From Neisseria animalis (lineage in GTDB: Bacteria; Pseudomonadota; Gammaproteobacteria; Burkholderiales; Neisseriaceae), in contig NZ_LR134287.1 of NCBI RefSeq assembly GCF_900636515.1, forward strand, positions 1,054,001-1,118,000: DNA of 64,000 nt. The letters are read 5' to 3'. Positions 1-64,000 of the stretch are shown here, piece after piece. The notes beneath the pieces were generated by a model. The model worked only from the letters and a program-made list of their open reading frames with translations, did no database searches and was not told the origin of the DNA. The translations under genes and the position numbers were made by a program. The first letter of the stretch is position 1, and each line of letters begins with the position of its first letter.

Positions 1-502
1 TTTCGACAACTTCGTCTTCAGCACCGTGAATGAGCAGTGTTTTGGCTACATCGGGAACGGCTTGCGGCTCGGGGCGGTTGGTGTAGTGGTGAACGGCAGG
101 TCCCAGCAGCAGCAGCAGGTCGGGCGTGCGTTGTTGTGCGGCGAAGGTGGCAACGTAACCGCCGAATGAAAAACCGGCCAGTGCAAATTCGGGCGAGTCG
201 GGGTGTTGTGCGCGGGCATAGTCGATAACGGCGATGCAGTCGTCTGTTTCGCCTTTGCCGTAATCGTGTGTGCCTTGGCTGTTGCCGACACCGCGCAGAT
301 TGGGCAGATAGCAGTGAAAACCCAGTTGGGTTAAGGCTTTGGCTGCGGTTTGAATAACTTTGTTGGTATAGGTGCCGCCTTGCAGGGGATTGGGGTGATT
401 GATGACGGCGACACCGCGTTCCTGACCTTGTGCGGGCAGGTAAATGGTTTCGAGCAGGCCGGCAGGGCCGGAAATGTTGATGATGTCAGGTTTGTTGAGC
501 AT
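1..502 (-). CDS. alpha/beta hydrolase, partial (C-terminus outside window)
   Basis: Serine hydrolase of the alpha/beta fold, probably a cytoplasmic esterase-like enzyme of unknown substrate. 167 codons are visible and the 3' end is cut by the window edge. After a strand-rich start come HPNPLQGG (about residues 36-43, the oxyanion-loop region of this family), LRGVGNSQG (69-77) and the nucleophile elbow GFSFGG with Ser112. The last visible residues, HGAEDEVV, are the usual place of the acidic catalytic residue. The final catalytic His should lie beyond the window. The ATG at 502 is the natural start. The Smr gene lies 34 bp upstream on the same strand, so the two may be co-transcribed. The fold is clear, the substrate is not. 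Confidence 0.8.
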   Translation of the reverse strand, partial: MLNKPDIINISGPAGLLETIYLPAQGQERGVAVINHPNPLQGGTYTNKVIQTAAKALTQLGFHCYLPNLRGVGNSQGTHDYGKGETDDCIAVIDYARAQHPDSPEFALAGFSFGGYVATFAAQQRTPDLLLLLGPAVHHYTNRPEPQAVPDVAKTLLIHGAEDEVVE

Positions 503-536
503 GGTTGTTCCGATGGTGTGGTTGGGTTCGGGGTGG

Positions 537-1163
537 TTATTCTGTTTCGCCGTAGGGACGGTTGCGTTTTAATAAAATCCGCACGGCTCCGTCGTTGTTG
601 GCGCGCGGCTCGACATAGGCCAATACGTCGGGGTGTTGCATCAGCCAGCGGCGGGTCATGTTTTTTAAAACGGGTTTGTAACCTGAGGAGCCGAGGCCGC
701 TGCCGTGTACGATTTCTCCGCATACGCCGCGTTTTTTGACAAATTCGATAAATTCGTTCAACACTTGCTGTGCTTCCTCTTGGGTGTAGCCGTGCAAGTC
801 GACATCGGCGACAACGGTGTAATGGCCGTTTTTCAGGCGTTGGATGTCGTTTTTGCCTTGTCCGTTTTTGCTGAAACTGGGCGGCGGTTCGTCCCAGTCG
901 GTTCCGCCGTGGCCGACATAAAAGTAGTCTTCTTCGGCAAGGCTCTGTATTTCTTGCGGACGGGGTTTGATGGGGGAAGTGTCGCGCGGAGCTTGGTAGC
1001 GTCGGGTGTCTTTCAGCGGGGTAACTTCTCCTACCGCTTTGGCAAAGTCAATCTCCGCTTCGGCGCGTTTTTTGGCTTCCTGCTCGACAAGGGCGCGTGC
1101 TTCGGCTTCTTTTTTTGCTTGTTTGCCCAAGGCTTTCAGGGTTGCTTGGAAATCCGTGGTCAT
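537..1163 (-). CDS. Smr-domain protein (SmrA/SmrB-like endonuclease)
   Basis: 208 aa. The N-terminal third is charged and rich in Ala/Glu/Lys (residues about 5-45) and probably forms a coiled coil. The C-terminal half is an Smr domain with the DLHG motif at 122-125 and the glycine motif HGSG at 153-156, ending in a basic tail. Smr domains nick or cut nucleic acid; the bacterial stand-alone members are linked to ribosome rescue (SmrB) or DNA metabolism. The second motif reads HGSG where HGKG is common. It lies 21 bp after the DUF1841 gene on the same strand, which suggests one transcript. The family is secure, the in vivo substrate is inferred only. Confidence 0.85.
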   Translation of the reverse strand: MTTDFQATLKALGKQAKKEAEARALVEQEAKKRAEAEIDFAKAVGEVTPLKDTRRYQAPRDTSPIKPRPQEIQSLAEEDYFYVGHGGTDWDEPPPSFSKNGQGKNDIQRLKNGHYTVVADVDLHGYTQEEAQQVLNEFIEFVKKRGVCGEIVHGSGLGSSGYKPVLKNMTRRWLMQHPDVLAYVEPRANNDGAVRILLKRNRPYGETE

Positions 1164-1184
1164 GATGTGTCTTTCTGTGGGCGG

Positions 1185-1688
1185 TTATTTCCGCAGGCTG
1201 ATTTGGTCGGACAATCCGACTTCGTGGGGGTTGATGCGGGCGTTGTCTTCCTGCCCCAAACCGATGAGCCGGCGCAGTCGGGTGATGTAGGCGTTTACGT
1301 CTAAGCCTCGGCCGTAGCGTTGGGCTTCCCAAATGGTTTCGACCAAAGCGTCCATCATTTCGTGTTCCGCGCGCAGCCGGTCGCCGTTGTAGCGGCCGCA
1401 CAGGGTTTGGTGGATATGGCGGATTCCGTGCGGCTGGTCGATGGCCGTCTGCTCTTGTAGGGAAAGGTGCAGCGACATATGCAGAAACGGGTTGGTTTCT
1501 CCGCTTTCGGGCTGCCAGTTTTTATCCAAATAATGTTCGATGTCGTCAAGATAGTGATGATATTCGGGGTGTGCTTCGATAATCTTCAGGGCTTTTTGTT
1601 GCAGGGCATCAAGTTGCAGCGGTTGGAAACGCTGCTGCCAAACTTGCGCGAAAAAGCGGCGGACATCGGAAGTGTTGACATCGTACAT
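1185..1688 (-). CDS. DUF1841 family protein
   Basis: 167 aa from the ATG at 1688. The frame is open further upstream to 1871, but that part is out of character (Arg/Pro-rich) and runs over a DUS hairpin, so the start MYDVNTSDVRRFF is preferred and fits the family length. Visible features are a conserved-looking segment with HYLD repeats (about 48-60), the stretch NPFLHMSLHLSLQEQ (about 74-88), and ARINPHEVG near the C-terminus. The family is soluble, common in beta- and gammaproteobacteria, and without assigned function. Neighbours (Smr, MlaC-like) do not reveal the role. Confidence 0.75.
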   Translation of the reverse strand: MYDVNTSDVRRFFAQVWQQRFQPLQLDALQQKALKIIEAHPEYHHYLDDIEHYLDKNWQPESGETNPFLHMSLHLSLQEQTAIDQPHGIRHIHQTLCGRYNGDRLRAEHEMMDALVETIWEAQRYGRGLDVNAYITRLRRLIGLGQEDNARINPHEVGLSDQISLRK

Positions 1689-1785
1689 GACATATCCGTT
1701 GATAATGGGAACAAGGCCGTCTGCAAAATGCGGGATAGGGTTGCGGCGTATGTATTGCGCCGGAAGGCTGTATTCAGACGGTAAA

Positions 1786-1827
1786 ACAGGCCGTCTGCCG
1801 ACGGTTGAGCGAGGGCGGACGGCCTGT
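1786..1827. terminator. DUS-containing inverted repeat
   Basis: ACAGGCCGTCTGCC at 1786-1799 pairs with GGCGGACGGCCTGT at 1814-1827 around a 14-nt loop, followed by TATTTT. It is probably a terminator-like hairpin between the MlaC-like gene and the DUF1841 gene; only the first arm holds a full DUS core. Confidence 0.55.
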
Positions 1828-1904
1828 ATTTTAACTGTTTTTACCGTAAGACAACAGTAGGCGCGCGGCATGGGATTTTGCAGACGGCCTGATGCTGTTT
1901 GAAG

Positions 1905-2507
1905 TTACTGCTTTTTCAAACTTTTGGCTTTAACGGCAGCGATGGCGCCGTCGATGCCTTTCTGTTTGATCAATTCGTTGAACTGGTTGCGGTAGATGGT
2001 AACCAAGCTCGCGCCGTCCACACGGAAATTGTAGATTTTGTAAATCGAACCGGCAGGATAAAGCTGATAGGCAACTTCGTATTTTTTGCCGTTTTTGGTT
2101 TGCAGTTCGGAAAATACATCGAGACGTTTGCCGTTTGCCGTCATTTTGTTCGGCAACAGTCTGACTTTGGCATCGGCCGCGCCAATCAGGGCAGAACGGG
2201 CATACATCGAAACCACCATATCTTTGAAGGCCGCGATAAAGTCGGTTTTCTGCTTGACCGAAAAATTCCGCCACGGTGCGCCTACCGCCATTGCGGAAAT
2301 CCGTTCGTAGTCGAGATAACGGTTGGCATAACTTTCGATTTGTTTGATTTTTTGAGCTTCGCTCAGGGAAGTGTTGCGGGCGATTTTCAAAACGGTATCA
2401 ATATTTTGCTGCATTTGTGTTTGTGCCGGATGCTGGGCGGCAACGGCATAGGGAGCGATCACGGCAAAAGGGGCGGCCAGCAGCAGGGCGGAAGAAAAGC
2501 GGTTCAT
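1905..2507 (-). CDS. MlaC/Ttg2D family periplasmic phospholipid-binding protein
   Basis: 200 aa with a signal peptide (residues 1-24, cleavage after AVAA). The mature part matches the MlaC family: YANRYLDYERIS near 70-80, then GAPWRNFSVKQKTDFIAAFKD-type segment, SMYARSALIG and a C-terminal beta-strand region ending in a basic tail. MlaC proteins carry phospholipids through the periplasm between the outer-membrane complex and the inner-membrane MlaFEDB transporter. None of the other mla genes is next to it, so it is either an orphan paralogue or the pathway genes lie elsewhere. Its own short transcript is likely: a divergent tRNA lies upstream and a DUS hairpin downstream. Confidence 0.8.
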   Translation of the reverse strand: MNRFSSALLLAAPFAVIAPYAVAAQHPAQTQMQQNIDTVLKIARNTSLSEAQKIKQIESYANRYLDYERISAMAVGAPWRNFSVKQKTDFIAAFKDMVVSMYARSALIGAADAKVRLLPNKMTANGKRLDVFSELQTKNGKKYEVAYQLYPAGSIYKIYNFRVDGASLVTIYRNQFNELIKQKGIDGAIAAVKAKSLKKQ

Positions 2508-2624
2508 CAGGTTTCCTTATTGATGGAGGGTGTGTACGGCGGCTATTGTAGGATATGTAATAAAGGAAAAGGTTTAATGCGGTGTAAAACCGCGCAATGC
2601 CGTCTGAAAAATTGCGAAAAATAC

Positions 2625-2653
2625 TTTACAAGCGTAAAGATGGTTTATATAAT
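2625..2653 (+). promoter_or_regulatory. sigma70 promoter of tRNA-Leu
   Basis: TTTACA at 2625-2630 and TATAAT at 2648-2653 are spaced by 17 nt. Transcription would begin near 2660, about 15 nt before the tRNA gene. Confidence 0.8.
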
Positions 2654-2674
2654 TGCGCCTTAATAATTCCCACC

Positions 2675-2759
2675 GCCCGGGTGGTGAAATTGGTAGACAC
2701 AGGGGACTCAAAATCCCCCGCCGCAAGGTGTGTCGGTTCGAGTCCGACCCCGGGCACCA
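2675..2759 (+). tRNA. tRNA-Leu (anticodon CAA)
   Basis: The acceptor stem GCCCGGG at 2675-2681 pairs with CCCGGGC at 2749-2755, followed by discriminator A and an encoded CCA. The anticodon arm GGGGA-CTCAAAA-TCCCC shows anticodon CAA (TTG codons). A variable arm typical of class II tRNAs and the T loop GGTTCGAGTCC are present. It has its own promoter and terminator. Confidence 0.95.
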
Positions 2760-2766
2760 AATATTA

Positions 2767-2809
2767 AAAACCGCATGAAACATGAAATGATTGTTTCATG
2801 CGGTTTTTT
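2767..2809 (+). terminator. Rho-independent terminator of tRNA-Leu
   Basis: AAACCGCATGAAACA pairs with TGTTTCATGCGGTTT and is followed by a T run. It lies 8 nt after the tRNA 3' end. Confidence 0.85.
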
Positions 2810-2836
2810 CCGTTATCCAGATGAAAAAGTACCGTT

Positions 2837-3970
2837 ATGCCGCATATGATTTCCAGCGACCGCGCCGTCATCGAATGGCGCAATGAAAGTACGCAAAAAC
2901 CGCCCAAGGCCGCGCTTTATCTGCATGAAGCCGGTGCGGAGCGTATTTTAAAATCTGCTTATGAGCAGACGGCAACGGTGTGGACAGGCGATTTTCACAA
3001 TGCCAAACAGGTGTTGTCCGCATTGAAAAAGCGCGTCCGCAAGCCTTCGGGAAAGAAGAAAACTGCCGATGTGCAGGATATGCAGACGGCCTTTCACAGC
3101 CACCGTATACGGCAGGCGCAGCAAAGCAGGGTATTAAATATGCTGGCGGTGGAAATAGGCGCGGGTTTCGTATTGGATATGCCGCGTGCGCCGGATGTTT
3201 CGGCGGCTTTGGCCGATGTGTACGGCGAAGCAAATCACGAACCGTTTTTGCTGCCGCTCAACCAACTTTTGGGCTTTATCGGCGCGCATGAATGGCATAA
3301 AAAAGGTATTGCGCTGCCGCAGCTTGGCGGTAGGATTCATGTGCCGTTTGGTGTGTTTTCGCCCATACGCGGCGAATATTTGGATTTGCTGGCCGCCGCG
3401 CCGCTGCCGCCGTCTGCAACCGGTATTGAAGGGACGGCATTTGACATCGGTACGGGGTCGGGTGTGATTGCTGCGTTGCTGGCCAAGCGCGGTGTGCCGC
3501 GTATTGTGGCGACCGATACTAATCCGAGAGCCGTGGCGGCGGCGCGTGCCAATTTCACACGTTTGGGCTGTGCGGACAAGGTTGATTTGCAGACGGCAGA
3601 TTTGTTTCCCGAAGGTTGCGCGGATTTGATTGTCTGCAATCCGCCGTGGTTGCCGGCGAAACCGACTTCTGATGTGGAAACCGCATTGTACGACCCCGAC
3701 AGTGCGATGTTGCGGGGATTTCTCAATGGTGTCCGCAGTCATTTGAAGCCGAATGGTGAAGCATGGCTGGTGATTTCGGATTTGGCGGAACACCTGAGTC
3801 TGCGCGAATCTGGTTTTCTGGCGCGCTGTTTGCAGACGGCCTTATTGGAAGTGGTTGATGTTTTGCAGACCAAACCGCAACACGCCAAGGCATTTGACGG
3901 GAACGATCCTTTGGCATTTGCCCGCAGCAGGGAAACGACTTTTCTGTACCGTTTGAAAGCTGCCGACTGA
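2837..3970 (+). CDS. class I SAM-dependent methyltransferase with NPPW motif
   Basis: 377 aa. The N-terminal 190 residues form a substrate-recognition part. They are followed by a Rossmann methyltransferase domain: motif I DIGTGSG at 203-209, the acidic end of strand 2 at ATDTN (225-229) and the catalytic motif NPPW at 268-271. NPPY/NPPW with this spacing marks N-methyltransferases acting on glutamine, guanine or adenine (HemK/PrmB, RsmC/RlmG and TrmN6 groups). No RNA-binding THUMP domain is visible. The target cannot be told from sequence. ATG 2837 is taken as start; a second ATG follows at codon 4. It stands alone between the tRNA-Leu terminator and a convergent Nudix gene. Confidence 0.8.
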   Translation: MPHMISSDRAVIEWRNESTQKPPKAALYLHEAGAERILKSAYEQTATVWTGDFHNAKQVLSALKKRVRKPSGKKKTADVQDMQTAFHSHRIRQAQQSRVLNMLAVEIGAGFVLDMPRAPDVSAALADVYGEANHEPFLLPLNQLLGFIGAHEWHKKGIALPQLGGRIHVPFGVFSPIRGEYLDLLAAAPLPPSATGIEGTAFDIGTGSGVIAALLAKRGVPRIVATDTNPRAVAAARANFTRLGCADKVDLQTADLFPEGCADLIVCNPPWLPAKPTSDVETALYDPDSAMLRGFLNGVRSHLKPNGEAWLVISDLAEHLSLRESGFLARCLQTALLEVVDVLQTKPQHAKAFDGNDPLAFARSRETTFLYRLKAAD

Positions 3971-4172
3971 AGGAAATTTGCGGTTTGAGGCCGTCTGCAA
4001 ATTAAGGTCTTCTGCAAATGGCTTTAAGCGGCTACAGAGCTACGCGCATTGTTTTCTGATGAATGGGAAAAGTGTGGCAGATATTTTATCGGAAGCTGCC
4101 GCGCTTGTTTGGCGGTTGCCAAAACAGGATGTAAACATATCGGAAATCGTCGAAAGCTCAGACGGCATAAGT

Positions 4173-4799
4173 TCAGACGGCATATTGACGATGATGTTGA
4201 TAACGCTCTGCCAAGCCGTAGAGGATAATGGCCGTCAACCCCCAAATGTCGTAATGCAGATAAGGCAGCGTGGGCGAAGCAAGGTTGCTGCCGTTGAAAT
4301 GCAGTATCCGTTCGGCATAATTTTCGGGGTTGAGGACAACGGATAAGGGGATATAAAAAATTTCGGCAACTTCATTGCTGTCGGGCAGCAGCAGGGGCGG
4401 TTGCGCGGCGGTGTAAATGGCGGGGACGGGGTGTACCTCGTAGCCGGAGGGTGTGTAGTGAGGCGGCAGCTGCGGAAAAGTCTGCCAAGCGGCTGACGGA
4501 ATGCCAGTTTCTTCTTCGGTTTCGCGCAATGCGGTTTGGGTAAAGTCTTTGTCGTGTTTTTCACGTCCGCCGCCGGGCAGGGAGATTTGTCCGGTATGGT
4601 GGCGGAGCTGTTCGGAGCGGCGGGTCAGCAGCAGTTGCCATTGATTGCCGTCGTGAAGACAGGGCAGCAATACGGCGGCTTTGCGTGCGCGTTCTGGATT
4701 GCTGTCGAGCAGCCGGTTTCGCAATGCTTCCAAAGAGGCGGGATATGTGGCGGCGCAGTTGAGAAAGGCGGCAAGTTGCGGCTGGGTCATGCTTTTCAT
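4173..4799 (-). CDS. Nudix hydrolase, CoA pyrophosphatase type (NudL-like)
   Basis: 208 aa from ATG 4799. A TTG at 4826 with an upstream TAAGG could also serve and would add 9 residues. A full Nudix box G-x5-E-x7-REtEEEtG spans about 76-99 with the metal-binding glutamates at 92-97. Ahead of it, LLTRRSEQLRHHTGQISLPGG matches the CoA-hydrolase (UPF0035) signature of NudL/Pcd1 enzymes. These cut CoA or acyl-CoA to phosphopantetheine and 3',5'-ADP. Cytosolic; metal-dependent. Located tail to tail with the methyltransferase gene; the 200 bp between them holds DUS cores and no convincing gene. Confidence 0.85.
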   Translation of the reverse strand: MKSMTQPQLAAFLNCAATYPASLEALRNRLLDSNPERARKAAVLLPCLHDGNQWQLLLTRRSEQLRHHTGQISLPGGGREKHDKDFTQTALRETEEETGIPSAAWQTFPQLPPHYTPSGYEVHPVPAIYTAAQPPLLLPDSNEVAEIFYIPLSVVLNPENYAERILHFNGSNLASPTLPYLHYDIWGLTAIILYGLAERYQHHRQYAV

Positions 4800-4992
4800 G
4801 ATGATGCGTCCGGGTGGTGGCAACAACCGAATATTACCTTAGGTTTACGTTTGCCGAAATCCATAAATCTCCGGCTTGTGATAAAGTTGCAGCGATAAAG
4901 GCCGTCTGTAAAACGGAAGTTTTGCCGGAAATGGGAACATCATTGCGGCATGCGGATATTACGGACGGTTGTTTGAACGATAAGGAAGAGTT

Positions 4993-6846
4993 ATGTGGTT
5001 TGCCTGTTCGCGCCTTAAGGTGCTGGTGGCGGCGGTTGGCATGATGTTTGCGGTGCAAGCATCGGCTGCCGGTGAGAATCTGCCGAAAATCGATACTGAA
5101 ATTAAAAAAACTTCTGAACGTAAAAGCCGTTTGACTCCCGAACAGGCCGAGGCGGAGCGCAAACGCCGTGCGGAAGTATCCAAACGCTCCAGCCAGTTGT
5201 TTACTTTACTGGGCAGCGAAATAGCCTTGCAAAAAGGTAATCCGGCCATGGCATTGGCCACCCATATGGCCATGATTGACCGGACAGGCTCGCCGGAAGT
5301 TGCGGAGCGGGCGTTGGAAATGGCGGTTTCGCTCAATGCGTTTGAACAGGCAGAGGCAATTTATCAAAAATGGCGCAAAATCGAGCCGGAACCGGGTGAA
5401 GCGCAACGGCGTATGGGTTGGGTGCGCGGCTTGCTGGCAGGAGATGCGGGTCAGACCATGAGCGGCTTGGAAGATGTATTACGCCATGCCAATGAGGAGC
5501 AGACCCAACGGATCTTCCTGCTGCTGGCACAGGCTGCCGTGATGCAGCCCGGATTGGCGGAAAAAGCGGTCAAGGAAGTGCACAAGGCAGCGCGCAACTA
5601 TCCGAATATGCCGGAAGCTGCGATTGCCGATGTTATTTACAGCGCGCAAAACGGCAAAGAGCGTCATGCTGTGGCGGCATTGCAGAAGTTGGCGGCGTTA
5701 GACGAGGAAGTCTTGCCGCCGACTTGGCTGACTTTGCGCCTGATGGCACAACGCAATCCCGAAGTGTTAAACCGTTTTTTTGCTGAAACGGATACGCAGA
5801 ATCTTTCTGTGGTATGGCAGGAGTTGGAAATCAGCAGTTTGGTGGCGCAGGGACAGCAGGATAAGGCATATGGCCGTCTGCAAACGCTGTTGGAGCATAA
5901 TCCGAATGCGGATTTGTATATTCAGGCGGCATTTTTGGCAGCGGCGCGGGAAGACGGTGGCGCACTCGATAATTATTTGGATAAAGCCTACCGCTTGGGC
6001 ACGGCGGAGCAGCAAAGCCGTGCGGCGGTAATCGGTGTCATGCGCTACGCCGAATTGAAAGACACCAAGCAGGCGAAAGTATGGATAAACCGAATCAGCG
6101 CGCCGGATTATGTATTTGACAAAGCAGTATTGAATGCCTCAGTTGCCGCAGAATCCGGCGATTATCGGACGGCGTTCGCCGAAGCACGCCGCGCCCGAAA
6201 ACTGCCGTCGAAACAGGGGCGGTTTTTCGGCAGTGAAGAGTTGCAAAGAGTGTATCTGTTTGCCTTGTCGCAGCACGACAAACCGCGCGAAGCCTTGATT
6301 GAATTGAATGCGCTTGCCGCCCAAGCGGCCAAAAAACCGGAATCGGCCGGATATTTGCCGGATATTCTGTACCAGCGGGCATTGGTATATGAGCGAATCG
6401 GGGAGCATGGCAGAGCCGTTGCGGATTTGCGCCGTTATGTGGAAATTAATCCCAACAGCGCAGCCGGCATGAATGCGCTGGGTTATACTTTGTTGGTGTC
6501 TCCGAAACATACACAGCATTTGGAAGAAGCCTTCTCCCTGATTCAGGCCGCCTACCATTTGGAACCCGAATCGGCGGCGATTAACGACAGCATGGGTTGG
6601 GCATATTATCGCAAAGGAGATGCCGAGGCGGCGCTGCCATATTTGCAATATGCCTACCGTGAAGAGCCTGATGCCGAAGTTGCCGCCCATTTGGGAGAGG
6701 TGTTGTGGCAGACCGGCGCGCGCGAGCAGGCGGAAACAGTTTGGCTGGACGGCTTGCAGCAGCGCGGCAATACCGCATTGTTGAAAAATACCATGCAGCG
6801 TTTCGGCGTAAAGATACCGAAGGCAGCCGGAAACAAGCATAAATAA
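4993..6846 (+). CDS. periplasmic tetratricopeptide-repeat protein
   Basis: 617 aa with a signal peptide (MWFACSRLKVLVAAVGMMFA..., cleavage near ASA/AG, residue about 26) and the Shine-Dalgarno AAGGAAG 5 nt before ATG. The mature protein is almost wholly alpha-helical. TPR-like units are clearest in the C-terminal third, such as YERIGEHGRAVADLRRYVEINPNS followed by AGMNALGYTLL and NDSMGWAYYRKGDAEAALPYLQYAY. The A/G/Y/A spacing of TPRs is obvious there. Such proteins act as scaffolds for envelope assembly. It precedes lolB (outer-membrane lipoprotein insertion), a neighbourhood conserved in Neisseria, which hints at an envelope role; the exact partner is unknown. Confidence 0.8.
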   Translation: MWFACSRLKVLVAAVGMMFAVQASAAGENLPKIDTEIKKTSERKSRLTPEQAEAERKRRAEVSKRSSQLFTLLGSEIALQKGNPAMALATHMAMIDRTGSPEVAERALEMAVSLNAFEQAEAIYQKWRKIEPEPGEAQRRMGWVRGLLAGDAGQTMSGLEDVLRHANEEQTQRIFLLLAQAAVMQPGLAEKAVKEVHKAARNYPNMPEAAIADVIYSAQNGKERHAVAALQKLAALDEEVLPPTWLTLRLMAQRNPEVLNRFFAETDTQNLSVVWQELEISSLVAQGQQDKAYGRLQTLLEHNPNADLYIQAAFLAAAREDGGALDNYLDKAYRLGTAEQQSRAAVIGVMRYAELKDTKQAKVWINRISAPDYVFDKAVLNASVAAESGDYRTAFAEARRARKLPSKQGRFFGSEELQRVYLFALSQHDKPREALIELNALAAQAAKKPESAGYLPDILYQRALVYERIGEHGRAVADLRRYVEINPNSAAGMNALGYTLLVSPKHTQHLEEAFSLIQAAYHLEPESAAINDSMGWAYYRKGDAEAALPYLQYAYREEPDAEVAAHLGEVLWQTGAREQAETVWLDGLQQRGNTALLKNTMQRFGVKIPKAAGNKHK

Positions 6847-6851
6847 TGGTT

Positions 6852-6887
6852 AAGGCCGTCTGTAAAAGTAAATGTGCAGACGGCCTT
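6852..6887 (+). terminator. DUS inverted-repeat terminator
   Basis: AAGGCCGTCTG pairs with CAGACGGCCTT just after the TPR gene stop. The arms are DUS cores of the CTGTA and CTGCA types. Confidence 0.65.
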
Positions 6888-6899
6888 CGCGGGCAATTT

Positions 6900-7006
6900 T
6901 ATAGTCATTTAAAATAAGAATGCTACAGCGTTGCTTTGCCTTGCCGTACTATGTGTACTGTCTGCGGCTTCGCTGCCTTGTCTCATTCTTATTTTATTCG
7001 ACTATA
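6900..7006 (+). mobile_element. 107-bp Correia-like MITE, copy 1
   Basis: It starts TATAGTCATTTAAAATAAG and ends TTATTCGACTATA. The two ends are imperfect 24-bp inverted repeats. The core contains GTACTGTCTGCGGCTTCG and GCCTTGTCTCATTC, which resemble the right half of Correia repeat elements. The boundaries are proven by copy 3. It sits between the TPR gene and lolB and may supply transcription signals to lolB. Confidence 0.85.
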
Positions 7007-7134
7007 TTTGCATTGGAGCTTTGCCTGTAAAAGAAAGAAAATCAAGCGGCAATATTTCTGATTTGTTATCATCAGGCCGTCTGCAAATCGAATGGTTTTA
7101 CAGACGGCATATCCTGTACCGATACGGAATACTT

Positions 7135-7716
7135 ATGAAATTCAAACTACCCATCATGCTGGTAACTTTACTGCTGGCAGCCTGTACGACGACCGGTTTG
7201 CCGCAGCAGGGCGGTTGGCCGGCTGCAGATGATGTCGGCAGCTTTACGGCCGCCGGCAGGCTGGCGGTGAAAGTGGAAGAAAAAGGTTCGTATGCCCATT
7301 TTGATTGGACCTACCAAAACAAAGTGCAGACGATTAATGTCAATACCCCGCTGGGTACGACAGTCGGACAACTCTGCCAAGACGCGCAGGGTGTGCTGGC
7401 GGTGGACGGTAAAGGCAGAATTTATCAGGCGGATACAGCAGAAGAGTTGAGCACGCTGTTGCTCGGCTTTGAGCTGCCGGTTCAGCATCTGTATATTTGG
7501 GCAGACGGCAAACGTGTGGCCGGTGCGCCGTATCAGTTATTGGCAGACGGCCGTCTGCAACAGTTCGGCTGGACGATAAACCGCAGCGTTACCGAGGAAA
7601 ACAAACCGAGGGTATTGCAGTTGGCAAACGACAAATTATCGGTTCGGCTGGTGTTTGACGAAGTGGATATGCAGCCGCCGTATAGTGCACAAAACAGTTG
7701 TGCGGCACGCACTTGA
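7135..7716 (+). CDS. lolB: outer-membrane lipoprotein LolB
   Basis: 193 aa. The lipobox LLAAC places the lipidated Cys at residue 17, preceded by a short signal peptide. The mature protein has the LolB pattern: [24 protein letters not shown] (about 35-60), a strand-rich barrel, and the late motif FGWTINRSV. LolB accepts lipoproteins from LolA and inserts them into the inner leaflet of the outer membrane. An in-frame start lies upstream inside and beyond the MITE, but only ATG 7135 gives a signal peptide with a lipobox. ispE starts 10 nt after the stop, as in many beta- and gammaproteobacteria. Confidence 0.93.
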
Positions 7717-7726
7717 GAGACAAAAA

Positions 7727-8575
7727 ATGGATATTCCCCCCTATGCACAAGCCTTTGCAGCGCCGGCAAAGCTGAACTTGGATTTGCGGATTACCGCCCG
7801 ACGTGCAGACGGCTATCATGAATTGGAAAGTATTTTTTGTCTGATTAATTTGCACGATACCGTTTATTTGTCCGTGCGTGAAGACGGCAGGGTTGTGATA
7901 CACACCCCCGCACAAGGCGTTGCGCCCGAACAAGATTTGGCATACCGTGCAGCGGTGTTGCTGCAAAAGCATTGCAATGTCGGGAAAGGTGCGGATATCT
8001 GGCTGGATAAAAAAATCCCGATGGGCGGAGGCTTGGGGGGCGGCAGTTCCGATGCGGCAACGGTTTTGCTGGTGTTGAACCATTTATGGCAATGCAGTCT
8101 GAACCGCCAAGAGCTGATGGATTTGGGCATCACCTTGGGGGCAGATGTACCGTTTTTTATTTTCGGACGCAACGCATTTGCCAAGGGAATCGGGGAAAAA
8201 CTGACTGCGATAGATGTGCCGAAACAATGGTATGTTGTGGTAAAACCCAATGTTCATGTTGCAACTGCAAAAATTTTTGCACATCCGCTCTTGACACGAA
8301 ACAGCAAACCAAGCATAATGCCGACTTTCCAAACATTGCAGCCGTTTCAGAATGATATGCAGGCGGTTGTATTTCGGGAGTATCCTGAGGTTTGGCAAGC
8401 TTATCTGGAATTGTCGAAATACGGCAAAACATTAATGACCGGCTCTGGGGCCTGTTTGTTTACCGCATTTGATAATCATCAGGAAGCGTACAATTTATAC
8501 CGGCAAGTTTCTGAAACATACGAAGCATATTGCGTGGAAGGTTTGGATTTCCATCCTTTGCATTGTATGGTTTGA
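7727..8575 (+). CDS. ispE: 4-diphosphocytidyl-2-C-methyl-D-erythritol kinase
   Basis: 282 aa, the normal length for IspE. It phosphorylates CDP-methylerythritol at the 2-hydroxyl in the MEP isoprenoid pathway in the cytosol. Visible motifs are [10 protein letters not shown] at 13-22 (start of the GHMP kinase fold with the active-site Lys), the ATP-binding loop [13 protein letters not shown] at 98-110, GADVPFF near 140 (catalytic Asp) and TGSGACLF in the C-terminal GHMP motif. ATG 7727 follows GAGACAAAAA and the lolB stop. An upstream GTG inside lolB is out of family length. This enzyme feeds the precursors used by HpnD/HpnE further along the window. Confidence 0.95.
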
Positions 8576-8583
8576 GGGATAGT

Positions 8584-8659
8584 TGGGGAGTCGTCAAGCG
8601 GTTAAGACACTGGATTTTGATTCCAGCATGCGAAGGTTCGAATCCTTCCTCCCCAGCCA
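8584..8659 (+). tRNA. tRNA-Gln (anticodon TTG), copy 1 of 3
   Basis: TGGGGAG pairs with CTCCCCA. The anticodon arm CTGGA-TTTTGAT-TCCAG gives TTG, and CCA is encoded. It follows ispE after 8 nt with no visible promoter, so it is probably processed from the ispE transcript or driven from inside ispE. Confidence 0.95.
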
Positions 8660-8672
8660 AAATCCTACTTGT

Positions 8673-8748
8673 TGGGGAGTCGTCAAGCGGTTAAGACACT
8701 GGATTTTGATTCCAGCATGCGAAGGTTCGAATCCTTCCTCCCCAGCCA
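8673..8748 (+). tRNA. tRNA-Gln (anticodon TTG), copy 2 of 3
   Basis: Identical in sequence to copy 1, separated by a 13-nt spacer. Confidence 0.95.
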
Positions 8749-8755
8749 ACCCTTT

Positions 8756-8831
8756 TGGGGAGTCGTCAAGCGGTTAAGACACTGGATTTTGATTCCAGCA
8801 TGCGAAGGTTCGAATCCTTCCTCCCCAGCCA
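8756..8831 (+). tRNA. tRNA-Gln (anticodon TTG), copy 3 of 3
   Basis: Identical to copies 1 and 2, 7 nt after copy 2, and directly followed by a terminator. Confidence 0.95.
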
Positions 8832-8834
8832 GAC

Positions 8835-8866
8835 AGAGCGTGTAAGTTTCCTTACACGCTCTTTTA
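8835..8866 (+). terminator. terminator after the tRNA-Gln cluster
   Basis: AGAGCGTGTAAG pairs with CTTACACGCTCT around loop TTTC, followed by TTTA. Confidence 0.8.
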
Positions 8867-8907
8867 ATGTTTTAGTGTTGCAAATAGGCTAATCGGTGCG
8901 GATTCGC

Positions 8908-8936
8908 TTGGTTTTACAGAAGTTTCTGAGTATAAT
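8908..8936 (+). promoter_or_regulatory. probable prs promoter
   Basis: TTGGTT at 8908-8913 and TATAAT at 8931-8936 with a 17-nt spacer. It would give a leader of about 80 nt before the prs ATG. Confidence 0.65.
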
Positions 8937-9020
8937 ATCGGACTTGGCGAAAAGCCGCAGGCAGAAGGAAGCATGATGTTTTCCGAGCAAATTTCAAACA
9001 GACAATCAGGTGAAAAAGAT

Positions 9021-10004
9021 ATGGCCGCATACGATAGTTTGATGGTGTTTACCGGTAATGCCAATCCCGAATTGGCGCAGCGCGTGGTAAAACATCTGGG
9101 TATTTCTCTGGGAAATGCCTCTGTAACGAAATTTTCAGACGGCGAAGTTGCTGTCGAATTGCTGGAAAACGTACGCGGACGCGATGTATTTATCCTTCAG
9201 CCGACCTGTGCACCCACTAATGACAATCTGATGGAAATTCTGACGATGGCAGATGCGCTGAAACGTGCTTCTGCGGGTCGTATTACAGCCGCCATTCCTT
9301 ATTTCGGCTATGCGCGCCAAGACCGCCGTCCGCGTTCCGCCCGCGTACCGATTTCTGCAAAACTGGTGGCCAATATGCTGTATTCGGCCGGTATCGACCG
9401 TGTATTGACCGTTGATTTGCACGCCGACCAAATCCAAGGTTTCTTCGATATTCCGGTAGACAATATCTATGCTACGCCTATTTTGCTGAACGACATCAAG
9501 CAGCAGCGTATCGAAAACCTGATCGTTGTCAGCCCCGACGTAGGCGGCGTTGTGCGTGCCCGTGCCGTAGCCAAGTCTCTGAATGTGGATTTGGCGATTA
9601 TCGATAAGCGTCGTCCGAAAGCCAATGTTGCCGAAGTGATGAACATTATCGGCGATATTCAGGGAAGAACCTGTCTGATTGTGGACGATATGATTGATAC
9701 CGCCAACACCCTTTGCAAAGCAGCTTCCGCACTGAAGCAGCGCGGTGCAGACCGTGTATTGGCGTATGCCTCCCATGCCGTATTCTCAGGAGAAGCAGTC
9801 AGCCGTATCGCTTCTTCCGACATCGACCAAGTTGTCGTAACCGATACCATTCCGCTTTCCGAAGCGGCAAAACAATGCGAACGCATCCGCCAAGTGAGCT
9901 TGGGCGGATTGCTGGCTGAAACGGTGCGCCGTATCAGCAACGAAGAATCTGTGTCATATCTTTTCAACGAAGATGTGATGACAGGCGGCATGATTCTGCC
10001 GTAA
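9021..10004 (+). CDS. prs: ribose-phosphate pyrophosphokinase
   Basis: 327 aa. It makes PRPP from ribose-5-phosphate and ATP, the entry point for purine, pyrimidine, His and Trp synthesis (purK and trpE lie nearby). Visible features are [21 protein letters not shown] (ribose-phosphate region), the ATP-site segment [45 protein letters not shown], and the PRPP loop [12 protein letters not shown]. The start [10 protein letters not shown] is chosen because AGGTGA lies about 8 nt upstream and the length matches the family. The longer in-frame start at 8973 adds 16 unmatched residues. It is followed by rplY. Confidence 0.96.
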
Positions 10005-10084
10005 ACCCCAAGCTGTCTTAAGCTGGTCGCGGCCGATGACGGCGATTTTCTTTAATTTGTTTTATTTACATTAGGACTTTGATT

Positions 10085-10657
10085 ATGTCATACGAAATTC
10101 AAGCTACCGTTCGCGAAGAACAAGGCACTGGTGCGAGCCGCCGCCTGCGTCGCGAAGGCCAAATCCCTGCGATTCTTTACGGTGAAGGTCAAGAGCCGGT
10201 TGCCATCGCAGTAGACCACAAAACCGTTTACTACGCATTGGAAAAAGAATCTTTCCACACTGCATTGATCAAACTGACCCTGAACGGTGCAACTCAAGAC
10301 GTTATCGTGCGCGATTTCCAAATGCACCCGTTCCGCCAACAAGTGCAACACATCGACTTCCAATCAGTGAAAGCCGACCAACCGCTGCGTATCCGCGTAC
10401 CGCTGCACATCGTTAATGCTGAAAACTCTCACGCTGTAAAACTGCAAGGCGGCCGCGTGTCTCTGCTGAACACTTCGGTAGAAGTTTTGGCTCTGCCTGC
10501 AAACATTCCGGCATTCTTGGAGCTGGATTGTGCTTCAGTAGTAGCCGGCGACATTCTGCACTTGTCAGACATCAAACTGCCTGAAGGTGTAACCAGCGTT
10601 TCTCTGAAACGTAACGAGAATTTGGCTGTTGCTACCGTTACCGGTAAAAAACGCTAA
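10085..10657 (+). CDS. rplY: 50S ribosomal protein L25, long (Ctc/TL5) form
   Basis: 190 aa. The N-terminal 5S-rRNA-binding domain carries [20 protein letters not shown] (about 15-34). It is followed by the extra C-terminal beta domain of the Ctc form ([21 protein letters not shown] and [18 protein letters not shown]). It binds 5S rRNA in the large subunit. ATG 10085 follows AGGAC; an earlier ATG two codons upstream is also possible. The codon choice is visibly more biased (GAA, CTG, CGT) than in the neighbours, as expected for a ribosomal protein. Confidence 0.95.
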
Positions 10658-10675
10658 TTCCGGTTTATCGGAAAA

Positions 10676-10703
10676 CAAAAACCTGCTTTTTAGCGGGTTT
10701 TTG
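10676..10703 (+). terminator. terminator after rplY
   Basis: AAACCTGC pairs with GCGGGTTT (one G-U pair) and is followed by TTTGT, 20 nt after the stop. Confidence 0.7.
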
Positions 10704-10784
10704 TGTTTTTGCACGTTTTGTAGGAGTTTATTTGTTGTTTCGGTTTGGATTTCAGTTTGTGCGGTTAAGGAGTTTAGAGGGATA

Positions 10785-10891
10785 TATAGTCTTTTAAAAT
10801 AAGAATGATACTGCGTTGCTTTGCCTTGTCGTCCTATCTGTACTGTCTGCGGCTTCGCTGCCTTGTCTCATTCTCATTTTATTCGACTATA
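10785..10891 (+). mobile_element. 107-bp Correia-like MITE, copy 2
   Basis: Same length and ends as copy 1 (TATAGTC...GACTATA) with a few substitutions, such as CGTCCTATCTGTACTG in the core. It lies between the rplY terminator and the convergent acetyltransferase gene, an otherwise empty stretch of 290 bp. Confidence 0.85.
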
Positions 10892-10948
10892 TTTGATTTT
10901 GTCGGCAAAATCATACCGTTAAGTATCAAAAAGCCGTCTGCAAATCGG

Positions 10949-11431
10949 TTAAAGGTATTTTCTCATCAATTCGCATTTAACCTTGATTTCCTTATTGAGC
11001 GGCAACACGGCATCACATAAAGATTCATATCCGTTCAAGTGATAAAAGGGTACGGAATTGAGCGAAGCATACAGTTTCAGAAAACACAATCCTTGACTGC
11101 GCGCCAATTCCTCTGCCCGTTGCAATAAAGCGGTGCCCAGACCTTTATTATGAAAAAGAGGGTGGACATACAGCGCATCTAATTGTGCTTCTTTGAAATC
11201 TACTTGGAAAAAGCCCTGAATCGCACCTCTATATTCGATGACCCACAAAGCTTTGGTTGGATCATTGATGGTAGCATAATAGCTTTCGGTATCCAGCAAG
11301 GCTTCCCAAGCCTGTAAAACACGCTCGTTGTAGCTGCGGATACAAGCATATTGTACGGCATGCAGATGAGCATTATGAATAAAGCGGCAATCGTTTTCGG
11401 CGGCGGGGCGGAGAATAGTCAGCAGGCTCAT
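10949..11431 (-). CDS. GNAT family N-acetyltransferase
   Basis: 160 aa from ATG 11431. The acetyl-CoA-binding part is clear: LDALYVHPLFHNKGLGTALLQRA (motif A, R/Q-x-x-G-x-G/A variant NKGLGT) at about 90-112, then ARSQGLCFLKLYASLNSVPFYHLNGYE, the normal motif B. The acceptor is unknown. It is transcribed away from the DUS-rich gap before purK. A TTG four codons upstream could extend the start slightly. Confidence 0.85.
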   Translation of the reverse strand: MSLLTILRPAAENDCRFIHNAHLHAVQYACIRSYNERVLQAWEALLDTESYYATINDPTKALWVIEYRGAIQGFFQVDFKEAQLDALYVHPLFHNKGLGTALLQRAEELARSQGLCFLKLYASLNSVPFYHLNGYESLCDAVLPLNKEIKVKCELMRKYL

Positions 11432-11582
11432 TGGTGTCGGCAAACAGAAGTTCAGACGGCTTTAGGGAATACAAAGCCGTCTGTGTATGGGCTAATGAAG
11501 AATAATTTGGGGAAAAAGCCGGTTTTTCGGGCTTGATGCAAATATGCAGACGGCCTATCCGGTTATTTGGCCGTCTGTAAAT

Positions 11583-12719
11583 TTACAGCTTGCCGTGCAA
11601 ATCCGCTGATTTGGCAAATGCGCTATCGGCATCGTGTGCAAGGGTAACGAAATGTCCCATTTTGCGGCCTTTGCGGGCGGCTTTTTTGCCGTACAGGTGC
11701 AGGAAGGACGCGCCGTCGTTTTGCAGCGGCAGCCAATCCGGTTCACCGCCGTCTTCCTGCCACACGTCGCCCAAAATATTCGCCATGCAACAGGCCGAAA
11801 GCAGACGTGTGTCGGCAGGCGGCAGATTGCACATAATACGCACCTGCTGTTGGAACTGGCTGGCGGCACAGGCATCGATGGTGTGGTGGCCGGAATTGTG
11901 CGGACGCGGCGCGATTTCGTTGACCACCAATTCGTTGGTGTCGCCGACCACAAACATTTCCACCGCCAACACGCCGACGTAGTCCAACTCATCGGCCAAA
12001 CGCTGCGCCATCTGCCGCGCCTGTTGCTGGATATCTTGCGGCAGGCGGGCAGGTACGATGGAATAGGCCAGAATGCCGTTTTCATGGATATTTTCGGCCG
12101 GGTCGAAAGTCTGCACGCTGCCGCTGTTCAGACGGCATACGATGACCGAAATCTCGCCGCGCAAATCCACCATTTTTTCCAACACGCAATCCACGCCGCC
12201 GTGCGCCGCAAACGCCGCTTTGAGTTCTCCCAGCGTTTTCACGCGGATTTGGCCTTTGCCATCGTAGCCCAAAGTGGCGGTTTTTAAAATGCCCGGCAGG
12301 TACTCCGTACTCTTATCACTGATGTCTTCAAGTTTGCAGACGGCCTGATACGGTGCGGTTTGCAAACCGGCTTTGCGTATCCACGCTTTTTCCTGAATGC
12401 GGTTTTGCGCGATGGCAACACAGTCGCCGCTTGGTGATACGTTGGTATGTCGCGCCAAAAAACGCATCGCATCGGCATTGACGTTTTCAAACTCGGTGGT
12501 CACCGCCGCGCATTCGGCCAATTCGTTTAAAGCCGCTTCATCGTCAAACGCCGCGCACAAATGGCGGTCGGCAAATTCCGCCGCCGGCGCATTCGGATCG
12601 GGATCGAGCACGGTAACGCGGTAGCCCATGGTTTTCGCGGCTACGGTAAACATACGCCCGAGCTGGCCGCCGCCGAGAATGCCGAGCATGGAAGGAGGGA
12701 GAATGGGGGTGTTTTGCAT
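11583..12719 (-). CDS. purK: 5-(carboxyamino)imidazole ribonucleotide synthase
   Basis: 378 aa, full length. ATP-grasp enzyme of purine synthesis that carboxylates AIR to N5-CAIR with ATP and bicarbonate. Visible motifs are GILGGGQLGRMF at 13-24 (pre-ATP-grasp domain), TTEFENVN near 74, LKTATLGYDGKGQ (ATP loop), the strand GVLAVEMFVV, and NEIAPRPHNSGHHTIDA (metal and substrate residues). A DUS (CTGCA) lies inside the gene near 12335 and another (CTGAA) near 12130. Transcribed alone; an intact-looking orthologue. Confidence 0.95.
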   Translation of the reverse strand: MQNTPILPPSMLGILGGGQLGRMFTVAAKTMGYRVTVLDPDPNAPAAEFADRHLCAAFDDEAALNELAECAAVTTEFENVNADAMRFLARHTNVSPSGDCVAIAQNRIQEKAWIRKAGLQTAPYQAVCKLEDISDKSTEYLPGILKTATLGYDGKGQIRVKTLGELKAAFAAHGGVDCVLEKMVDLRGEISVIVCRLNSGSVQTFDPAENIHENGILAYSIVPARLPQDIQQQARQMAQRLADELDYVGVLAVEMFVVGDTNELVVNEIAPRPHNSGHHTIDACAASQFQQQVRIMCNLPPADTRLLSACCMANILGDVWQEDGGEPDWLPLQNDGASFLHLYGKKAARKGRKMGHFVTLAHDADSAFAKSADLHGKL

Positions 12720-12928
12720 GGTTTTATTTATTTTAAAGTTAAGGCCGTCTGAAAACGGCAGGTGTTTATCAATTTTGTGAATGAGCCGGTTATTGATATC
12801 AAATCTGTATGGGTCATTATCGGATTGTAATGAAGAATCCTTGAGGATTCTGTCTGCCTAAAATCTCCGTGTTGCAGATGGGCGCTTACACTTTGTGGAA
12901 AGAATAAGAAAAAACAGTTAAGTGATTT

Positions 12929-13327
12929 CTACTCTTCACCCATAATTTCAGCCCACAAATCCAGACAATTCGGATTGTTTTCTTCAATCAGTCGTAATTT
13001 CCAATTTCGTTGCCACTTTTTCAACTGCTTCTCACGGTTGAAAACATTTTCCATTGTGGCGTGCAATTCGTACCAAGCCAGTAAAACCACATTATATTTT
13101 TCAGTAAAACTTTTAACCCGGTGGTTTTTATGCTGCTAAGCCCGTTTAACCAAATCAGATGTTACGCCGATGTATAGTCGAATAAAATAAGAATGAGACA
13201 AGGCAGCGAAGCCGCAGACAGTACACATAGTACGGCAAGGCAAAGCAACGCTGTATCATTCTTATTTTAAATGACTATAAAATGTACCGTTGCGTTGGCT
13301 GGCGAGGGTGTAAGCGGCGGGTTGCAT
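12929..13327 (-). pseudogene. GIY-YIG endonuclease-like gene, split by a MITE and a nonsense codon
   Basis: On the minus strand, ATG at 13327 opens MQPAAYTLASQRNGTFY, after which the 107-bp element at 13173-13279 interrupts. Beyond it the frame resumes with IGVTSDLVKRA, a TAG, then QHKNHRVKSFTEKYNVVLLAWYE and so on to a stop at 12929. Removing the element and one copy of TA restores ...NGTFYIGVTSD, the family signature. The TAG stands where a Trp (V/AWQHK) is usual, so the gene carries two independent lesions. The intact family consists of about 90-100 aa UPF0213-type nucleases. Confidence 0.88.
13173..13279 (-). mobile_element. 107-bp Correia-like MITE, copy 3 (inside a gene)
   Basis: Same element in reverse orientation, inserted in the GIY-YIG gene. 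Because the host frame can be restored exactly by removing 107 bp, the ends (TATAG...CTATA) and a TA target are defined by the sequence itself. Confidence 0.92.
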
Positions 13328-13406
13328 GGTTTTATCGTTTATCAAAAGATGATCGGATATTTGGTATTTTAAAGCATTGGGTTTCTAGATTTCGTGCCGT
13401 AGGAAA

Positions 13407-14882
13407 TTACCTATCCAACCCCTCCTGCACCATCTGCGCCGCCCGTATTACCGCACGGGCTTTGTTTTGCGTTTCGTTCCATTCCGACTGCGGATCGGAA
13501 TCGGCAACTACGCCTGCGCCGCTTTGTACGTAAAGCGTGCCGTTTTTAATCACGGCGGTGCGGATGGCGATGGCCAAGTCCATGTCGTTGTTGAAACTCC
13601 ATACACCGACTGCACCGCCGTAGATGCCGCGTTTGCTCGGTTCGGCTTCTTCGATGATTTCCATGGCGCGTACTTTGGGTGCGCCGGATAGCGTGCCGGC
13701 GGGGAAGGTGGCGGCAAGGATGTCCATATTGGAGACGTTGTTTTTCAGACGGCCTTCGACATTGGAAACGATGTGCATCACATGCGAGTATTTTTCAATC
13801 ACCATTTTGTCGGTAACTTTGACTTGGCCGGTTTCGCTGATGCGGCCGACATCGTTGCGGCCGAGATCGATCAGCATCACGTGTTCGGCGATTTCTTTGG
13901 CATCGGCGAGCAGGTCTTGTTCGTTGGCCAAATCTTCGGCCGGCGTTTTGCCGCGCAGACGGGTGCCGGCGATGGGGCGCACAATCACATTGTCGCGTTC
14001 GCGGCGTACGAGGATTTCGGGCGACGAGCCGACAATGTGGAAATCGTCGAAGTCGTAGTAGAACATATACGGCGAAGGGTTGAGCGTGCGCAGGGCGCGG
14101 TAGAGTGCCAGCGGACTGTCGGTGTAGGTCATACTCATGCGCTGGCTGGGGACGACCTGCATACAGTCGCCGGCGAAGATGTAGTCTTTGATTTTTTCCA
14201 CGCAGGCTTTAAACGGCTCTTCGCCGAATTCGCTGGCTGCTTCGGTGTGCGCACTGCCCAGCGAGAGCGGAATGGCACAGTTTTGGCGAAGCTGGGTACG
14301 CAGATCTTCGAGGCGCGCACGGGCTTGTTCGTAGCCGTCTGCAAGTGCGGGGTCGGCATAAACAATCAGATAGATTTTGCCGGATAAGTTGTCGATAACC
14401 GCTAATTCTTGCGACAGCATCAGGAAAATGTCGGGTGTGCCCAGCGGGTCGGCTTTGGGCGTGCGTTTCAGGCGGTGGGCGAAATGCTCGAAATGGTAGA
14501 TGGTTTCGTAGCCGAAATAGCCGCACAAGCCGCCGGTAAAGCGGGGAAGGCCGGGGATTTCGGGGGTTTTGAAACGTGCGTGGAAGGCTTCGATAAACGG
14601 CAGCGGGTTGCCGTCGTATTGTTCGGTGATTTTGCCGTTGTGGAACACGTCGACATGATTGCCGCAGGCTTTAAGGTAATGGCTGCACGGCAGGCCGATG
14701 AAGGAATAGCGGCCGAAGCGTTCGCCGCCGACTACTGATTCGAGCAGATAAGTATAGGGTTTGTTTGCCAGTTTGAGGTAAAGCGACAGCGGGGTGTCGA
14801 GGTCGGCAAGCAGCTCTTGAACCAGCGGAATGCGGTTGTAGCCTTGCGCGGCTTGGGTTTGGTATTCTTGTTTGCTGATCAT
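13407..14882 (-). CDS. trpE: anthranilate synthase component I
   Basis: 491 aa, normal length. It converts chorismate plus ammonia or glutamine to anthranilate, the first step of Trp synthesis. The N-terminal feedback domain contains [18 protein letters not shown] (Trp-binding region). The chorismate-binding domain has [30 protein letters not shown], the signature [28 protein letters not shown] and [23 protein letters not shown] 14882 ([10 protein letters not shown]) is preferred; open frame upstream runs through a DUS into the next gene. The small membrane protein gene ends 29 bp upstream on the same strand. No TrpG is next to it. Confidence 0.95.
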
Positions 14883-14911
14883 TTTACAGACGGCCTTGTC
14901 GGACAAAAAAG

Positions 14912-15325
14912 TTAGCGGGCAGGGAAATTTGCGGCTTGTTCGCGTTTGAGGCGGCGTGCGCGTTTCCATTTGGCAAGGTAGCCGATGATTACGGGAATGG
15001 CGGCAAGTATGCCTTTAAATGTCCAGCCTGCGTACCACGGCGTATCGGTTGGAATATTGCCGGCAGCGGGTATGTCTTTGACGGCGTACCAGTCGAGCAG
15101 CGGCCACCAGCAGGCTGCCAGCGCGCCTAAAAACAGCGGCCAAATCATGCGGCTGAGATTGCGCTGCCAAAGTAAAAAGCAGACGGCAGCCCAAGCCAGA
15201 GTCAGTCCGGTAATCAGGAAAACGGTTGCAGCGTCTGCGCCGAATGAGGCTGAACCGAAGTAGGTCAGGGCAACCCACAACAATGCCAAAACTAAGACGA
15301 TAAGTTCTTCGGGGCGTTTGAACAT
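14912..15325 (-). CDS. small integral membrane protein of unknown function
   Basis: 137 aa. GGAG lies 5-6 nt before ATG 15325, which fixes the start. Hydrophobic segments are at about 8-26, 32-52, 58-76 and 99-117, so four membrane passes, followed by a basic tail [12 protein letters not shown] that should lie in the cytoplasm. Not a family I recognise. It may be co-transcribed with trpE, which starts 29 bp downstream. Confidence 0.7.
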
Positions 15326-15457
15326 TTTTTCTCCGACGGAAAGGGGCAGACAGCCGTTACTATACCGCAAAATAAAGCGGCTGGGTATGGCAGACGCGTA
15401 TCTCATGCCGTCTGCAAATGGCGTATAATGCAGGGAATAAATATATTGGCGTTTGAA

Positions 15458-16282
15458 ATGGCTTATTCTCCTTATTCTTTGCTTGAACGCGCTTTATTGT
15501 CGGGAAATCCCGATGAAAAAGGCGCGTTGACCGACGAATTGTTTGCAGCCGTACAGGATACGGCTTTGGACACGGCTTCCGCCGCCCCCGCTTTGGATTT
15601 CCGTATGGCGGGCAGGCCGTGCAAACCCGAACTGGTTGCGCCTTCTCAGGTTACGCCGCGTAAAATGAATACGGTGGAAGGATATGCGGCCATGCTGCAC
15701 GCCATCTGCCATATAGAGTTTAACGCCATTAATCTTGCGTTGGATGCGGCTTACCGTTTCAGAAAGCTGCCCGAGGCATTTGTCAAAGATTGGATTGGTG
15801 TGGCGAAAGAAGAGGTTTATCATTTCAGACTGATGCGCGAGCGCTTGCGGCATTTCGGTTTTGATTACGGTGATTTTGAGGCACACGGTCATTTGTGGGA
15901 TATGGCATATAAAACGGCTTTCGATCCGCTGCTCCGCATGGCATTGGTGCCGCGCGTATTGGAGGCGCGGGGGCTTGATGTAACGCCGGCTATCCGTGCC
16001 AAAGTCGCTCAGCGAGGCGATACGGAAACTTGCGGGGTGTTGGACATCATTTACCGCGATGAGGTCGGTCATGTCCGTATCGGCAATCATTGGTACCAAT
16101 ACCTTTGCCGGCAGCGCGGTTTGGAGCCGGTTGTATTGTTCCGCAGGCTGATTGCACGCTATGACATGTTTATTTTCCGCGGATACGTCAATATCGAAGC
16201 GCGGGAGCGTGCAGGGTTCAGCCGTTTTGAGTTGGAAATGCTGGAAGATTTTGAAAAAAGTTTGAAAACAATGGCCGGTTAG
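15458..16282 (+). CDS. DUF455 family ferritin-like protein
   Basis: 274 aa. Family features are LDFRMAGRPCKPELVAPSQV near 45-65, HAICHIEFNAINLALDAAYRF (E and H residues of a ferritin-like four-helix bundle), AKEEVYHFRLMRERLR and YRDEVGHVRIGNHWY. The E...ExxH and E..H pairs suggest a di-metal centre as in MiaE-type proteins, although the reaction is not established. ATG 15458 (MAYSPYSLLERA) is used; an earlier ATG at 15428 lacks a good Shine-Dalgarno. Divergent from the membrane protein gene; a DUS hairpin follows. Confidence 0.82.
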   Translation: MAYSPYSLLERALLSGNPDEKGALTDELFAAVQDTALDTASAAPALDFRMAGRPCKPELVAPSQVTPRKMNTVEGYAAMLHAICHIEFNAINLALDAAYRFRKLPEAFVKDWIGVAKEEVYHFRLMRERLRHFGFDYGDFEAHGHLWDMAYKTAFDPLLRMALVPRVLEARGLDVTPAIRAKVAQRGDTETCGVLDIIYRDEVGHVRIGNHWYQYLCRQRGLEPVVLFRRLIARYDMFIFRGYVNIEARERAGFSRFELEMLEDFEKSLKTMAG

Positions 16283-16291
16283 ACCGGTAAG

Positions 16292-16321
16292 GCCGTCTGC
16301 AAAATCGGTTTTGCAGACGGC
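16292..16321. terminator. perfect DUS inverted repeat
   Basis: GCCGTCTGCAAAA pairs with TTTTGCAGACGGC around loop TCGG. Both arms are CTGCA-type DUS. It probably separates the DUF455 and phosphatase transcripts. Confidence 0.65.
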
Positions 16322-16351
16322 ATACTGTATATTGGACGGAGAGGGAATATC

Positions 16352-16999
16352 ATGATTCAAGCCGTATTATTCGATTTGGACGGTACACTGGCAGATACTG
16401 CGCTGGATTTGGGCGGCGCGCTCAATGCGCTGCTGCGCCGCCGCGGACTGCCTGAAAAAAGCATAGAGGATTTGAGACCTTATGCCAGCCACGGTGCAAA
16501 CGGATTATTGGAAGCGGGAGCGGGCATTTCTGTTGCCCACCCCGAACATTCGGAGTGGCGTAAAGAATATTTGGAGGAATACGGACAGCGTTATGCCGAT
16601 GAAACGGTTTTGTTTGACGGCATTAATGAATTGCTCATCGAAATTGACCAACGCGGTTTGAAGTGGGGCATTATTACCAATAAACCCGCCCGCTTTACCG
16701 ACAAGCTCGTGCCTAAGCTCGGTTTTGCCGTAGAGCCTGCCGTTGTGGTCAGCGGTGATACCTGCGGGGAAGCCAAACCCAGTGTCAAGCCCATGCACTA
16801 CGCTTGCGAACAAATCGGTGTCGCGCCGCAAAATTGTCTGTATTTGGGCGATGCAGAGCGCGATATGTTGGCCGCAAAAAATGCGGGAATGCAGGCAGTA
16901 TTGGTGGATTGGGGCTATATTGCTGCGGAAGACCGTACCGAAGAATGGTTGCAGGACAGCCGTATCGCCGCGCCTTTGGACTTGTTGGCATTGCTGTAG
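16352..16999 (+). CDS. gph: HAD phosphatase, phosphoglycolate phosphatase type
   Basis: 215 aa. HAD motif I FDLDGTLADT at 7-16 (nucleophile Asp), motif II in GIITNKP near 108, motif III Lys in EAKPSVKPMHY, and motif IV GDAERDMLAAKNAGM near 168. The helical cap sits between motifs I and II, as in Gph, which removes phosphate from 2-phosphoglycolate formed in DNA repair. Start ATG 16352 has AGAGGGA 8 nt upstream. Substrate by family only; the closely related MupP and PpaX cannot be excluded. Confidence 0.85.
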   Translation: MIQAVLFDLDGTLADTALDLGGALNALLRRRGLPEKSIEDLRPYASHGANGLLEAGAGISVAHPEHSEWRKEYLEEYGQRYADETVLFDGINELLIEIDQRGLKWGIITNKPARFTDKLVPKLGFAVEPAVVVSGDTCGEAKPSVKPMHYACEQIGVAPQNCLYLGDAERDMLAAKNAGMQAVLVDWGYIAAEDRTEEWLQDSRIAAPLDLLALL

Positions 17000-17034
17000 C
17001 CGCACCGGAAACGACTGTCTGCACAGAAAGCCGC

Positions 17035-18276
17035 TTATTGTTTGTACTGTTTTTGGTATGAATGATGAAGCGGCTTGATTTTTTCCAAGCGCGCCTCATC
17101 GATTTTTTGGGCAATCAGATGAGGCTGATTTGCTTGCCGGCACATTCCGGCGATGGCACCGGCATCAACTTCATTTGCCGCCGCCAATAATGAGAGCCAA
17201 TGTTCGCGCTGGGGATAGGGGGCATGTTCGAAATGCAGACGGCCCCGCACATCGGCAATGCAGACGTTCAAGGCCGTCTGAAAACGTTCGCTCCGGCGGA
17301 AGGCATCGGTTTTTTTCAACACATCAATAATAGTCGAAGCCTTAAGCTGGCCGACTTGGTGGAAAATAATGTGCCAGCGGCACACCAGTTCCGCCAATTC
17401 CGAACAATGCTTGGGCGCGCGCAACCGCTCATTGACTGTGCGGACCGGCACTACGCCGTTTATATCGTGGCCGTGGTGTTTGGGCAGAATGTCCGGCGGA
17501 GTCAGTGCCTTGCCCAAATAGTGCAGGAGCGCGGCATAGCGTTCCGGCAGGCTCAAGTCCATATCGGCGGCGCATTGCAGCACCATCAGCGTATGGATGC
17601 CGCAATCGATTTCAGGATGGTAATCCGCCCGCTGCGGCACGCCGAACAGCGCGTCCACTTCGGGCAGCAACACCTTCAATGCCCCGCATTCGCGCAACAC
17701 TTCCATCATGCGGCGCGGCTTGCGTTCCATCAGTCCTTTGGCCAACTCCTGCCACACGCGCTCGGCCACCAGCGCATCCGCCTCACCGTCCGCCACCATG
17801 TTTTTCATCAAAACCATGGTTTCCGGCGCAATCTCGAAACCGTAACGCGCGGCAAGGCGGGCAATGCGCAAAATCCGCACCGGATCTTCGGCAAATGCAG
17901 GCGAAACATGGCGCAAAATACCGTTTTCCAAATCCTGCCGCCCGCCGAAAGGATCGATAATCAGGCCGTCTGAATCTTGCGCCATCGCATTGATGGTCAG
18001 ATCGCGGCGTTGCAAATCCTGTTCCAGCGTCACTTCCTTATCGGCGTGAAACGCAAAACCCGCATAGCCTTTGGCTGTTTTGCGTTCGGTACGCGCCAGC
18101 GCGTATTCTTCATGCGTTTGCGGATGCAGAAACACGGGAAAATCCTTGCCCACCGGCTGAAACCCGCGAGCCGCCATACTTTCCGCGTTTTCGCCGACTA
18201 CCACCCAGTCGCGGTCTTTCACTTCCAAACCAAGCAAAGCATCGCGCACCGCGCCGCCGACAAGATAGGTTTTCAT
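17035..18276 (-). CDS. cca: multifunctional CCA tRNA nucleotidyltransferase with altered HD domain
   Basis: 413 aa from ATG 18276. It adds or repairs the 3' CCA of tRNAs. Visible features are MKTYLVGGAVRDALLG (nucleotide-binding start), the catalytic KDRDWVVVG, ARTERKTAKGY, EQDLQRRDLTINAMA, and the helical neck EDPVRILRIARLAARY. The C-terminal HD phosphohydrolase domain reads ALLHYLGKALTPPDILPKHHGHD. The family has HDLGK here, so the metal-binding Asp of the HD pair is replaced by Tyr (TAT in place of GAT). The nucleotidyltransferase half looks intact, so CCA addition should work while phosphatase and cyclic phosphodiesterase activity may be lost. Confidence 0.93.
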   Translation of the reverse strand: MKTYLVGGAVRDALLGLEVKDRDWVVVGENAESMAARGFQPVGKDFPVFLHPQTHEEYALARTERKTAKGYAGFAFHADKEVTLEQDLQRRDLTINAMAQDSDGLIIDPFGGRQDLENGILRHVSPAFAEDPVRILRIARLAARYGFEIAPETMVLMKNMVADGEADALVAERVWQELAKGLMERKPRRMMEVLRECGALKVLLPEVDALFGVPQRADYHPEIDCGIHTLMVLQCAADMDLSLPERYAALLHYLGKALTPPDILPKHHGHDINGVVPVRTVNERLRAPKHCSELAELVCRWHIIFHQVGQLKASTIIDVLKKTDAFRRSERFQTALNVCIADVRGRLHFEHAPYPQREHWLSLLAAANEVDAGAIAGMCRQANQPHLIAQKIDEARLEKIKPLHHSYQKQYKQ

Positions 18277-18398
18277 AAGTTTCCTTGCTGTATGTGTATC
18301 ACCGGAGAAATGGTAACCGATACGGGAGTTGCGGACAGTACGGGTAGCGCACAGCAATGCCGCAACAGTTGTCATTTTCCCGACTATGATGGATACGC

Positions 18399-18532
18399 TA
18401 TAGTCATTTGATACAAAATAATACAGCGTTGCTTCGCCTTTTTCAAAGAGAGGATTGACCAAACTGCCGAAGCGGCAAGTCTGCCGACCCGTATTGGCTG
18501 AACTTTCTGCGGCTGTGCTGCTTTTCCGACTG
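18399..18532 (+). mobile_element. degenerate copy of the Correia-like MITE
   Basis: It begins TATAGTCATTTGATAC and continues AATACAGCGTTGCTTCGCC like the full copies. The middle is replaced by unrelated sequence, and near the end CTTTCTGCGGCTGTGCTGC and TTTTCCGACT echo the right part. The closing CTATA is lost, so it is a decayed copy. It lies in the 405-bp gap between cca and the Met-rich protein gene. Confidence 0.5.
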
Positions 18533-18591
18533 TTAAAACTCAGATTAATTTTTATATTAAACAAATAATTATCAATATTTTTCTATTTTTT

Positions 18592-18618
18592 TGTCAGAAA
18601 TAATCCTAATCAACCGTC
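18592..18618 (+). promoter_or_regulatory. candidate ECF-sigma promoter of the Met-rich gene
   Basis: TGTCAGA at 18592-18598 and CGTC at 18615-18618 are separated by 16 nt, the geometry of several ECF-type promoters (TGTCA-type minus 35, CGTC-type minus 10). It would start transcription near 18625, about 55 nt before the ATG. No good sigma70 minus 10 competes at this place. Its use by the ECF factor encoded 570 bp downstream is inference. Confidence 0.45.
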
Positions 18619-18681
18619 TAAATGGCAAACGGTTTGTACAGACAAGCTGTTGTTTTGAACAACTTGAAAAGGAATGTAATC

Positions 18682-19134
18682 ATGAAAAAATCAGTTTTAA
18701 CTTTGGCCGCTACCGCTATTTTGAGCTTCTCCCTTCCCGCTACCGCCAAAATGCCGATGGCTAAATCAATGGATATGCAGACGGCTGCGATGCACGGTCA
18801 AAATATGAAACACAGTATGTCCGGTTTCTCTATGGAAAAAAATGCCATGATGATGGACAAGAACATGACTTCCATGCAAAAAGACAATATGGGCATGGAC
18901 AAAAACATGACTTCCATGCAGAAAGACAGTATGGGCATGGACAAAAACATGGCTACCATGCAAAAAGACAATATGGGCATGGATAAAAACATGACTTCCA
19001 TGCAGAAAAACCGTATGAACATGGATAAAGGCATGGATAAGCCGATGAAAAAAACAATGAAAATGAAAAAGTCTGTGCAAAAGCCCATGAGCAAAAATAG
19101 TAAAATGAACAGCATGAAAAACGGCTCAATGTAA
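18682..19134 (+). CDS. secreted methionine-rich repeat protein
   Basis: 150 aa with a clear signal peptide (MKKSVLTLAATAILSFSLPATA, cleavage near residue 22) and AAGGA before ATG 18682. The mature 128 residues hold 35 Met (27 %), many Lys/Asp/Asn, two His and no Cys. Four tandem 14-residue units of the type DKNMTSMQKDNMGM fill residues 59-114; the rest is similar but irregular. It has no hydrophobic core, so it is probably unfolded in the periplasm. MxM and MxxM patterns can bind Cu(I) or Ag(I) or be oxidised as a sink for hypochlorite. It is followed by an ECF sigma and anti-sigma gene, suggesting that it is the regulated output. The function is inferred from composition and context. Confidence 0.85.
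   Translation: MKKSVLTLAATAILSFSLPATAKMPMAKSMDMQTAAMHGQNMKHSMSGFSMEKNAMMMDKNMTSMQKDNMGMDKNMTSMQKDSMGMDKNMATMQKDNMGMDKNMTSMQKNRMNMDKGMDKPMKKTMKMKKSVQKPMSKNSKMNSMKNGSM
18856..19023 (+). repeat. four tandem 42-bp repeats in the Met-rich gene
   Basis: Four in-frame units of 42 bp encode 14 aa each; the units differ at a few positions only. Such an array can gain or lose units by slippage without a frameshift. Confidence 0.9.
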
Positions 19135-19146
19135 TTACCGCCAACA

Positions 19147-19172
19147 ACGGGCGGTATACATACCGCCCGTTT
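19147..19172 (+). terminator. hairpin between Met-rich gene and sigma gene
   Basis: ACGGGCGGTA pairs perfectly with TACCGCCCGT around loop TACA, followed by only TTTC. The short T run suggests partial termination, giving more Met-rich transcript than sigma transcript. Confidence 0.6.
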
Positions 19173-19186
19173 CAGGAAAATCATTC

Positions 19187-19777
19187 ATGTGTACAGATGC
19201 CGTATGGGACAGCAGCAACCTCGAAAAACTCCGCCGGAAAATGCTGCATTTTGCATTTTTACAGCTGAGGAATGAAGAATGGGCAGAGGACGCAGTGCAG
19301 GAAGCATTGACCTCTGCCTATACCAAACAACAGCAGTTCCAAGAAGGTGCGCAGTGGCAGACTTGGGTGTGGGCGATTCTCAAAAATAAAATCCTCGATA
19401 CCCTGCGCCGCAGGCAAGCCGAACTGCAGCATATCAGCCCGAGCGAAGAAGAGCGTATACTCGACGATATATACGATCATGCTTTTAATGATGACGGGCA
19501 CTGGCAGCCGCAATACCGTCCGCAGGCTTGGCAAATGCCTGATGAAGCGGTGCGGCAAAACGATTTTATGCGGATATTGGATTACTGTTTGGAACATTTG
19601 CCTGAACATACCGCCCGTATTTTTATGCTGCGCGAAATCATGGGGCTGGAGGTGAAGGAAATCTGTATGCAGACGGGTATCGGCAGCGACAACTGCTACA
19701 CCATACTCAGCCGCGCCCGTAACGGGCTGCGCCTCTGTTTGCAGAGAAATTGGTTTGATGACAACACTGGAAAATAA
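19187..19777 (+). CDS. ECF-family RNA polymerase sigma factor
   Basis: 196 aa. Region 2 lies at about 12-70: LRNEEWAEDAVQEALTSAYTKQQQF (2.1/2.2), then WQTWVWAILKNKILDTLRRR (2.3/2.4). Region 4 lies at about 125-185: YCLEHLPEHTARIFMLREIMGLEVKEICMQTGI with the helix-turn-helix GSDNCYTILSRARNGLRLCL. A 50-residue acidic linker joins them, and regions 1 and 3 are absent. It directs RNA polymerase to a stress regulon when freed from its anti-sigma factor. AGGAAAA precedes the ATG and the anti-sigma gene follows after 9 nt. It resembles the neisserial RpoE-like ECF factor that controls methionine sulfoxide reductase. Confidence 0.9.
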   Translation: MCTDAVWDSSNLEKLRRKMLHFAFLQLRNEEWAEDAVQEALTSAYTKQQQFQEGAQWQTWVWAILKNKILDTLRRRQAELQHISPSEEERILDDIYDHAFNDDGHWQPQYRPQAWQMPDEAVRQNDFMRILDYCLEHLPEHTARIFMLREIMGLEVKEICMQTGIGSDNCYTILSRARNGLRLCLQRNWFDDNTGK

Positions 19778-19786
19778 GGAAAACAA

Positions 19787-19984
19787 ATGAAGCCCATCAG
19801 ATGCAGGCAGGCGGCAAGGCTGATGCAGCTTGAGTGTGACCGCAAATTGAAAGTCGGCGAAAAAACAGCGTTGATGCTGCATTTGGCAGTCTGTGTACAT
19901 TGCCGCCGTTACCTCCGCCAGCTTGAAATGTTGAACCGCTCTCTCAAAGATTATTCCGCCAGTTTGGAAAACTTTGAGGAATAG
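19787..19984 (+). CDS. small zinc-type (ZAS) anti-sigma factor
   Basis: 65 aa, with no membrane segment and no signal peptide. It holds the ZAS signature H-x3-C-x2-C at His32, Cys36 and Cys39, with further Cys at 6 and 17. One of these is the likely fourth ligand. Such proteins clamp their ECF sigma factor in the cytoplasm and let go when the thiol-zinc site is oxidised or modified. ATG 19787 follows AAGGAAAACAA. It is the downstream partner in the two-gene sigma/anti-sigma operon. Confidence 0.85.
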   Translation: MKPIRCRQAARLMQLECDRKLKVGEKTALMLHLAVCVHCRRYLRQLEMLNRSLKDYSASLENFEE

Positions 19985-20020
19985 GCAGGATGAAGCCGCG
20001 CGCGATAAATCGGCGCGTTT

Positions 20021-20031
20021 TGTGAGATAAA
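20021..20031 (+). repeat. left terminal inverted repeat of Mu-like prophage
   Basis: TGTGAGATAAA begins with the TG expected of Mu-type ends and is the inverse of the sequence at 36216-36226. Further inside, ACACCGTGCAAC at about 20052 resembles ACACCCTGTGCAAC at about 36149 on the same strand. Confidence 0.55.
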
Positions 20032-20070
20032 GTGTTTTTGATTTTATTTCACACCGTGCAACTTTATTGC

Positions 20071-20100
20071 AAATCCTGCCAAACAAAGGCAGGATTTTTT
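20071..20100 (+). terminator. terminator at the left prophage edge
   Basis: AAATCCTGCC pairs with GGCAGGATTT around AAACAAA and is followed by a T run. It lies 87 bp after the anti-sigma gene. Confidence 0.75.
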
Positions 20101-20197
20101 ATATTCGCGGAAACATCGCACTCCGATTGCTCGGCTCTTTGATATAGCTACGGTAACATGTGCTCACGTTAAATAAAATACATTACAGGAGCGCGAT

Positions 20198-20524
20198 ATG
20201 GATTACTACCCAAGCATGGAACGAGATAGCTTGTTTTACAAAGAATTTGCCAACCACTTTGATTATCGCAATAAACCCTGGACAGCCTTTGTTAAAGCTG
20301 CCCGCCGAATCTCTCAACGTCTTGATGTAGATATTGAACGAGCAGTTGATTTTTTAAATAGTGACGATGGTGGTCTTTTTGTGATTGAAATGATTGAATT
20401 TGCCGAAGCCGGTAAAATAAAGCAAGATATCGAATACCTGACCGATGGGGCAATTGCCACTTTCCGCGCGATGTCGTCTGCTCCTAAAATGTGGACAGAT
20501 TTGGAACAGCAAGCAAGAGGGTAA
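20198..20524 (+). CDS. hypothetical protein in prophage
   Basis: 108 aa, soluble, mostly helical (ARRISQRLDVDIERAVDFLNS). It has a good Shine-Dalgarno (CAGGAG 7 nt before ATG). I do not recognise it. It lies between the presumed phage end and the convergent DNA methylase, a place where Mu-like phages carry accessory (moron) genes. Confidence 0.6.
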   Translation: MDYYPSMERDSLFYKEFANHFDYRNKPWTAFVKAARRISQRLDVDIERAVDFLNSDDGGLFVIEMIEFAEAGKIKQDIEYLTDGAIATFRAMSSAPKMWTDLEQQARG

Positions 20525-20548
20525 GATGCCGCTCTTGCTTGGACAATT

Positions 20549-21316
20549 TTAATAGTTGCAGATGACCAGCTCACCGCTGGTCTTTTGCGTTTTATCACGG
20601 CCTACTGAATAGGCCAGCTCTAAACGTGTCATGCGGAAATCTTTAAATAGCTCCCGAATGTCTGGGTGGTCGTTGATCGAAAGCATAACCTTGCCTTTAC
20701 TCTCGGCCATCATCTTGGCCAGTAGCTGATACTGCGTCCAATCAAAGGCACGGTCATAACCGGCGGTTTGCCAATATGGTGGGTCAGCGTAGAAAAAGGT
20801 GTGTTCGCGGTCGTAGCGTTTGAAACACTTTTCCCAAGGCTCGTTTTCGACAAACACGCCATTGAGCCGTTGCTGCGCGGCTTTTAGGCGGTCGGCGATA
20901 TCGGCGGCAGTAAAGCCTCGGCCGGTGGTGGCTGTGCCGAAATGTTGGTCGACGGTTTTTCCACCAAATGCGGTGTGTTGCAGATAAAAGAAGCGAGCGG
21001 CTCGCTGGATATCGGTCATCACATCGGGCGGTGTAGATTGCAGACGGGCTTCTTCGCGGCTGGTCAATGTCCACTCAAATTGGCGCACAAACTCGTCAAA
21101 ATGGTGCTGCACCACGCGGTATAGGTTGATGAGCTGACCGTTGATATCGTTGAGCACTTCGCACTTGGCCGGTTGCGGCCGCATGAAGAATAGTGCCGCA
21201 CCACCGGCGAAGAGCTCAACGTAGCAGGTATGCTCGGGAAACATCGGAATCAGGTGTTTGGCCAAACGGCGTTTACCACCCATCCAGGGAACAATTGGCA
21301 GAGGCTTTTGAGTCAT
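20549..21316 (-). CDS. D12-class DNA N6-adenine methyltransferase
   Basis: 255 aa from ATG 21316. The order is that of the Dam/DpnM (alpha) group: the SAM-binding motif PWMGGKRRLAKHL at 10-22, then ELFAGGAALFFMRP at 34-47, a variable target-recognition part, and the catalytic DPPY at 178-181. It should methylate the exocyclic amine of adenine in a short site that I cannot predict. It lies 50 bp downstream of a Com homologue, the place that the mom DNA-modification gene holds in phage Mu. This suggests late, Com-dependent translation to protect packaged phage DNA. Confidence 0.88.
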   Translation of the reverse strand: MTQKPLPIVPWMGGKRRLAKHLIPMFPEHTCYVELFAGGAALFFMRPQPAKCEVLNDINGQLINLYRVVQHHFDEFVRQFEWTLTSREEARLQSTPPDVMTDIQRAARFFYLQHTAFGGKTVDQHFGTATTGRGFTAADIADRLKAAQQRLNGVFVENEPWEKCFKRYDREHTFFYADPPYWQTAGYDRAFDWTQYQLLAKMMAESKGKVMLSINDHPDIRELFKDFRMTRLELAYSVGRDKTQKTSGELVICNY

Positions 21317-21366
21317 GATTACTCCTAATATATAAGTATCGGTACTCAAAGGCACTCAGGATTGAA

Positions 21367-21474
21367 TTATTGGGTTTTAAACTGATTGAGCAATTTGCAG
21401 CGCGGACACTTGATTTCAAAGCAGCCACGGCCAACAGCCAACAACTTAAAACAATTTTTGCAACGATGTTTCAT
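21367..21474 (-). CDS. com: Com-like zinc-finger translational activator
   Basis: 35 aa: MKHRCKNCFKLLAVG, then RGCFEIKCPRCKLLNQFKTQ. Two CxxC knuckles (Cys5/Cys8 and Cys23/Cys26) with the RCKNC...IKCPRC pattern are those of Mu Com. Com unfolds a stem-loop over the start of the downstream modification gene and turns its translation on. The gene is shorter than Mu Com (62 aa) but holds the complete finger. It lies directly upstream of the adenine methylase on the same strand. Confidence 0.85.
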   Translation of the reverse strand: MKHRCKNCFKLLAVGRGCFEIKCPRCKLLNQFKTQ

Positions 21475-21566
21475 TTTTCACAGATTCCTTGTCGTTAGTG
21501 ATAAAATCACCGCACCTCGCGAGGTACGGTAAAAAAGGCTAACGCAGGTCTAGTCTGCTGAAGCTG

Positions 21567-21598
21567 GCGCGGAGAACGGTGGTAGGACACCGCCGCGC
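21567..21598 (-). terminator. long GC-rich hairpin after the tail gene
   Basis: On the plus strand GCGCGG-AGAA-CGGTG, loop GTAGGA, CACCG-CCGCGC folds into a stem with a one-sided bulge, 11 nt beyond the stop of the minus-strand tail gene. There is no U tract, so it may instead protect the mRNA end. A second palindrome, ACCTCGCGAGGT at about 21514, follows before com. Confidence 0.4.
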
Positions 21599-21609
21599 AG
21601 CCGTTTTCT

Positions 21610-22821
21610 TTAACTAATCGAATCCTGCCACTCTTCAACATACAGATAAATTGAGTAGCTGGTGTCGATTTTGGTTTTGTCAAAATTCGAGCGGATCATC
21701 ACGCTATTCTCAGTTTTGGCGCATATATTATGGTTCAAAAATAAAACCGCCAACGCCGGATGCTCGACTGAAACATACACCTTAGGGTCTTTATAGGTAT
21801 TTTGAAAATTTACCTTCGCCCAGGTGTACCCGCCATCTGCCCACATACTTTGAGTCAAATGGATTTTTTCACACTTTCTCAGGCCGAGAAGGTTTCTTAA
21901 ATCAGCAATTTCGGCAGTAATCTGAGACTGAGATTCAGATAATGCTGTCAATTCAGCTATTTTTTGCTGTAGCTCAGCCAATTCACTGCTTTCTTCAGCT
22001 TCAGCTGCCGCTTGCTTTGCCTTTTCCAACTCAACCGAAATATCAGCGATTCGCTGGTCTAACGCTTCAATTTCGCTGCTTTCTTCAGCCGCAGCAAATT
22101 GAATCCGTAAAATTTCCAACTGGCTGGTTAGTGACTTAACCGCCGCATCTGCCGCCACCAATTGGGTTAACGCCTCTTCAAGCGCAGCTTTCTGCTTGGC
22201 CAATTCAACGGCATGCTCAGAAATACTTGCCTGGTCGCGCTCCAACAACTTCAGACGGCCTTCCAATGAGCCTGCAGACTCAATAGCAGCCTGCGCCACC
22301 GACAACTGTTCTGATAACGCCGCAATTTCAGCACTTTCATCGGCCAGTTGCACATCCGACTCCAACTGCTCAATCTTAGCCAATAAACCAGCAATACCCG
22401 CCGAATCAGGGGCGGCGGCTTGGCCAGACAAGACAATAATTGCCTGACCGCTCACATCCACATCCACTGTCTCAACAACCGGCGCATCGCTTGAAAGCTG
22501 AACCGGTATATCAGTCACGCACGGTTTAACCTGAATCTCGCCTTGCAGATATGTTTTTACGACGCTACCACAAACGGCTCTCAAGTCATATTTAGCTCTT
22601 AGCCAGGTCAAATCACGGGTTACTGCCGCAGGGAAAAGCAGTGTAACCGCATTCCCTGCCACAGTAATTTCCGGACGAATCACCGAGCCGTCACCGGTGA
22701 CAATATCCATCTGAAACGTAGCTTGAGATAAATCAATAGACTCTGAATCAGCGGTCAACAACACTTTAAACAAGTGCGTGTCGCCTTGGTAAAGCAAGAA
22801 ATTATGGGTTTTAGGTGCCAT
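21610..22821 (-). CDS. phage tail/baseplate protein with BppU-like N-terminus and long coiled coil
   Basis: 403 aa. Residues 1-105 form a beta-rich domain (FLLYQGDTHLFKVLLTADSE...LQGEIQVKP) like the N-terminal domain of baseplate upper proteins. Residues 150-310 are a coiled coil rich in Ala, Glu and Leu, with a recurring element of the type ESSEIEALDQRIADIS. The last 90 residues are beta-rich with Trp and Tyr and may be the receptor-binding tip. It is the last gene of the tail operon, after the peptidase-like gene. Assignment rests on position and shape, not on a named family. Confidence 0.65.
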   Translation of the reverse strand: MAPKTHNFLLYQGDTHLFKVLLTADSESIDLSQATFQMDIVTGDGSVIRPEITVAGNAVTLLFPAAVTRDLTWLRAKYDLRAVCGSVVKTYLQGEIQVKPCVTDIPVQLSSDAPVVETVDVDVSGQAIIVLSGQAAAPDSAGIAGLLAKIEQLESDVQLADESAEIAALSEQLSVAQAAIESAGSLEGRLKLLERDQASISEHAVELAKQKAALEEALTQLVAADAAVKSLTSQLEILRIQFAAAEESSEIEALDQRIADISVELEKAKQAAAEAEESSELAELQQKIAELTALSESQSQITAEIADLRNLLGLRKCEKIHLTQSMWADGGYTWAKVNFQNTYKDPKVYVSVEHPALAVLFLNHNICAKTENSVMIRSNFDKTKIDTSYSIYLYVEEWQDSIS

Positions 22822-23283
22822 CTAACTTGCCTTTTTAACAAATTTGTCCAAATCATTGGGGGACAGTCGCCACGGCTCGGAAAAGCCCAAGACATGACCG
22901 CACCATTCGGAGCAGAACCACTTGTCCGGCCGATTGCCGAAGCGCAAGACCACACCAAGTGAGCCGAGTACATCGTACGACTTGCCTTGTGTCATCAGCC
23001 AAATCATCTGCAACTTGGCAGTTAACACGTCTGTTGCCGGAAGCTCAATTAAATCCCACTTATCCGACGGCAAGCGCATGGTTTTGCTGCGCACACCGCC
23101 ATCACGCAGGCTTGATGAGTAGCACTCAAACACACCGTCACCCAAGGCCACGGCAATTTCGCAATGTGAATAAATACCGCGCGTTGCTTTGCGGATTACC
23201 CAATCAGCAACGCGCATGGCCAACGCCTTAGGGGTGCGGCCTGATTTTCGGCCTTTGTAAAGCGCCAGATAGATTTTGCTCAT
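22822..23283 (-). CDS. permuted NlpC/P60 (YiiX-like) papain-fold protein
   Basis: 153 aa. A circularly permuted papain-like pattern is visible: YSHCEIAV (His near 41) precedes and WFCSEWCGHVLG (catalytic Cys near 123) follows. Such proteins are common in phage tail modules and may cut peptide or lipid-amide bonds at the cell envelope. Its start overlaps the stop of the preceding tail-fibre assembly gene within a DUS (AGGCCGTCTGAATG). The reaction is unknown. Confidence 0.7.
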   Translation of the reverse strand: MSKIYLALYKGRKSGRTPKALAMRVADWVIRKATRGIYSHCEIAVALGDGVFECYSSSLRDGGVRSKTMRLPSDKWDLIELPATDVLTAKLQMIWLMTQGKSYDVLGSLGVVLRFGNRPDKWFCSEWCGHVLGFSEPWRLSPNDLDKFVKKAS

Positions 23284-23895
23284 TCAGACGGCCTCCGGCG
23301 CGGTGAACTCGATTTTAATTTTATCGAGCGCAGCAACCGTTTTGGCCGACTCAATCTTGCTTTGCAAGGCTTGGCGCTGGCCTGCAACATGAGCCGACAG
23401 GGCGGAATACGCCAAGGCTTTGCGCAAAGCGGCGGCCTTGAGCTTGTCGGGTTCCTCGCCACGGGCGGCGGCGATGCCGTCTAAAACGGGTGTAGGAGCG
23501 GCGGGGTCTGCCTCCCATGCTTTGGCCTCGGCGGCCTGCAGCGGCCACGTCTGCACCTCAAAGGCTGGCAGCTTGTCGGTTTCGGCGGCCGCGTCGATAT
23601 AGGCTTGGGCGGCGGCGTTGAGTGCCGCCAGCCTGCCGGCGCGGGCTTTGGCCAAGGCGACGGCCTTGATTTCGGCGGCCAGCTCTTTGTTTTCCACCCA
23701 CGCGCCATCCACCCACTCATGCGCGGCGCTCGGGCGTGGGTGCACGGCCAAGTCGTCGGCGATATGGTGGCCGAGATTCAGCGCCGCCAGCAACTGCGCG
23801 TGCTGTTCGGCGGTGATTTCTTGCGCATCGGGTGGCAACTGCTCATGGATTTCGTCATCAAAAAATGTTTTTTGGGATTTACTGTAAAAAATCAT
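23284..23895 (-). CDS. tail fibre assembly (Tfa-like) protein
   Basis: 203 aa. It starts with the characteristic MIFYSKSQKTFFDDEIHEQLPPDAQEIT, followed by EQHAQLLAALNLG, then an Ala-rich helical C-terminal part (residues 75-195). Tfa proteins are chaperones that help fibres trimerise. It lies directly behind the fibre gene on the same strand, as in Mu and P2 relatives. Confidence 0.8.
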   Translation of the reverse strand: MIFYSKSQKTFFDDEIHEQLPPDAQEITAEQHAQLLAALNLGHHIADDLAVHPRPSAAHEWVDGAWVENKELAAEIKAVALAKARAGRLAALNAAAQAYIDAAAETDKLPAFEVQTWPLQAAEAKAWEADPAAPTPVLDGIAAARGEEPDKLKAAALRKALAYSALSAHVAGQRQALQSKIESAKTVAALDKIKIEFTAPEAV

Positions 23896-23912
23896 TTGGT
23901 TATCACCTTTTT

Positions 23913-26420
23913 TTAGTGGCCGATGGCAATAATACTGATTAGGCCGGCCTGGGCGTTTGCGTTCCAGCCGATGGCGGCGGCGGTGGTGTTCTCCTTGTTC
24001 CAGGCGGTGGCGTGTATAGGGCTGATGCCCTCCTGCGTGTCGTTTACCATAGCCATTAAAACCGCGTTGGGAAACGCGATCGGCAGCGCGGCCATGCCGT
24101 TGTCTGCGCCGTTAACGTTGATGGTAAGCCATTGGATAATCAGGCCGCTGGGCAGTTTTTGGTAACCGTTGCCGCCCGCTGCGGCGGCGCACATCTGCCG
24201 AACCCATGCGGTGGTGGCGAGGTTGCCCGAGTTATCGTTAAGCGCCGGCGTGTTTGCCGACGCCAGCCCGTTAACCACAAGATTGCGGCTGGCCGAACCC
24301 TGGGCGCCGACGTTTAATGCGTTGATGCGGCCGTTATCGGCGGTAAATCCCAGCAAATCCACGCCGCCCGCACCCGCAGCGCGGTTACGGTAAGCCGTTT
24401 TAGCGTTGGTGATGATGCCGCCGATGAGCACGTTGCTGCACGAGGCCGCGACATCCAGCGCAAACACGCCCGCATCAACGGCAGACTGCGCCAGCAAAAT
24501 GCTGTTGCCATTCACCCGCAGGCCGGCTACATCAAGCGCGCGGATACTGTTTGCGTTGGCGGCGTTGGCCACATTAAAAAAGTGGTTGCCCTCAATCACC
24601 ACGTCGGCCATCTTTTGCAGATGAATCACGCCACCACGGCAATCGCGCGCAAAATTGGCGGTAATGTAGATTTCGCTCGACGTGCCAACCGAACCATCGT
24701 ATATATCGTTTTTAGAAGATAAAAACTCATACTCCAGCCGGTTGCCGATGTTGCCGGAAACTTTAACTTTAGAACTATACTCAATATCAATAAACCGGTT
24801 GGCCACATCAAAAATATTATCTGCCACGGCGGCATTGTGCACGCCTTGCAGCTTCAGCAGACTTCCCGTTTGCGTGTTGCCAAATACGTTACTTAAGATG
24901 CTGATATTTTTAAGCTTCTCCCACGCGCCGGTATAGCCATTGCCCCAAATCTGCGTGAGAATCTGCTCCGCCACAGTATCGCCGAAATGATTACCCGTAA
25001 TATGGTAATCGCGACCTGCTTCCGACGGATTGTTTGTTGGCTGGAGCCACCAAATATAAATGTTTCGGTGGCAATGCTTAAACGTATTATTAACGATCTT
25101 AACGTTATCCCACAAAAACGGGCGCACGCCTGCAAAACCGCAATACTCGATTAAGTTATCCTCAACGATAATATTATTGTGATGTTGTACGTTGCGCGCG
25201 GCATAGTGGCCGCCGACGGCACAGCCATAGCCCTGCCCGAACAAGCCTGTATCATCATCAGGATTTTTGCTAAAAACGTTATTGCGCACAACAACGTTTT
25301 CACACGGATCGCCTTTCAGACGGCCACCGGTAAATGTACCCGGCACGTTATCATCAATTTGAATCGCCTCGGAAAAACCACGGTCAATATCACTGCCGGG
25401 CGCGGTGCCGTAAACCGTTGAAACCTCTTTACTAAATCCCAAAAACTGATTTTTTTCAATGGTTACGTTTCGGCACGCCGATAAATCAATGGCGTGGTTG
25501 CGGATACAGTCGACAAACCGCACCCCCGAAACCTCCAGCCCGTCAATATAACCCAACGAAAAGAAATTAACCGATGACCATTGCTCTTTTGCGTTACTGT
25601 TAAATTCGCCACCGAAAATTTTAATGTTTCTGCAAGGGTTTTCTTGAGACGAATTATCGTTAATAACCAATCCGTTATATAACATCGCGCCTGACGTGTT
25701 GCGTAAATATCTCACGCCGTCAACACTCTCAAACTCGAGATTATCGCCAATACGGATCAAGCCGTTAAGATAGTAATCCCCGGGTATATCACTCAATACT
25801 TTTGGGATTTTTGCCTCATAGACAAATTTAAACAACGCATTGATTTTATTCAAGGTTGTCGGCGCATTTTGTTTTCCAGCCAATACGCCAAAATCCGAAA
25901 ATCGACAAACGCCATCCAGCAGACGCCGCCAACGCACACCATTGGCTGACACGATAATCGTGCCGCCGTTATCGGCGCTTGTTGTGTCAGATTGGTCGGC
26001 AACAAACATTCCGCCGCCAATGCCAGGGGTGTTGACGTAGTAGCCATTTACGTTAACGTAGCCAGTGCTTCCTGGATATTCTCTTAATTCATCAATACTA
26101 CCTACACTTACGCTGGCTGCCGCGATTGCCTCTAATACACCCTTGGGCGTTGCAGCATTCGATTCATCGCTTTCGGATAATTCACTCACCAATTGGACAA
26201 AGCCAATATTTTCCAGCGTACCTTTTTTATTTGATAATTCATCAACTTTTTCTAAAGTTTTTTCGTGGGCTTTTCTCAGCCACTGAGTCCGCTGGCCAAG
26301 CTGTTTAGCTTGACGGTTAGCAACACCGTCCGAACCACCCGTGACAGGGTCGGTCATCTCAATTTGATATAAATCATCCACCCACTCAGGTGTCACTTTA
26401 TCTTCTTGAATCGTTGCCAT
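23913..26420 (-). CDS. phage tail fibre/spike with beta-helix
   Basis: 835 aa. The N-terminus (TPEWVDDLYQIEMTDPVTGGSDGVANRQ and QLGQRTQWLRKAHEK) is the usual phage attachment domain. Residues about 200-640 are full of short N-x-F/I repeats (such as NVTIEKNQFLGF, VVVRNNVFSKNPDD, NISILSNVFGN, VVIEGNHFFNV) typical of right-handed beta-helices of carbohydrate-binding or -cutting spikes. The end (NGYQKLPSGLIIQWL...ISIIAIGH) is a common C-terminal tip domain. It would decide host range. Its stop is 17 bp before tfa. ATG directly abuts the stop of gene I. Confidence 0.85.
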   Translation of the reverse strand: MATIQEDKVTPEWVDDLYQIEMTDPVTGGSDGVANRQAKQLGQRTQWLRKAHEKTLEKVDELSNKKGTLENIGFVQLVSELSESDESNAATPKGVLEAIAAASVSVGSIDELREYPGSTGYVNVNGYYVNTPGIGGGMFVADQSDTTSADNGGTIIVSANGVRWRRLLDGVCRFSDFGVLAGKQNAPTTLNKINALFKFVYEAKIPKVLSDIPGDYYLNGLIRIGDNLEFESVDGVRYLRNTSGAMLYNGLVINDNSSQENPCRNIKIFGGEFNSNAKEQWSSVNFFSLGYIDGLEVSGVRFVDCIRNHAIDLSACRNVTIEKNQFLGFSKEVSTVYGTAPGSDIDRGFSEAIQIDDNVPGTFTGGRLKGDPCENVVVRNNVFSKNPDDDTGLFGQGYGCAVGGHYAARNVQHHNNIIVEDNLIEYCGFAGVRPFLWDNVKIVNNTFKHCHRNIYIWWLQPTNNPSEAGRDYHITGNHFGDTVAEQILTQIWGNGYTGAWEKLKNISILSNVFGNTQTGSLLKLQGVHNAAVADNIFDVANRFIDIEYSSKVKVSGNIGNRLEYEFLSSKNDIYDGSVGTSSEIYITANFARDCRGGVIHLQKMADVVIEGNHFFNVANAANANSIRALDVAGLRVNGNSILLAQSAVDAGVFALDVAASCSNVLIGGIITNAKTAYRNRAAGAGGVDLLGFTADNGRINALNVGAQGSASRNLVVNGLASANTPALNDNSGNLATTAWVRQMCAAAAGGNGYQKLPSGLIIQWLTINVNGADNGMAALPIAFPNAVLMAMVNDTQEGISPIHATAWNKENTTAAAIGWNANAQAGLISIIAIGH

Positions 26421-26999
26421 TTATGCCATCCCAAAATTGTAATCGCCGTCAAAATTGACTTTGCCGTTGTAATACAGCGGCGTATCTTGATAATCCAAAC
26501 GCACCAATACACAGCGGGCAGGTGCGAAGGCCGGTAGGGTTTCCCGCAACAGGCTCGCTTCCGTATTGGTAATCGGTCGGTTGAAAATAATTGAGTAATG
26601 CGCCCACAAACGGTGGTCGCCATACATATAAATACCTTTGTGATTAATACTGCCGTCGTAGATTTGGCCACCCAATCCCTCAATCAGCTTGATTTCGCCA
26701 AAACCTAAACGGCGGCAGATTTCACGCACCGCCCAGGGTGTGCCTTTTCGGCGGTGTAAAAACACGGCATCTTTAATCAGCTTGCGCCGTGTTTTATTGT
26801 CTTTGGCCAGCCAGTAGCCGTCCGAACCAACCATACTGCGGCTCTCCGCCAGCAGCTCAAGGTGGTTGTTATCCACTTGTTCGAGTAAACGAGGCATGAG
26901 CTTGGTTAAGGCAAGCTTGCGATAGCCAAGACTGAGATTGGCCAAGCGTGTAAAGCGCGGGTCTTGGGCGATAATCAAGGCGTATTTGAGCTTAGCCAT
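26421..26999 (-). CDS. phage tail protein I
   Basis: 192 aa from ATG 26999, overlapping the end of gene J by 8 bp. Family features are LANLSLGYRKLALTKLMPRLLEQVD, FLHRRKGTPWAVREICRRLGFG (the conserved kernel of gpI) and FNRPITNTEASLLRETLPAFAPARCVL. It builds the baseplate wedge together with J and W. Confidence 0.85.
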   Translation of the reverse strand: MAKLKYALIIAQDPRFTRLANLSLGYRKLALTKLMPRLLEQVDNNHLELLAESRSMVGSDGYWLAKDNKTRRKLIKDAVFLHRRKGTPWAVREICRRLGFGEIKLIEGLGGQIYDGSINHKGIYMYGDHRLWAHYSIIFNRPITNTEASLLRETLPAFAPARCVLVRLDYQDTPLYYNGKVNFDGDYNFGMA

Positions 27000-28158
27000 C
27001 TTGTTGCTCCATATCGACCGATACGCTAAACGATACGCACCGCGCCCATTGGTTAGGGGCAATCACGATGACATCGCTGTCGCGTAACTCGCCGCGCTCA
27101 TTGGATAAAATAACGTTGTACACGCCACTAACCTTTAAGGCCGTCTGAATATCCAATGGCACCACATCTTTGCCTAGCTTGGCATAGCGGGCAGTTTCGT
27201 AGTCTGACCAAGCTGCGCTGGCAGCGGCTAAAACTGATTTAGAATCAGCACCTTTGAACAATACCAAGCGGGCATCGATTTTGTATTCCACCACTTCGGG
27301 CGCGCGTACAATCACAGTGTCACAGAGCGGCCGCACCGTCTCATCGCTCAATGCCACCGATACCTTGTCAATCAATTCTTGGCGGGGCAGACCGTCCGTT
27401 GCCAGCAGCGTAACGGCCACCGTGCCACCAATCGGATTACCGGCAGAATCAACATCGTTGCCGACATGGACACCGGCAATGGCCTGCGAAACACGGCGGG
27501 CATAATACTCATAGGCTTTTTTCGGACCACCTACTGAAAACGCCTCAAAAGCCAGCAAAATCCGCTCGCGATAAGCATCGTCGCTCTCAATGATGACGCC
27601 GCCGGAGGGGACAGTAATATTGCTGACCTTAACGTCGATATCAGCATGCAGCGGTTTTGTCAGCGTGTTAATTTGGCCGATTGCCCAGCCGTTTCCGGCC
27701 GTGCCGGTTGTAGTGCATTGCGCCGGTAAATCAACCGTATTTCGGCTAGACGATAAAGTTGCTGATGTGGTTGTTTCAAAAATCAACTCGCCCACAATGA
27801 CTTGAGTGCCGGTCGGAATAAACACCGGCTCCATGGCCAAGTTGGCCTCACAAGAAAATCGCAAGGTGGTTAAGGCAGGTTGAGCCTCTAAGCGCGGTGT
27901 ATTGACATCATCGCCACACAAATCCAACATCAAGCCGGTTGCAAAGCGGACGTGCTGCTGGCGATACGCCTCATTCACTTGCTGCCGAGTCAATGATTCT
28001 CGGTAGGCGTATACGTTAATTAGCAAACGCTCAATATGCGCCGGTTGCAGTGCCTTGCCGCTGTCTTGTTCATACTTGGCAATAATCTCGGCCAAGATGG
28101 TCGACAAATCATCAGCCACGACCTTGACGTCTTCACGCTTTAAAGTGCTTAAATCCAT
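26992..28158 (-). CDS. baseplate J-like protein
   Basis: 388 aa, normal for gpJ. Visible are an N-terminal helical part, FIPTGTQVIVGELIFETT, the conserved SGGVIIESDDAYRERILLAFEAFSVGGPKKAYEYYAR segment (about 195-230) and VNVTLLATDG-like strands. It forms the baseplate edge. It overlaps gene I downstream and gene W upstream by 8-10 bp. Confidence 0.9.
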   Translation of the reverse strand: MDLSTLKREDVKVVADDLSTILAEIIAKYEQDSGKALQPAHIERLLINVYAYRESLTRQQVNEAYRQQHVRFATGLMLDLCGDDVNTPRLEAQPALTTLRFSCEANLAMEPVFIPTGTQVIVGELIFETTTSATLSSSRNTVDLPAQCTTTGTAGNGWAIGQINTLTKPLHADIDVKVSNITVPSGGVIIESDDAYRERILLAFEAFSVGGPKKAYEYYARRVSQAIAGVHVGNDVDSAGNPIGGTVAVTLLATDGLPRQELIDKVSVALSDETVRPLCDTVIVRAPEVVEYKIDARLVLFKGADSKSVLAAASAAWSDYETARYAKLGKDVVPLDIQTALKVSGVYNVILSNERGELRDSDVIVIAPNQWARCVSFSVSVDMEQQDG

Positions 28159-28526
28159 GCTGCATGCTCCAAATTCAGCGTTGTGCCGTAGATTTCACCG
28201 GATACGTCATCTGCCACGCGCCAGCGCACGGTCATGGTGATGTGCGGGGCATTGCCGCTAAACGTCACTTCATCCACCACTGCCCGCGTTTCCCAGGTCT
28301 GAATGGCCAAAACCACTTCGCGCACGATATTTGGCACAAATACGTCTTCCGGCGTGTCAATGTAGTCAAAATGATTGCTGCCGAAATCGGGGCGGGTCAC
28401 ATCTGAGCCTTTGCGGGTGGACAAGATGTTGTGGATACACAAGTCGATATCGTCCACGCCCTGCGCCAGGCCGCTGCCACCGGGGGCAAGCTGCCAGTGC
28501 TTGGAAATGGGCGTATCGAATTGCAT
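28149..28526 (-). CDS. baseplate protein W (GPW/gp25 family)
   Basis: 125 aa. Typical pattern: DDIDLCIHNILSTRKGSDVTRPDFGSNHFDYIDTP and a C-terminal beta strand set. It is the T4 gp25-like wedge protein. Its Shine-Dalgarno AGGG lies inside a hairpin just upstream (28527-28560). Confidence 0.9.
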   Translation of the reverse strand: MQFDTPISKHWQLAPGGSGLAQGVDDIDLCIHNILSTRKGSDVTRPDFGSNHFDYIDTPEDVFVPNIVREVVLAIQTWETRAVVDEVTFSGNAPHITMTVRWRVADDVSGEIYGTTLNLEHAAWI

Positions 28527-28560
28527 AAAAAAATCCCTGTATCGTTTTGATACAGGGATT
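28527..28560 (-). promoter_or_regulatory. terminator hairpin covering the gene W ribosome-binding site
   Basis: On the minus strand AATCCCTGTATC pairs with GATACAGGGATT around a 5-nt loop and is followed by seven T, and the gene W ATG comes at once. The only plausible Shine-Dalgarno (AGGG, 8 nt before ATG) is in the 3' arm. The hairpin can therefore both stop transcription after gene V and block translation of W. Confidence 0.65.
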
Positions 28561-28604
28561 CTGCCTGAAGCCGCATAAAGCTGATTTTAATGCGTTTTAA
28601 AACC

Positions 28605-29183
28605 TTATTTCGGCGGCGATGTTGTGCCACCCGAGTCGCCGGTGTGCGTGTGACCAGGTAAGCTGATGCCTTGGGATTTAATATCGCCAGTAGCCTCAAT
28701 TGCGCCATCAATTTTGGCCGCCGCACCACTACCACCTTGACCAGACATGCCGGCGGTATAAGTAAACAGACCTTCAACCGTCAAGGTTTTTTTCACCACG
28801 GCATCGGCATCAATTGTCACCACGCCGTCGGTTTTGACCAGTATATCTCCCGTTTTGCGGTCGTGTTCAATAATCGTACCGTTTTTAAAGCGGCGTACCC
28901 ATTTGTCTTTGCTGCTGGCCGGTGGCTTATCGGCTGCGCTGTAAATAGCGCCAATCACGCAGCCGTTTTCGCCACGGGCGTCCAGCAGGCAGACAACTTG
29001 CTCGCCCTCGTCGGGCAGGCTGTAAAACTGATTGCCACCGGCGGCCGGTGTAGCCATAGGCAGCCAGTCGGTTTCCATGTCTTCTAGGGCAGGGATTTTG
29101 ACGCGCAGATTGTGACCGGCTTCATCCACCGCCGATACCACGCCGAATTGCAGGGTCGCCCCAAAATCATGCGTTTGCTGCAT
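28605..29183 (-). CDS. baseplate assembly protein V
   Basis: 192 aa from ATG 29183, overlapping the end of gene D by 17 bp. OB-fold region: RFKNGTIIEHDR, then repeats of the TVEGLFTYTAG type, and the C-terminal HTHTGDSGGTT spike tip (His-x-His metal site). It forms the central membrane-piercing spike. An open frame runs 10 codons further upstream, but MQQTHDFGATLQFG is the family start. Confidence 0.88.
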   Translation of the reverse strand: MQQTHDFGATLQFGVVSAVDEAGHNLRVKIPALEDMETDWLPMATPAAGGNQFYSLPDEGEQVVCLLDARGENGCVIGAIYSAADKPPASSKDKWVRRFKNGTIIEHDRKTGDILVKTDGVVTIDADAVVKKTLTVEGLFTYTAGMSGQGGSGAAAKIDGAIEATGDIKSQGISLPGHTHTGDSGGTTSPPK

Positions 29184-30267
29184 CCTGCTGCTCCTCATCA
29201 TCGATATACTCAATCATCTTAATTTCCAGTTCGGTGGTGTAGCCGCTGCTGCGGCGATACTCATGCCGCGCCTGTTTCACCAGATACTTACCGGAAAACT
29301 TACCCATGTCTTTCAGGCGCACGGTTTGACCGGCCACCAGCAGCGCATTACCAAACAATGTGATGTTTCCGGCGCATTGGTCGTCTTGCGCATCAGCCAA
29401 AGCCGCATCGGCGCGGGCATTGAGCTGCGTTTGGCTTTCGCCTTTATTCGGCACGATTTTCAAGGTGTCGCCGGTGTGGCCACGTTTGGATTTCGGGCGC
29501 AGAGACTTGGTTTTACGCGTAGCCGACACCGTTTTCTTGGTTTTCGGGTCGTAGCCGCGCATTTCTACTTGGGTCGGTACACCTTTAATCAAATCGCGCA
29601 GGCGGATTCGGGTCATGTCTTCAGGACTCAATATCACCACCGCTTCACGCTCTTTCAGCCTGACGTTGTCGGCGAATACCAGCTTATTCCCGACAACCTT
29701 AAAGGTGTGGCCATACTCTTTGGCCAAACGGCTCAAAAACTCAATATCGCGCTCCTGATACTGGGTCACACGCTTGATTTTGATGTCTTTCACTTGCCCA
29801 GCGGGCTGCAATTTCAGATGGCCTGCCACTTGGCGCACAATCTCGGCCAGCGTGGTATTTTCATACGCACGGCCTTTTAAAGTGCGGCTGGCCTTGGTAA
29901 TGCCCGCCGACAACGCCTTCAGGCTCACCGTTGATGGTGGGTGGTTGTATTCAATTTCCGCAATCTCAAAGCTGCCCAAATCTACCAAGCCGGTAAATTG
30001 GTCGCCCAAGCTCAATGCCAGCGCATCGCCTTGCTCCGGATACCAGCCACGCAGCCAGCGACCGTCCACATCTTCAAATTCGACCTGCAGCTCATCAGAT
30101 TGCCCCTCGAGGTAATCTGTGTAAACAAATGAAATCAGATAGGGGGCAATGTCGCCTGTAATATCCTTGTTTTCGTAGCTCAATGTGAAATCCGGCTTGG
30201 TTACCGGATGAGTGCCACCCGTACCGCCTTGAGCGGCCAAGCCGGACAAGAAACCTTTAATATCCAT
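29167..30267 (-). CDS. late control protein D / baseplate hub
   Basis: 366 aa, normal for gpD (T4 gp27-like hub). Visible are PDFTLSYENKDITGDIAPYLISFVYTDYLEG near the start, the QYQERDIEFLSRLAKEYGHTFKVVG segment (about 165-190), and a C-terminal region with LLVAGQTVRLKDMGKFSGKYLVKQARHEY. It lies between X and V as in P2-type tails. Confidence 0.88.
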   Translation of the reverse strand: MDIKGFLSGLAAQGGTGGTHPVTKPDFTLSYENKDITGDIAPYLISFVYTDYLEGQSDELQVEFEDVDGRWLRGWYPEQGDALALSLGDQFTGLVDLGSFEIAEIEYNHPPSTVSLKALSAGITKASRTLKGRAYENTTLAEIVRQVAGHLKLQPAGQVKDIKIKRVTQYQERDIEFLSRLAKEYGHTFKVVGNKLVFADNVRLKEREAVVILSPEDMTRIRLRDLIKGVPTQVEMRGYDPKTKKTVSATRKTKSLRPKSKRGHTGDTLKIVPNKGESQTQLNARADAALADAQDDQCAGNITLFGNALLVAGQTVRLKDMGKFSGKYLVKQARHEYRRSSGYTTELEIKMIEYIDDEEQQDAANA

Positions 30268-30277
30268 TTCAACCCTT

Positions 30278-30496
30278 TCAGCGCATCCAAGGCGGCAAAT
30301 CGGCCTGACTGTTTTTCGGCTTGCTTTCTAGCACCGGCACAAACACCGTCAAGCCGCTGACAAACTCTTCGGCCAACGGTAAATGTGGATTGGCCGCAAT
30401 CAGGCCGTCAATCAGCAAAGCGTTGCCGTAGTGTTTATGGGCAATCAAATCCCAGCGGTCACCATCTTTGGTCGTATAGCGTAAAACCGCGCTCAT
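30278..30496 (-). CDS. tail protein X (LysM-like)
   Basis: 72 aa. The sequence RYTTKDGDRWDLIAHKHYGNALLIDGLIAANPHL is the small LysM-like fold of gpX. It overlaps the end of gene U by 4 bp (ATGA type). Confidence 0.88.
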   Translation of the reverse strand: MSAVLRYTTKDGDRWDLIAHKHYGNALLIDGLIAANPHLPLAEEFVSGLTVFVPVLESKPKNSQADLPPWMR

Positions 30497-31389
30497 CCAT
30501 CACTCCTTGTCGCCAGCCAACCGGTCAACTTTTCAACGGCCGATGCACCATTAGCCACCGCTTCGGAGGCCGTAGTAATTGAGTCTCCAGCCGCATCCAA
30601 CCAGCCGCCGATAGTTCCGCTCTCGTAACCTGCACGCATGCTTGCCACCGTACTGCCGAGCGCATTTCCGGCTGCACCAAGCTGCGTGGCCATTTCAGCC
30701 GCGCCGGATAAATCACCCAACAAAGCCGTTACTTCCGGTAAACCATTGAGCTTGCCCAATACATCACCGCCCACGCCGAGCGCATCGCCGATTAAATTCA
30801 GCGCACCGGCGGAATCATTGCGCAACTCTTTAGCCGCCGCGATGATGCCTTGCATTTGCTCTATGCCGTTTTCTGCCGCACGATAGACTTTCACACCGGT
30901 TTCAACCGCCTGCATCACATCTGCCGCTTGCGCCTGTACCGATTCGGGCAACAGTGAGAGCAATGGGTTTTGCTTGCCGCTGATAATCGCCGGAGTCGGC
31001 AGCGGATTATTCGGGTCACCGACAAATTCCGTCAGTTCGATATCCAGCTCACGCGCGGCCGTGCGGCCTTTACTGTCCTGAATCAAGGTGCGCTCGGTCA
31101 GGCTCTCAATGACAAACCAGCCGACAAAGCGGCCTGAGCCATAAACCAGCGACACCGCCTGCTGCGCTTCCAAAGCTGCCAGCAAACCCTTATAAGCCGT
31201 GTCGGGATTGCCCAACATCCAATGCAGTTTTAAGCCAAAGCGCAGTGTGGTTAGGTCGTTTTCCATCGCCTGTAAGCGCGGGCGGCCTTTTAATACCTCG
31301 TGCTTGGCAAACTTGGCCGAGTGCTGCGCTTCCAAGCTGGCAAAGCTTTGCAAGGTTTCAAACCTCACATCCCCCAACATTGCATACAT
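30493..31389 (-). CDS. tail protein U with extended C-terminus
   Basis: 298 aa, of which the first 130 are gpU-like (MLGDVRFETLQSFASLEAQHSAKFAKHEVLKGRPRLQ and SGRFVGWFVIESLTERT). The remaining part is Ala/Gly-rich and helical and longer than in P2 gpU. It caps the tail tube. It abuts the tape-measure gene, sharing one base. Confidence 0.82.
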   Translation of the reverse strand: MYAMLGDVRFETLQSFASLEAQHSAKFAKHEVLKGRPRLQAMENDLTTLRFGLKLHWMLGNPDTAYKGLLAALEAQQAVSLVYGSGRFVGWFVIESLTERTLIQDSKGRTAARELDIELTEFVGDPNNPLPTPAIISGKQNPLLSLLPESVQAQAADVMQAVETGVKVYRAAENGIEQMQGIIAAAKELRNDSAGALNLIGDALGVGGDVLGKLNGLPEVTALLGDLSGAAEMATQLGAAGNALGSTVASMRAGYESGTIGGWLDAAGDSITTASEAVANGASAVEKLTGWLATRSDG

Positions 31390-32971
31390 CAGAAAGCCCT
31401 CCGCTCACGGTCGGCCATCATGCGGTGAAACAACGTTTCAAATTCGCGCAAGCCCATTTGCAAGGCCGTCTGAATTTGAGCAGGGTCTCCGCCCGGCGCG
31501 TTGATGGTCGGGTTGAAATGAATGGTCACGCCACCGGCAGCCGCAGCCTGTCGCGCTTGCTCGAAATCGGCGCGGCTGCCGGATACCCGCGCGGCCACAT
31601 CGGCACGCAGCTGGCCGATACGGCTTCCGAAACTGTCTTTCAGACGGCCTGCCCATGCACCGACCGTACCGATTGGCCGGTTGGCCGTGCGACGGATACC
31701 AATATCCAAACCTTGGGTAATAAAGCCACCAAAACGTCTGAACTCACGACTCGGCGAATGAATATCCATCACCGCTTGGAATTTGGCCTTAATCGAATTA
31801 CCGATAGAGGCAATCGTGTTATATACCGCTGCGGCTGCTGATTTAATGCCGTTAATCAAACCCTGAATCAACATACGGCCAAAGCCGGTAAAGGTTGACG
31901 GCAAGGTGACACCAAACCAGCTCATCACACTGGCAAATGCCTGATAAAACAAACCGAGTGGCGAAAAATTGAGAATAGTGGCCGCAATATTACCGATGCC
32001 GCTGCTGAAGAAAGCCGTGATTTGCGCCCAAAGTCCGCTGAAAAATATCACCAAGCTTTGCCACAACGCTTTTGCACCGGCCACCACTGATGCCCAGTTG
32101 TTGTAGAGCATGTAAGCGGCAACGGCCAACAGGCCAAGGGCAAGGAAAATCGGATTGGCCATTAAGAAGGCACCCAATTTCAAAAAATGCCGAACCGAGC
32201 ATGGGCAGAAAACGGATAACAGATATAATGCCCCGCCCAAAAAACGACATGGTTTTACGAACTGCTCCCAATAAGGAAATCATTGGAGAAACGGCCTTGG
32301 CTGCAGCTATCCAACCCATCGAGAACACGCCCATTACGGCAGTAAACGCAGAAAAACCGATAATCAACCCGGCAATCACGCCGCCAATCAACAACAAGCC
32401 ATCGACGACTTCCGGATTCTTAGCCGCAAAATCGGCTAAATTTTGGGTAAGATTTCCTATAAATGCGGAAACCTTATTAATCACGGGTAGCAGTCGGTCT
32501 CCGACTACCGTTTTCAGCTCAGCAAAGCCGTTTTTCATCAGCGTTAGGCCGTTTTCAGTAGTGGCCGAACGTGCAGCAAATTCTTTCTCCATGCTGCCCA
32601 TAAATTCAGGCTTGCCGCCTTTACCGGCTTTTTTCAGCTCATCAATGGACTTCTTATAGGTATCCAAGCCACCAACCAACGCAGCCACATCGTCGGCATA
32701 TTCCAAGCCGAACAAATCGACCAATGCGCCCATCTGGTTTTCTTTTGGCAGCTTTTCAATCTGTCTCAGAAAATCCATCAGAGCCTGCTCGCCGTTTTCG
32801 GCAATCGCTTTTTTCAGGGCTTTGGCATCTGTACCCATACCCTCCAAAACCGCCTGAAATTTCTTTCCCTGCTTGTCGGCCGTCATCAGCTTGGTCAGCA
32901 TACCGTTGATGGCCGTACCCGCTACTTCCGGTGTTTTGCCCAAGCTGATAAAGGCGTTGGATAAAAAGGCG
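31389..32971 (-). pseudogene. tail tape-measure protein (TP901 type), truncated and frameshifted
   Basis: The minus-strand frame runs from about 32971 (FLSNAFISLGKTPEVAGTAINGML) through the TP901 core to PMLGSAFFEIG. It then shifts by one base in a run of six A (plus strand 32182-32187), after which the other frame continues LGAFLMANPIFLALGLLAVAAYML to the stop at 31389. With five A the two parts join as one protein. The N-terminal several hundred residues are missing because the gene is cut at about 32971, where sequence of a terminase gene on the other strand begins. It is thus a double pseudogene of about 520 remaining codons. Confidence 0.85.
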
Positions 32972-33237
32972 TGCCACGCATTCCCGACACACGCACCAAA
33001 GGACAAGACGGCAGAAAACGCCACGGCGACGCGGCGATTGCCTTGGTGTTGGCGCATTACGCGAGTCGAGAGCTGAATGCCGGGCCAGTACGCGTGGCCA
33101 GCCGAAAAATCAAACGCCCGCAGCAGACTGACAAACTGATTTACCCGTTATTGTGGCTGGTAGGTGTTTTTATCCGCGTTACAAGCCTAAAAAAACAGCG
33201 CAGATGGTATTACTGTGGCTGCGTTCTATTCCAATAA
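32971..33237 (+). pseudogene. C-terminal remnant of Mu gp28-like terminase large subunit
   Basis: Only the end is left: PDTRTKGQDGRKRHGDAAIALVLAHYASRELN, the usual last part of the large terminase (KRHGDAAIA is a hallmark). The start is cut at about 32970 by the junction with the tape-measure gene. The last 40 codons do not look like the family and the normal stop may have been lost. Confidence 0.75.
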
Positions 33238-33287
33238 TTTGGCATTCCGTTTTCAATTTGATGTATGAACCTTAAGGCCGTCTGAAA

Positions 33288-34760
33288 ATGAAAAAACCGC
33301 ATTTCAAACTCAAAACCCAACACGGCAGCGTAACCTTCAAACCCGAGGATTTAAGCGGCCACATCGCCGTATCGCGTCAGTTTTTAAACGGCTTCGGCGG
33401 TTGGCTGCCGAATCCCGACCCGATTTTGCGCAAGATGGGCAAACAAATCTCTGTTTACCGCGAATTGTTGCGCGATGAGCTGGTCGGCAGCTTCGTGCGC
33501 CGCCGTAAAGCCGCCGTTGCCCGCCTGGATTGGAAATTAAGTGGCGATGAAGTCGATGAGCGGGTATTGGATTTTGTCGAAAATTGGCTGGTTGCGGATG
33601 TTGATGTGTATAAATTTTGCAAAGACATCATGAATGCCGCTTTTTTCGGTTATCAACCGATTGAAATTATCTGGCAGAAAGGCAGTCAATGGCTGCCGTC
33701 TGAAATCGTAGCCAAGCCGCAAGAGTGGTTTGCCTTTAATGATGACCGAGAATTGATTTTCATCGAAAACGGCTTGAGCCAAGAGCCGCTGCCGCCTTAT
33801 AAATTCCTTTGCCCACGTCATGAAGACGACTATCTTAATCCCTACGGTTTGGGTGATTTGGGCTTGGTCTTTTGGCTGGTTACGTTCAAGCGCGGCGGCC
33901 TGAAATTCTGGGTGAGTTTCACCGAAAAATACGGTGCACCATGGTTGATTGGCAAAGAGCCGCGCTCCAACACCCACAGCGACACCGAAAAGCTGCTTGA
34001 TGCGCTAGAAGCCTTAATCAGCAATTCGGTCGGCACGATTCCGAACGATTCGAGTGTCGAAATTCACGAAGCCAGCGGCAAATCATCATCGGTAGATGCT
34101 TTCGACAAGCTGCTGAAAGAGTGTAAATCCGGCATCAACATCGCCTTGCTTGGCCAAGACCAAACCACCGACAAAGAAACCAACCATGCCAGTGCCAGCG
34201 CAGGCTTGGAAATCGCCGATGATATCCGCGACAGCGACCGCCGTATTGTCGAAGCGGCGTTTAATGAGCTGATTGAATGGGTGGTATCGCTGAATTTCGG
34301 CGATGTGGTTTGCCCAAAATTCGAACTGTTTGAAAATGAAGAATCAGGTACAAAAGAGCGTGCCGAGCGCGACAATATGCTGTTCGGTGCGGGTGTGAAA
34401 TTCACCCCGCAATATTGGAAACGCACTTATGGTTTGGAAGACGGCGATATCGTTGAAGAAGATGCCATCACCCCGACCGCTGCTGATTTTGCCGAAGGTT
34501 GGGATGGTGCAGAAACCGATGCGGGCTTGATTTTAGACACGCTCGCGCCGAATACAGCCGAGCTGAACCAGCAAGGCCGCAACCTGACTGCCTTATTGGT
34601 GCAGGATTTGCAGCGCGGCGAAACCGAAGACAATATTCTCGACCGCTTGGCCGAGCAGTTCCCGAATATGGATGACACCGCCTTGCAAAACGAACTGGCG
34701 CGTGTGATTTTCCTGTCCGGTTTGGTCGGACGCATTGAAGCGGCGCAGGAGATGAGCTGA
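33288..34760 (+). CDS. portal protein, DUF935 / Mu gp29 family
   Basis: 490 aa, full length. Typical stretches are FGGWLPNPDPILRKMGKQISVYRELLRDELVGSFVRRRKAAV near 35-75, KFCKDIMNAAFFGYQPIEIIW, and WVSFTEKYGAPWLIGKEPR. The dodecameric portal sits at the head vertex. A DUS (AGGCCGTCTGAA) directly precedes ATG 33288. The last base of its stop is the A of the gp30 start codon (TGATG). Confidence 0.92.
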   Translation: MKKPHFKLKTQHGSVTFKPEDLSGHIAVSRQFLNGFGGWLPNPDPILRKMGKQISVYRELLRDELVGSFVRRRKAAVARLDWKLSGDEVDERVLDFVENWLVADVDVYKFCKDIMNAAFFGYQPIEIIWQKGSQWLPSEIVAKPQEWFAFNDDRELIFIENGLSQEPLPPYKFLCPRHEDDYLNPYGLGDLGLVFWLVTFKRGGLKFWVSFTEKYGAPWLIGKEPRSNTHSDTEKLLDALEALISNSVGTIPNDSSVEIHEASGKSSSVDAFDKLLKECKSGINIALLGQDQTTDKETNHASASAGLEIADDIRDSDRRIVEAAFNELIEWVVSLNFGDVVCPKFELFENEESGTKERAERDNMLFGAGVKFTPQYWKRTYGLEDGDIVEEDAITPTAADFAEGWDGAETDAGLILDTLAPNTAELNQQGRNLTALLVQDLQRGETEDNILDRLAEQFPNMDDTALQNELARVIFLSGLVGRIEAAQEMS

Positions 34761-35665
34761 TGACTCCGGAAGACATCAAGGCAATTTTCGGCCTGGAGCC
34801 GGAAGCAGCGGTCGAATACCTGAAGCAAAAAGGCGTGGCCGTTTCGTGGGATTGGCAAGACATGCTCGACGACGCGCACGCCACCGCGTTCACCGTGGCC
34901 AAAACCGCAGGTATGGACGTGGCCAATGATATTTATCGCGCCGTTGTCAACGCCGCCGAGACCGGCCAAACGCTGGAACAGTTCCAAAAAACACTCACGC
35001 CGGTATTACAAAGCAAGGGCTGGTGGGGACGCACCCAAGCAACCAATCCGGACACCGGCGAAGCCCAAACCGTACAGCTCGGCAGCCCGCATCGTCTGAA
35101 AACCATCTACCTGACCAACATGCAATCGGCCTACATGGCCGGACGCTATGCCGAAATGATGGATTCTGTGGATACCCATCCGTATTGGCAGTACGTTGCC
35201 ATCAACGACAGCCGCACCCGCGACAGCCACCGCCGCATGCACGGTCGCGTCTATGCCGCCACCGACCCGGTCTGGAATACCATGTATCCGCCACTCGATT
35301 TCCGCTGCCGCTGCCGCGTGCGCCCCTTGTCCCGAGCAGCAGGCGAAAGCCGCGCCTTGCCCAGCCCGACCCTCGAAACCCAAACAGTCGACATCAGCAG
35401 CAACGAATACACAGGCGAAGCCCGCTATGCTCAACGCACCGGCTTGCGTATCGACGGCAAATTTGTCGCACCGAGCGCAGGTTTCAATGCCAACCAAGGT
35501 CAAACCATGCTCTCACGCATGGCTTCGGTTGCCATTCAAAAAGCCCACGCCGTCCACCCCGACATCGCCCGAATCGCGCTGAAAATCATGATGGGCAATG
35601 CCAAATTCAAAGCAGCTTTATCTGCCGCCGATTTAGCATGGGTGCAAAAAGTCTTGAAAGGCTGA
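34760..35665 (+). CDS. minor head protein, Mu gp30 (F) family
   Basis: 301 aa. It contains the SPP1 gp7/Mu F head-morphogenesis signature: NMQSAYMAGRYAEMMDSVDTHPYWQYVAINDSRTRDSHRRMHGRVYAATDPVWNTMYPPLDFRCRC (about 115-190), with the His and Cys metal-ligand set. It helps start capsid assembly and DNA injection. Translationally coupled to the portal gene by TGATG. Confidence 0.9.
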   Translation: MTPEDIKAIFGLEPEAAVEYLKQKGVAVSWDWQDMLDDAHATAFTVAKTAGMDVANDIYRAVVNAAETGQTLEQFQKTLTPVLQSKGWWGRTQATNPDTGEAQTVQLGSPHRLKTIYLTNMQSAYMAGRYAEMMDSVDTHPYWQYVAINDSRTRDSHRRMHGRVYAATDPVWNTMYPPLDFRCRCRVRPLSRAAGESRALPSPTLETQTVDISSNEYTGEARYAQRTGLRIDGKFVAPSAGFNANQGQTMLSRMASVAIQKAHAVHPDIARIALKIMMGNAKFKAALSAADLAWVQKVLKG

Positions 35666-35667
35666 CC

Positions 35668-36108
35668 ATGATTGAAATCAACCTAGACTCAAAATCAGTA
35701 GACCGCAGCTTGAGCCAGCTGTTAACCAACCTAGGCAACTCACGCAAAATGATGAGAGGCGTGGCCACAGAAATGATTTCACTCACCGAAGAAAACTTTG
35801 AGAATGAGAGTTTCGGCGGTGACAAATGGCCACAAAGCAAACGCGCGGCGCAAGGCGGCAAAACCCTGCAACTGACCGGCCAACTTGCCGCCAGCATTTC
35901 CACCCAAGTCGGCAACGACTTCGCACGAATCGGCAGCAACAAACCCTATGCCGCTATCCACCATCTCGGCGGCCAAGCCGGACGCGGCAGAAAAGTCACT
36001 ATTCCGGCCAGACCATACCTCCCCATCAACGGCAGCGGCCAACTCCAAAACGGAGCCGACAAACGCATCATCGATATCGCGCTCGAATCACTCAAAGCAG
36101 GTCTCTAA
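35668..36108 (+). CDS. phage virion morphogenesis protein G
   Basis: 146 aa. Family stretches are WPQSKRAAQGGKTLQLTGQLAASI and YAAIHHLGGQAGRGRKVTIPARPYLPI near 90-120. In Mu it links head and tail completion. The start ATG is 2 nt after the gp30 stop. A longer open frame across this segment in another phase is not the gene. Confidence 0.88.
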   Translation: MIEINLDSKSVDRSLSQLLTNLGNSRKMMRGVATEMISLTEENFENESFGGDKWPQSKRAAQGGKTLQLTGQLAASISTQVGNDFARIGSNKPYAAIHHLGGQAGRGRKVTIPARPYLPINGSGQLQNGADKRIIDIALESLKAGL

Positions 36109-36115
36109 AAAAGCA

Positions 36116-36140
36116 AAAACGGGCAAAATCTGCCCGTTTA
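36116..36140 (+). terminator. terminator after gene G
   Basis: AAACGGGCA pairs with TGCCCGTTT around AAATC. In Mu a terminator also follows this head gene block. Confidence 0.7.
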
Positions 36141-36215
36141 TTTTCATTACACCCTGTGCAACGCTATTTCACAAATCCAATCCCACCAAAACCCATTTCA
36201 GCCCGCTTCATCCCA

Positions 36216-36226
36216 TTTATCTCACA
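36216..36226 (-). repeat. right terminal inverted repeat of Mu-like prophage
   Basis: TTTATCTCACA is the exact inverse of 20021-20031 and ends in the CA expected of Mu-type ends. A near copy, TTTATCTCAA, follows at 36238, so the real end could also be there. Confidence 0.5.
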
Positions 36227-36330
36227 GAGTCTATATATTTATCTCAATGGGTTTCAGCAGGATATTGCGAAATAAAAACAACCTTGTGTCAGGTGAGTCA
36301 GGTTCAAAGAAAATAGTCGGCAAAATCCCG

Positions 36331-36371
36331 TATTATCCGCACTGCCTGCGGCTTACTGCCTTGTCTCATTC
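36331..36371 (+). mobile_element. fragment of the Correia-like MITE
   Basis: GCACTGCCTGCGGCTTACTG and CCTTGTCTCATTC match the right core of the 107-bp element. Both ends are gone. It lies in the otherwise gene-free 384 bp between gene G and the DUF2130 gene. Confidence 0.5.
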
Positions 36372-36436
36372 CGAATGGAACCGACGACATATGATATGGC
36401 AAAAGAGCCAACGCCGCAGTTGCAATGTTTTCGATT

Positions 36437-36475
36437 ATAGCCGGAATCTTGTTCGGATTCCGGCTATGTTTTTTT
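36437..36475 (+). terminator. strong plus-strand terminator
   Basis: ATAGCCGGAATC pairs with GATTCCGGCTAT around a 7-nt loop, then seven T. It points rightward, although the next gene is on the minus strand, so it closes transcripts arriving from the prophage side. Confidence 0.75.
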
Positions 36476-36492
36476 GAAATATTCCGTCTGGC

Positions 36493-37797
36493 TCATTTTT
36501 TCTCCAAGGCTTCAAACGCGGCTTTCATGGTCGGGTTTTTCTTCACCAGTTTTTTCACCGTCAAATCCGCGGCTTTGTTATTGGCCAGCCGCAGGTTGTT
36601 TTCGGAAGAGAGCAGGGCTTCTTTGGTTTTTTGCAGATGGGTGATGGTTTTGTCGATTTCCTCGATGGCCGTCTGAAACTTGCGGCTGGCGAGGTCGTAG
36701 TTGCGGGCGAAGCCTTCTTTGAAAGCGTTCAGGTCTTCTTCAAAATTCGTGATGTCGATATTCTGCGCGCGCATTTGGGCGGCTTCCTGCTTGTATTTCA
36801 GCGAGTTGAGCGCGGCATTGCGCAACAGTGAAATCAGCGGAATGAAAAATTGCGGCCGCACGACATACATTTTCGGGTAGGCGTAGGAAACATCGACGAT
36901 GCCGGTGTTGTACAGCTCGCTGTCAGCTTCCAAAAGCGAGACGAGAACGGCATATTCGCATTTTTTCTCGTTGCGGTCTTTGTCCAACTCTTTGAAAAAA
37001 TGTTCGTTTTTCTTTTTCGTGGCAGTGTTGTCGTTTTCGTTTTTCATCTCAAACATTATTGAGATGACCTCGTTGCCTTGCCCGTCTGACTCCCGGTAGA
37101 TGTAATCGCCTTTGCTGCCGCTTTTGGCATCGTTGTCTTTGCCAAACTGTGCCTGCGGGAAGGCGGTAGTGCGGATGCGGTTGAATTCGGTTTCGCAATG
37201 GACTTCCAGGCTTTCGCCTATCATTTTGGTGGATTGGCGGGCTTTGAAATCTTTGTAAAAGGCAATGGTTTCGTCTTTTTGTTTCAATTCGCCTTCGTAT
37301 TTTTCGCGCAGGTTTTGTTTTTCCAATTCGCGTTCTTTGGCTTCCAGCGCGAGGCGGGCGGTCAAATCGCTCAATTGGCGGTCTTTGTCGGCCACGGCTT
37401 GGGTGATTTCCAGCTTTTTCTCCATTTCTTTGGCGGCGGCGAGGCTTTGGGCTTGGGCTTTCAATTCGGCGATAAGTTTGTCTTGCTCGGCAATTTTCGC
37501 TTTCAGACGGCCTTCCGCTTCACCGACTGCCAGACGGCTGTCTTTTTCGTGTTCGTTGATTTTGTTGGCAAGTTCGGCAATTTCACGGTTTTTCTCTGCC
37601 AATTCCCGCTCCAAATGCTGCTGTGCCTGAGCTTCGGCCAAACGCATTTCGCCCTGAAACCGGCTCTGCGCCTGCTGCAAACGCTCGTGGATTTCGTTTT
37701 GGAATTCTCGTGTGCGGACTTGGTTGAGGATGTCGGCATAGCTGGCTTCGTTGATGGTGAAGGCGGTGTGGCAATGGGGGCATTTGATTTCGTGCAT
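36493..37797 (-). CDS. DUF2130 family protein (coiled coil plus nuclease-like domain)
   Basis: 434 aa. It starts with a zinc-ribbon-like CPHC (residues 5-8). Residues 28-190 are a long coiled coil ([25 protein letters not shown] and so on). The C-terminal domain holds [28 protein letters not shown], with D and E-x-K spacing like a PD-(D/E)xK fold, and then [18 protein letters not shown]. No function is established. Transcribed alone; a DUS hairpin lies upstream, between it and pgm. Confidence 0.82.
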
Positions 37798-37837
37798 GAT
37801 GTTTTCCGCAAAACAGAGTAGGGTGATTTTAGCAGAA

Positions 37838-37868
37838 AGGCCGTCTGAAAAATATTTTCAGACGGCCT
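37838..37868. terminator. DUS inverted repeat
   Basis: AGGCCGTCTGAAAA pairs with TTTTCAGACGGCCT (both CTGAA type). It separates the mutase gene end (37884) from the DUF2130 gene start. Confidence 0.7.
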
Positions 37869-37883
37869 CGATAGCGGATTGGC

Positions 37884-39266
37884 TTACAGCGGCCATTTCA
37901 AATCGGGATTGCTTTCGATGACTGCCTTGAATTGGTTTTGAATGCGCTCGATGGCTTCCTGATTGTCGGCTTCAAAACGCAGCACCAAAATCGGCGTGGT
38001 ATTGGAGGCGCGCATCAGACCGAATCCGTCGGCAAATTCTACGCGCAGGCCGTCGATGGTGATGATTTCGGTTGCGCCGTCGAATTTGGCTTTGGCTGCC
38101 AATTCTCCGATGACTTGGTGGCCGTTGCTGCCTTCGGGCAGGTCGATGTTCAATTCGGGGGTAGAAATGCTCTGCGGCAGGTTTTCCAACACTTCGGAAG
38201 GGTTGTCGTAAGCCGATAAGATTTCCAACAAGCGCGCACCGGCATAGAGGCCGTCGTCAAAACCGAACCAGCGTTCTTTGAAGAAAATGTGGCCGCTCAT
38301 TTCGCCGGCAACGAGTGCGCCGGTTTTTTTCATGGTAGATTTGATGAAGCTGTGGCCGGTTTTTTCCATAATCGGTTCGCCGCCGTGTTGTGTGATCCAC
38401 GGGGCGAGCAGACGGGTAGATTTGACATCGAAAATCACTTTGGCCTGCGGGTTGCGGCTTAATACGTCTTGTGCAAACAGCATCAGCTGGCGGTCGGGGT
38501 AGATGATGCTGCCGTTTTTGGTGACCACGCCCAGACGGTCGGCATCGCCGTCAAACGCCAAGCCGATTTCGGCACCACCTTTTTGCAGCTCGGCAATCAG
38601 GTCTTGCAGGTTTTTCGGTTTGGACGGGTCGGGGTGGTGGTTGGGGAAGGTTCCGTCCACTTCGCAGAAGAGTTCGGTTACTTCGTTGCCCAAGCCGCGG
38701 TAGAGTTTGCCTGCAAACGCGCCGCCTACTCCGTTGCCTGCATCGATGGCGACTTTCATCGGGCGTTTGAGTTTGATGTGGCCGGTGATGTGGTTGTGGT
38801 ATTCGCCGGAAATGTCTTTTTCGGTAACGCTGCCTTTGCCGGCGGCAGTAACGAATCGGTCTGCTTCAATCAGGGCAAGCAGTTCCTGAACGGCCTCTCC
38901 TGCCAGCGTGTCGCCGCCGAGCATCATTTTGAAACCGTTGTAATCCGGCGGATTGTGGCTGCCGGTAATCATCACGCCGCTGCCGCCGCATTCGTTGATG
39001 GCGGCGAAATAGAGCATGGGCGTGGCAACCATGCCAACGTTGAGCACATCCATGCCGCTGTCGGTAAAGCCGCGTTGGATGTGTTCCATCAGCTCGGAGC
39101 CGCTCAAGCGTCCGTCGCGGCCGAGGGCGATTTTAACTATGCCTTGTGCGGCGGCTTTGGCGGCGATGGCTTTGCCGATTAAGTAGGCGGCTTCGTTGGT
39201 CAGGGTTTTACCAACGATACCGCGGATGTCGTAGGCTTTGAAGATGTCTTTGGCGATGGCCGACAT
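37884..39266 (-). CDS. phosphomannomutase/phosphoglucomutase
   Basis: 460 aa from ATG 39266. It exchanges the 1- and 6-phosphates of glucose and mannose, feeding LPS, capsule and glycan sugars (pgm/AlgC role). Visible features are FKAYDIRGIVG at 9-19, the phosphoserine loop GVMITGSHNPPDYNGFKMM near 97-115, the magnesium site GLAFDGDADRLGVV, the sugar-binding loop GEMSGHIFFKE, and the C-terminal RASNTTPILVLRFEA phosphate-binding loop. The bispecific family is secure; the preferred sugar is not. Confidence 0.92.
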   Translation of the reverse strand: MSAIAKDIFKAYDIRGIVGKTLTNEAAYLIGKAIAAKAAAQGIVKIALGRDGRLSGSELMEHIQRGFTDSGMDVLNVGMVATPMLYFAAINECGGSGVMITGSHNPPDYNGFKMMLGGDTLAGEAVQELLALIEADRFVTAAGKGSVTEKDISGEYHNHITGHIKLKRPMKVAIDAGNGVGGAFAGKLYRGLGNEVTELFCEVDGTFPNHHPDPSKPKNLQDLIAELQKGGAEIGLAFDGDADRLGVVTKNGSIIYPDRQLMLFAQDVLSRNPQAKVIFDVKSTRLLAPWITQHGGEPIMEKTGHSFIKSTMKKTGALVAGEMSGHIFFKERWFGFDDGLYAGARLLEILSAYDNPSEVLENLPQSISTPELNIDLPEGSNGHQVIGELAAKAKFDGATEIITIDGLRVEFADGFGLMRASNTTPILVLRFEADNQEAIERIQNQFKAVIESNPDLKWPL

Positions 39267-39384
39267 GGTTATTCCTTTGGAAACGGTCATGTGATTCGAT
39301 AAGGGCATTGTAACATAGCGTTTATGCCGTCTGCACATTGCGTATCGGCTGATTTGCAGACGGCATTAGCTGCAAAAAAGCTTG

Positions 39385-40221
39385 TCAGCCCGCATCAAAA
39401 GTGTTGCATTGGTTGATGTCTCCGCCTTCCAAACCGCGTTTGAGCCATTTCATGCGGTCGGCGGAAGAACCGTGGGTGAAACTGTCGGGAACGGCGTAAC
39501 CCTGAGCCTGCTGCTGGAGGCGGTCGTCGCCTACGGAAGCGGCGGCATTCATGGCTTTTTCAATGTCTCCTGCTTCAAAAATCTGCTGGTTGACGGCGTA
39601 ATGCCCCCAGATACCGGCAAAACAATCCGCCTGCAGTTCGAGTTTGACAGACAAAGCATTGGCTTGGGTTTTGCCGACACTTTGTTGTGCCTGATGAACC
39701 TGAGGCAAAATACCGAGCAGGTTTTGAACGTGGTGGCCGACTTCGTGGGCAATAACATAAGCAAAAGCCGCATCGCCTGCCGCACCTAATTTGGTACGCA
39801 TGTCTTCGTAAAACGACAAGTCCAGATAAACTTTTTTATCGCCCGGGCAATAGAAAGGCCCCATCGCAGCTTGCCCCATACCGCAGGCGGTTTGCGTGCC
39901 GCCGGTATAGAGTACCAACGTGGTCGGAGTGTAGCTTTGGCCGTGTTTGCCGAAATAGTCTTTCCATGCGGCTTCGGTATCGGCCAAGACCACATGGGAT
40001 AATTCTTCCAGTTGGCTTTCAAGTTGTGGGTTGAGGGAAGATTGTTGGGCACTTGTCGGACCGAGGGAGGGTGTGCCGACCACTCCGCTCAAGTCCACAC
40101 CGTAATATGCGCCGACCAGTAAAACAATGATACCGATGATTCCGGGCGTTTTCCTACCGCCGCCACCGCTTCCCCTACGGTCTTCAACATTGCGGCTTCG
40201 GGTACGTCCTTGCCATTTCAT
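39385..40221 (-). CDS. YpfJ/KPN_02809-type neutral zinc metallopeptidase
   Basis: 278 aa. A basic N-terminus is followed by one transmembrane segment (TPGIIGIIVLLVGAYYGVDL, 25-44), leaving the enzyme domain in the periplasm. Zinc motif HEVGHH at 159-164 with the third ligand probably in LELQADCFAGIWGHY. Cys113 and Cys125 may pair. The start (MKWQGRTRSRNVEDRRG) is characteristic of the family. Its substrate is unknown. Confidence 0.88.
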   Translation of the reverse strand: MKWQGRTRSRNVEDRRGSGGGGRKTPGIIGIIVLLVGAYYGVDLSGVVGTPSLGPTSAQQSSLNPQLESQLEELSHVVLADTEAAWKDYFGKHGQSYTPTTLVLYTGGTQTACGMGQAAMGPFYCPGDKKVYLDLSFYEDMRTKLGAAGDAAFAYVIAHEVGHHVQNLLGILPQVHQAQQSVGKTQANALSVKLELQADCFAGIWGHYAVNQQIFEAGDIEKAMNAAASVGDDRLQQQAQGYAVPDSFTHGSSADRMKWLKRGLEGGDINQCNTFDAG

Positions 40222-40311
40222 AATGCGTTCCTTTAACAGTATATTCGGATAAACAGGTAAAAGCCGTCTGAAAAAACAGTTTGCAGACGGCCTGCGGCAA
40301 TTTTGCCGGAA

Positions 40312-41499
40312 TTATTGTGTAGCCAGCCACTCCGTCAGCGCGTTTTGCAGACGGCTTAAGCCTTCGTTCATATCTTCGTCGTCAAGCAGCAGGCTGGGGG
40401 CGAAGCGGACGACATTACTGCCGGCGACCAATACCATCAGACCGTGTTTCAAAGCGGCGGCAGTGATTTCTCCGGCACGGCCTTGGTAGGCATCGCTCAA
40501 AACGCAGCCTAAGAGCAGACCCATGCCGCGTACTTCTTTAAATACGCCGGTTTCGCTGCCGATTTGCGCCAAAGCCTCGCGCAATTTGTTGCCTTGGCGG
40601 GTAACGTGTGCCAGCGTTTCGGGCGCGTTGATGATGTCGAAGGCACGGCTGCCGACGGCGCAGGCCAAGGGGTTGCCGCCGAAGGTCGAGCCGTGCGTGC
40701 CCGGGCCGAAGGTTGGCGCGATTTTGTCGGTGGTAATCATGGCTCCGATGGGGAAACCGCAGCCCAAGGCTTTTGCGCTGCTCAGAATATCCGGCACAAC
40801 GCCGTAATGTTCGTAAGCAAACAGTTTTCCGGTGTGCCCCATACCGGTTTGCACTTCATCGAAAATCAGCAGTGCGTTGTGCTCGTCGCACAGGCGGCGG
40901 GCAGTTTCCAGATATTCCTGCGCGGCGGGCAGAATGCCGCTCTCGCCTTGAATCGGCTCGATGATGATGGCGCAGGTTTTGCTGCTGACGGCGGCTTCCA
41001 GCGCGGCACTATCGTTAAACGGTACATGGGTAATGCCTTGCGGCAGGGGGGCGTAGTCTTGGCTGTATTTGGGTTGGCCGCCCACGGATACGGTAAACAG
41101 GGTGCGGCCGTGGAAGCTGTTGGTGCAGGCGATGATTTCGTTTTTTTCACCGCCGAAATGGTCGCGGCCGTATTTGCGCGCCAATTTCAGCGCGGCTTCA
41201 TTGGCTTCCGCGCCGGAATTGCAGAAAAAGACTTTGTCGCCGAAGCTGTGGTCAACCAGCTTTTTTGCCAATTCCTGCGCGGGTGCGGTGGTGTAGATAT
41301 TGGAAATGTGCCACAGTTTTTGCGCCTGTTTGGCCAGGGCTTCAATCAGCGCAGGGTGGCTGTGGCCGAGCGCGTTAACGGCAATCCCGCCCGACAAGTC
41401 GATATACTCGCGCCCGTCCGCCCCCCAAACGCGGCTGCCGAGCGCGCGCTCGGGAATCATGGGAGCGAAAGAGAAATTGGGCGTGAGGTAGTTTTGCAT
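40312..41499 (-). CDS. argD: acetylornithine aminotransferase
   Basis: 395 aa. PLP enzyme of arginine synthesis that makes N-acetylornithine; many ArgD proteins also act in lysine synthesis as succinyl-DAP aminotransferase. Visible are DLSGGIAVNALGHSHPALIEAL (33-54), NSGAEANEAALKLARKYG, FHGRTL, PIQGESGI, LIFDEVQTGMGHTGK and the PLP lysine in SSAKALGCGFPIGAM. Bifunctionality would matter here because a dapC-like gene is reduced to a scar at 51825. Confidence 0.93.
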   Translation of the reverse strand: MQNYLTPNFSFAPMIPERALGSRVWGADGREYIDLSGGIAVNALGHSHPALIEALAKQAQKLWHISNIYTTAPAQELAKKLVDHSFGDKVFFCNSGAEANEAALKLARKYGRDHFGGEKNEIIACTNSFHGRTLFTVSVGGQPKYSQDYAPLPQGITHVPFNDSAALEAAVSSKTCAIIIEPIQGESGILPAAQEYLETARRLCDEHNALLIFDEVQTGMGHTGKLFAYEHYGVVPDILSSAKALGCGFPIGAMITTDKIAPTFGPGTHGSTFGGNPLACAVGSRAFDIINAPETLAHVTRQGNKLREALAQIGSETGVFKEVRGMGLLLGCVLSDAYQGRAGEITAAALKHGLMVLVAGSNVVRFAPSLLLDDEDMNEGLSRLQNALTEWLATQ

Positions 41500-41590
41500 G
41501 GTCGGGATTCCTGAAAATATGGTAGGAAATAAGGATAGTGATTATGCGCCGATTGGTACCGGTTTACAATCGGTGGTCAGGGGCAGCGGT

Positions 41591-42310
41591 TTAGAGATAA
41601 ACGATTTCTCCGCTCCGCCCTTTGCTTTCATTGCCTGCCCACCAAACAAATTGAGGCACAACATCTTCATAGCCTTTGCGTTCGCTGGCGGCTTCGCCGG
41701 GGTGGGATTTAATCCGCTGCGGGGAGTTGATTGCTCCGGGGATAAGCACGTTGGCACGAAGATTGGGGAAGCGTTCCCATTCGTCGGCAACGACTTTGCA
41801 CAAGTAGTTTAATGCGGCTTTGGAAGCGCCGAATCCGCCCCAATAGGCTTTGGGGGTTTCGCCGTGTGTTTCGCCGACAAAGATAACGGAAGCGTCGTCT
41901 GCTTCTTTCAAAAGCGGGAATAAGGCACGGGTCAGCCCCATCGGTGCGACAGTATTGATGCGGTACAATTTTACCCAATCGGCAACCGATTGGAAATCCA
42001 GCGGCGACAAGGCATTGAAATAGCTGGCACAATGGACGATGCCGTCCAGTTTGCCGCCGGTGGCTTCGGCAATGGTCGCGGCAAATTGCTCAAATTCTTT
42101 ATCTTCGGCGGTTAAGAGGTCGAAGCAGATGGCAAACGGCTCGGGATAACCGGAGGCAACGATGTCGTCATAAACTTTTTCCATACGTTTCTGGCGGCGG
42201 GAAACCAAAATCACGGTTGCGCCGGCAGCGGCATAGGCTTTGGCAACCTGTTCGCCCAAACCTTGGGAAGCACCGGTAACCATGATGATTTTGTTTGCTA
42301 ATGAAGACAT
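41591..42310 (-). CDS. short-chain dehydrogenase/reductase (YciK-like)
   Basis: 239 aa from ATG 42310. The NAD(P) site is TGASQGLGEQVAKAYAAAGATVILVSRR (13-40). The usual SDR catalytic Tyr-x-x-x-Lys is replaced by F/G-x-SKAAL: the segment reads YWGGFGASKAALNYL, with the Tyr five residues ahead of where it should be and the Lys present. YciK-type SDRs show the pattern Y-G-x-Y-x-x-S-K. The reaction is unknown. It stands between argD and hpnE on the same strand. Confidence 0.8.
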   Translation of the reverse strand: MSSLANKIIMVTGASQGLGEQVAKAYAAAGATVILVSRRQKRMEKVYDDIVASGYPEPFAICFDLLTAEDKEFEQFAATIAEATGGKLDGIVHCASYFNALSPLDFQSVADWVKLYRINTVAPMGLTRALFPLLKEADDASVIFVGETHGETPKAYWGGFGASKAALNYLCKVVADEWERFPNLRANVLIPGAINSPQRIKSHPGEAASERKGYEDVVPQFVWWAGNESKGRSGEIVYL

Positions 42311-42410
42311 AGTTTTTTCCTTTGGTATGTGCCGTTTGCAGACGGCTTTTCGGGTTGTTTGTATCGGTTTGTATCGGTTTGTATTGATGGGGGTGCGTAT
42401 CGGTTTGCTT

Positions 42411-43733
42411 TTATTCGGTTTTGCAGACGGCCTTGAGATCTGCACAGCATAAATCTGCAGCCGTTATGCCTGATTGTACCGCTGCTTCCAGCGTGGCGGG
42501 GTAGCGCGGGTGGAGGTAATCGCCGGCCGGATAAATGCGGTGGTGTTGCAGCCATCTGACATCAGGCAGGGGGCGGCCGGTAATCGCGGCGGTTGTGGCG
42601 CGTTTTTCGGTAATGACTTTACTCTCGACTGGCTCTCCGATATTCGGGCAGATACGCAGGAGGTCGGAATGTACTTTGTTGACCCACTCATCGGTCTTTA
42701 ATGTACCCAAGTTGTCGGACAGGCTGATGACGGCGGCCACTTCATTGTCGGGCAGGCCGATTGCTCCCCGGGAAACAAACCATTGTGCCGTCCCGTTTGC
42801 CAAGCCGGTCATGGCGGCGGGAAGCGGAACAGGGCAGGCATAGCGCAGATAAACGGTGGTAATGGCGTGGTACGACATCTGTTGGTATGCTGTCTGTAAA
42901 TTGTGCGGTACTTCGGCGGGAAGCAGGGCAGCGGCGTGGTATGGGGCAACCGCCAGTATGGCAGCGTCGAATGTTTCGCCGTTGACTTTGACTCTGCCGC
43001 AGGGCAAATTTTCCAACGGCGGTACGCGGGTTTCCAAGCGGATGTTTGCACCTTGCCTTTGCAAATAAGCTAAGGCTGGCCGGGCAACAATGCTGCCCAA
43101 ATCCCGCTTGGGCATCAGGTAGTCGCTGCCGGCTTTGTCTGCCCAAACACCGTCTTGCAGTACGTTGCAGAGCGTGTTCAGGCCGGCTTGCTCCAGCGGT
43201 GTGTTGAGCGCGCCCCAAACCAGCGGTTGCCAAAATTCAGCAACCAGTTTGCGCGGTGTCCGGCGGGCGTTCAGCCACGCGGCAATATTGGTATTTGCGG
43301 ATGGTTGGTGGTGGTATTTTTTCAGCGCGTTCATGTCGCGCAACAAACGGATTTTATGGTTGAAAGAGATGTTGCGGGCAAACAATATGCCGAAAAGAAT
43401 ATGAAAAGGAGCAGGTAAAGAGGCCGTCTGCAAACGCATACCGTCGTGAAGATACCATTGCAGCGGCAGGCGGTGGAATGCTTCTTGCTCGGATACGCCG
43501 ATGCGGGAAAGCAGGGACAATACGCCGCGGTAAGCACCGAGACAGATATGCTGACCGTTATCCAAAAAGCTGAAACCGCTGTTTCCGCCGGCAGTACGGG
43601 CTCGTCCGCCTGCCTGTTTTCCTGCTTCAAACAGGGTAACATCGGCACGTTGTACGAGGCTGACTGCTGCGGAAAGTCCTGCCCAACCTGCGCCGATAAC
43701 GGCAATTTTGGGGCGGGAAGAATGCGGTTTCAT
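42411..43733 (-). CDS. hpnE: hydroxysqualene dehydroxylase
   Basis: 440 aa. FAD-dependent amine-oxidase-fold enzyme: dinucleotide motif VIGAGWAGLSAAVSL at 12-26, ADVTLFEAGKQAGGRART, FLDNGQHICLGAYRGVL (HpnE-specific), and the C-terminal FAD motif IYPAGDYLHPRYPATLEAAVQSG. HpnE reduces hydroxysqualene to squalene. It follows hpnD on the same strand with a 76-bp gap containing a DUS. The stop lies inside another DUS. Confidence 0.88.
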   Translation of the reverse strand: MKPHSSRPKIAVIGAGWAGLSAAVSLVQRADVTLFEAGKQAGGRARTAGGNSGFSFLDNGQHICLGAYRGVLSLLSRIGVSEQEAFHRLPLQWYLHDGMRLQTASLPAPFHILFGILFARNISFNHKIRLLRDMNALKKYHHQPSANTNIAAWLNARRTPRKLVAEFWQPLVWGALNTPLEQAGLNTLCNVLQDGVWADKAGSDYLMPKRDLGSIVARPALAYLQRQGANIRLETRVPPLENLPCGRVKVNGETFDAAILAVAPYHAAALLPAEVPHNLQTAYQQMSYHAITTVYLRYACPVPLPAAMTGLANGTAQWFVSRGAIGLPDNEVAAVISLSDNLGTLKTDEWVNKVHSDLLRICPNIGEPVESKVITEKRATTAAITGRPLPDVRWLQHHRIYPAGDYLHPRYPATLEAAVQSGITAADLCCADLKAVCKTE

Positions 43734-43809
43734 GTTTGTATTCCGATTTTCAGACGGCTTGTTTCGGGAAAGTAGGCTGTTCGGTGGGTATATCCGGATA
43801 TTGGTGCGG

Positions 43810-44658
43810 TTAAGGTTTGAATCCGAACAGCCATGTTTTCAATGCGATACGTTTTTTACGCGGCGAAGGAATGGCTATTTTGTATTTCAAAACGTTTTCC
43901 GCACCGTCGCGTTCGATTTCGTTTAATAAGGCATAATAAATGGCCGCCATAACCAAGCCGGCTTTCTGCGCTTTTTTGTCCGCTTGGGGCAGCAGGGCGG
44001 CTGCATGGCGGTAGGTTTCACGGGTGCGGTTAATCTGAAATGCCATCAACGAAGCAAATTCTTTATTCGGTTCGGCACGCATGATAACGGCAGCCGGTAC
44101 GCCGAATTGCTGCAAATCTTCCAGCGGCAGGTAAATCCGCCCGTTGCGGGCATCTTCGCCGACATCGCGGATAATATTGGTCAGTTGCAGCGCCAAACCC
44201 ATTTTATCGGCGTAATCCAGCGTTTGCGGATCGGTAAATCCCAAAATCCGTGCAATCAGGCAGCCTACTACGCCTGCCACGCACCGGCAGTAACGCTTCA
44301 AACTGTCGAAATCCTGATAACGGGCTTGGTCCAAATCCATCTGCATACCGTCTATCAATTCCGCCAGTTCTTCATGGGGAAGGGAAAAAGCGGCGGCGGT
44401 GTGCTTTAAGGCTTGGTTGACCGGATGTTCGGGTATGTCGCTGCCAAAAACTTTGCTTAAATCGTTGCGCCACCAGTTGAGCGTGATTTGAGCGATATTC
44501 GGGTCGGAGCAGTCGTCAACCACATCGTCCAATTCGCGGCAGTATGCGTACAATACCGTCATTGCGTCCCGCTGCGCCGGCGGCAGGAAACGGAAGCCGG
44601 AAAGAAAGTTGGATTTGCTTTCGGCTGCTTTTTGGCGGCAGTAGTCTAGCGGTTGCAC
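43810..44658 (-). CDS. hpnD: presqualene diphosphate synthase
   Basis: 282 aa. Trans-prenyltransferase that condenses two farnesyl diphosphates. First Asp-rich motif YCRELDDVVDD (39-49), DGMQMDLDQARY, and the second Asp-rich motif LTNIIRDVGEDARNGRIYLP. HpnD and HpnE are here, while HpnC (hydroxysqualene synthase) is not adjacent. Because the isoprenoid kinase ispE is also in the window, the route to squalene is at least partly local. Phytoene synthase is a less likely alternative given the hpnE neighbour. Confidence 0.87.
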   Translation of the reverse strand: MQPLDYCRQKAAESKSNFLSGFRFLPPAQRDAMTVLYAYCRELDDVVDDCSDPNIAQITLNWWRNDLSKVFGSDIPEHPVNQALKHTAAAFSLPHEELAELIDGMQMDLDQARYQDFDSLKRYCRCVAGVVGCLIARILGFTDPQTLDYADKMGLALQLTNIIRDVGEDARNGRIYLPLEDLQQFGVPAAVIMRAEPNKEFASLMAFQINRTRETYRHAAALLPQADKKAQKAGLVMAAIYYALLNEIERDGAENVLKYKIAIPSPRKKRIALKTWLFGFKP

Positions 44659-44797
44659 GGCATATCCTTAATTGTCGTTCCGGTTGATTGTAACGGTAAA
44701 CCGAAAAGATAACAAATGGTATGGTTGCGGGAAAGTCTGCTTGGCTTTCGGAGCAAGGTTTTATGATTTTGCAGACGGCCTGATGCCGTCTGCAAAA

Positions 44798-45739
44798 TCA
44801 GCGGTGCCGGATTTCCCAGCACTGGTGGATTTTTTTGTTGCGGAAGTCTTCGGGAACGGAATGTTTCGACACGTCTTTGACATTGAATTTTTCAACCACG
44901 CCCTCATCCAGCGTAAAGCTGCGCAGGTTGTTGGAGAAGTACAGCAGGCCGTCTGAAGCCAAGAGCTTCATCGCACCGTCGATCAGCTTCATTTGGTCGC
45001 GCTGGATATCGAGAATGTCCAGCATTTTTTTGCTGTTGGAAAAGCTCGGCGGATCCATCACCATCAGGTCGAACTTTTTGCCTTCGGCGGCGGCATTTTG
45101 CAGATATTGGAATACGTCGGCGCGCACGATCCGGTGTTTGTCGGAATCCATGCCGTTGAGCTCGAAATTGCGCCGCGCCCAGTCGAGGTAAGTGTTGGAC
45201 AAATCAACGGTTTCGCTGTATGCCGCGCCGCCTGTGGCCGCATAAACGGTGAAGCTGCCGGTGTAGGAAAACAGGTTTAAAAAACGCTTGCCCGCTGAGG
45301 TTTCGCCGACTTTTTTGCGCGTGTTGCGGTGGTCGAGAAAGAGGCCGGTGTCGAGATATTTGTCGAGGTTGACCCAGAATTTGCGGCCGTTTTCGACAAT
45401 GACGAAATCTTCGCCCGTCCTGCCGGTTTTTTCATACTGCTGCACGCCTTTCTGGCGTTCGCGCCGCTTGAAGTGGATTTGTTCGGGCGTGAAACCGGTA
45501 ACGAAGCAGACGGCTTCCAATACCCCGCCCAGCCAGGCTTCATATGCTTCGGGCTGCATCAGCCAGCCGGTGTCGTATTCCTGCAGGTGGATTTGGTCGC
45601 CGTAGATGTCGACGGCAAAAGGAAATTGCGGAACATCGCGGTCGTAAAGCCGCCACGCTTCAATATCGTTGCGGCGCGCCCATTTCATCAAGTGTTTGAT
45701 ATTTTTGCCCAAACGGTTGGCAAAAGCGGTAATGTCCAT
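44798..45739 (-). CDS. RlmK-like 23S rRNA methyltransferase domain protein
   Basis: 313 aa from ATG 45739; a TTG 5 codons upstream is less likely. It corresponds to the C-terminal half of RlmKL: NRLGKNIKHLMKWARRNDIEAWRLYDRDVPQFPFAVDIY (12-50), TGLFLDHRNTRK, the SAM motif FLNLFSYTGSFTVYAA, TVDLSNTYLDWARRNFELNG and catalytic MDPPSFSNSKKM. RlmK makes m7G2069 in 23S rRNA. No RlmL half is attached, so the two activities are split in this organism. It is followed by a double DUS. Confidence 0.85.
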   Translation of the reverse strand: MDITAFANRLGKNIKHLMKWARRNDIEAWRLYDRDVPQFPFAVDIYGDQIHLQEYDTGWLMQPEAYEAWLGGVLEAVCFVTGFTPEQIHFKRRERQKGVQQYEKTGRTGEDFVIVENGRKFWVNLDKYLDTGLFLDHRNTRKKVGETSAGKRFLNLFSYTGSFTVYAATGGAAYSETVDLSNTYLDWARRNFELNGMDSDKHRIVRADVFQYLQNAAAEGKKFDLMVMDPPSFSNSKKMLDILDIQRDQMKLIDGAMKLLASDGLLYFSNNLRSFTLDEGVVEKFNVKDVSKHSVPEDFRNKKIHQCWEIRHR

Positions 45740-45876
45740 AGAGGTTCCAGCCAAAAAATAGGAAAAGCACCTTTATACCGCAGGGCGGCAGGTTTCGGTG
45801 CGGAGGATTTGTACGGAGGAGTTCAGACGGCCTGAACGGCGGATTGGGTATTTTACCGTAATTAACGCCTCGATAC

Positions 45877-46164
45877 TTGACCTTTGACAGGGGAGGCTAT
45901 ACTATCCGCAATCCGCTTTTTATTTTATGAAGCCATCGTCTTCAAACCTAATTAACCGCCCTTAGTGCGCGTTTCCCGTATTGCTTTCGTTTGCCCGAAA
46001 GAATCTTTGCAGGTTGTCGTCGATGTTTAACCACAAGCCGGAGTGCTTGCGACAACCGTGTAACTTTCAGACGGCCTTTGCGCCGTATCTTGCGTTACCT
46101 TCCATTGCTTCTGGCCGTCTGAAGAGCATCAGGCGGATTGTGTTGTTGTCTGATCAGGATAGCC
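45877..46164 (+). promoter_or_regulatory. promoter and long structured leader of rhlE
   Basis: TTGACC at 45877 with TATACT at 45898 (15-nt spacer) or TACTAT at 45900 (17-nt spacer) gives a leader of about 250 nt. Inside, GGTTGTCG at 46012 pairs with CGACAACC at 46050. A short open frame starting with ATG 46023 ends at 46175, 11 nt past the rhlE start codon, so translation of the two may be coupled. This accounts for the 425-bp gap before rhlE. Confidence 0.45.
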
Positions 46165-47514
46165 ATGTCTATTAAATTTGCTGATTTCAATCTCGATAAA
46201 AACATTTTATCCGCCCTGCGCAGCGCCGGTTACGAATCGCCGACACCCGTTCAGGCGCAAGCCGTGCCATTGGCTTTGCAAGGCCGCGACATTATGGCTT
46301 CGGCGCAAACCGGTTCGGGCAAAACCGCCGCGTTTCTGCTGCCGACCCTGCAACGTCTGACCCGCCGCAGCGAAAAACCGGGCAAAGGCCCGCGCGCGCT
46401 GGTGTTGGCTCCGACCCGCGAACTTGCCGCGCAAGTGGAAAAAAACGCGCTGACTTACGCGCAAAACATGAAATGGTTCCGCACCGTCAGCATCGTCGGC
46501 GGCGCATCTTTCGGCTACCAAACCCGCGCTTTGAGCAAACCGGTTGACCTGATTGTGGCCACACCGGGCCGTCTGATGGATTTGATGCAGAGCGGCAAAG
46601 TCGATTTCGGCCGCTTGGAAGTGCTGATTCTCGACGAAGCCGACCGCATGTTGGACATGGGTTTTATCGACGACATCGAAACCATCGTGGCGGCTACCCC
46701 GCAAGACCGCCAAACCCTGCTGTTTTCAGCTACTTGGGACGGTGCGGTCGGCAAGCTGGCACGCAAGCTGACCAAAAATCCCGAAGTAGTGGAAGTCGAG
46801 CGTGTAGACGAACAGGGTAAAATCGAAGAGCAGCTTTTGTATTGCGACGACATGCGCCATAAAAACCGCCTGCTGGACTATATCCTGCGCGATGCCAATA
46901 TCGACCAATGCGTGATTTTCACCTCCACCAAGGCCATGACCGAAGTATTGGCCGACGAGTTGTATGAAAAAGGCTTTGCCGCCAATTGCCTGCACGGCGA
47001 TATGCCGCAGGGCTGGCGCAACCGCACGCTGATGGATTTGCGTAAAGGACGCTGCAAGATTTTGGTGGCGACCGATGTGGCCGCACGCGGTATCGATGTG
47101 CCGGCCATTACCCACGTCGTCAATTATGATTTGCCCAAGCAGGCAGAAGACTATGTCCACCGTATCGGCCGTACCGGCCGCGCCGGCCGCACGGGTATCG
47201 CGCTGACCTTTGCCGAAGTGAACGAATACGTCAAAGTGCACAAAATCGAAAAATACATCGGACGCAAATTAAACGAAGTTACCGTCGAGGGCATGGAGCC
47301 GACCCGCAAACGCAAAGCGGCCGCTGCCAAGCCGAAAGACAAGGGCGGTTGGGGCGGTCGGAAGTTTGGCGGTAAAAAGCCGGACGGGAAAAAATTCGGC
47401 GGCAAACGCAGCGAAGGCGGTTTTGCCAAAGCAAAAGAAGGCGGCTTTAAGAAAGCCAACGGCGCAGGAAGCAAAGCGAAAAAAGGTGGTTGGAACAAAG
47501 CCAAGCACAGCTGA
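46165..47514 (+). CDS. rhlE: DEAD-box ATP-dependent RNA helicase RhlE
   Basis: 449 aa from ATG 46165. The motifs appear in order: Q motif FADFNLDKNIL...GYESPTPVQAQA, Walker A AQTGSGKT (about 46-53), PTRELAAQV, TPGRLMD, DEAD in LDEADRMLDMGF, SAT, then the second RecA domain with ATDVAARGIDVPAITHVVNYD and HRIGRTGRAGRTG. The last 75 residues are a basic Gly/Lys tail (KFGGKKPDGKKFGGKR) that binds RNA without sequence choice. It takes part in ribosome assembly and RNA decay. Confidence 0.93.
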   Translation: MSIKFADFNLDKNILSALRSAGYESPTPVQAQAVPLALQGRDIMASAQTGSGKTAAFLLPTLQRLTRRSEKPGKGPRALVLAPTRELAAQVEKNALTYAQNMKWFRTVSIVGGASFGYQTRALSKPVDLIVATPGRLMDLMQSGKVDFGRLEVLILDEADRMLDMGFIDDIETIVAATPQDRQTLLFSATWDGAVGKLARKLTKNPEVVEVERVDEQGKIEEQLLYCDDMRHKNRLLDYILRDANIDQCVIFTSTKAMTEVLADELYEKGFAANCLHGDMPQGWRNRTLMDLRKGRCKILVATDVAARGIDVPAITHVVNYDLPKQAEDYVHRIGRTGRAGRTGIALTFAEVNEYVKVHKIEKYIGRKLNEVTVEGMEPTRKRKAAAAKPKDKGGWGGRKFGGKKPDGKKFGGKRSEGGFAKAKEGGFKKANGAGSKAKKGGWNKAKHS

Positions 47515-47573
47515 GTTTGGTTGGGTATAAACTGATTTTTACCGCAAATCAAACGTATTTTTCAAATATTATA

Positions 47574-47646
47574 TGCTGATGGAATTTATCCGGTTTGTTC
47601 CCATTGAAATAATGGAATAGATTGGGAGGCTCCATCAGCTTTTTTG
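47574..47646 (+). terminator. terminator after rhlE
   Basis: TGCTGATGGA pairs with TCCATCAGC(T), with a second stem inside the loop, followed by a run of T. It is the main feature of the 215-bp gap before uvrB. Confidence 0.6.
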
Positions 47647-47729
47647 ATGATAGGCATACCCTTTACATTTCTCCATTTGCTACCATATCCCACATATTAT
47701 TAATCCATACAACATAATGCCGTCTGCAA

Positions 47730-49763
47730 ATGCAAGTTATCCAATACCCCGATTCCCCCTTCAAACTTCACCAACCTTTTCCCCCTGCAGGCGACCAGCC
47801 CGCCGCCATTGCCGGACTGCTCGAAGGGCTTTCAGACGGCCTGGCCTACCAAACCCTGCTCGGCGTAACCGGCTCGGGCAAAACCTACACCATGGCCAAC
47901 GTCATCGCGCAGAGCGGCCGACCGGCCATCATCATGGCGCACAACAAAACGCTGGCCGCCCAGCTTTATGCCGAAATGCGCGAATTTTTCCCCGAAAACG
48001 CGGTGGAATATTTCGTGTCTTACTATGATTATTACCAGCCCGAGGCTTATGTGCCCAGCCGCGATCTGTTTATCGAAAAAGATTCCGCGATTAACGAACA
48101 CATCGAGCAGATGCGCCTTTCCACCACCAAAAACCTGATGACGCGCAACGATGTCGTCATCGTCGCCACCGTCTCCGCGATTTACGGTATCGGCGACCCC
48201 ACCGAATACCAGCAAATGGTGCTGTCCGTCAAAGAGGGCGACACCATCGACCAGCGCGACATCATCAAAATCCTCGTTTCCATGCAATACGACCGCGGCG
48301 AAATGGACTTCAAACGCGGCTCCTTCCGCGTGCGCGGCGACGTGATCGACGTGTATCCCGCCGAAAGCTCCGACAACGCCCTGCGCATCAGCCTGTTTGA
48401 CGACGAAATCGACCGCCTCGACCTCTTCGACCCGCTCACCGGCGCAGTAGTGCAAAGGGTGGGGCGTTTTACCGTCTTCCCGTCCAGCCACTACGTTACC
48501 CCGCGCGACACCGTATTGCGCGCCTGCGAATCCATCAAAGCCGAGCTGCGCGAGCGCATCGGATTTTTCGCCCGAGAAAACCGCCCCGTCGAGCAGCAGC
48601 GCATCGAACAGCGCACCCGCTTCGACCTCGAAATGCTCTACGAAATGGGCTTCTGCAAAGGCATCGAAAACTATTCCCGCCACTTTTCCGGCAAAAAAGA
48701 AGGCGAACCGCCGCCCACGCTGATGGACTACCTGCCCGACAACGCCATCATGTTTATCGACGAAAGCCACGTTACCGTCAGCCAAATCGGCGGCATGTAC
48801 AAAGGCGATGCCTCGCGCAAACAAAACCTCGTCGATTACGGCTTCAGGCTGCCTTCCGCCCGCGACAACCGCCCGCTCAAATTCCACGAATTTGAAAAAA
48901 TCATGCCGCAAACCGTATTCGTGTCCGCCACCCCCGCCAAATACGAAGAAGAACACGCCGGCCAAGTGGTCGAACAAGTCGTGCGCCCCACCGGCCTCGT
49001 CGACCCCGAAATCATCATCCGCCCCGTCGCCACCCAAGTGGACGATTTATTAAGCGAAATCAACGAACGCATCGCCAAAAACGAGCGCGTGCTCGTCACC
49101 ACCCTCACCAAACGCATGGCCGAACAGCTTACCGACTATTACAGCGAACTCGGCATCAAAGTACGCTACCTGCACAGCGATATTGATACGGTGGAACGCG
49201 TTGAAATTATTCGGGATTTGCGTTTGGGGCTATTTGATGTTTTAGTGGGCATCAACCTGTTGCGCGAGGGTTTGGACATTCCCGAAGTGTCATTGGTGGC
49301 AATTTTGGATGCCGACAAAGAAGGCTTCCTGCGCTCCCACCGCAGCCTCATCCAAACCATAGGCCGTGCCGCACGGAACGTGCACGGTGTGGCGATTCTG
49401 TATGCCGACAAAATCACCGACTCCATGCGTGCCGCCATCGACGAAACCGAACGCCGCCGCGAAAAACAAATCACATTCAACAAAGAACACGGCATTGTTC
49501 CCCAACAAATCAAAAAACAAGTCAAAGACATCATCGACGGCGTGTACCACGAAGAAGACGGCACCGGCGGCAAAGGCCGTCTGAAAAAAGGCAAAGGCGT
49601 GAAAATCAGAGAAATCCACACCGAAGAAGACGCCGTCAAAGAAATCGCACGGCTGGAGAAACAAATGCAGCAGGCGGCTAGGGATTTGCAGTTTGAAGAG
49701 GCTGCGGTATTAAGGGATAAAATTCGGGGGATTAAGGAAGGGTTGTTGTTTGGGGCGGAGTGA
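47730..49763 (+). CDS. uvrB: excinuclease ABC subunit B
   Basis: 677 aa, normal length. DNA-damage verification helicase of nucleotide excision repair. Walker A GVTGSGKT (about 48-55), the DNA-threading beta-hairpin [30 protein letters not shown] (Walker B), ATLTKR-like motif [49 protein letters not shown], and the C-terminal UVR motif [26 protein letters not shown] that binds UvrC. The ATG overlaps a CTGCA-type DUS. Confidence 0.96.
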
Positions 49764-49807
49764 GTTAAGGGACGTTTGAAATTTTAAAGCAATGGACAGG
49801 ATAAATT

Positions 49808-51361
49808 ATGACAGTGAATGATGAAGAAAAAAAATGGTTAAACAATCTATTTAATTTTATTAAGAAGCTATTTAATTTTATCAAAGAATATAAATCTAGT
49901 TTGTACTTTTCTTTGTTTTTCGGTATGTTAATACCATTTTCGTATCTACACTATATTGAAGCATCCTATACAATAATAGATTATTTTCATGCCATATATT
50001 CTACATTTGCTATTACATTGATTTTTGTAATTTATTTATTGGTTTTCATGTATTTACCACTATTCCTTTTACAAGAATATGCTAAATCTATTAGGGTAGA
50101 AATAGAATCGTTTGGTAATATTTATAATGAATCAACAAAGCGACATTGGATTATTAGAAAAGCCAGAACACTCAATAGGAGCGTATTATATAGTTTTGGG
50201 GGTTGGATTTTTATCATAATCTTACTTGTTTTTCTGCCGGAGGATTTCATAAATAGTGCGGACAGAGATTATGGGATTATTTTAATAATCATGCCACTAT
50301 TGTTTACACCTGTATATTTTTTATTGCAAGTATATTCTAGACACCCATGGCTTACCGTATTGTTTGGGTTTTCTTCGCTGATAGGTTTTATTTTTACCAA
50401 TAAAGAAAATAGTTGGGGCTTTACGCTGGGTGTTATTTTAGGCACAGCATCAATTATCTCATTTGTTTACGAACCTAGCGTTTTAGGTAAAAATTTTAAG
50501 CTACAGCGGTGGAAATATGACAATAGGCGTAAAGCGCATTCTGTGCGGCCAACTTTGGGTAACAAGTCTTTATTGACCATGCTTTCAAAATATAAAATAA
50601 CAAAAAAAGCAGACGGAAGAATTTTAAATCGCAGAAAGAAGGGTACGTTTTTTCTTTCCGCGAAGTTATTGTTATTTATAAATTTTCTTCTGTTGCTGTT
50701 TTTTATATTTTTTCTGATTGATGGGTTGCCAAGTCAAATTTCTACAGAACCATCAAATGGATTTTTAACTAGTATAAGCCCTTACCTTTATCGCATGTTA
50801 ATTCTTATCTCTTTTTGCGCAGCTGTATTCAATAATGAAAATTTTTTTGATTTTTCTAAGCCGGTTGAGGAATTATCCAAAGTCATTATTTCAATGAATA
50901 TGGTATTGTTTGGGTTAATATTTTTTGTTTTTATGCTTAGTTATATTTGGATTCAGAGTTACCCTACGTTTATGTTTAACTCCATGCGGGCAATTGGCTT
51001 GGTAGAATGGCCGAGAGAAGCTAATTTATATGTAATTGATGAGCGTTATATTCAGCGTAATAAATTAGAAAACCGATTTTTGGTATATAGACAAAAATTT
51101 GTTTTGCCTGAATTCAACGGAGATAAAATGAAGGAGGATAATATCCAAAATAATTCTGAATCTAGGGAGTATTTGGAATCTAAAAAATTATTTAAAGAGA
51201 AAAAGCAAGCGTTCACTGATAATGAACATGTTCTATATGGATACATAGCTTGGAATTCTACAGAAGTAAAAATATTTTGCCCTACTAATGAAGCTATTCA
51301 AAAAAACTTAAGTAGCAAGTGTTTGAAGATTCCATCTGAATATATTAATAGTTTTTTATGA
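49808..51361 (+). CDS. AT-rich multi-pass membrane protein, unknown
   Basis: 517 aa, with an ATG after AGGATAAATT. Base composition is strikingly AT-rich (lines of 18-38 % GC by eye against well over 50 % around), so it is very likely acquired. Hydrophobic segments lie at about 31-51, 63-90, 127-145, 156-175, 184-200, 205-222, 285-305, 325-345 and 362-385. They are followed by a soluble C-terminal part of about 130 residues with several charged stretches. No enzymatic motif or named family is recognisable to me. It sits between uvrB and a repeat-rich scar, a typical place for strain-specific genes. Confidence 0.75.
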   Translation: MTVNDEEKKWLNNLFNFIKKLFNFIKEYKSSLYFSLFFGMLIPFSYLHYIEASYTIIDYFHAIYSTFAITLIFVIYLLVFMYLPLFLLQEYAKSIRVEIESFGNIYNESTKRHWIIRKARTLNRSVLYSFGGWIFIIILLVFLPEDFINSADRDYGIILIIMPLLFTPVYFLLQVYSRHPWLTVLFGFSSLIGFIFTNKENSWGFTLGVILGTASIISFVYEPSVLGKNFKLQRWKYDNRRKAHSVRPTLGNKSLLTMLSKYKITKKADGRILNRRKKGTFFLSAKLLLFINFLLLLFFIFFLIDGLPSQISTEPSNGFLTSISPYLYRMLILISFCAAVFNNENFFDFSKPVEELSKVIISMNMVLFGLIFFVFMLSYIWIQSYPTFMFNSMRAIGLVEWPREANLYVIDERYIQRNKLENRFLVYRQKFVLPEFNGDKMKEDNIQNNSESREYLESKKLFKEKKQAFTDNEHVLYGYIAWNSTEVKIFCPTNEAIQKNLSSKCLKIPSEYINSFL

Positions 51362-51373
51362 GCAATGTTAACA

Positions 51374-51563
51374 AGCAAGTGTAGCCTGCATGGAACATAA
51401 ATTCCTTGTGTAGGGTGCATGCCAAAGCATGCACGTGTTGGCTGGGCTTTGCACTTATGCCGTCTGAAACGTTTTCAGACGGCATGTTTGTTTTGGTTTC
51501 AAAGGTTTGTCTATTTAATTTGTCATCTTCGGTTTGAGCGTGTGCCGTTCCATCAAACAACGC
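51374..51563 (+). repeat. 190-bp direct repeat, copy A
   Basis: Starts AGCAAGTGTAGCCTGCATGG and runs to CCATCAAACAACGC, about 95 % identical to copy B. It contains a palindromic TGCATGCCAAAGCATGCA and a perfect DUS pair ATGCCGTCTGAAAC/GTTTTCAGACGGCAT (51457-51485) that can act as terminator for the membrane protein gene. Confidence 0.9.
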
Positions 51564-51611
51564 GTGCATGCTTTGGCATGCACCCTACGCATGGTTTGAG
51601 TAATCCGCCGT

Positions 51612-51682
51612 AGGCTGGGCTTCAGCCCAGCAATGCCTGTCTGGAAACATTGGTGGAAACTGCTGGGCTGAAGCCCAGCCTG
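51612..51682. repeat. two inverted copies of a GCTGGGC...GCCCAGC hairpin
   Basis: GCTGGGCTTCAGCCCAGC at 51614-51631 and its reverse GCTGGGCTGAAGCCCAGC at 51662-51679 can each fold alone or pair with each other. The intervening bases AATGCC... and ...CATTGG are also partly inverse. Confidence 0.8.
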
Positions 51683-51761
51683 CGGGCTGTTTGGTTGCTA
51701 TGGTATATTGGTTTGAACATGCAAGGGTGTGCGGCAAACCACGCACGCGTTTTTCCAAATG

Positions 51762-51800
51762 CAAGGCCGTCTGAAAACCAGGATTTTTCAGACGGCCTTT
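51762..51800. terminator. DUS inverted repeat beside the dapC remnant
   Basis: AAGGCCGTCTGAAAA pairs with TTTTTCAGACGGCCTTT. It probably was the terminator of the minus-strand aminotransferase gene, whose last codons are at 51825. Confidence 0.7.
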
Positions 51801-51824
51801 GTCGGCGGGTGGTTCGGCCGGCTT

Positions 51825-51905
51825 TTAAGCCCGATAAAGTGAAACGATGGTTTGTGCCGCTCGGACACAGGTTTCTACGTCGGCCACCAACGCGATGCGA
51901 ACATA
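51825..51905 (-). pseudogene. C-terminal scar of a dapC-like aminotransferase
   Basis: The minus strand reads YVRIALVADVETCVRAAQTIVSLYRA and a stop. This is the end of a class I aminotransferase of the succinyl-DAP aminotransferase type (VRIALV...AA..I). Just upstream in the gene, at 51905, the direct repeat copy B begins and the coding sense is lost. The 5' part must have been deleted or lies beyond the accessory region (above 64000). Confidence 0.65.
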
Positions 51906-52097
51906 GCAAGCGTAGCCTGCATGGAACATAAATTGCTTGTGTAGGGTGCATGCCAGAGCATGCACGCGTTGGCTGGGCTTTGCACTTATGCCGTCTGAAA
52001 CGTTTTCAGACGGCATGTTTGTTTTGGTTTCAAAGGTTTGTCTATTTAATTTGTCATCTTCGGTTTTGAAGTGTGCGCTGTTCCATCAAGCGACGCA
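51905..52097 (+). repeat. 190-bp direct repeat, copy B
   Basis: Second copy of the repeat at 51374, same orientation, with the same internal palindrome and DUS pair (51992-52016 region). Its left edge falls exactly at the break in the aminotransferase remnant. The 770-bp stretch 51362-52134 therefore holds repeats and a scar, and no intact gene. Confidence 0.9.
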
Positions 52098-52134
52098 CGT
52101 GTTTACCCAACTGTAAGGCCGTCTGCAAAATGTG

Positions 52135-52569
52135 ATGTATCAAGGGGTGATTCTTGATTTGACCCACCCTATGCCGTTGGATTCATGGAGCAGATGGAGC
52201 AGCGTACATGGTTCAGATGTTAGTAGGGGCAATGTTTATGCCGTAGGTTGCGGATTTCTTTTTCCGGAAAGCGGCGCTGCTTCGCCTTTTAATTTTATCG
52301 GTGTCGGCAATTCCAGCTCTGTGTATTTGGACTCCTGTTTCTTTGATTCGGGCAAAACTTATACCGAAGGGGCTTTTGCAAAAATCTATAATTCAGCGGT
52401 GTTGAGTTTTACCGTGGTCGGAGCAGGTAGAGCAGACGGCAAACCTGTTGCAAATAGTACGCTCGGGTATCATGCAACCAATCCTGCGGCGGACTGGGGA
52501 CGTTTGATTCAGGGCTACCGAAGATATGAAAGCGGTAATGTGATGGCCAACACAGATATTGGTTTGTGA
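52135..52569 (+). CDS. orphan phage-like beta-rich protein, probably truncated
   Basis: 144 aa from ATG 52135 (a GTG one codon earlier also fits). It is rich in Gly, Ser, Phe and Tyr with short strands (FNFIGVGNSSSVYLDSCFFDSGKTY), like the C-terminal part of a tail spike or fibre. A DUS runs into the start and there is no Shine-Dalgarno, so the 5' end may be lost. Not assigned to a family. Confidence 0.5.
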   Translation: MYQGVILDLTHPMPLDSWSRWSSVHGSDVSRGNVYAVGCGFLFPESGAASPFNFIGVGNSSSVYLDSCFFDSGKTYTEGAFAKIYNSAVLSFTVVGAGRADGKPVANSTLGYHATNPAADWGRLIQGYRRYESGNVMANTDIGL

Positions 52570-52582
52570 AAGGAGATTTGAG

Positions 52583-52768
52583 ATGAGTGTTGTGGTGATT
52601 TCGGGTGGAGAATGCCCAGCGGAAAAGCCTGACGGTAATGTGGTATGGCAAGCCCCTGATTCTGATTGTCTGTATAAATGGTCGGATAAAAATGGGAAGT
52701 GGTACTTGTATTACGGAAACGGGATTTTCTATGATGAAGATTATGAGTACAACGGGCTTACTTGGTAA
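52583..52768 (+). CDS. small acidic/aromatic hypothetical protein
   Basis: 61 aa with a strong Shine-Dalgarno (AAAGGAGAT) 6 nt before ATG. The C-terminal half is unusually rich in Tyr and Trp (WYLYYGNGIFYDEDYEYNGLTW). Cys11 and Cys29 are the only cysteines. It lies 13 nt behind the previous gene, so it is part of the same transcript. Unknown. Confidence 0.6.
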   Translation: MSVVVISGGECPAEKPDGNVVWQAPDSDCLYKWSDKNGKWYLYYGNGIFYDEDYEYNGLTW

Positions 52769-52791
52769 GCCGTAAAATTCTGACTGATGTT

Positions 52792-52826
52792 AAAGCCGTC
52801 CGAACTTGGGTTTTCAGACGGCCTTT
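52792..52826 (+). terminator. DUS-type terminator
   Basis: AAAGCCGTCCGAA pairs with TTTTCAGACGGCCTTT with one mismatch and is followed by TTTTTG. Confidence 0.6.
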
Positions 52827-52853
52827 TTGTGGGTGGAGATGTGTTTGCCGGGG

Positions 52854-53303
52854 TTATACCGAACAGGCCAACTCGTAACTGGATTGGGACAGTTTCCCTT
52901 GGCGGTACAACCATTGGGCGGCTTCTTTCCATGAGTAAAGCGGGGTATGTCCGGCTATGCCGTACAAGGGCTTGGGAAAGCCGCCGCTGCCGCGCTTGTT
53001 TTGTGCGTAAAGGGATACTGCCTGACGGCTCAATCCGGCACGGCCGGCGATTTCGGCAAGGGTGCATACGCCTGATTCTTGAATCACCAAATCGTGAAAC
53101 CCTGCTTTGTTGATGTCGGCAAGAGCCGAGTAAACGGCTGCTTTGGCGTTGGCTGCTTCGCGGTCGAACTCAAGGTAAACCAAATCGTTTTCACGGCAAA
53201 GCAGAGCGTCGCTGCAACCGGCTTGGTAAAAGGCGGTTTCGAGGGTATCGAAGTTATCGGCGGCGGCATCACGCACGGCAATGGTAAAGTGGTAGTTATT
53301 CAT
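52854..53303 (-). CDS. HTH protein, probable antitoxin
   Basis: 149 aa. The N-terminal 75 residues form a ferredoxin-like/HicB-like part (YHFTIAVRDAAADNFDTLETAFYQAGCSDALLCRENDLVYLEFDREA). Then comes a helix-turn-helix (VCTLAEIAGRAGLSRQAVSLYAQNKRGSG, about 80-108). It overlaps the preceding HicA-like gene by 8 bp. The order and overlap are those of type II toxin-antitoxin operons. It should bind the palindrome over the operon promoter at 53568-53583. The toxin/antitoxin role is inferred. Confidence 0.65.
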   Translation of the reverse strand: MNNYHFTIAVRDAAADNFDTLETAFYQAGCSDALLCRENDLVYLEFDREAANAKAAVYSALADINKAGFHDLVIQESGVCTLAEIAGRAGLSRQAVSLYAQNKRGSGGFPKPLYGIAGHTPLYSWKEAAQWLYRQGKLSQSSYELACSV

Positions 53304-53523
53304 GACTGTTTCCTTTGCATTGGTCGGCTTTGCGGATAATCTGCTTGGCGTGGTTTTCGGGGTTTTGGGGTGTGCTCCATACGCTCATTTGGTGTTCGCT
53401 GTGTTTGTAGATACATTTCAGACGGCAAAAGGCGTGTGAAGATGAACCGCTTTTGACAAGCTGCCAGCCGTGTTGAAGGGCGTATTCTATGGCGGCTTGT
53501 ATGTGTTTGTCGGGGTGTTTCAT
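53296..53523 (-). CDS. HicA-like small protein, probable mRNA-interferase toxin
   Basis: 75 aa. It shows the HicA outline (helix, then HGWQLVKSGSSSHAFCRL, strands, then QNPENHAKQIIRKAD). His30 in GSSSHAF corresponds to the catalytic His of HicA, although the family G-S-H-H is altered here. It is the first gene of a two-gene operon and is co-translated with the HTH protein. It has a strong promoter 24 nt upstream of the ATG. Confidence 0.6.
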   Translation of the reverse strand: MKHPDKHIQAAIEYALQHGWQLVKSGSSSHAFCRLKCIYKHSEHQMSVWSTPQNPENHAKQIIRKADQCKGNSHE

Positions 53524-53553
53524 GGTTATGGCCTGATTGGGCTGCGTGAGTTT

Positions 53554-53583
53554 ATTTTATGTTTTGTGTTGACGTTTGTCAAC
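53554..53583 (-). promoter_or_regulatory. toxin/antitoxin promoter with overlapping operator
   Basis: On the minus strand TTGACA (53577-53582) and TAAAAT (53554-53559) have a 17-nt spacer, giving a start near 53547. The minus 35 box lies inside the perfect palindrome GTTGAC-GTTT-GTCAAC (53568-53583), the layout expected for autorepression. Confidence 0.75.
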
Positions 53584-53621
53584 GATGTTTGCCTTTCGGG
53601 GCTTTTTGTTTGGAGGTTGTA

Positions 53622-53798
53622 ATGGGTCTGAATCTTTTGAGCGGTCGTAAGAATGTTGTTAAGAAATCGCAAGGCAATACGCCGGTGCGTGTTGATGATG
53701 CGACAAGCCGTGTGGCGTCGATGATGAATGCGCCTGATTCGTCGGGCGGTGTGGTACGCCGTAAATCCGGCTGTGCAAGCTGTGGCGGCAAGCGTTAG
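53622..53798 (+). CDS. small basic protein with C-terminal CxxC
   Basis: 58 aa. TGGAGG lies 6 nt before ATG 53622. It is rich in Lys, Arg, Ser and Val and ends SGCASCGGKR, a possible metal or redox CxxC. First gene of the rightward phage operon, followed by the first of the conserved-loop hairpins. Not recognised. Confidence 0.6.
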   Translation: MGLNLLSGRKNVVKKSQGNTPVRVDDATSRVASMMNAPDSSGGVVRRKSGCASCGGKR

Positions 53799-53813
53799 TT
53801 GCTGAAAACGGTA

Positions 53814-53848
53814 AAACGCCGTGAAGCGGGAACTTTACGGCGTTTCTT
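53814..53848 (+). terminator. conserved-loop hairpin 1
   Basis: AAACGCCGTGAAG pairs with CTTTACGGCGTTT (one G-U) around loop CGGGAA, then CTTTA. Confidence 0.7.
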
Positions 53849-53894
53849 TATTCAGTCTTTGACAAACATTGATTTGAGCGGGTGGGTAGAAAAG

Positions 53895-54008
53895 ATGCCG
53901 GATAAATTGGAAACATCGGTGCGGGCTCGGCGTTTTTTGTGGTTTGTGGCATGGAGCTTGTTTTTGTTTGCTGCTGCTGCGTTGGTTAATGCAATCAAGT
54001 GGTGGTGA
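53895..54008 (+). CDS. very small single-span membrane protein 1
   Basis: 37 aa: MPDKLETSVRARRFL, then the hydrophobic WFVAWSLFLFAAAALVNAIKWW. One membrane segment with a basic N-terminal flank (N-in). The next gene starts 2 nt after its stop. Size and place suggest a holin-like or virion membrane peptide; unproven. Confidence 0.55.
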   Translation: MPDKLETSVRARRFLWFVAWSLFLFAAAALVNAIKWW

Positions 54009-54010
54009 GT

Positions 54011-54286
54011 ATGGAAAAATGGCAGGCGATGTTTGCGCCCAAGGGGATTGAAGATGCGCTGGCGCAAGTGCGCTATGAGTTGAGTTTGTCCCCTAAGGCG
54101 CGTGAGGCTTTGGAGGATTTTCTGTATGTGCTTTGGGCGGGTATTCTGCACGAGGCACGGGGAAAGCCGAATGACGAGCGTATCGAACATGACCATGCTG
54201 CCGATGCGCTGGCCGAATTGGCGGGTATGCTGTTTTCGCCGATGAACGATAAGGGCGTTGGGAACTTTAATATTCCCAAGCTGTAA
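54011..54286 (+). CDS. hypothetical phage structural-region protein
   Basis: 91 aa, helical and acidic (IEDALAQVRYELSLSPKAREALEDFLYVLWAGILHEARG). Start ATG 54011 follows GGTGAG. It lies 150 bp before the scaffold gene. No known family recognised; head-related role by position only. Confidence 0.6.
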   Translation: MEKWQAMFAPKGIEDALAQVRYELSLSPKAREALEDFLYVLWAGILHEARGKPNDERIEHDHAADALAELAGMLFSPMNDKGVGNFNIPKL

Positions 54287-54352
54287 GGTTGCCTGATTGC
54301 CGTTTGGCGGCAGGTGGTATTGGTTTTGAATGCTTTGAGGTGAAGCTGTCTG

Positions 54353-54375
54353 TTTTTGCAGACGGCCTTTTTTTA
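54353..54375 (+). terminator. DUS-like terminator before scaffold gene
   Basis: AGCTGTCTG and CAGACGGCCT pair (one G-U) around TTTTTG and are followed by seven T. Confidence 0.65.
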
Positions 54376-54437
54376 TCCAACGCCCTTAAATGGGCATATC
54401 GGGGTACTGCGAAAGCTCTACCTGTGGGGGTTTTGTG

Positions 54438-55424
54438 ATGAGTTTTACGATTGCGGACAATTTACCGGCGCATGTGAAAGAGCGTTTGCTGGCGTTGAAA
54501 AACGGCAGCGGCGATGAGGCTGATCGTGAAGACGATTTTGAAGAGACGGCTGAAGAGACGGGCAATCTGCCTGATGATACGGCCGGCATGGCCGAACCTG
54601 AATCTGAATATGAAGACGCAACCGTCCATGAGGAAGATGTTGAGCCGGACGATAAAACGGCTAATGACATTAATGCTTGGAAAGGCCGTCTGAAAAAGGA
54701 GCAGGAGGAAAAGGAGCGTTACCGCATTGCGGCGGAAAACGGTTCTTTTGCGGCGGCAAAGCTCTTGGAAATGCAGGAGCGTGAAAAGCAGCGTGAGGCG
54801 GAGCTTGAGGAGCTGCGCCGTGAGCGTGAGGCTTGGCAGAAGTCGAAAATGCAGACGCCGGAAGATGACGGCGATGTGTTTTCTGAAACGGAAATGGAAG
54901 CCTTGAGCCTTGAGATGGGCGGCGAATCGGCGCGTATTTTGGCGGAAAAGCTGAAAGGTTTGCGCCGCAATGTTCCTGCTTCGGACGATGTGGCACAGCT
55001 TCGTGCGGAAATTGCCCAAGCGAAGGAGGCGGAACGCCGCCGCGTTTGGTTTGAGGCGATGGGGCGCGATATTCCTGAAATTCAAGGCTTGCTGACGGGC
55101 AATCAGGCTTTTGTGGATTTTCTGCAATCGGAAACGGATTTCTCCGGCAATTCGGCATTCGACATGGTGCGGGCTGCAGGGGAGACGATGGACGCGGGCA
55201 AAATCCCGATGATTCGTGCGTTGATTGACAAGTTCAACCAACGGGGAGAAGTGAAAGAAAAACGTGTTGCAACGGCCAAACCTGCGGGCGGTGGTACGCC
55301 AATGCGTGAATCCGGCGGTAAAAAACGTGCGGGTAAAAAAGAGTGGGCGGAGCGCGAACGGTTGATGAGGTCGGCAAGTCCGGACGATTTCCGCGCGTTC
55401 CTGAATAAGTATGATTGGAGTTGA
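54438..55424 (+). CDS. capsid scaffold-like protein
   Basis: 328 aa. The first 90 residues are very acidic. Residues 90-150 form a strong coiled coil (GRLKKEQEEKERYRIAAENG...EREKQREAELEELRREREAW). The C-terminus is basic and Gly/Lys-rich (AKPAGGGTPMRESGGKKRAGKKEWAER), as in scaffold proteins whose C-terminus docks to capsid. It is followed after 11 bp by the presumed capsid gene, the standard scaffold-capsid order. Assigned by architecture and position. Confidence 0.72.
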   Translation: MSFTIADNLPAHVKERLLALKNGSGDEADREDDFEETAEETGNLPDDTAGMAEPESEYEDATVHEEDVEPDDKTANDINAWKGRLKKEQEEKERYRIAAENGSFAAAKLLEMQEREKQREAELEELRREREAWQKSKMQTPEDDGDVFSETEMEALSLEMGGESARILAEKLKGLRRNVPASDDVAQLRAEIAQAKEAERRRVWFEAMGRDIPEIQGLLTGNQAFVDFLQSETDFSGNSAFDMVRAAGETMDAGKIPMIRALIDKFNQRGEVKEKRVATAKPAGGGTPMRESGGKKRAGKKEWAERERLMRSASPDDFRAFLNKYDWS

Positions 55425-55435
55425 AAGGTGTAAAG

Positions 55436-56419
55436 ATGGCTAAGTATCAGCGTGCGGCCGATTTGAAGGGTGCGGAGGGTTTTTATATCCCCGATTCTGT
55501 TACGTATATCACCATTAATGAAATGGTGGCCTGTTCGACGTTGCAGCATATGGTCAACCAAGAATGGAATCCTGAAAAATTGGGCTTGGATTGTGCGCCG
55601 GTGGCGCATTACAACATTTTGGAGCCGATAGACGATATGGTGTTTACGCGCCATCAGTTTAACGGCGAGCGCGTGGGTATTCCCAATCCGTTCCGCAACG
55701 GGCAGATTCAGATGTGCCATAGCTACGCGATTAAGGAGAAGTTCAGCCGTGATGAGGCAATCCGCCAATGCCGCTACTGGGAAGAGCAGAGATGGGGCTA
55801 TGAAAAGGCGATTGCACATATGCTGCGTAATATGACGGAATCTTACGGATACCGCCAGATTGCGGCTTCTGCGGCGGAGTACAACCAAGGCAATGATGCG
55901 GGCAAGTTGAGCGGTAATCTGAAATTGGGCGATACGGTAAATCCGTTGGTGGTTTCGCTGCCGAACAGCGACAATGTGTCCGATTTCGAGGTTTCTGCCT
56001 TGGAAGTGGTCAGCCGTATGGTGTTGGCTGCTTCGGAAGCGGGTGTAATGTGCGGTTCCGACCAAATGCGTATGGCAGCTTCTCCGCGCTTTGTGGCGAA
56101 GTTGATGAATGAACAGGCGGCGCATGTTCAGGGTTGCTGTGTGGAAAAAAATCCTGCGGTAAGCGGCGTATTGCTGCCGGCCTATGGTTTGAATGTGCTG
56201 CGTTCGCATTTCTTCCCGACCAAACGTCTGGCCGACGGACGCACGGTTGAGTATGTGATTATGGTGGACCCGAACCTGATTGTTGCGCCGGCCGTGTTGG
56301 ATTATTTGGAATGGGAAAAACTGCTGAATGATATTTATCTGATCGGTAATTACCGTTTCGATGTGAGCGTGCTGTCCGGCCGCGGCGTGGTGGTGGCGGC
56401 GGTAACGTTTGACAAGTAA
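55436..56419 (+). CDS. putative major capsid protein
   Basis: 327 aa. GAAAGGTG precedes ATG 55436. A mixed alpha/beta protein without signal or membrane segment, of the size of HK97-fold capsids, with a long helix (SRDEAIRQCRYWEEQRWGYEKAIAHMLRNM) and a C-terminal strand region (VEYVIMVDPNLIVAPAVLDYL and VLSGRGVVVAAVTFDK). It lies directly behind the scaffold gene and is followed by hairpin 2. I infer the role from context; the fold should be checked by structure prediction. Confidence 0.7.
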   Translation: MAKYQRAADLKGAEGFYIPDSVTYITINEMVACSTLQHMVNQEWNPEKLGLDCAPVAHYNILEPIDDMVFTRHQFNGERVGIPNPFRNGQIQMCHSYAIKEKFSRDEAIRQCRYWEEQRWGYEKAIAHMLRNMTESYGYRQIAASAAEYNQGNDAGKLSGNLKLGDTVNPLVVSLPNSDNVSDFEVSALEVVSRMVLAASEAGVMCGSDQMRMAASPRFVAKLMNEQAAHVQGCCVEKNPAVSGVLLPAYGLNVLRSHFFPTKRLADGRTVEYVIMVDPNLIVAPAVLDYLEWEKLLNDIYLIGNYRFDVSVLSGRGVVVAAVTFDK

Positions 56420-56432
56420 CGGCTGAAAGCGA

Positions 56433-56464
56433 AAAACCGCAAGGGCGGAATCCTTGCGGTTTTT
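56433..56464 (+). terminator. conserved-loop hairpin 2
   Basis: AAAACCGCAAGG pairs with CCTTGCGGTTTT around GCGGAAT, 13 nt after the capsid stop. Confidence 0.75.
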
Positions 56465-56540
56465 CTATTGCAACCCTTAACAGGACTAAGGATTGAATGA
56501 GGTGAAGTATAACCTGCTAAATCTGTTGGGTAAAGTAACG

Positions 56541-56675
56541 ATGAGTATTCAGGGAAAAATGAGCGGGGCGGCTGCTGACCACGCGGCTATGGTGTTGGTA
56601 TGGGCGGCGGTGTTGTCTATGGTTGTTTTGGCTGTAACTTTCGGTGTGGCTTTGCTTTTATGGGTGTTGAATTGA
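56541..56675 (+). CDS. very small single-span membrane protein 2
   Basis: 44 aa from ATG 56541. A TTG at 56493 or a GTG at 56502 would lengthen it to 60 or 57 aa. The hydrophobic segment AAMVLVWAAVLSMVVLAVTFGVALLLWVL covers most of the protein. It lies between capsid hairpin 2 and the next virion-like gene. Role unknown. Confidence 0.55.
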   Translation: MSIQGKMSGAAADHAAMVLVWAAVLSMVVLAVTFGVALLLWVLN

Positions 56676-56691
56676 TTTTTTGGAGATAAAT

Positions 56692-57273
56692 ATGGCTGTT
56701 TATAATCTGTTTGCCGGTGGCGATGACCGCTATTTCGGCAAGTCTTGCGGTTCCGATGTGGATTTGCCGTTGTTTTCGCAACCTGACCAACGTGTTGACG
56801 GCGGTTATGGTTATCGTGAAAAAACGGAGTGGAAGGAGTTTTTACACCGTCTGCAAAAATATTATGGTGTGAAACCGTCTGAATTGGCGGTGGGCGACAA
56901 GTTGCGTTTGTATCTTTCGCCGAACCATGCGACGTTGAGCAGTTTGTTTGTGGATTTCCGCTCGGCGGCGGGCGGCTTTGAGTTTAAGCTGCAAACGGTT
57001 GAGGGTTTGGATTTGTCGGCGGATAAGTATGAATCGACTTACGACAATGCAACCGGCGAAGTGCTGACTTCGGTAAAAGGCAGCGGTACGCCCGAAGGTT
57101 TGGGCGGTGCAACGGCGGCTTATACGCAATTTGCTTTTGTGTTTACCGAACGCCCGCATACGGCGAAAGTTGATGCGGTGGAATTGGAAATTACGGCTTT
57201 GCCGCAAGACTTTTCCGGTAATTTGGATTTGCTGTTTGTGCGCCGCTTTGAGATGGACGGTATTCAGCTTTAA
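56692..57273 (+). CDS. virion-region protein, beta-rich
   Basis: 193 aa with TGGAGAT 7 nt before ATG 56692. Many strands and Phe/Tyr (LRLYLSPNHATLSSLFVDFRSAAGGFEFKLQTVEGLDLS), soluble, no signal. The position between capsid and connector genes suggests a capsid decoration or head-tail protein. Not assigned to a family. Confidence 0.62.
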   Translation: MAVYNLFAGGDDRYFGKSCGSDVDLPLFSQPDQRVDGGYGYREKTEWKEFLHRLQKYYGVKPSELAVGDKLRLYLSPNHATLSSLFVDFRSAAGGFEFKLQTVEGLDLSADKYESTYDNATGEVLTSVKGSGTPEGLGGATAAYTQFAFVFTERPHTAKVDAVELEITALPQDFSGNLDLLFVRRFEMDGIQL

Positions 57274-57288
57274 GGCTGTGTGAAAGGC

Positions 57289-57325
57289 AAAACGCCGCAA
57301 TGGGTGGAATCATTGCGGCGTTTCT
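57289..57325 (+). terminator. conserved-loop hairpin 3
   Basis: AAACGCCGCAATG pairs with CATTGCGGCGTTT around GGTGGAAT, directly behind the previous gene. Confidence 0.75.
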
Positions 57326-57403
57326 GTATTTGACCTTATCCAGATTAAGGAAAAATCATAAGTGGATTATAGCGCATTTTTAAAAATCATCAAGGAGTTG
57401 GTG

Positions 57404-57511
57404 ATGAGACTTCCTGCATGGCGGCTGATTTGGCTTTCATTGGTGTTTTTGGTGTTTGCCGGTATTTGGAAAGCCGCCGATATTTTGAATGCACTGGCAG
57501 CGTGGAAATAG
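57404..57511 (+). CDS. very small single-span membrane protein 3
   Basis: 35 aa: MRLPAWRLIWLSLVFLVFAG, then IWKAADILNALAAWK. CAAGGAG lies 8 nt before ATG 57404, so it is probably translated. Single membrane segment after a short basic start. It lies between hairpins 3 and 4. Confidence 0.6.
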   Translation: MRLPAWRLIWLSLVFLVFAGIWKAADILNALAAWK

Positions 57512-57513
57512 TC

Positions 57514-57549
57514 GAAACGCCGACAGGCGGGAACTTGTCGGCGTTTCTG
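57514..57549 (+). terminator. conserved-loop hairpin 4
   Basis: GAAACGCCGACAGG pairs with CTTGTCGGCGTTTC (with one G-U) around CGGGAA; it begins 3 nt behind the small gene. Confidence 0.75.
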
Positions 57550-57590
57550 TTTGCAACCCTTTCCATACAAGGGATTGAACGTGAATGAAG

Positions 57591-57696
57591 TATAGTCATT
57601 TAAAATAAGAATGATACAGCGTTGCTTTGCCTTGCCGTACTATGTGTACTGTCTGCGGCTTCGCTGCCTTGTCTCATTCTGTGTTATTCGACTATA
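57591..57696 (+). mobile_element. Correia-like MITE, copy inside the second prophage
   Basis: Same ends (TATAGTC...GACTATA) and core as the other copies; 106 bp because one base is missing near the right end. It lies between hairpin 4 and the next gene, so it post-dates the phage insertion. Confidence 0.88.
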
Positions 57697-57728
57697 TAAC
57701 CCAAAAACGAGATTAAAGGAGTTTGGAA

Positions 57729-57953
57729 ATGATGGGTATGGTAGCTTACCGAAGCAAGATTAACGGCGTGGAATTTGATGTGCCGGAAGACGATATTACG
57801 GTAGATTTTTTGAATACGCCTGAAAAGTTGCAATTTATCGAGCCGTTGGATACGCCGCAACTTGCCGATACGGGTAAAACGGCTGCGGGTGTGCCGAAAG
57901 CCAAGGGTAAGACGGCAAAGGCAGGTGTTGAGGCTAAGGTGGAGATGGAATAA
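57729..57953 (+). CDS. small acidic phage protein with basic tail
   Basis: 74 aa. AAGGAG stands 7 nt before ATG 57729. The first 45 residues are acidic (NGVEFDVPEDDITVDFLNTPEKLQF), the rest is Lys/Ala/Gly-rich (KAKGKTAKAGVEAKVEME). The last A of its stop codon is the A of the next ATG (TAATG), so the two are translationally coupled. Unknown. Confidence 0.6.
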   Translation: MMGMVAYRSKINGVEFDVPEDDITVDFLNTPEKLQFIEPLDTPQLADTGKTAAGVPKAKGKTAKAGVEAKVEME

Positions 57954-58600
57954 TGAAGCTGGCCGATTTGATTGCAAGGATACGCTTGGACGTGAACGAT
58001 ATTGACAGGGAGCGTTGGGAAGACGTGCATATTGTCGATATGGTGAATGAGGCGTATTGCGAAGTGTTCAATCTGCGGCCTGATTTGTTTGAAAAGCGGG
58101 TAATTGCCAAGCTGGACGAGGGGGAAATGCAGCAGGTTTGCTGTTGCAGCCAAATCAAGTCGGTGGAGGCGTTGACGGACGCAAACGGTGTGAAGATTGC
58201 GGATTGGCGCGAAGTCGATGATAGCGCGACAAAGGCTTTCGGACGTTCGCGTTGCGGCGTATTGCCCGATTTGCCTACCGGCTACAAACTGGAGCATGAA
58301 AGCAACCGCTTTACGGTATCGCCGCCTGTGAGGCCGGGGCAGACGGTGTTTGTGAGCTTGGTTTGTTCGGTACGGCCTGAAAAGCTGGGGTTTGATGTGA
58401 ATCAGGCTTTGGATCATTTCGGCTGTGCGTATTACGGGGCGTTGGTGGATTATGTGTTGTTCCGGCTTTTCGGTACGGAAACGGAATCGGCGGTTTCGGC
58501 GCAACGTTCGGCAGGGCATTACCGTATGTTTTACGACAGATTGAGCCTGCATGAGAAGAAGCGCAAGCAGTATCGGCAGGAGGCGGATAAGGCCGTCTGA
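57953..58600 (+). CDS. putative head-tail connector protein
   Basis: 215 aa. LADLIARIRLDVNDIDRERWEDVHIVDMVNEAYCEVFNLRPDLF at the start is the helical outline of gp6/DUF6682-like connectors of podovirus-type phages. A strand-rich middle (PVRPGQTVFVSLVCSVRPEKL) and a C-terminal helix follow. It has an unusual Cys cluster QQVCCCSQIK. Coupled to the previous gene and 14 bp ahead of the tail lysozyme gene. Confidence 0.62.
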   Translation: MKLADLIARIRLDVNDIDRERWEDVHIVDMVNEAYCEVFNLRPDLFEKRVIAKLDEGEMQQVCCCSQIKSVEALTDANGVKIADWREVDDSATKAFGRSRCGVLPDLPTGYKLEHESNRFTVSPPVRPGQTVFVSLVCSVRPEKLGFDVNQALDHFGCAYYGALVDYVLFRLFGTETESAVSAQRSAGHYRMFYDRLSLHEKKRKQYRQEADKAV

Positions 58601-58614
58601 ACGGGCGGCTTTTT

Positions 58615-59508
58615 ATGGGGCAGAGCATGGCAAAACAGAATCCTTTGATGGCGCAAACGTATCAGGCGTTTTTGAATGCGGGGTTGTCGCCGCAGCAGGC
58701 GCGGGCATTTACGGCGGAAGTGGGGCGCGAAAATGATTTCAATGCAACTTATATTTTCGGCAGGCATACCGATGCGAACAAGAAGCGCGGGACGATAACC
58801 AATCTGGGCTTTATTTCGTGGAACGGCAGCCGCAAACGGCAGCTTGAAAACCGTCTGGCCGGTAAGGGTTTGCTGAATGCGGACGGTACGATTAAGCGCG
58901 GGCAGGCGGCTTTGGACGAGATGGCGAAGTTTGCCGTGCATGAAATCAATACCAATCCTTCTTATAAGCGGACGAAAACGCAGTTTCTGCAAAATCCCAA
59001 TGTGGATTACCACACGGCAAAAGAGGTATTGGGCAATAATTTTATCCGCTGGGATTATGCCGGCAATACGCTGGGCAAGGCGGTAGGCAAACATCATGCC
59101 AAGCGCGATCGGTATTACGCGCAACTGGGCGGCGTGATTCCGCAGGGCGGGGCGGATTATTCTGCCGGTAAGGATATGGCGCAGGCGGCAAATTTTATTC
59201 CGCCGGATATGCAGACGGCCAAGGCCGCGCCGGTATCGTTGGAAAGTCCGGCAGCTCCGGCAGATGATGTTCAGGCGGCTGCTCCCCATCATGAAACGGT
59301 ATTCGAGCGGACGGCCAAGCGGGAAAAAAGCCATGCGGATATGCTGGAAAATATGCGTATCAAGCCTTTGGAATTTGACCGCCGGCCAAGTTTGCAGGAA
59401 GAGTACAGTACGCAATTGGCGGCGGCATTCGGAGAGTATCCCGATATGCACAGTAAAATTCCCGATGAACTGGATATGTTGATTCAGGGTATTTACGACG
59501 AGGTATAG
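58615..59508 (+). CDS. phage tail-associated lysozyme-like protein
   Basis: 297 aa (ATG 58615; ATG 58627 is an alternative). The first 170 residues resemble phage tail lysozyme domains: LSPQQARAFTAEVGRENDF (helix with Glu), NLGFISWNGSRKRQLENRL (the usual G-x-x-Q/S-W-x-G-x-R motif) and EMAKFAVHEINTNPSYKRTK. The remaining part is a linker with Ala/Pro and a helical C-terminus. It should open the peptidoglycan during DNA entry. Confidence 0.7.
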   Translation: MGQSMAKQNPLMAQTYQAFLNAGLSPQQARAFTAEVGRENDFNATYIFGRHTDANKKRGTITNLGFISWNGSRKRQLENRLAGKGLLNADGTIKRGQAALDEMAKFAVHEINTNPSYKRTKTQFLQNPNVDYHTAKEVLGNNFIRWDYAGNTLGKAVGKHHAKRDRYYAQLGGVIPQGGADYSAGKDMAQAANFIPPDMQTAKAAPVSLESPAAPADDVQAAAPHHETVFERTAKREKSHADMLENMRIKPLEFDRRPSLQEEYSTQLAAAFGEYPDMHSKIPDELDMLIQGIYDEV

Positions 59509-59534
59509 GCCGTCTGTAAAGGCGGGGTGTTATC

Positions 59535-59567
59535 AGGCTGTCTGAATTTCAGACGGCCTTGTTTTTT
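59535..59567 (+). terminator. DUS-type terminator before the polyvalent gene
   Basis: AGGCTGTCTGAA pairs with TTCAGACGGCCT (one G-U) and is followed by TGTTTTTT. Confidence 0.65.
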
Positions 59568-59578
59568 ATGGATTGAAC

Positions 59579-62500
59579 ATGGCGAAAATGACTCTTGAGC
59601 AGGCGCGTGCCTTTATTGACAATTATTACCAAAATCCCCCTGAAACGCCCGAGAGCGTGCTGTCCGGCTTCGGGCAGGTTTTCGAGCAGGAGCGGCAGAA
59701 ATACGGGGTGGTTGACCAAGCACGGCTGCTGGAACACATGAGCAGCAATCTCGAGCGTGAATACGGCAAGGAAATGGCGGATATGGCGCGCAGCCGTTTT
59801 AAGGTTGACCCGGGGCGCAATCTGTTTGCCTATGCCAATGACGGCATGATTGCGGCGGGCAATGCAGTAACCGGCATGGCCAAGAGTGCGGTGGATTTTG
59901 TGGCACCGGGCAGCAGCTTTGCCAATTATTTTCAGGAAAAAATCGACCAAGGTAACGAATCGCGTTCCGATGCGGCGAAGCTGGCGGATTACCGCTTGCA
60001 GCAGGGCTTGGCAGACGACCAATCTACGGGGGATAAAATCGGGGCGATTGCCGGATATGCGGCAAGCGATCCGGTAAGTGCTTTGGGAACGGTAGCAGGT
60101 TACGGCTTGGGCGCGGCTGCTTTGGCGCGTTTGGGCGGTGTGGGCTTGTCGGCGGCGGCCAACGCCGCAATGGGCAGCGGTGCAGTACGCGGCCAAATTT
60201 ATGATGATACGGTGTCGGCAGATGACAAGGAATTGATGAGCCTGAATCCGGAATACCGACAGTTGCGCCAAACCATGAGCGAAGCGGACGCGAAGTATGA
60301 AATCGGTACGCGCTTTTGGCAGCATTTGCCGGAGATTGCAGCGGGCGGCGGTGTGGGCTTTGTTGCGGGGCGTTCGGGCTTGGAAGGCGCACTGGCGAAA
60401 ACCGGGGCGGCCAAGCCTTTGATGACGGGTTTGAAGGAAGTTGGCGGCGAAGCACTCGAAGAGGGCGTACAAACGGCGGCGGCCAACTATGGTTACAGCC
60501 GTATCGACCCGCGCCGCGAGCTGACGGAAGGTGTGGAATCGGCGGCTTTGATGGGGGCGGCCTATGGTGTGCCGTTGGGTGGTTTGGCGTTGGCGTCGCC
60601 GCAGATGTCGGCAACGGTTCGGGCTGCCGATGAGATGCGTAATGCGGATTTGCTGGCATTGGAGCAGGAATATACTGCCCGCCGACGTGGAGAAACCCGC
60701 GAGGATTACGACAAGCGTGTAGCGGAGACGGCGGATAAGTTCGGGCAGGCGGTGGCAGAAACCAACCGCAAATACGATGATTTTACCGGCCGGCTGATGG
60801 CTGATGTCCGTTTGGGCAAAGGGGTATGGAGCGGCGATTCGGAATACGAGCAGTTTGCACGCATGGTAACGGCGGGGCAGTTTGTGCCGTCTGATACGGT
60901 GGCGCAGGGTGTGCCGCAGCGCAACCGTGATGGCGGATTGCCGGAGCTTTGGCAGGCGGCCAAGGCAAAAATCCGTGATTTGGCAGGCAGGGTGTCGGCT
61001 GACAAGTCGTTGCGCGAACAGGTGGACTTGGTGCCGGTATCGCCGCAGGAAGCGGAGCTTGCCAAACAACACGGATTGGATATTGCCGGTTTTACGCATA
61101 TGATTGACAGCAGTGCCATTAATCATGTGCTGAAGAACCACGGTAATGAGAAAACGGAACGAAACCGCGGCAACGTGGCGGTAACGGCAGATGATTTTGA
61201 GACGGTTGCTGATGTGATTGCCAACCCCGATACGATGGTTTTCGGCGGCAGTACGCGTTTGAAACGTGATGCGGTTTTTTATGTGAAGAAAATGGACGAC
61301 GGTTCTACCGCCGTGATTGAAGAAGTAAGAACGGGTAAGCGCAAAATGGCTGTAACCAGTATGCGGAAGTACCCGCCGACGACACATGCTTCTTCAATCC
61401 TGAAGACCCTTAGTCTGAACGCCCGAGACGGTTTCGGCGGGAGTAAGGTCAGTATAGTACAAAAACCCTACAGCAACAATCCGCTGAAAGCCAACACCGC
61501 CCCTACCGACCTGCCGACCGACCGTATCGCACCGACCGCCCGCGAGCGGGCAGCGGCGGCAAGCACGCAGACGGGGCGTGTGGTGGCAGGCAAAGCCGAC
61601 AGCGTGGACGTATCGGGCAGATATGAGCCGGTAGTGTGGGAATTGCGCGAAGCTTCCGATATGGGGGCAACGGTAAGCAAAGCAGAGAACCAATACCGTG
61701 ACCGTAACCGTGCAGCCAGCGAGCAGCAAATCAACCATATTGCGGCAAACTTGGATTTCCGCAAAATCAGCGAATCGCCGTTTATGGATTTCGGCGCACC
61801 GGTATTGGCCAAAGACGGAGAAACCGTTATCGGCGGCAACGGGCGCGTGGCGGCGGTGAAACAGGCGTATGCTCAAGGTACGGCAGAAAACTACCGGCAG
61901 CAGCTTGCCGAACATGCGGCGGATTTCGGCTTTACCCCCGAAACCGTGGCAGCATTCGAACAGCCGGTATTGGTACGCCGTCTGCAAAACGATGTGGACA
62001 TCAAAAAAGCAGCAATTGCTTCCAACGAAGGCGCAGGCTTGGCCATGAGCAGTTTGGAACTGGCCAAAACCGATGCTTCGCGTCTGCCGCCGTTGCAGCT
62101 TTTTACGCATAACGAAAGCGGCAGTTTGAACACCCCTGCCAACCGCAGCGCGATTGCCCAATTTGTCGGCAATTTCCCGCAAAACCAACAGGCAGCCTTG
62201 CAGGACGCAAACGGTATGCTTTCGCGCGAAGGATTGCGCCGTTTGGAAAACGCCATGCTGTATCAGGCATACGGCGACAGCCCCGCTTTGCAGCGCATGG
62301 TGGAAAGCAACGACGTAGAAAGCCGCAATGTGGGCAACGCCTTGGCGCAATCGGCGGGCGTGGTGGCCGATGCGCGCAACGATATGGCTTATGGCGACTT
62401 GTACGATTTGGATATTGCGGCCGACTTGGTACAGGCGGCAGATTTGATTGAGTCGTTGCGTTCGCAGGGGCGCAGCGTGCAGGATTATTTGGCACAGCAG

Positions 62501-64000
62501 GACTTTGCCGATACCGTGGGCGATACGGCGAAAATGTTGCTGGCGTATCTGGACGGCAATATCCGCAGCGCGAAAAAAATCCGCGATTTGATACACGCCT
62601 ATTACGGCGAAGTCCGCGCATTGGGCAATCCCAAAGAAGGGGATATGTTCGGCGGAAACGATACGGTAACACGACAACAGCTATTGAGAAAGGCTATTCA
62701 TGAGCAATCGGGAGACTTTGGAACAGAAACGCAACCGGGAAATACGGGAGCGGATGCAGACGGCGAAACAGGCAACGGCCGGGCAGCAGAAGCAGGCTCT
62801 GATGAGGCTGATTTACAATCTGGAACACAATCCGCAGATGGCGCAGGCGATGGAAGCGGCGTTGAAACGGTTGGCGGGGCGGTAAGGCCGCAAGAGACGG
62901 ACGAGGATTATCTTGCCGATGGTGCGGCAATGACGGATGCGGAGCAGGAGGCAAATGATGTGCTGTTCAGCTTGGACGAGTCGGCTGATTCGGTGTTTGC
63001 GCGCGCGGTGGATAAGGCGGCAGGCGGTTATCAAGGTGACCGTAAGCGTTATATCCGTATGGGCACCACGCCCGATGTACTGAAAATGCTGGGTTTACCT
63101 GATACGGCTATTTCCATGCGCGAAGATGTTTTCAATAAGGCGATGGGCGGAAAGCACAATTTGACTGCTGCTGATATGAAAGCATTGCCGCGTGAAATCA
63201 ATAATCCTGTGGCAGTAGCAAAATCACGCAGTACGGATAATGGTTATGTGGTTTTTACCGAATTGACCGAACATGAAAACGGCAAAGAAAAGCCGATTAT
63301 TGCTGCACTGCATTTAAAAACATCAGAGAAAGGTTTGGAAGTTATTGATGTTGCCAGTGCTTACGGGCGAAGCAAAAGGCAGATTGAAGCGGATTTGCAA
63401 CATACGCTGTATTGGAATAAAGAAAAAGGTTATCCGTTTGTTGATAGAGCGCAGCTTCAATTGCCAGTTGTCATTCTCAACAAGGATAACCTTTCCAGCT
63501 CCAATATTAAAACAGAAACTGACTTGGCGCAATACCGAAGCGGTAAAACCCCAACGGACTTGACCGAAATCAACACCCGTTTGCGCCGTGCATTGGGCGG
63601 CGAACGGGCGGCTTTGGTGCAGGTGGTAGATTCCAAAACCGCTTTTCCCAAGGATTGGACGGCCATTAAATCGGGCGGTATCGAGGGCAGCTTTAACCGC
63701 AAGACGGGCGAACTGTATCTTTTTGCCGACAACCTGACCCCGGAGCGGGCGGTATGGGTGGCTTGGCATGAGCTGGGGCATAGGGGTTTTGCGGTAAAAG
63801 GCAGCCGCGAATACCTGAATACGCTGGATTTGCTGGGGCGCAATGAAACGGTGGCGAAGATGGCAGACAGAATCCAACGGTTGCGACGCGATACGGACGA
63901 TGCGGCGGCAACGGTACGCAGCGTGGCGGTGGAAGAAGCGGTTGTGGAACTGTATGCGGCACAGCAAACAGGCAACTGGGCGGAAATCGAGACGCGCTAC
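59579..64000 (+). CDS. giant phage polyvalent protein, 3' end outside window
   Basis: 1474 codons visible, no stop. Order: helical N-terminus (1-110); Ala/Gly-rich membrane-active-looking segments (about 150-220 and 250-345), as in ejected internal virion proteins; a PBECR-type RNase domain at about 490-605 (IDSSAINHVLKNHG, VTADDFETVADVIANPD, VIEEVRTGKRKMAVTSMRK); a DdrB/ParB-like domain at about 680-1020 (VIGGNGRVAAVKQAY, NEGAGLAMSSLELAKTD); an acidic Gly/Asp/Thr linker (1041-1137) that covers another ORF; a MuF-C-like BECR nuclease domain at about 1140-1320 (SMREDVFNKAMGGKHNLTAADM); and a zincin with HELGH at 1397-1401. Such polyvalent proteins are packaged and injected with phage DNA and carry enzymes against host defences. 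Confidence 0.82.
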   Translation, partial: MAKMTLEQARAFIDNYYQNPPETPESVLSGFGQVFEQERQKYGVVDQARLLEHMSSNLEREYGKEMADMARSRFKVDPGRNLFAYANDGMIAAGNAVTGMAKSAVDFVAPGSSFANYFQEKIDQGNESRSDAAKLADYRLQQGLADDQSTGDKIGAIAGYAASDPVSALGTVAGYGLGAAALARLGGVGLSAAANAAMGSGAVRGQIYDDTVSADDKELMSLNPEYRQLRQTMSEADAKYEIGTRFWQHLPEIAAGGGVGFVAGRSGLEGALAKTGAAKPLMTGLKEVGGEALEEGVQTAAANYGYSRIDPRRELTEGVESAALMGAAYGVPLGGLALASPQMSATVRAADEMRNADLLALEQEYTARRRGETREDYDKRVAETADKFGQAVAETNRKYDDFTGRLMADVRLGKGVWSGDSEYEQFARMVTAGQFVPSDTVAQGVPQRNRDGGLPELWQAAKAKIRDLAGRVSADKSLREQVDLVPVSPQEAELAKQHGLDIAGFTHMIDSSAINHVLKNHGNEKTERNRGNVAVTADDFETVADVIANPDTMVFGGSTRLKRDAVFYVKKMDDGSTAVIEEVRTGKRKMAVTSMRKYPPTTHASSILKTLSLNARDGFGGSKVSIVQKPYSNNPLKANTAPTDLPTDRIAPTARERAAAASTQTGRVVAGKADSVDVSGRYEPVVWELREASDMGATVSKAENQYRDRNRAASEQQINHIAANLDFRKISESPFMDFGAPVLAKDGETVIGGNGRVAAVKQAYAQGTAENYRQQLAEHAADFGFTPETVAAFEQPVLVRRLQNDVDIKKAAIASNEGAGLAMSSLELAKTDASRLPPLQLFTHNESGSLNTPANRSAIAQFVGNFPQNQQAALQDANGMLSREGLRRLENAMLYQAYGDSPALQRMVESNDVESRNVGNALAQSAGVVADARNDMAYGDLYDLDIAADLVQAADLIESLRSQGRSVQDYLAQQDFADTVGDTAKMLLAYLDGNIRSAKKIRDLIHAYYGEVRALGNPKEGDMFGGNDTVTRQQLLRKAIHEQSGDFGTETQPGNTGADADGETGNGRAAEAGSDEADLQSGTQSADGAGDGSGVETVGGAVRPQETDEDYLADGAAMTDAEQEANDVLFSLDESADSVFARAVDKAAGGYQGDRKRYIRMGTTPDVLKMLGLPDTAISMREDVFNKAMGGKHNLTAADMKALPREINNPVAVAKSRSTDNGYVVFTELTEHENGKEKPIIAALHLKTSEKGLEVIDVASAYGRSKRQIEADLQHTLYWNKEKGYPFVDRAQLQLPVVILNKDNLSSSNIKTETDLAQYRSGKTPTDLTEINTRLRRALGGERAALVQVVDSKTAFPKDWTAIKSGGIEGSFNRKTGELYLFADNLTPERAVWVAWHELGHRGFAVKGSREYLNTLDLLGRNETVAKMADRIQRLRRDTDDAAATVRSVAVEEAVVELYAAQQTGNWAEIETRY
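62700..62885 (+). CDS. possible overprinted small helical protein inside the polyvalent gene
   Basis: 61 aa in another frame. ATG 62700 is preceded by GAGAAAGG with a 6-nt spacer. The product is charged and amphipathic (MSNRETLEQKRNREIRERMQ, then ALMRLIYNLEHNPQMAQAME, ending KRLAGR), much more protein-like than chance. The main frame is a low-complexity linker at the same place. It may be a real gene-within-gene or a relic of separate genes. Confidence 0.45.
   Translation: MSNRETLEQKRNREIRERMQTAKQATAGQQKQALMRLIYNLEHNPQMAQAMEAALKRLAGR

Follow-up and report, generated by a model that had tools for sequence, protein, structure and literature searches.

What is a small, methionine-rich secreted protein doing at the head of an operon that otherwise encodes an ECF sigma factor and its anti-sigma? 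The operon lies in a 64,000-nucleotide stretch of Neisseria animalis DNA (the window), taken from a genome that is a single contig of 2.24 Mb and that we compared within a genus set of 46 Neisseria genomes, N. animalis (G000) included. It is read on the plus strand in the order promoter, Met-rich gene, hairpin, ECF sigma, ZAS anti-sigma and terminator-like site, with the following features:

18542..18592, plus strand: A/T-rich stretch 5´ of the -35 element, resembling an UP element (sequence; excerpts of PMC2893595)
18593..18601, plus strand: -35 element GTCAGAAAT, 7/9 positions of the published GTMAGBWTT
18615..18622, plus strand: -10 element CGTCTAAA, 8/8 positions of the published CGTCTAAH
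18628, plus strand: predicted +1, an A; the published +1 is an A six bases 3´ of the -10 element
18669..18673, plus strand: ribosome-binding site AAGGA (sequence, by eye)
18682..19134, plus strand: Met-rich protein gene, 150 aa (ORF; secretion predicted)
18682..18747, plus strand: signal peptide, 22 aa, predicted cut after ATA (by eye)
18853..19029, plus strand: tandem repeat, 4.2 copies of a 42-bp unit (14 aa, MDKNMTSMQKDNMG; TRF)
19146..19171, plus strand: 11-bp hairpin between the Met-rich and sigma genes (folding, -21.1 kcal/mol, z -4.72)
19187..19777, plus strand: ECF sigma factor, 196 aa (TIGR02943, Sigma70_r2 and Sigma70 r4_2 over cut-off)
19787..19984, plus strand: ZAS anti-sigma, 65 aa (NF052368 over cut-off; Cys6, His32-x3-Cys36-x2-Cys39)
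20071..20105, plus strand: intrinsic-terminator-like site at the operon end (10-pair stem 20071-20097, then a T-rich tail)

No Rfam match was found between 18200 and 20300.

The regulatory half of the operon is the most readily placed. The sigma factor scored 217.5 bits against TIGR02943 (cut-off 162.2) and the anti-sigma 56.3 against NF052368 (cut-off 50), the latter falling just below the cut-off of Pfam zf-HC2 (20.6 against 22.2). With Cys6, His32, Cys36 and Cys39 all in place, these matches support a pair of the neisserial sigmaE/MseR type. As described in the excerpts of PMC2893595, the meningococcal system (NMB2140-2145) likewise closes its operon with an ECF sigma and a ZAS anti-sigma, uses the same promoter type, and has in MseR the N-terminal Cys and the His-x3-Cys-x2-Cys arrangement seen here. 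Unlike that system, the operon in the window has no MNIO gene, the N. animalis genome gave no PF05114 match, and its msr gene is short and lacks a sigmaE site. A scan of the genome contigs for the sigma returned one distant sigma locus. We also noted a second region-4-like sigma match at G000:C1:1152388-1152534, with 25.6 bits (26.3 with its neighbors) against a Pfam cut-off of 25.7.

The promoter would tie the Met-rich gene to this sigma factor. Published neisserial sigmaE promoters read GTMAGBWTT, 12-13 bases and CGTCTAAH, with an A six bases further on as the start and an A/T-rich region upstream (Hopman et al., PMC2893595, in excerpt). The site at 18593-18622 agrees with this consensus at 7/9 positions of the -35 and 8/8 of the -10 element, with a spacer of 13. 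Scored with a matrix made from 32 distinct sites (45 in total) upstream of relatives' sigma operons and msr genes, it reached 23.1; no other site on either strand of the window exceeded 12.2. The training sites had a median of 24.0 and a lowest score of 18.7; because the window site also matches the pattern used to choose them, the rank within the window is the fair measure. Across the whole genome, the pattern GWMAG-N15-17-CGTCWAA gave three matches (13 in a reversed control), the other two lying within ORFs, and a stricter pattern matched the promoter at 18593-18622 alone, with one match in the control. With the patterns tried, which would miss weaker or variant sites such as that of N. chenwenguii discussed below, this is the sole sigmaE-type site outside ORFs in N. 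animalis. The earlier note's proposal that such a promoter heads the operon thus stands on the consensus fit and on a wide margin over any other site in the window. A search for a sigma70 promoter for the Met-rich gene found no plus-strand site 5´ of the predicted start. The hairpin that follows this gene, previously called weak, is strong (-21.1 kcal/mol, z -4.7), though without a long U run, and we propose that it acts as an attenuator or mRNA stabilizer.

Which gene normally occupies the place between this promoter and the sigma gene? The sigma was present in 36/46 genomes and an MNIO family match in 34/46, with no MNIO match among the 10 sigma-less genomes, four of which are <90% complete. 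Of the sigma loci, 34 were mapped by script, that is, all except those of N. animalis and G007, and in 32 of them genes for an EGKCG-repeat peptide and for MNIO stand 5´ of the sigma, with a DUF2063 partner in 18 of the 32 as judged by a crude text pattern. A sigmaE-type site lies upstream in 28/34 mapped loci, all 28 among the 32 with EGKCG and MNIO genes. There were two exceptions to this order. G021 (L051) has sigma and anti-sigma genes but no MNIO match in its genome, and the gene upstream is comEC-like by eye; in G006 (L074, L080) the MNIO cluster is about 12 kb from the sigma and anti-sigma genes, on the opposite strand, making it a second split operon. Comparison of gene order across Neisseria therefore bears out the suggestion that the Met-rich gene occupies the usual partner's place. 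The identity once given to that partner, DUF2282, does not hold: PF10048 was found in 0/46 genomes, and the EGKCG peptide and MNIO genes are found instead.

This partner gives the locus its likely context. EGKCG peptides are thiooxazole peptides of the copper-binding group known as Buf_EGKCG/oxazolin or captophorins (PMC12452194, PMC13097082, PMC13419390, all in excerpt), which includes a product of N. gonorrhoeae and for which there is copper-detoxification evidence, and whose physiological role needs further study according to the same authors (PMC13097082, excerpt). Captophorins, gonophorin among them, and the window protein have in common an exported repeat peptide, candidate sulfur ligands and a position before the sigma gene (excerpts of PMC13097082, PMC12452194 and PMC13419390). 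However, captophorins use modified Cys, whereas the window protein has Met, a mature part without Cys and a genome without an MNIO match.

The Met-rich protein is unusual for its composition. Its mature part, cut by eye after ATA from the 150-aa ORF at 18682-19134, is 128 aa long and contains 35 Met and 23 Lys but 0 Cys, in agreement with the original count. The 14-aa repeats were recovered as well, with TRF reporting 88% matches over the 4.2 copies of the 42-bp unit at 18853-19029. The Met fraction, taken on a 170-aa upstream-extended form of the ORF, was 21.8%, the highest of 113 six-frame window ORFs of at least 100 aa (mean 2.5%). Among the four full repeat copies, 10/42 columns vary and none of these falls within the 12 shared Met-codon columns (hypergeometric p 0.02). 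The test was post hoc and the copies are not independent of one another, so the evidence for retention of Met is weak. The spacing of Met in the mature part (8 MxM, 5 MxxM and 9 MxxxM) could suit Cu(I). There are also three MxKD motifs, and, as with MrpX and BcrX, a Met-rich repeat protein with a signal peptide (by eye) adjoins an ECF sigma. No Pfam or NCBIfam family passed its cut-off, and no MXKDX-type NCBIfam match was found up to E 10 in a search that had no positive control. None of the 296 candidates in a protein-database search passed E 0.001, and the search missed the protein's own copy too; the same database does contain the sigma of this genome, so this search is uninformative. A genus search returned the protein itself alone below E 0.02 and missed the ORF of G007, which indicates little power. 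A single-sequence AlphaFold model had a mean pLDDT of 54.8. The signal peptide and high Lys content would fit several functions, and the promoter might simply serve the sigma operon while the protein has mainly some other role, such as metal delivery or a contribution to the surface or biofilm. We consider this quite unlikely, as both the place and the promoter coincide with those of the captophorin and msr genes of relatives.

A second species provides a partial parallel. G007, which is N. chenwenguii by protein identity, has a 117-aa Met/Lys-rich ORF with a signal peptide directly 5´ of the sigma gene. Met accounts for only 10 of the 96 residues of its mature part. The ORF runs into the start of the sigma gene, and its last part, before that start, contains a hairpin, called without a shuffle control. 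The site ahead of it scores 6.5, a poor match against 23.1 in the window. The captophorin/MNIO cluster of the same genome is at a separate locus and has a sigmaE-type site scoring 22.8, and trx-MsrAB also has one (23.1). Behind the MNIO-DUF2063 genes, in the place of the sigma in most relatives, is an integrase-like ORF (by eye; L123, 5518-6066), which may mark how the operon was split. The Met-rich proteins of the two species are weakly alike, with 26/1000 shuffles as good for the mature parts and 45/500 with the signal peptides kept, and a protein-database search with the N. chenwenguii protein returned itself alone. Common descent of the two genes, for which position and signal peptide would be the basis, is not proven. 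These comparisons bear on whether the Met-rich gene is a coincidence, that is, a recent low-complexity ORF of no set role between a promoter and a sigma gene whose autoregulation alone matters. Such an account would fit the tandem low-complexity repeats, the absence of recognizable homologs in searches two of which had little power, and a counterpart in N. chenwenguii that is much poorer in Met. We think it unlikely, however, given the signal peptide, the ribosome-binding site, the absence of Cys, the Met codons that are constant among the repeat copies (p 0.02, post hoc), and the Met/Lys-rich ORF with a signal peptide at the same place in the second species.

If the protein is exported and functional, its Met residues could serve either as an oxidant sink or as metal ligands, and the methionine sulfoxide reductases bear on this choice. 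MsrA-family matches were present in all 46 genomes, and 34/36 sigma-bearing genomes have an msr frame that, at 524-588 aa, is as long as trx-MsrAB (the thioredoxin-like part was read in G007 alone, by eye); the exceptions are G013 and N. animalis. In G013, also sigma-bearing, the msr gene is apparently split in two frames (G013:C1:879379-879830). The single MsrA-family match of N. animalis is a 321-aa MsrAB in which Pfam recognizes PMSR and SelR alone, with no visible signal peptide. A sigmaE-type site was found at 17/30 msr loci examined (the best-scoring, one per genome, of the 46 genomes), with none upstream of the one msr locus of N. animalis, and MsrP (PF00174) was found in 0/46 genomes, N. 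animalis included. With no MsrP and a short MsrAB without a signal peptide, there is therefore no recognizable periplasmic recycler for a Met sink in N. animalis. The interpretation from which we started is thus supported in part. The sigma/anti-sigma pair, the sigmaE-type promoter and the Met-rich gene in the partner's place stand; control of msr by the sigma finds no support in N. animalis, whose MsrAB has no sigmaE site, nor does recycling by Msr enzymes, and DUF2282 drops out.

A sacrificial oxidant sink, in which periplasmic HOCl or other oxidants oxidize the Met-rich protein and it is renewed by synthesis, as for Azospira MrpX and Brucella BcrX, is nevertheless a close rival to a copper function, if a fairly doubtful one. 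In Brucella, an ECF16 sigma induced by hypochlorite switches on a neighboring operon that encodes a Met-rich MXKDX protein along with an MsrQP-like system, BcrX being part of the hypochlorite defense (PMC8315932, excerpt). The closest relative of neisserial SigE is said to be RpoE2 of Haemophilus influenzae, which controls msrAB together with a DoxX/DUF2063 cluster when the cells respond to hypochlorite and so speaks for hypochlorite as the inducer; for Neisseria, H2O2 is reported as an inducer (PMC7907618, excerpt). The three MxKD motifs of the window protein also fit, since BcrX and MrpX share with it both these motifs and a repeat protein adjoining an ECF sigma. However, the BcrX and MrpX systems belong to another ECF group, have the membrane anti-sigma NrsF where the window has a 65-aa ZAS protein, and have an MsrPQ-like partner (PMC8315932, excerpt), none being found for the window protein. 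The sink is weakened by the lack of a periplasmic Msr partner in our searches (MsrP in 0/46 genomes, and an MsrAB of 321 aa in which no signal peptide is visible). It also sits less well with the copper-peptide gene as the replaced partner, and with the meningococcal sigmaE, which did not respond to the oxidants tested in the excerpts of PMC2893595.

The copper reading is slightly ahead, since the partner that appears to be replaced is a copper-peptide gene and no recycler is required. The operon, we tentatively suggest, is a mobile, self-amplifying sigmaE unit in which an unmodified thioether buffer, most likely one for Cu(I), takes the position of the captophorin. Gene order, the promoter match, the absence of a detectable MNIO, trx-MsrAB-length protein or MsrP, and discordant sigma and trpE trees are the computed results on which this model draws. 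In the model, a cytoplasmic Zn/thiol anti-sigma would hold the ECF sigma until thiol oxidation or metal displacement releases it, and the freed sigma would transcribe its own operon from 18593-18622. Thioethers of the periplasmic, Met/Lys-rich first product would then sequester Cu(I), replacing the Cys-based thiooxazole captophorin, and the hairpin may keep sigma output below that of the Met protein. Export, regulation in vivo, the copper ligand, the role of the hairpin and the functional replacement itself are parts of the model that we infer. Another small ECF regulon over MNIO-type operons, one of them with DoxX, is that of Caulobacter sigF, the ECF16 prototype. SigF controls DUF2282-MNIO operons as well as YedY, and it responded to Cr and Cd but not to the oxidants tested; it differs from the window operon in its six-helix anti-sigma NrsF, its DUF2282 peptides and its YedY partner (all from excerpts of PMC3511200).

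How did this version of the operon reach N. animalis? The window sigma shares 70% identity with that of N. chenwenguii, 54-59% with those of two genomes from another genus and 40-52% with those of the remaining 34 Neisseria in which a match was found. Its protein-database cluster consists of a single member, with N. chenwenguii next at 71%. In a tree of 41 sigmas, which carries a long-branch warning, the two species group together (100/96) and join the two genomes of the other genus (95/82), outside the clades of other Neisseria. The trpE tree, built on the single marker used and taking 46 of 80 genomes with a match, places N. animalis with G009 (97/81) and N. chenwenguii in another clade. For groups named after the trees had been inspected, the AU test rejected a sigma grouping of N. 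animalis with 17 species from the clade in which trpE places it (p 6e-33). On trpE it rejected N. animalis with N. chenwenguii (p 1e-7) and these two with the two other-genus genomes (p 1e-8). The sigma unites two species that trpE separates, and it was therefore probably exchanged horizontally, which would be the simplest account. Ancient duplicates with losses, or trpE transfer in N. animalis or N. chenwenguii, could also give discordant trees. In G009, the genome closest on trpE, neither sigma nor MNIO gave a match and the msr frame is only 331 aa long. These absences, which are weakened by the ~390 contigs of G009, fit a loss of the old regulon with a later gain of this unit in N. animalis. 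The G009 contig reads trpE, gph and then an acetate-kinase-like ORF; no empty site was found at the trpE loci of 14 other species of the genus.

Directly to the right of the operon, at 20552-34757, are genes of prophage type for a DNA methyltransferase, tail spike/fiber, baseplate, tape measure and portal. The operon has its own terminator-like site, and no long repeat around it is prominent, the longest exact match being 15 bases. It may still be prophage cargo, although this is unproven. The whole window contains 24 copies of AGGCCGTCTGAA and 7 of ATGCCGTCTGAA, which we take to be uptake-sequence words, with the 10-base core present 40 times.

In the titles and abstract openings of the open-licence literature, we found no neisserial Met-rich/sigma unit of this kind. 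In two ECF groups, the same place can be filled by either kind of product, a peptide of the thiooxazole type or a Met-rich protein. It is possible, though we would not press the point, that sigma-linked thiooxazole peptides and Met-rich proteins are interchangeable and have been swapped at least twice, once within ECF16 (Caulobacter versus Brucella and Azospira) and once with neisserial sigmaE, and that in the latter case a mobile sigma unit carried a version that needs no enzyme into a lineage from which the original regulon was missing. If the Met-rich protein does take over the work of the captophorin, an unmodified low-complexity protein could, under the same sigma, replace a modified peptide that is costly, along with the iron enzyme for it. 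The exchange would be a natural swap with which to test whether captophorins serve against copper, chlorine or both, and a species with both versions, such as N. chenwenguii (G007, named by protein identity), would permit a direct comparison.
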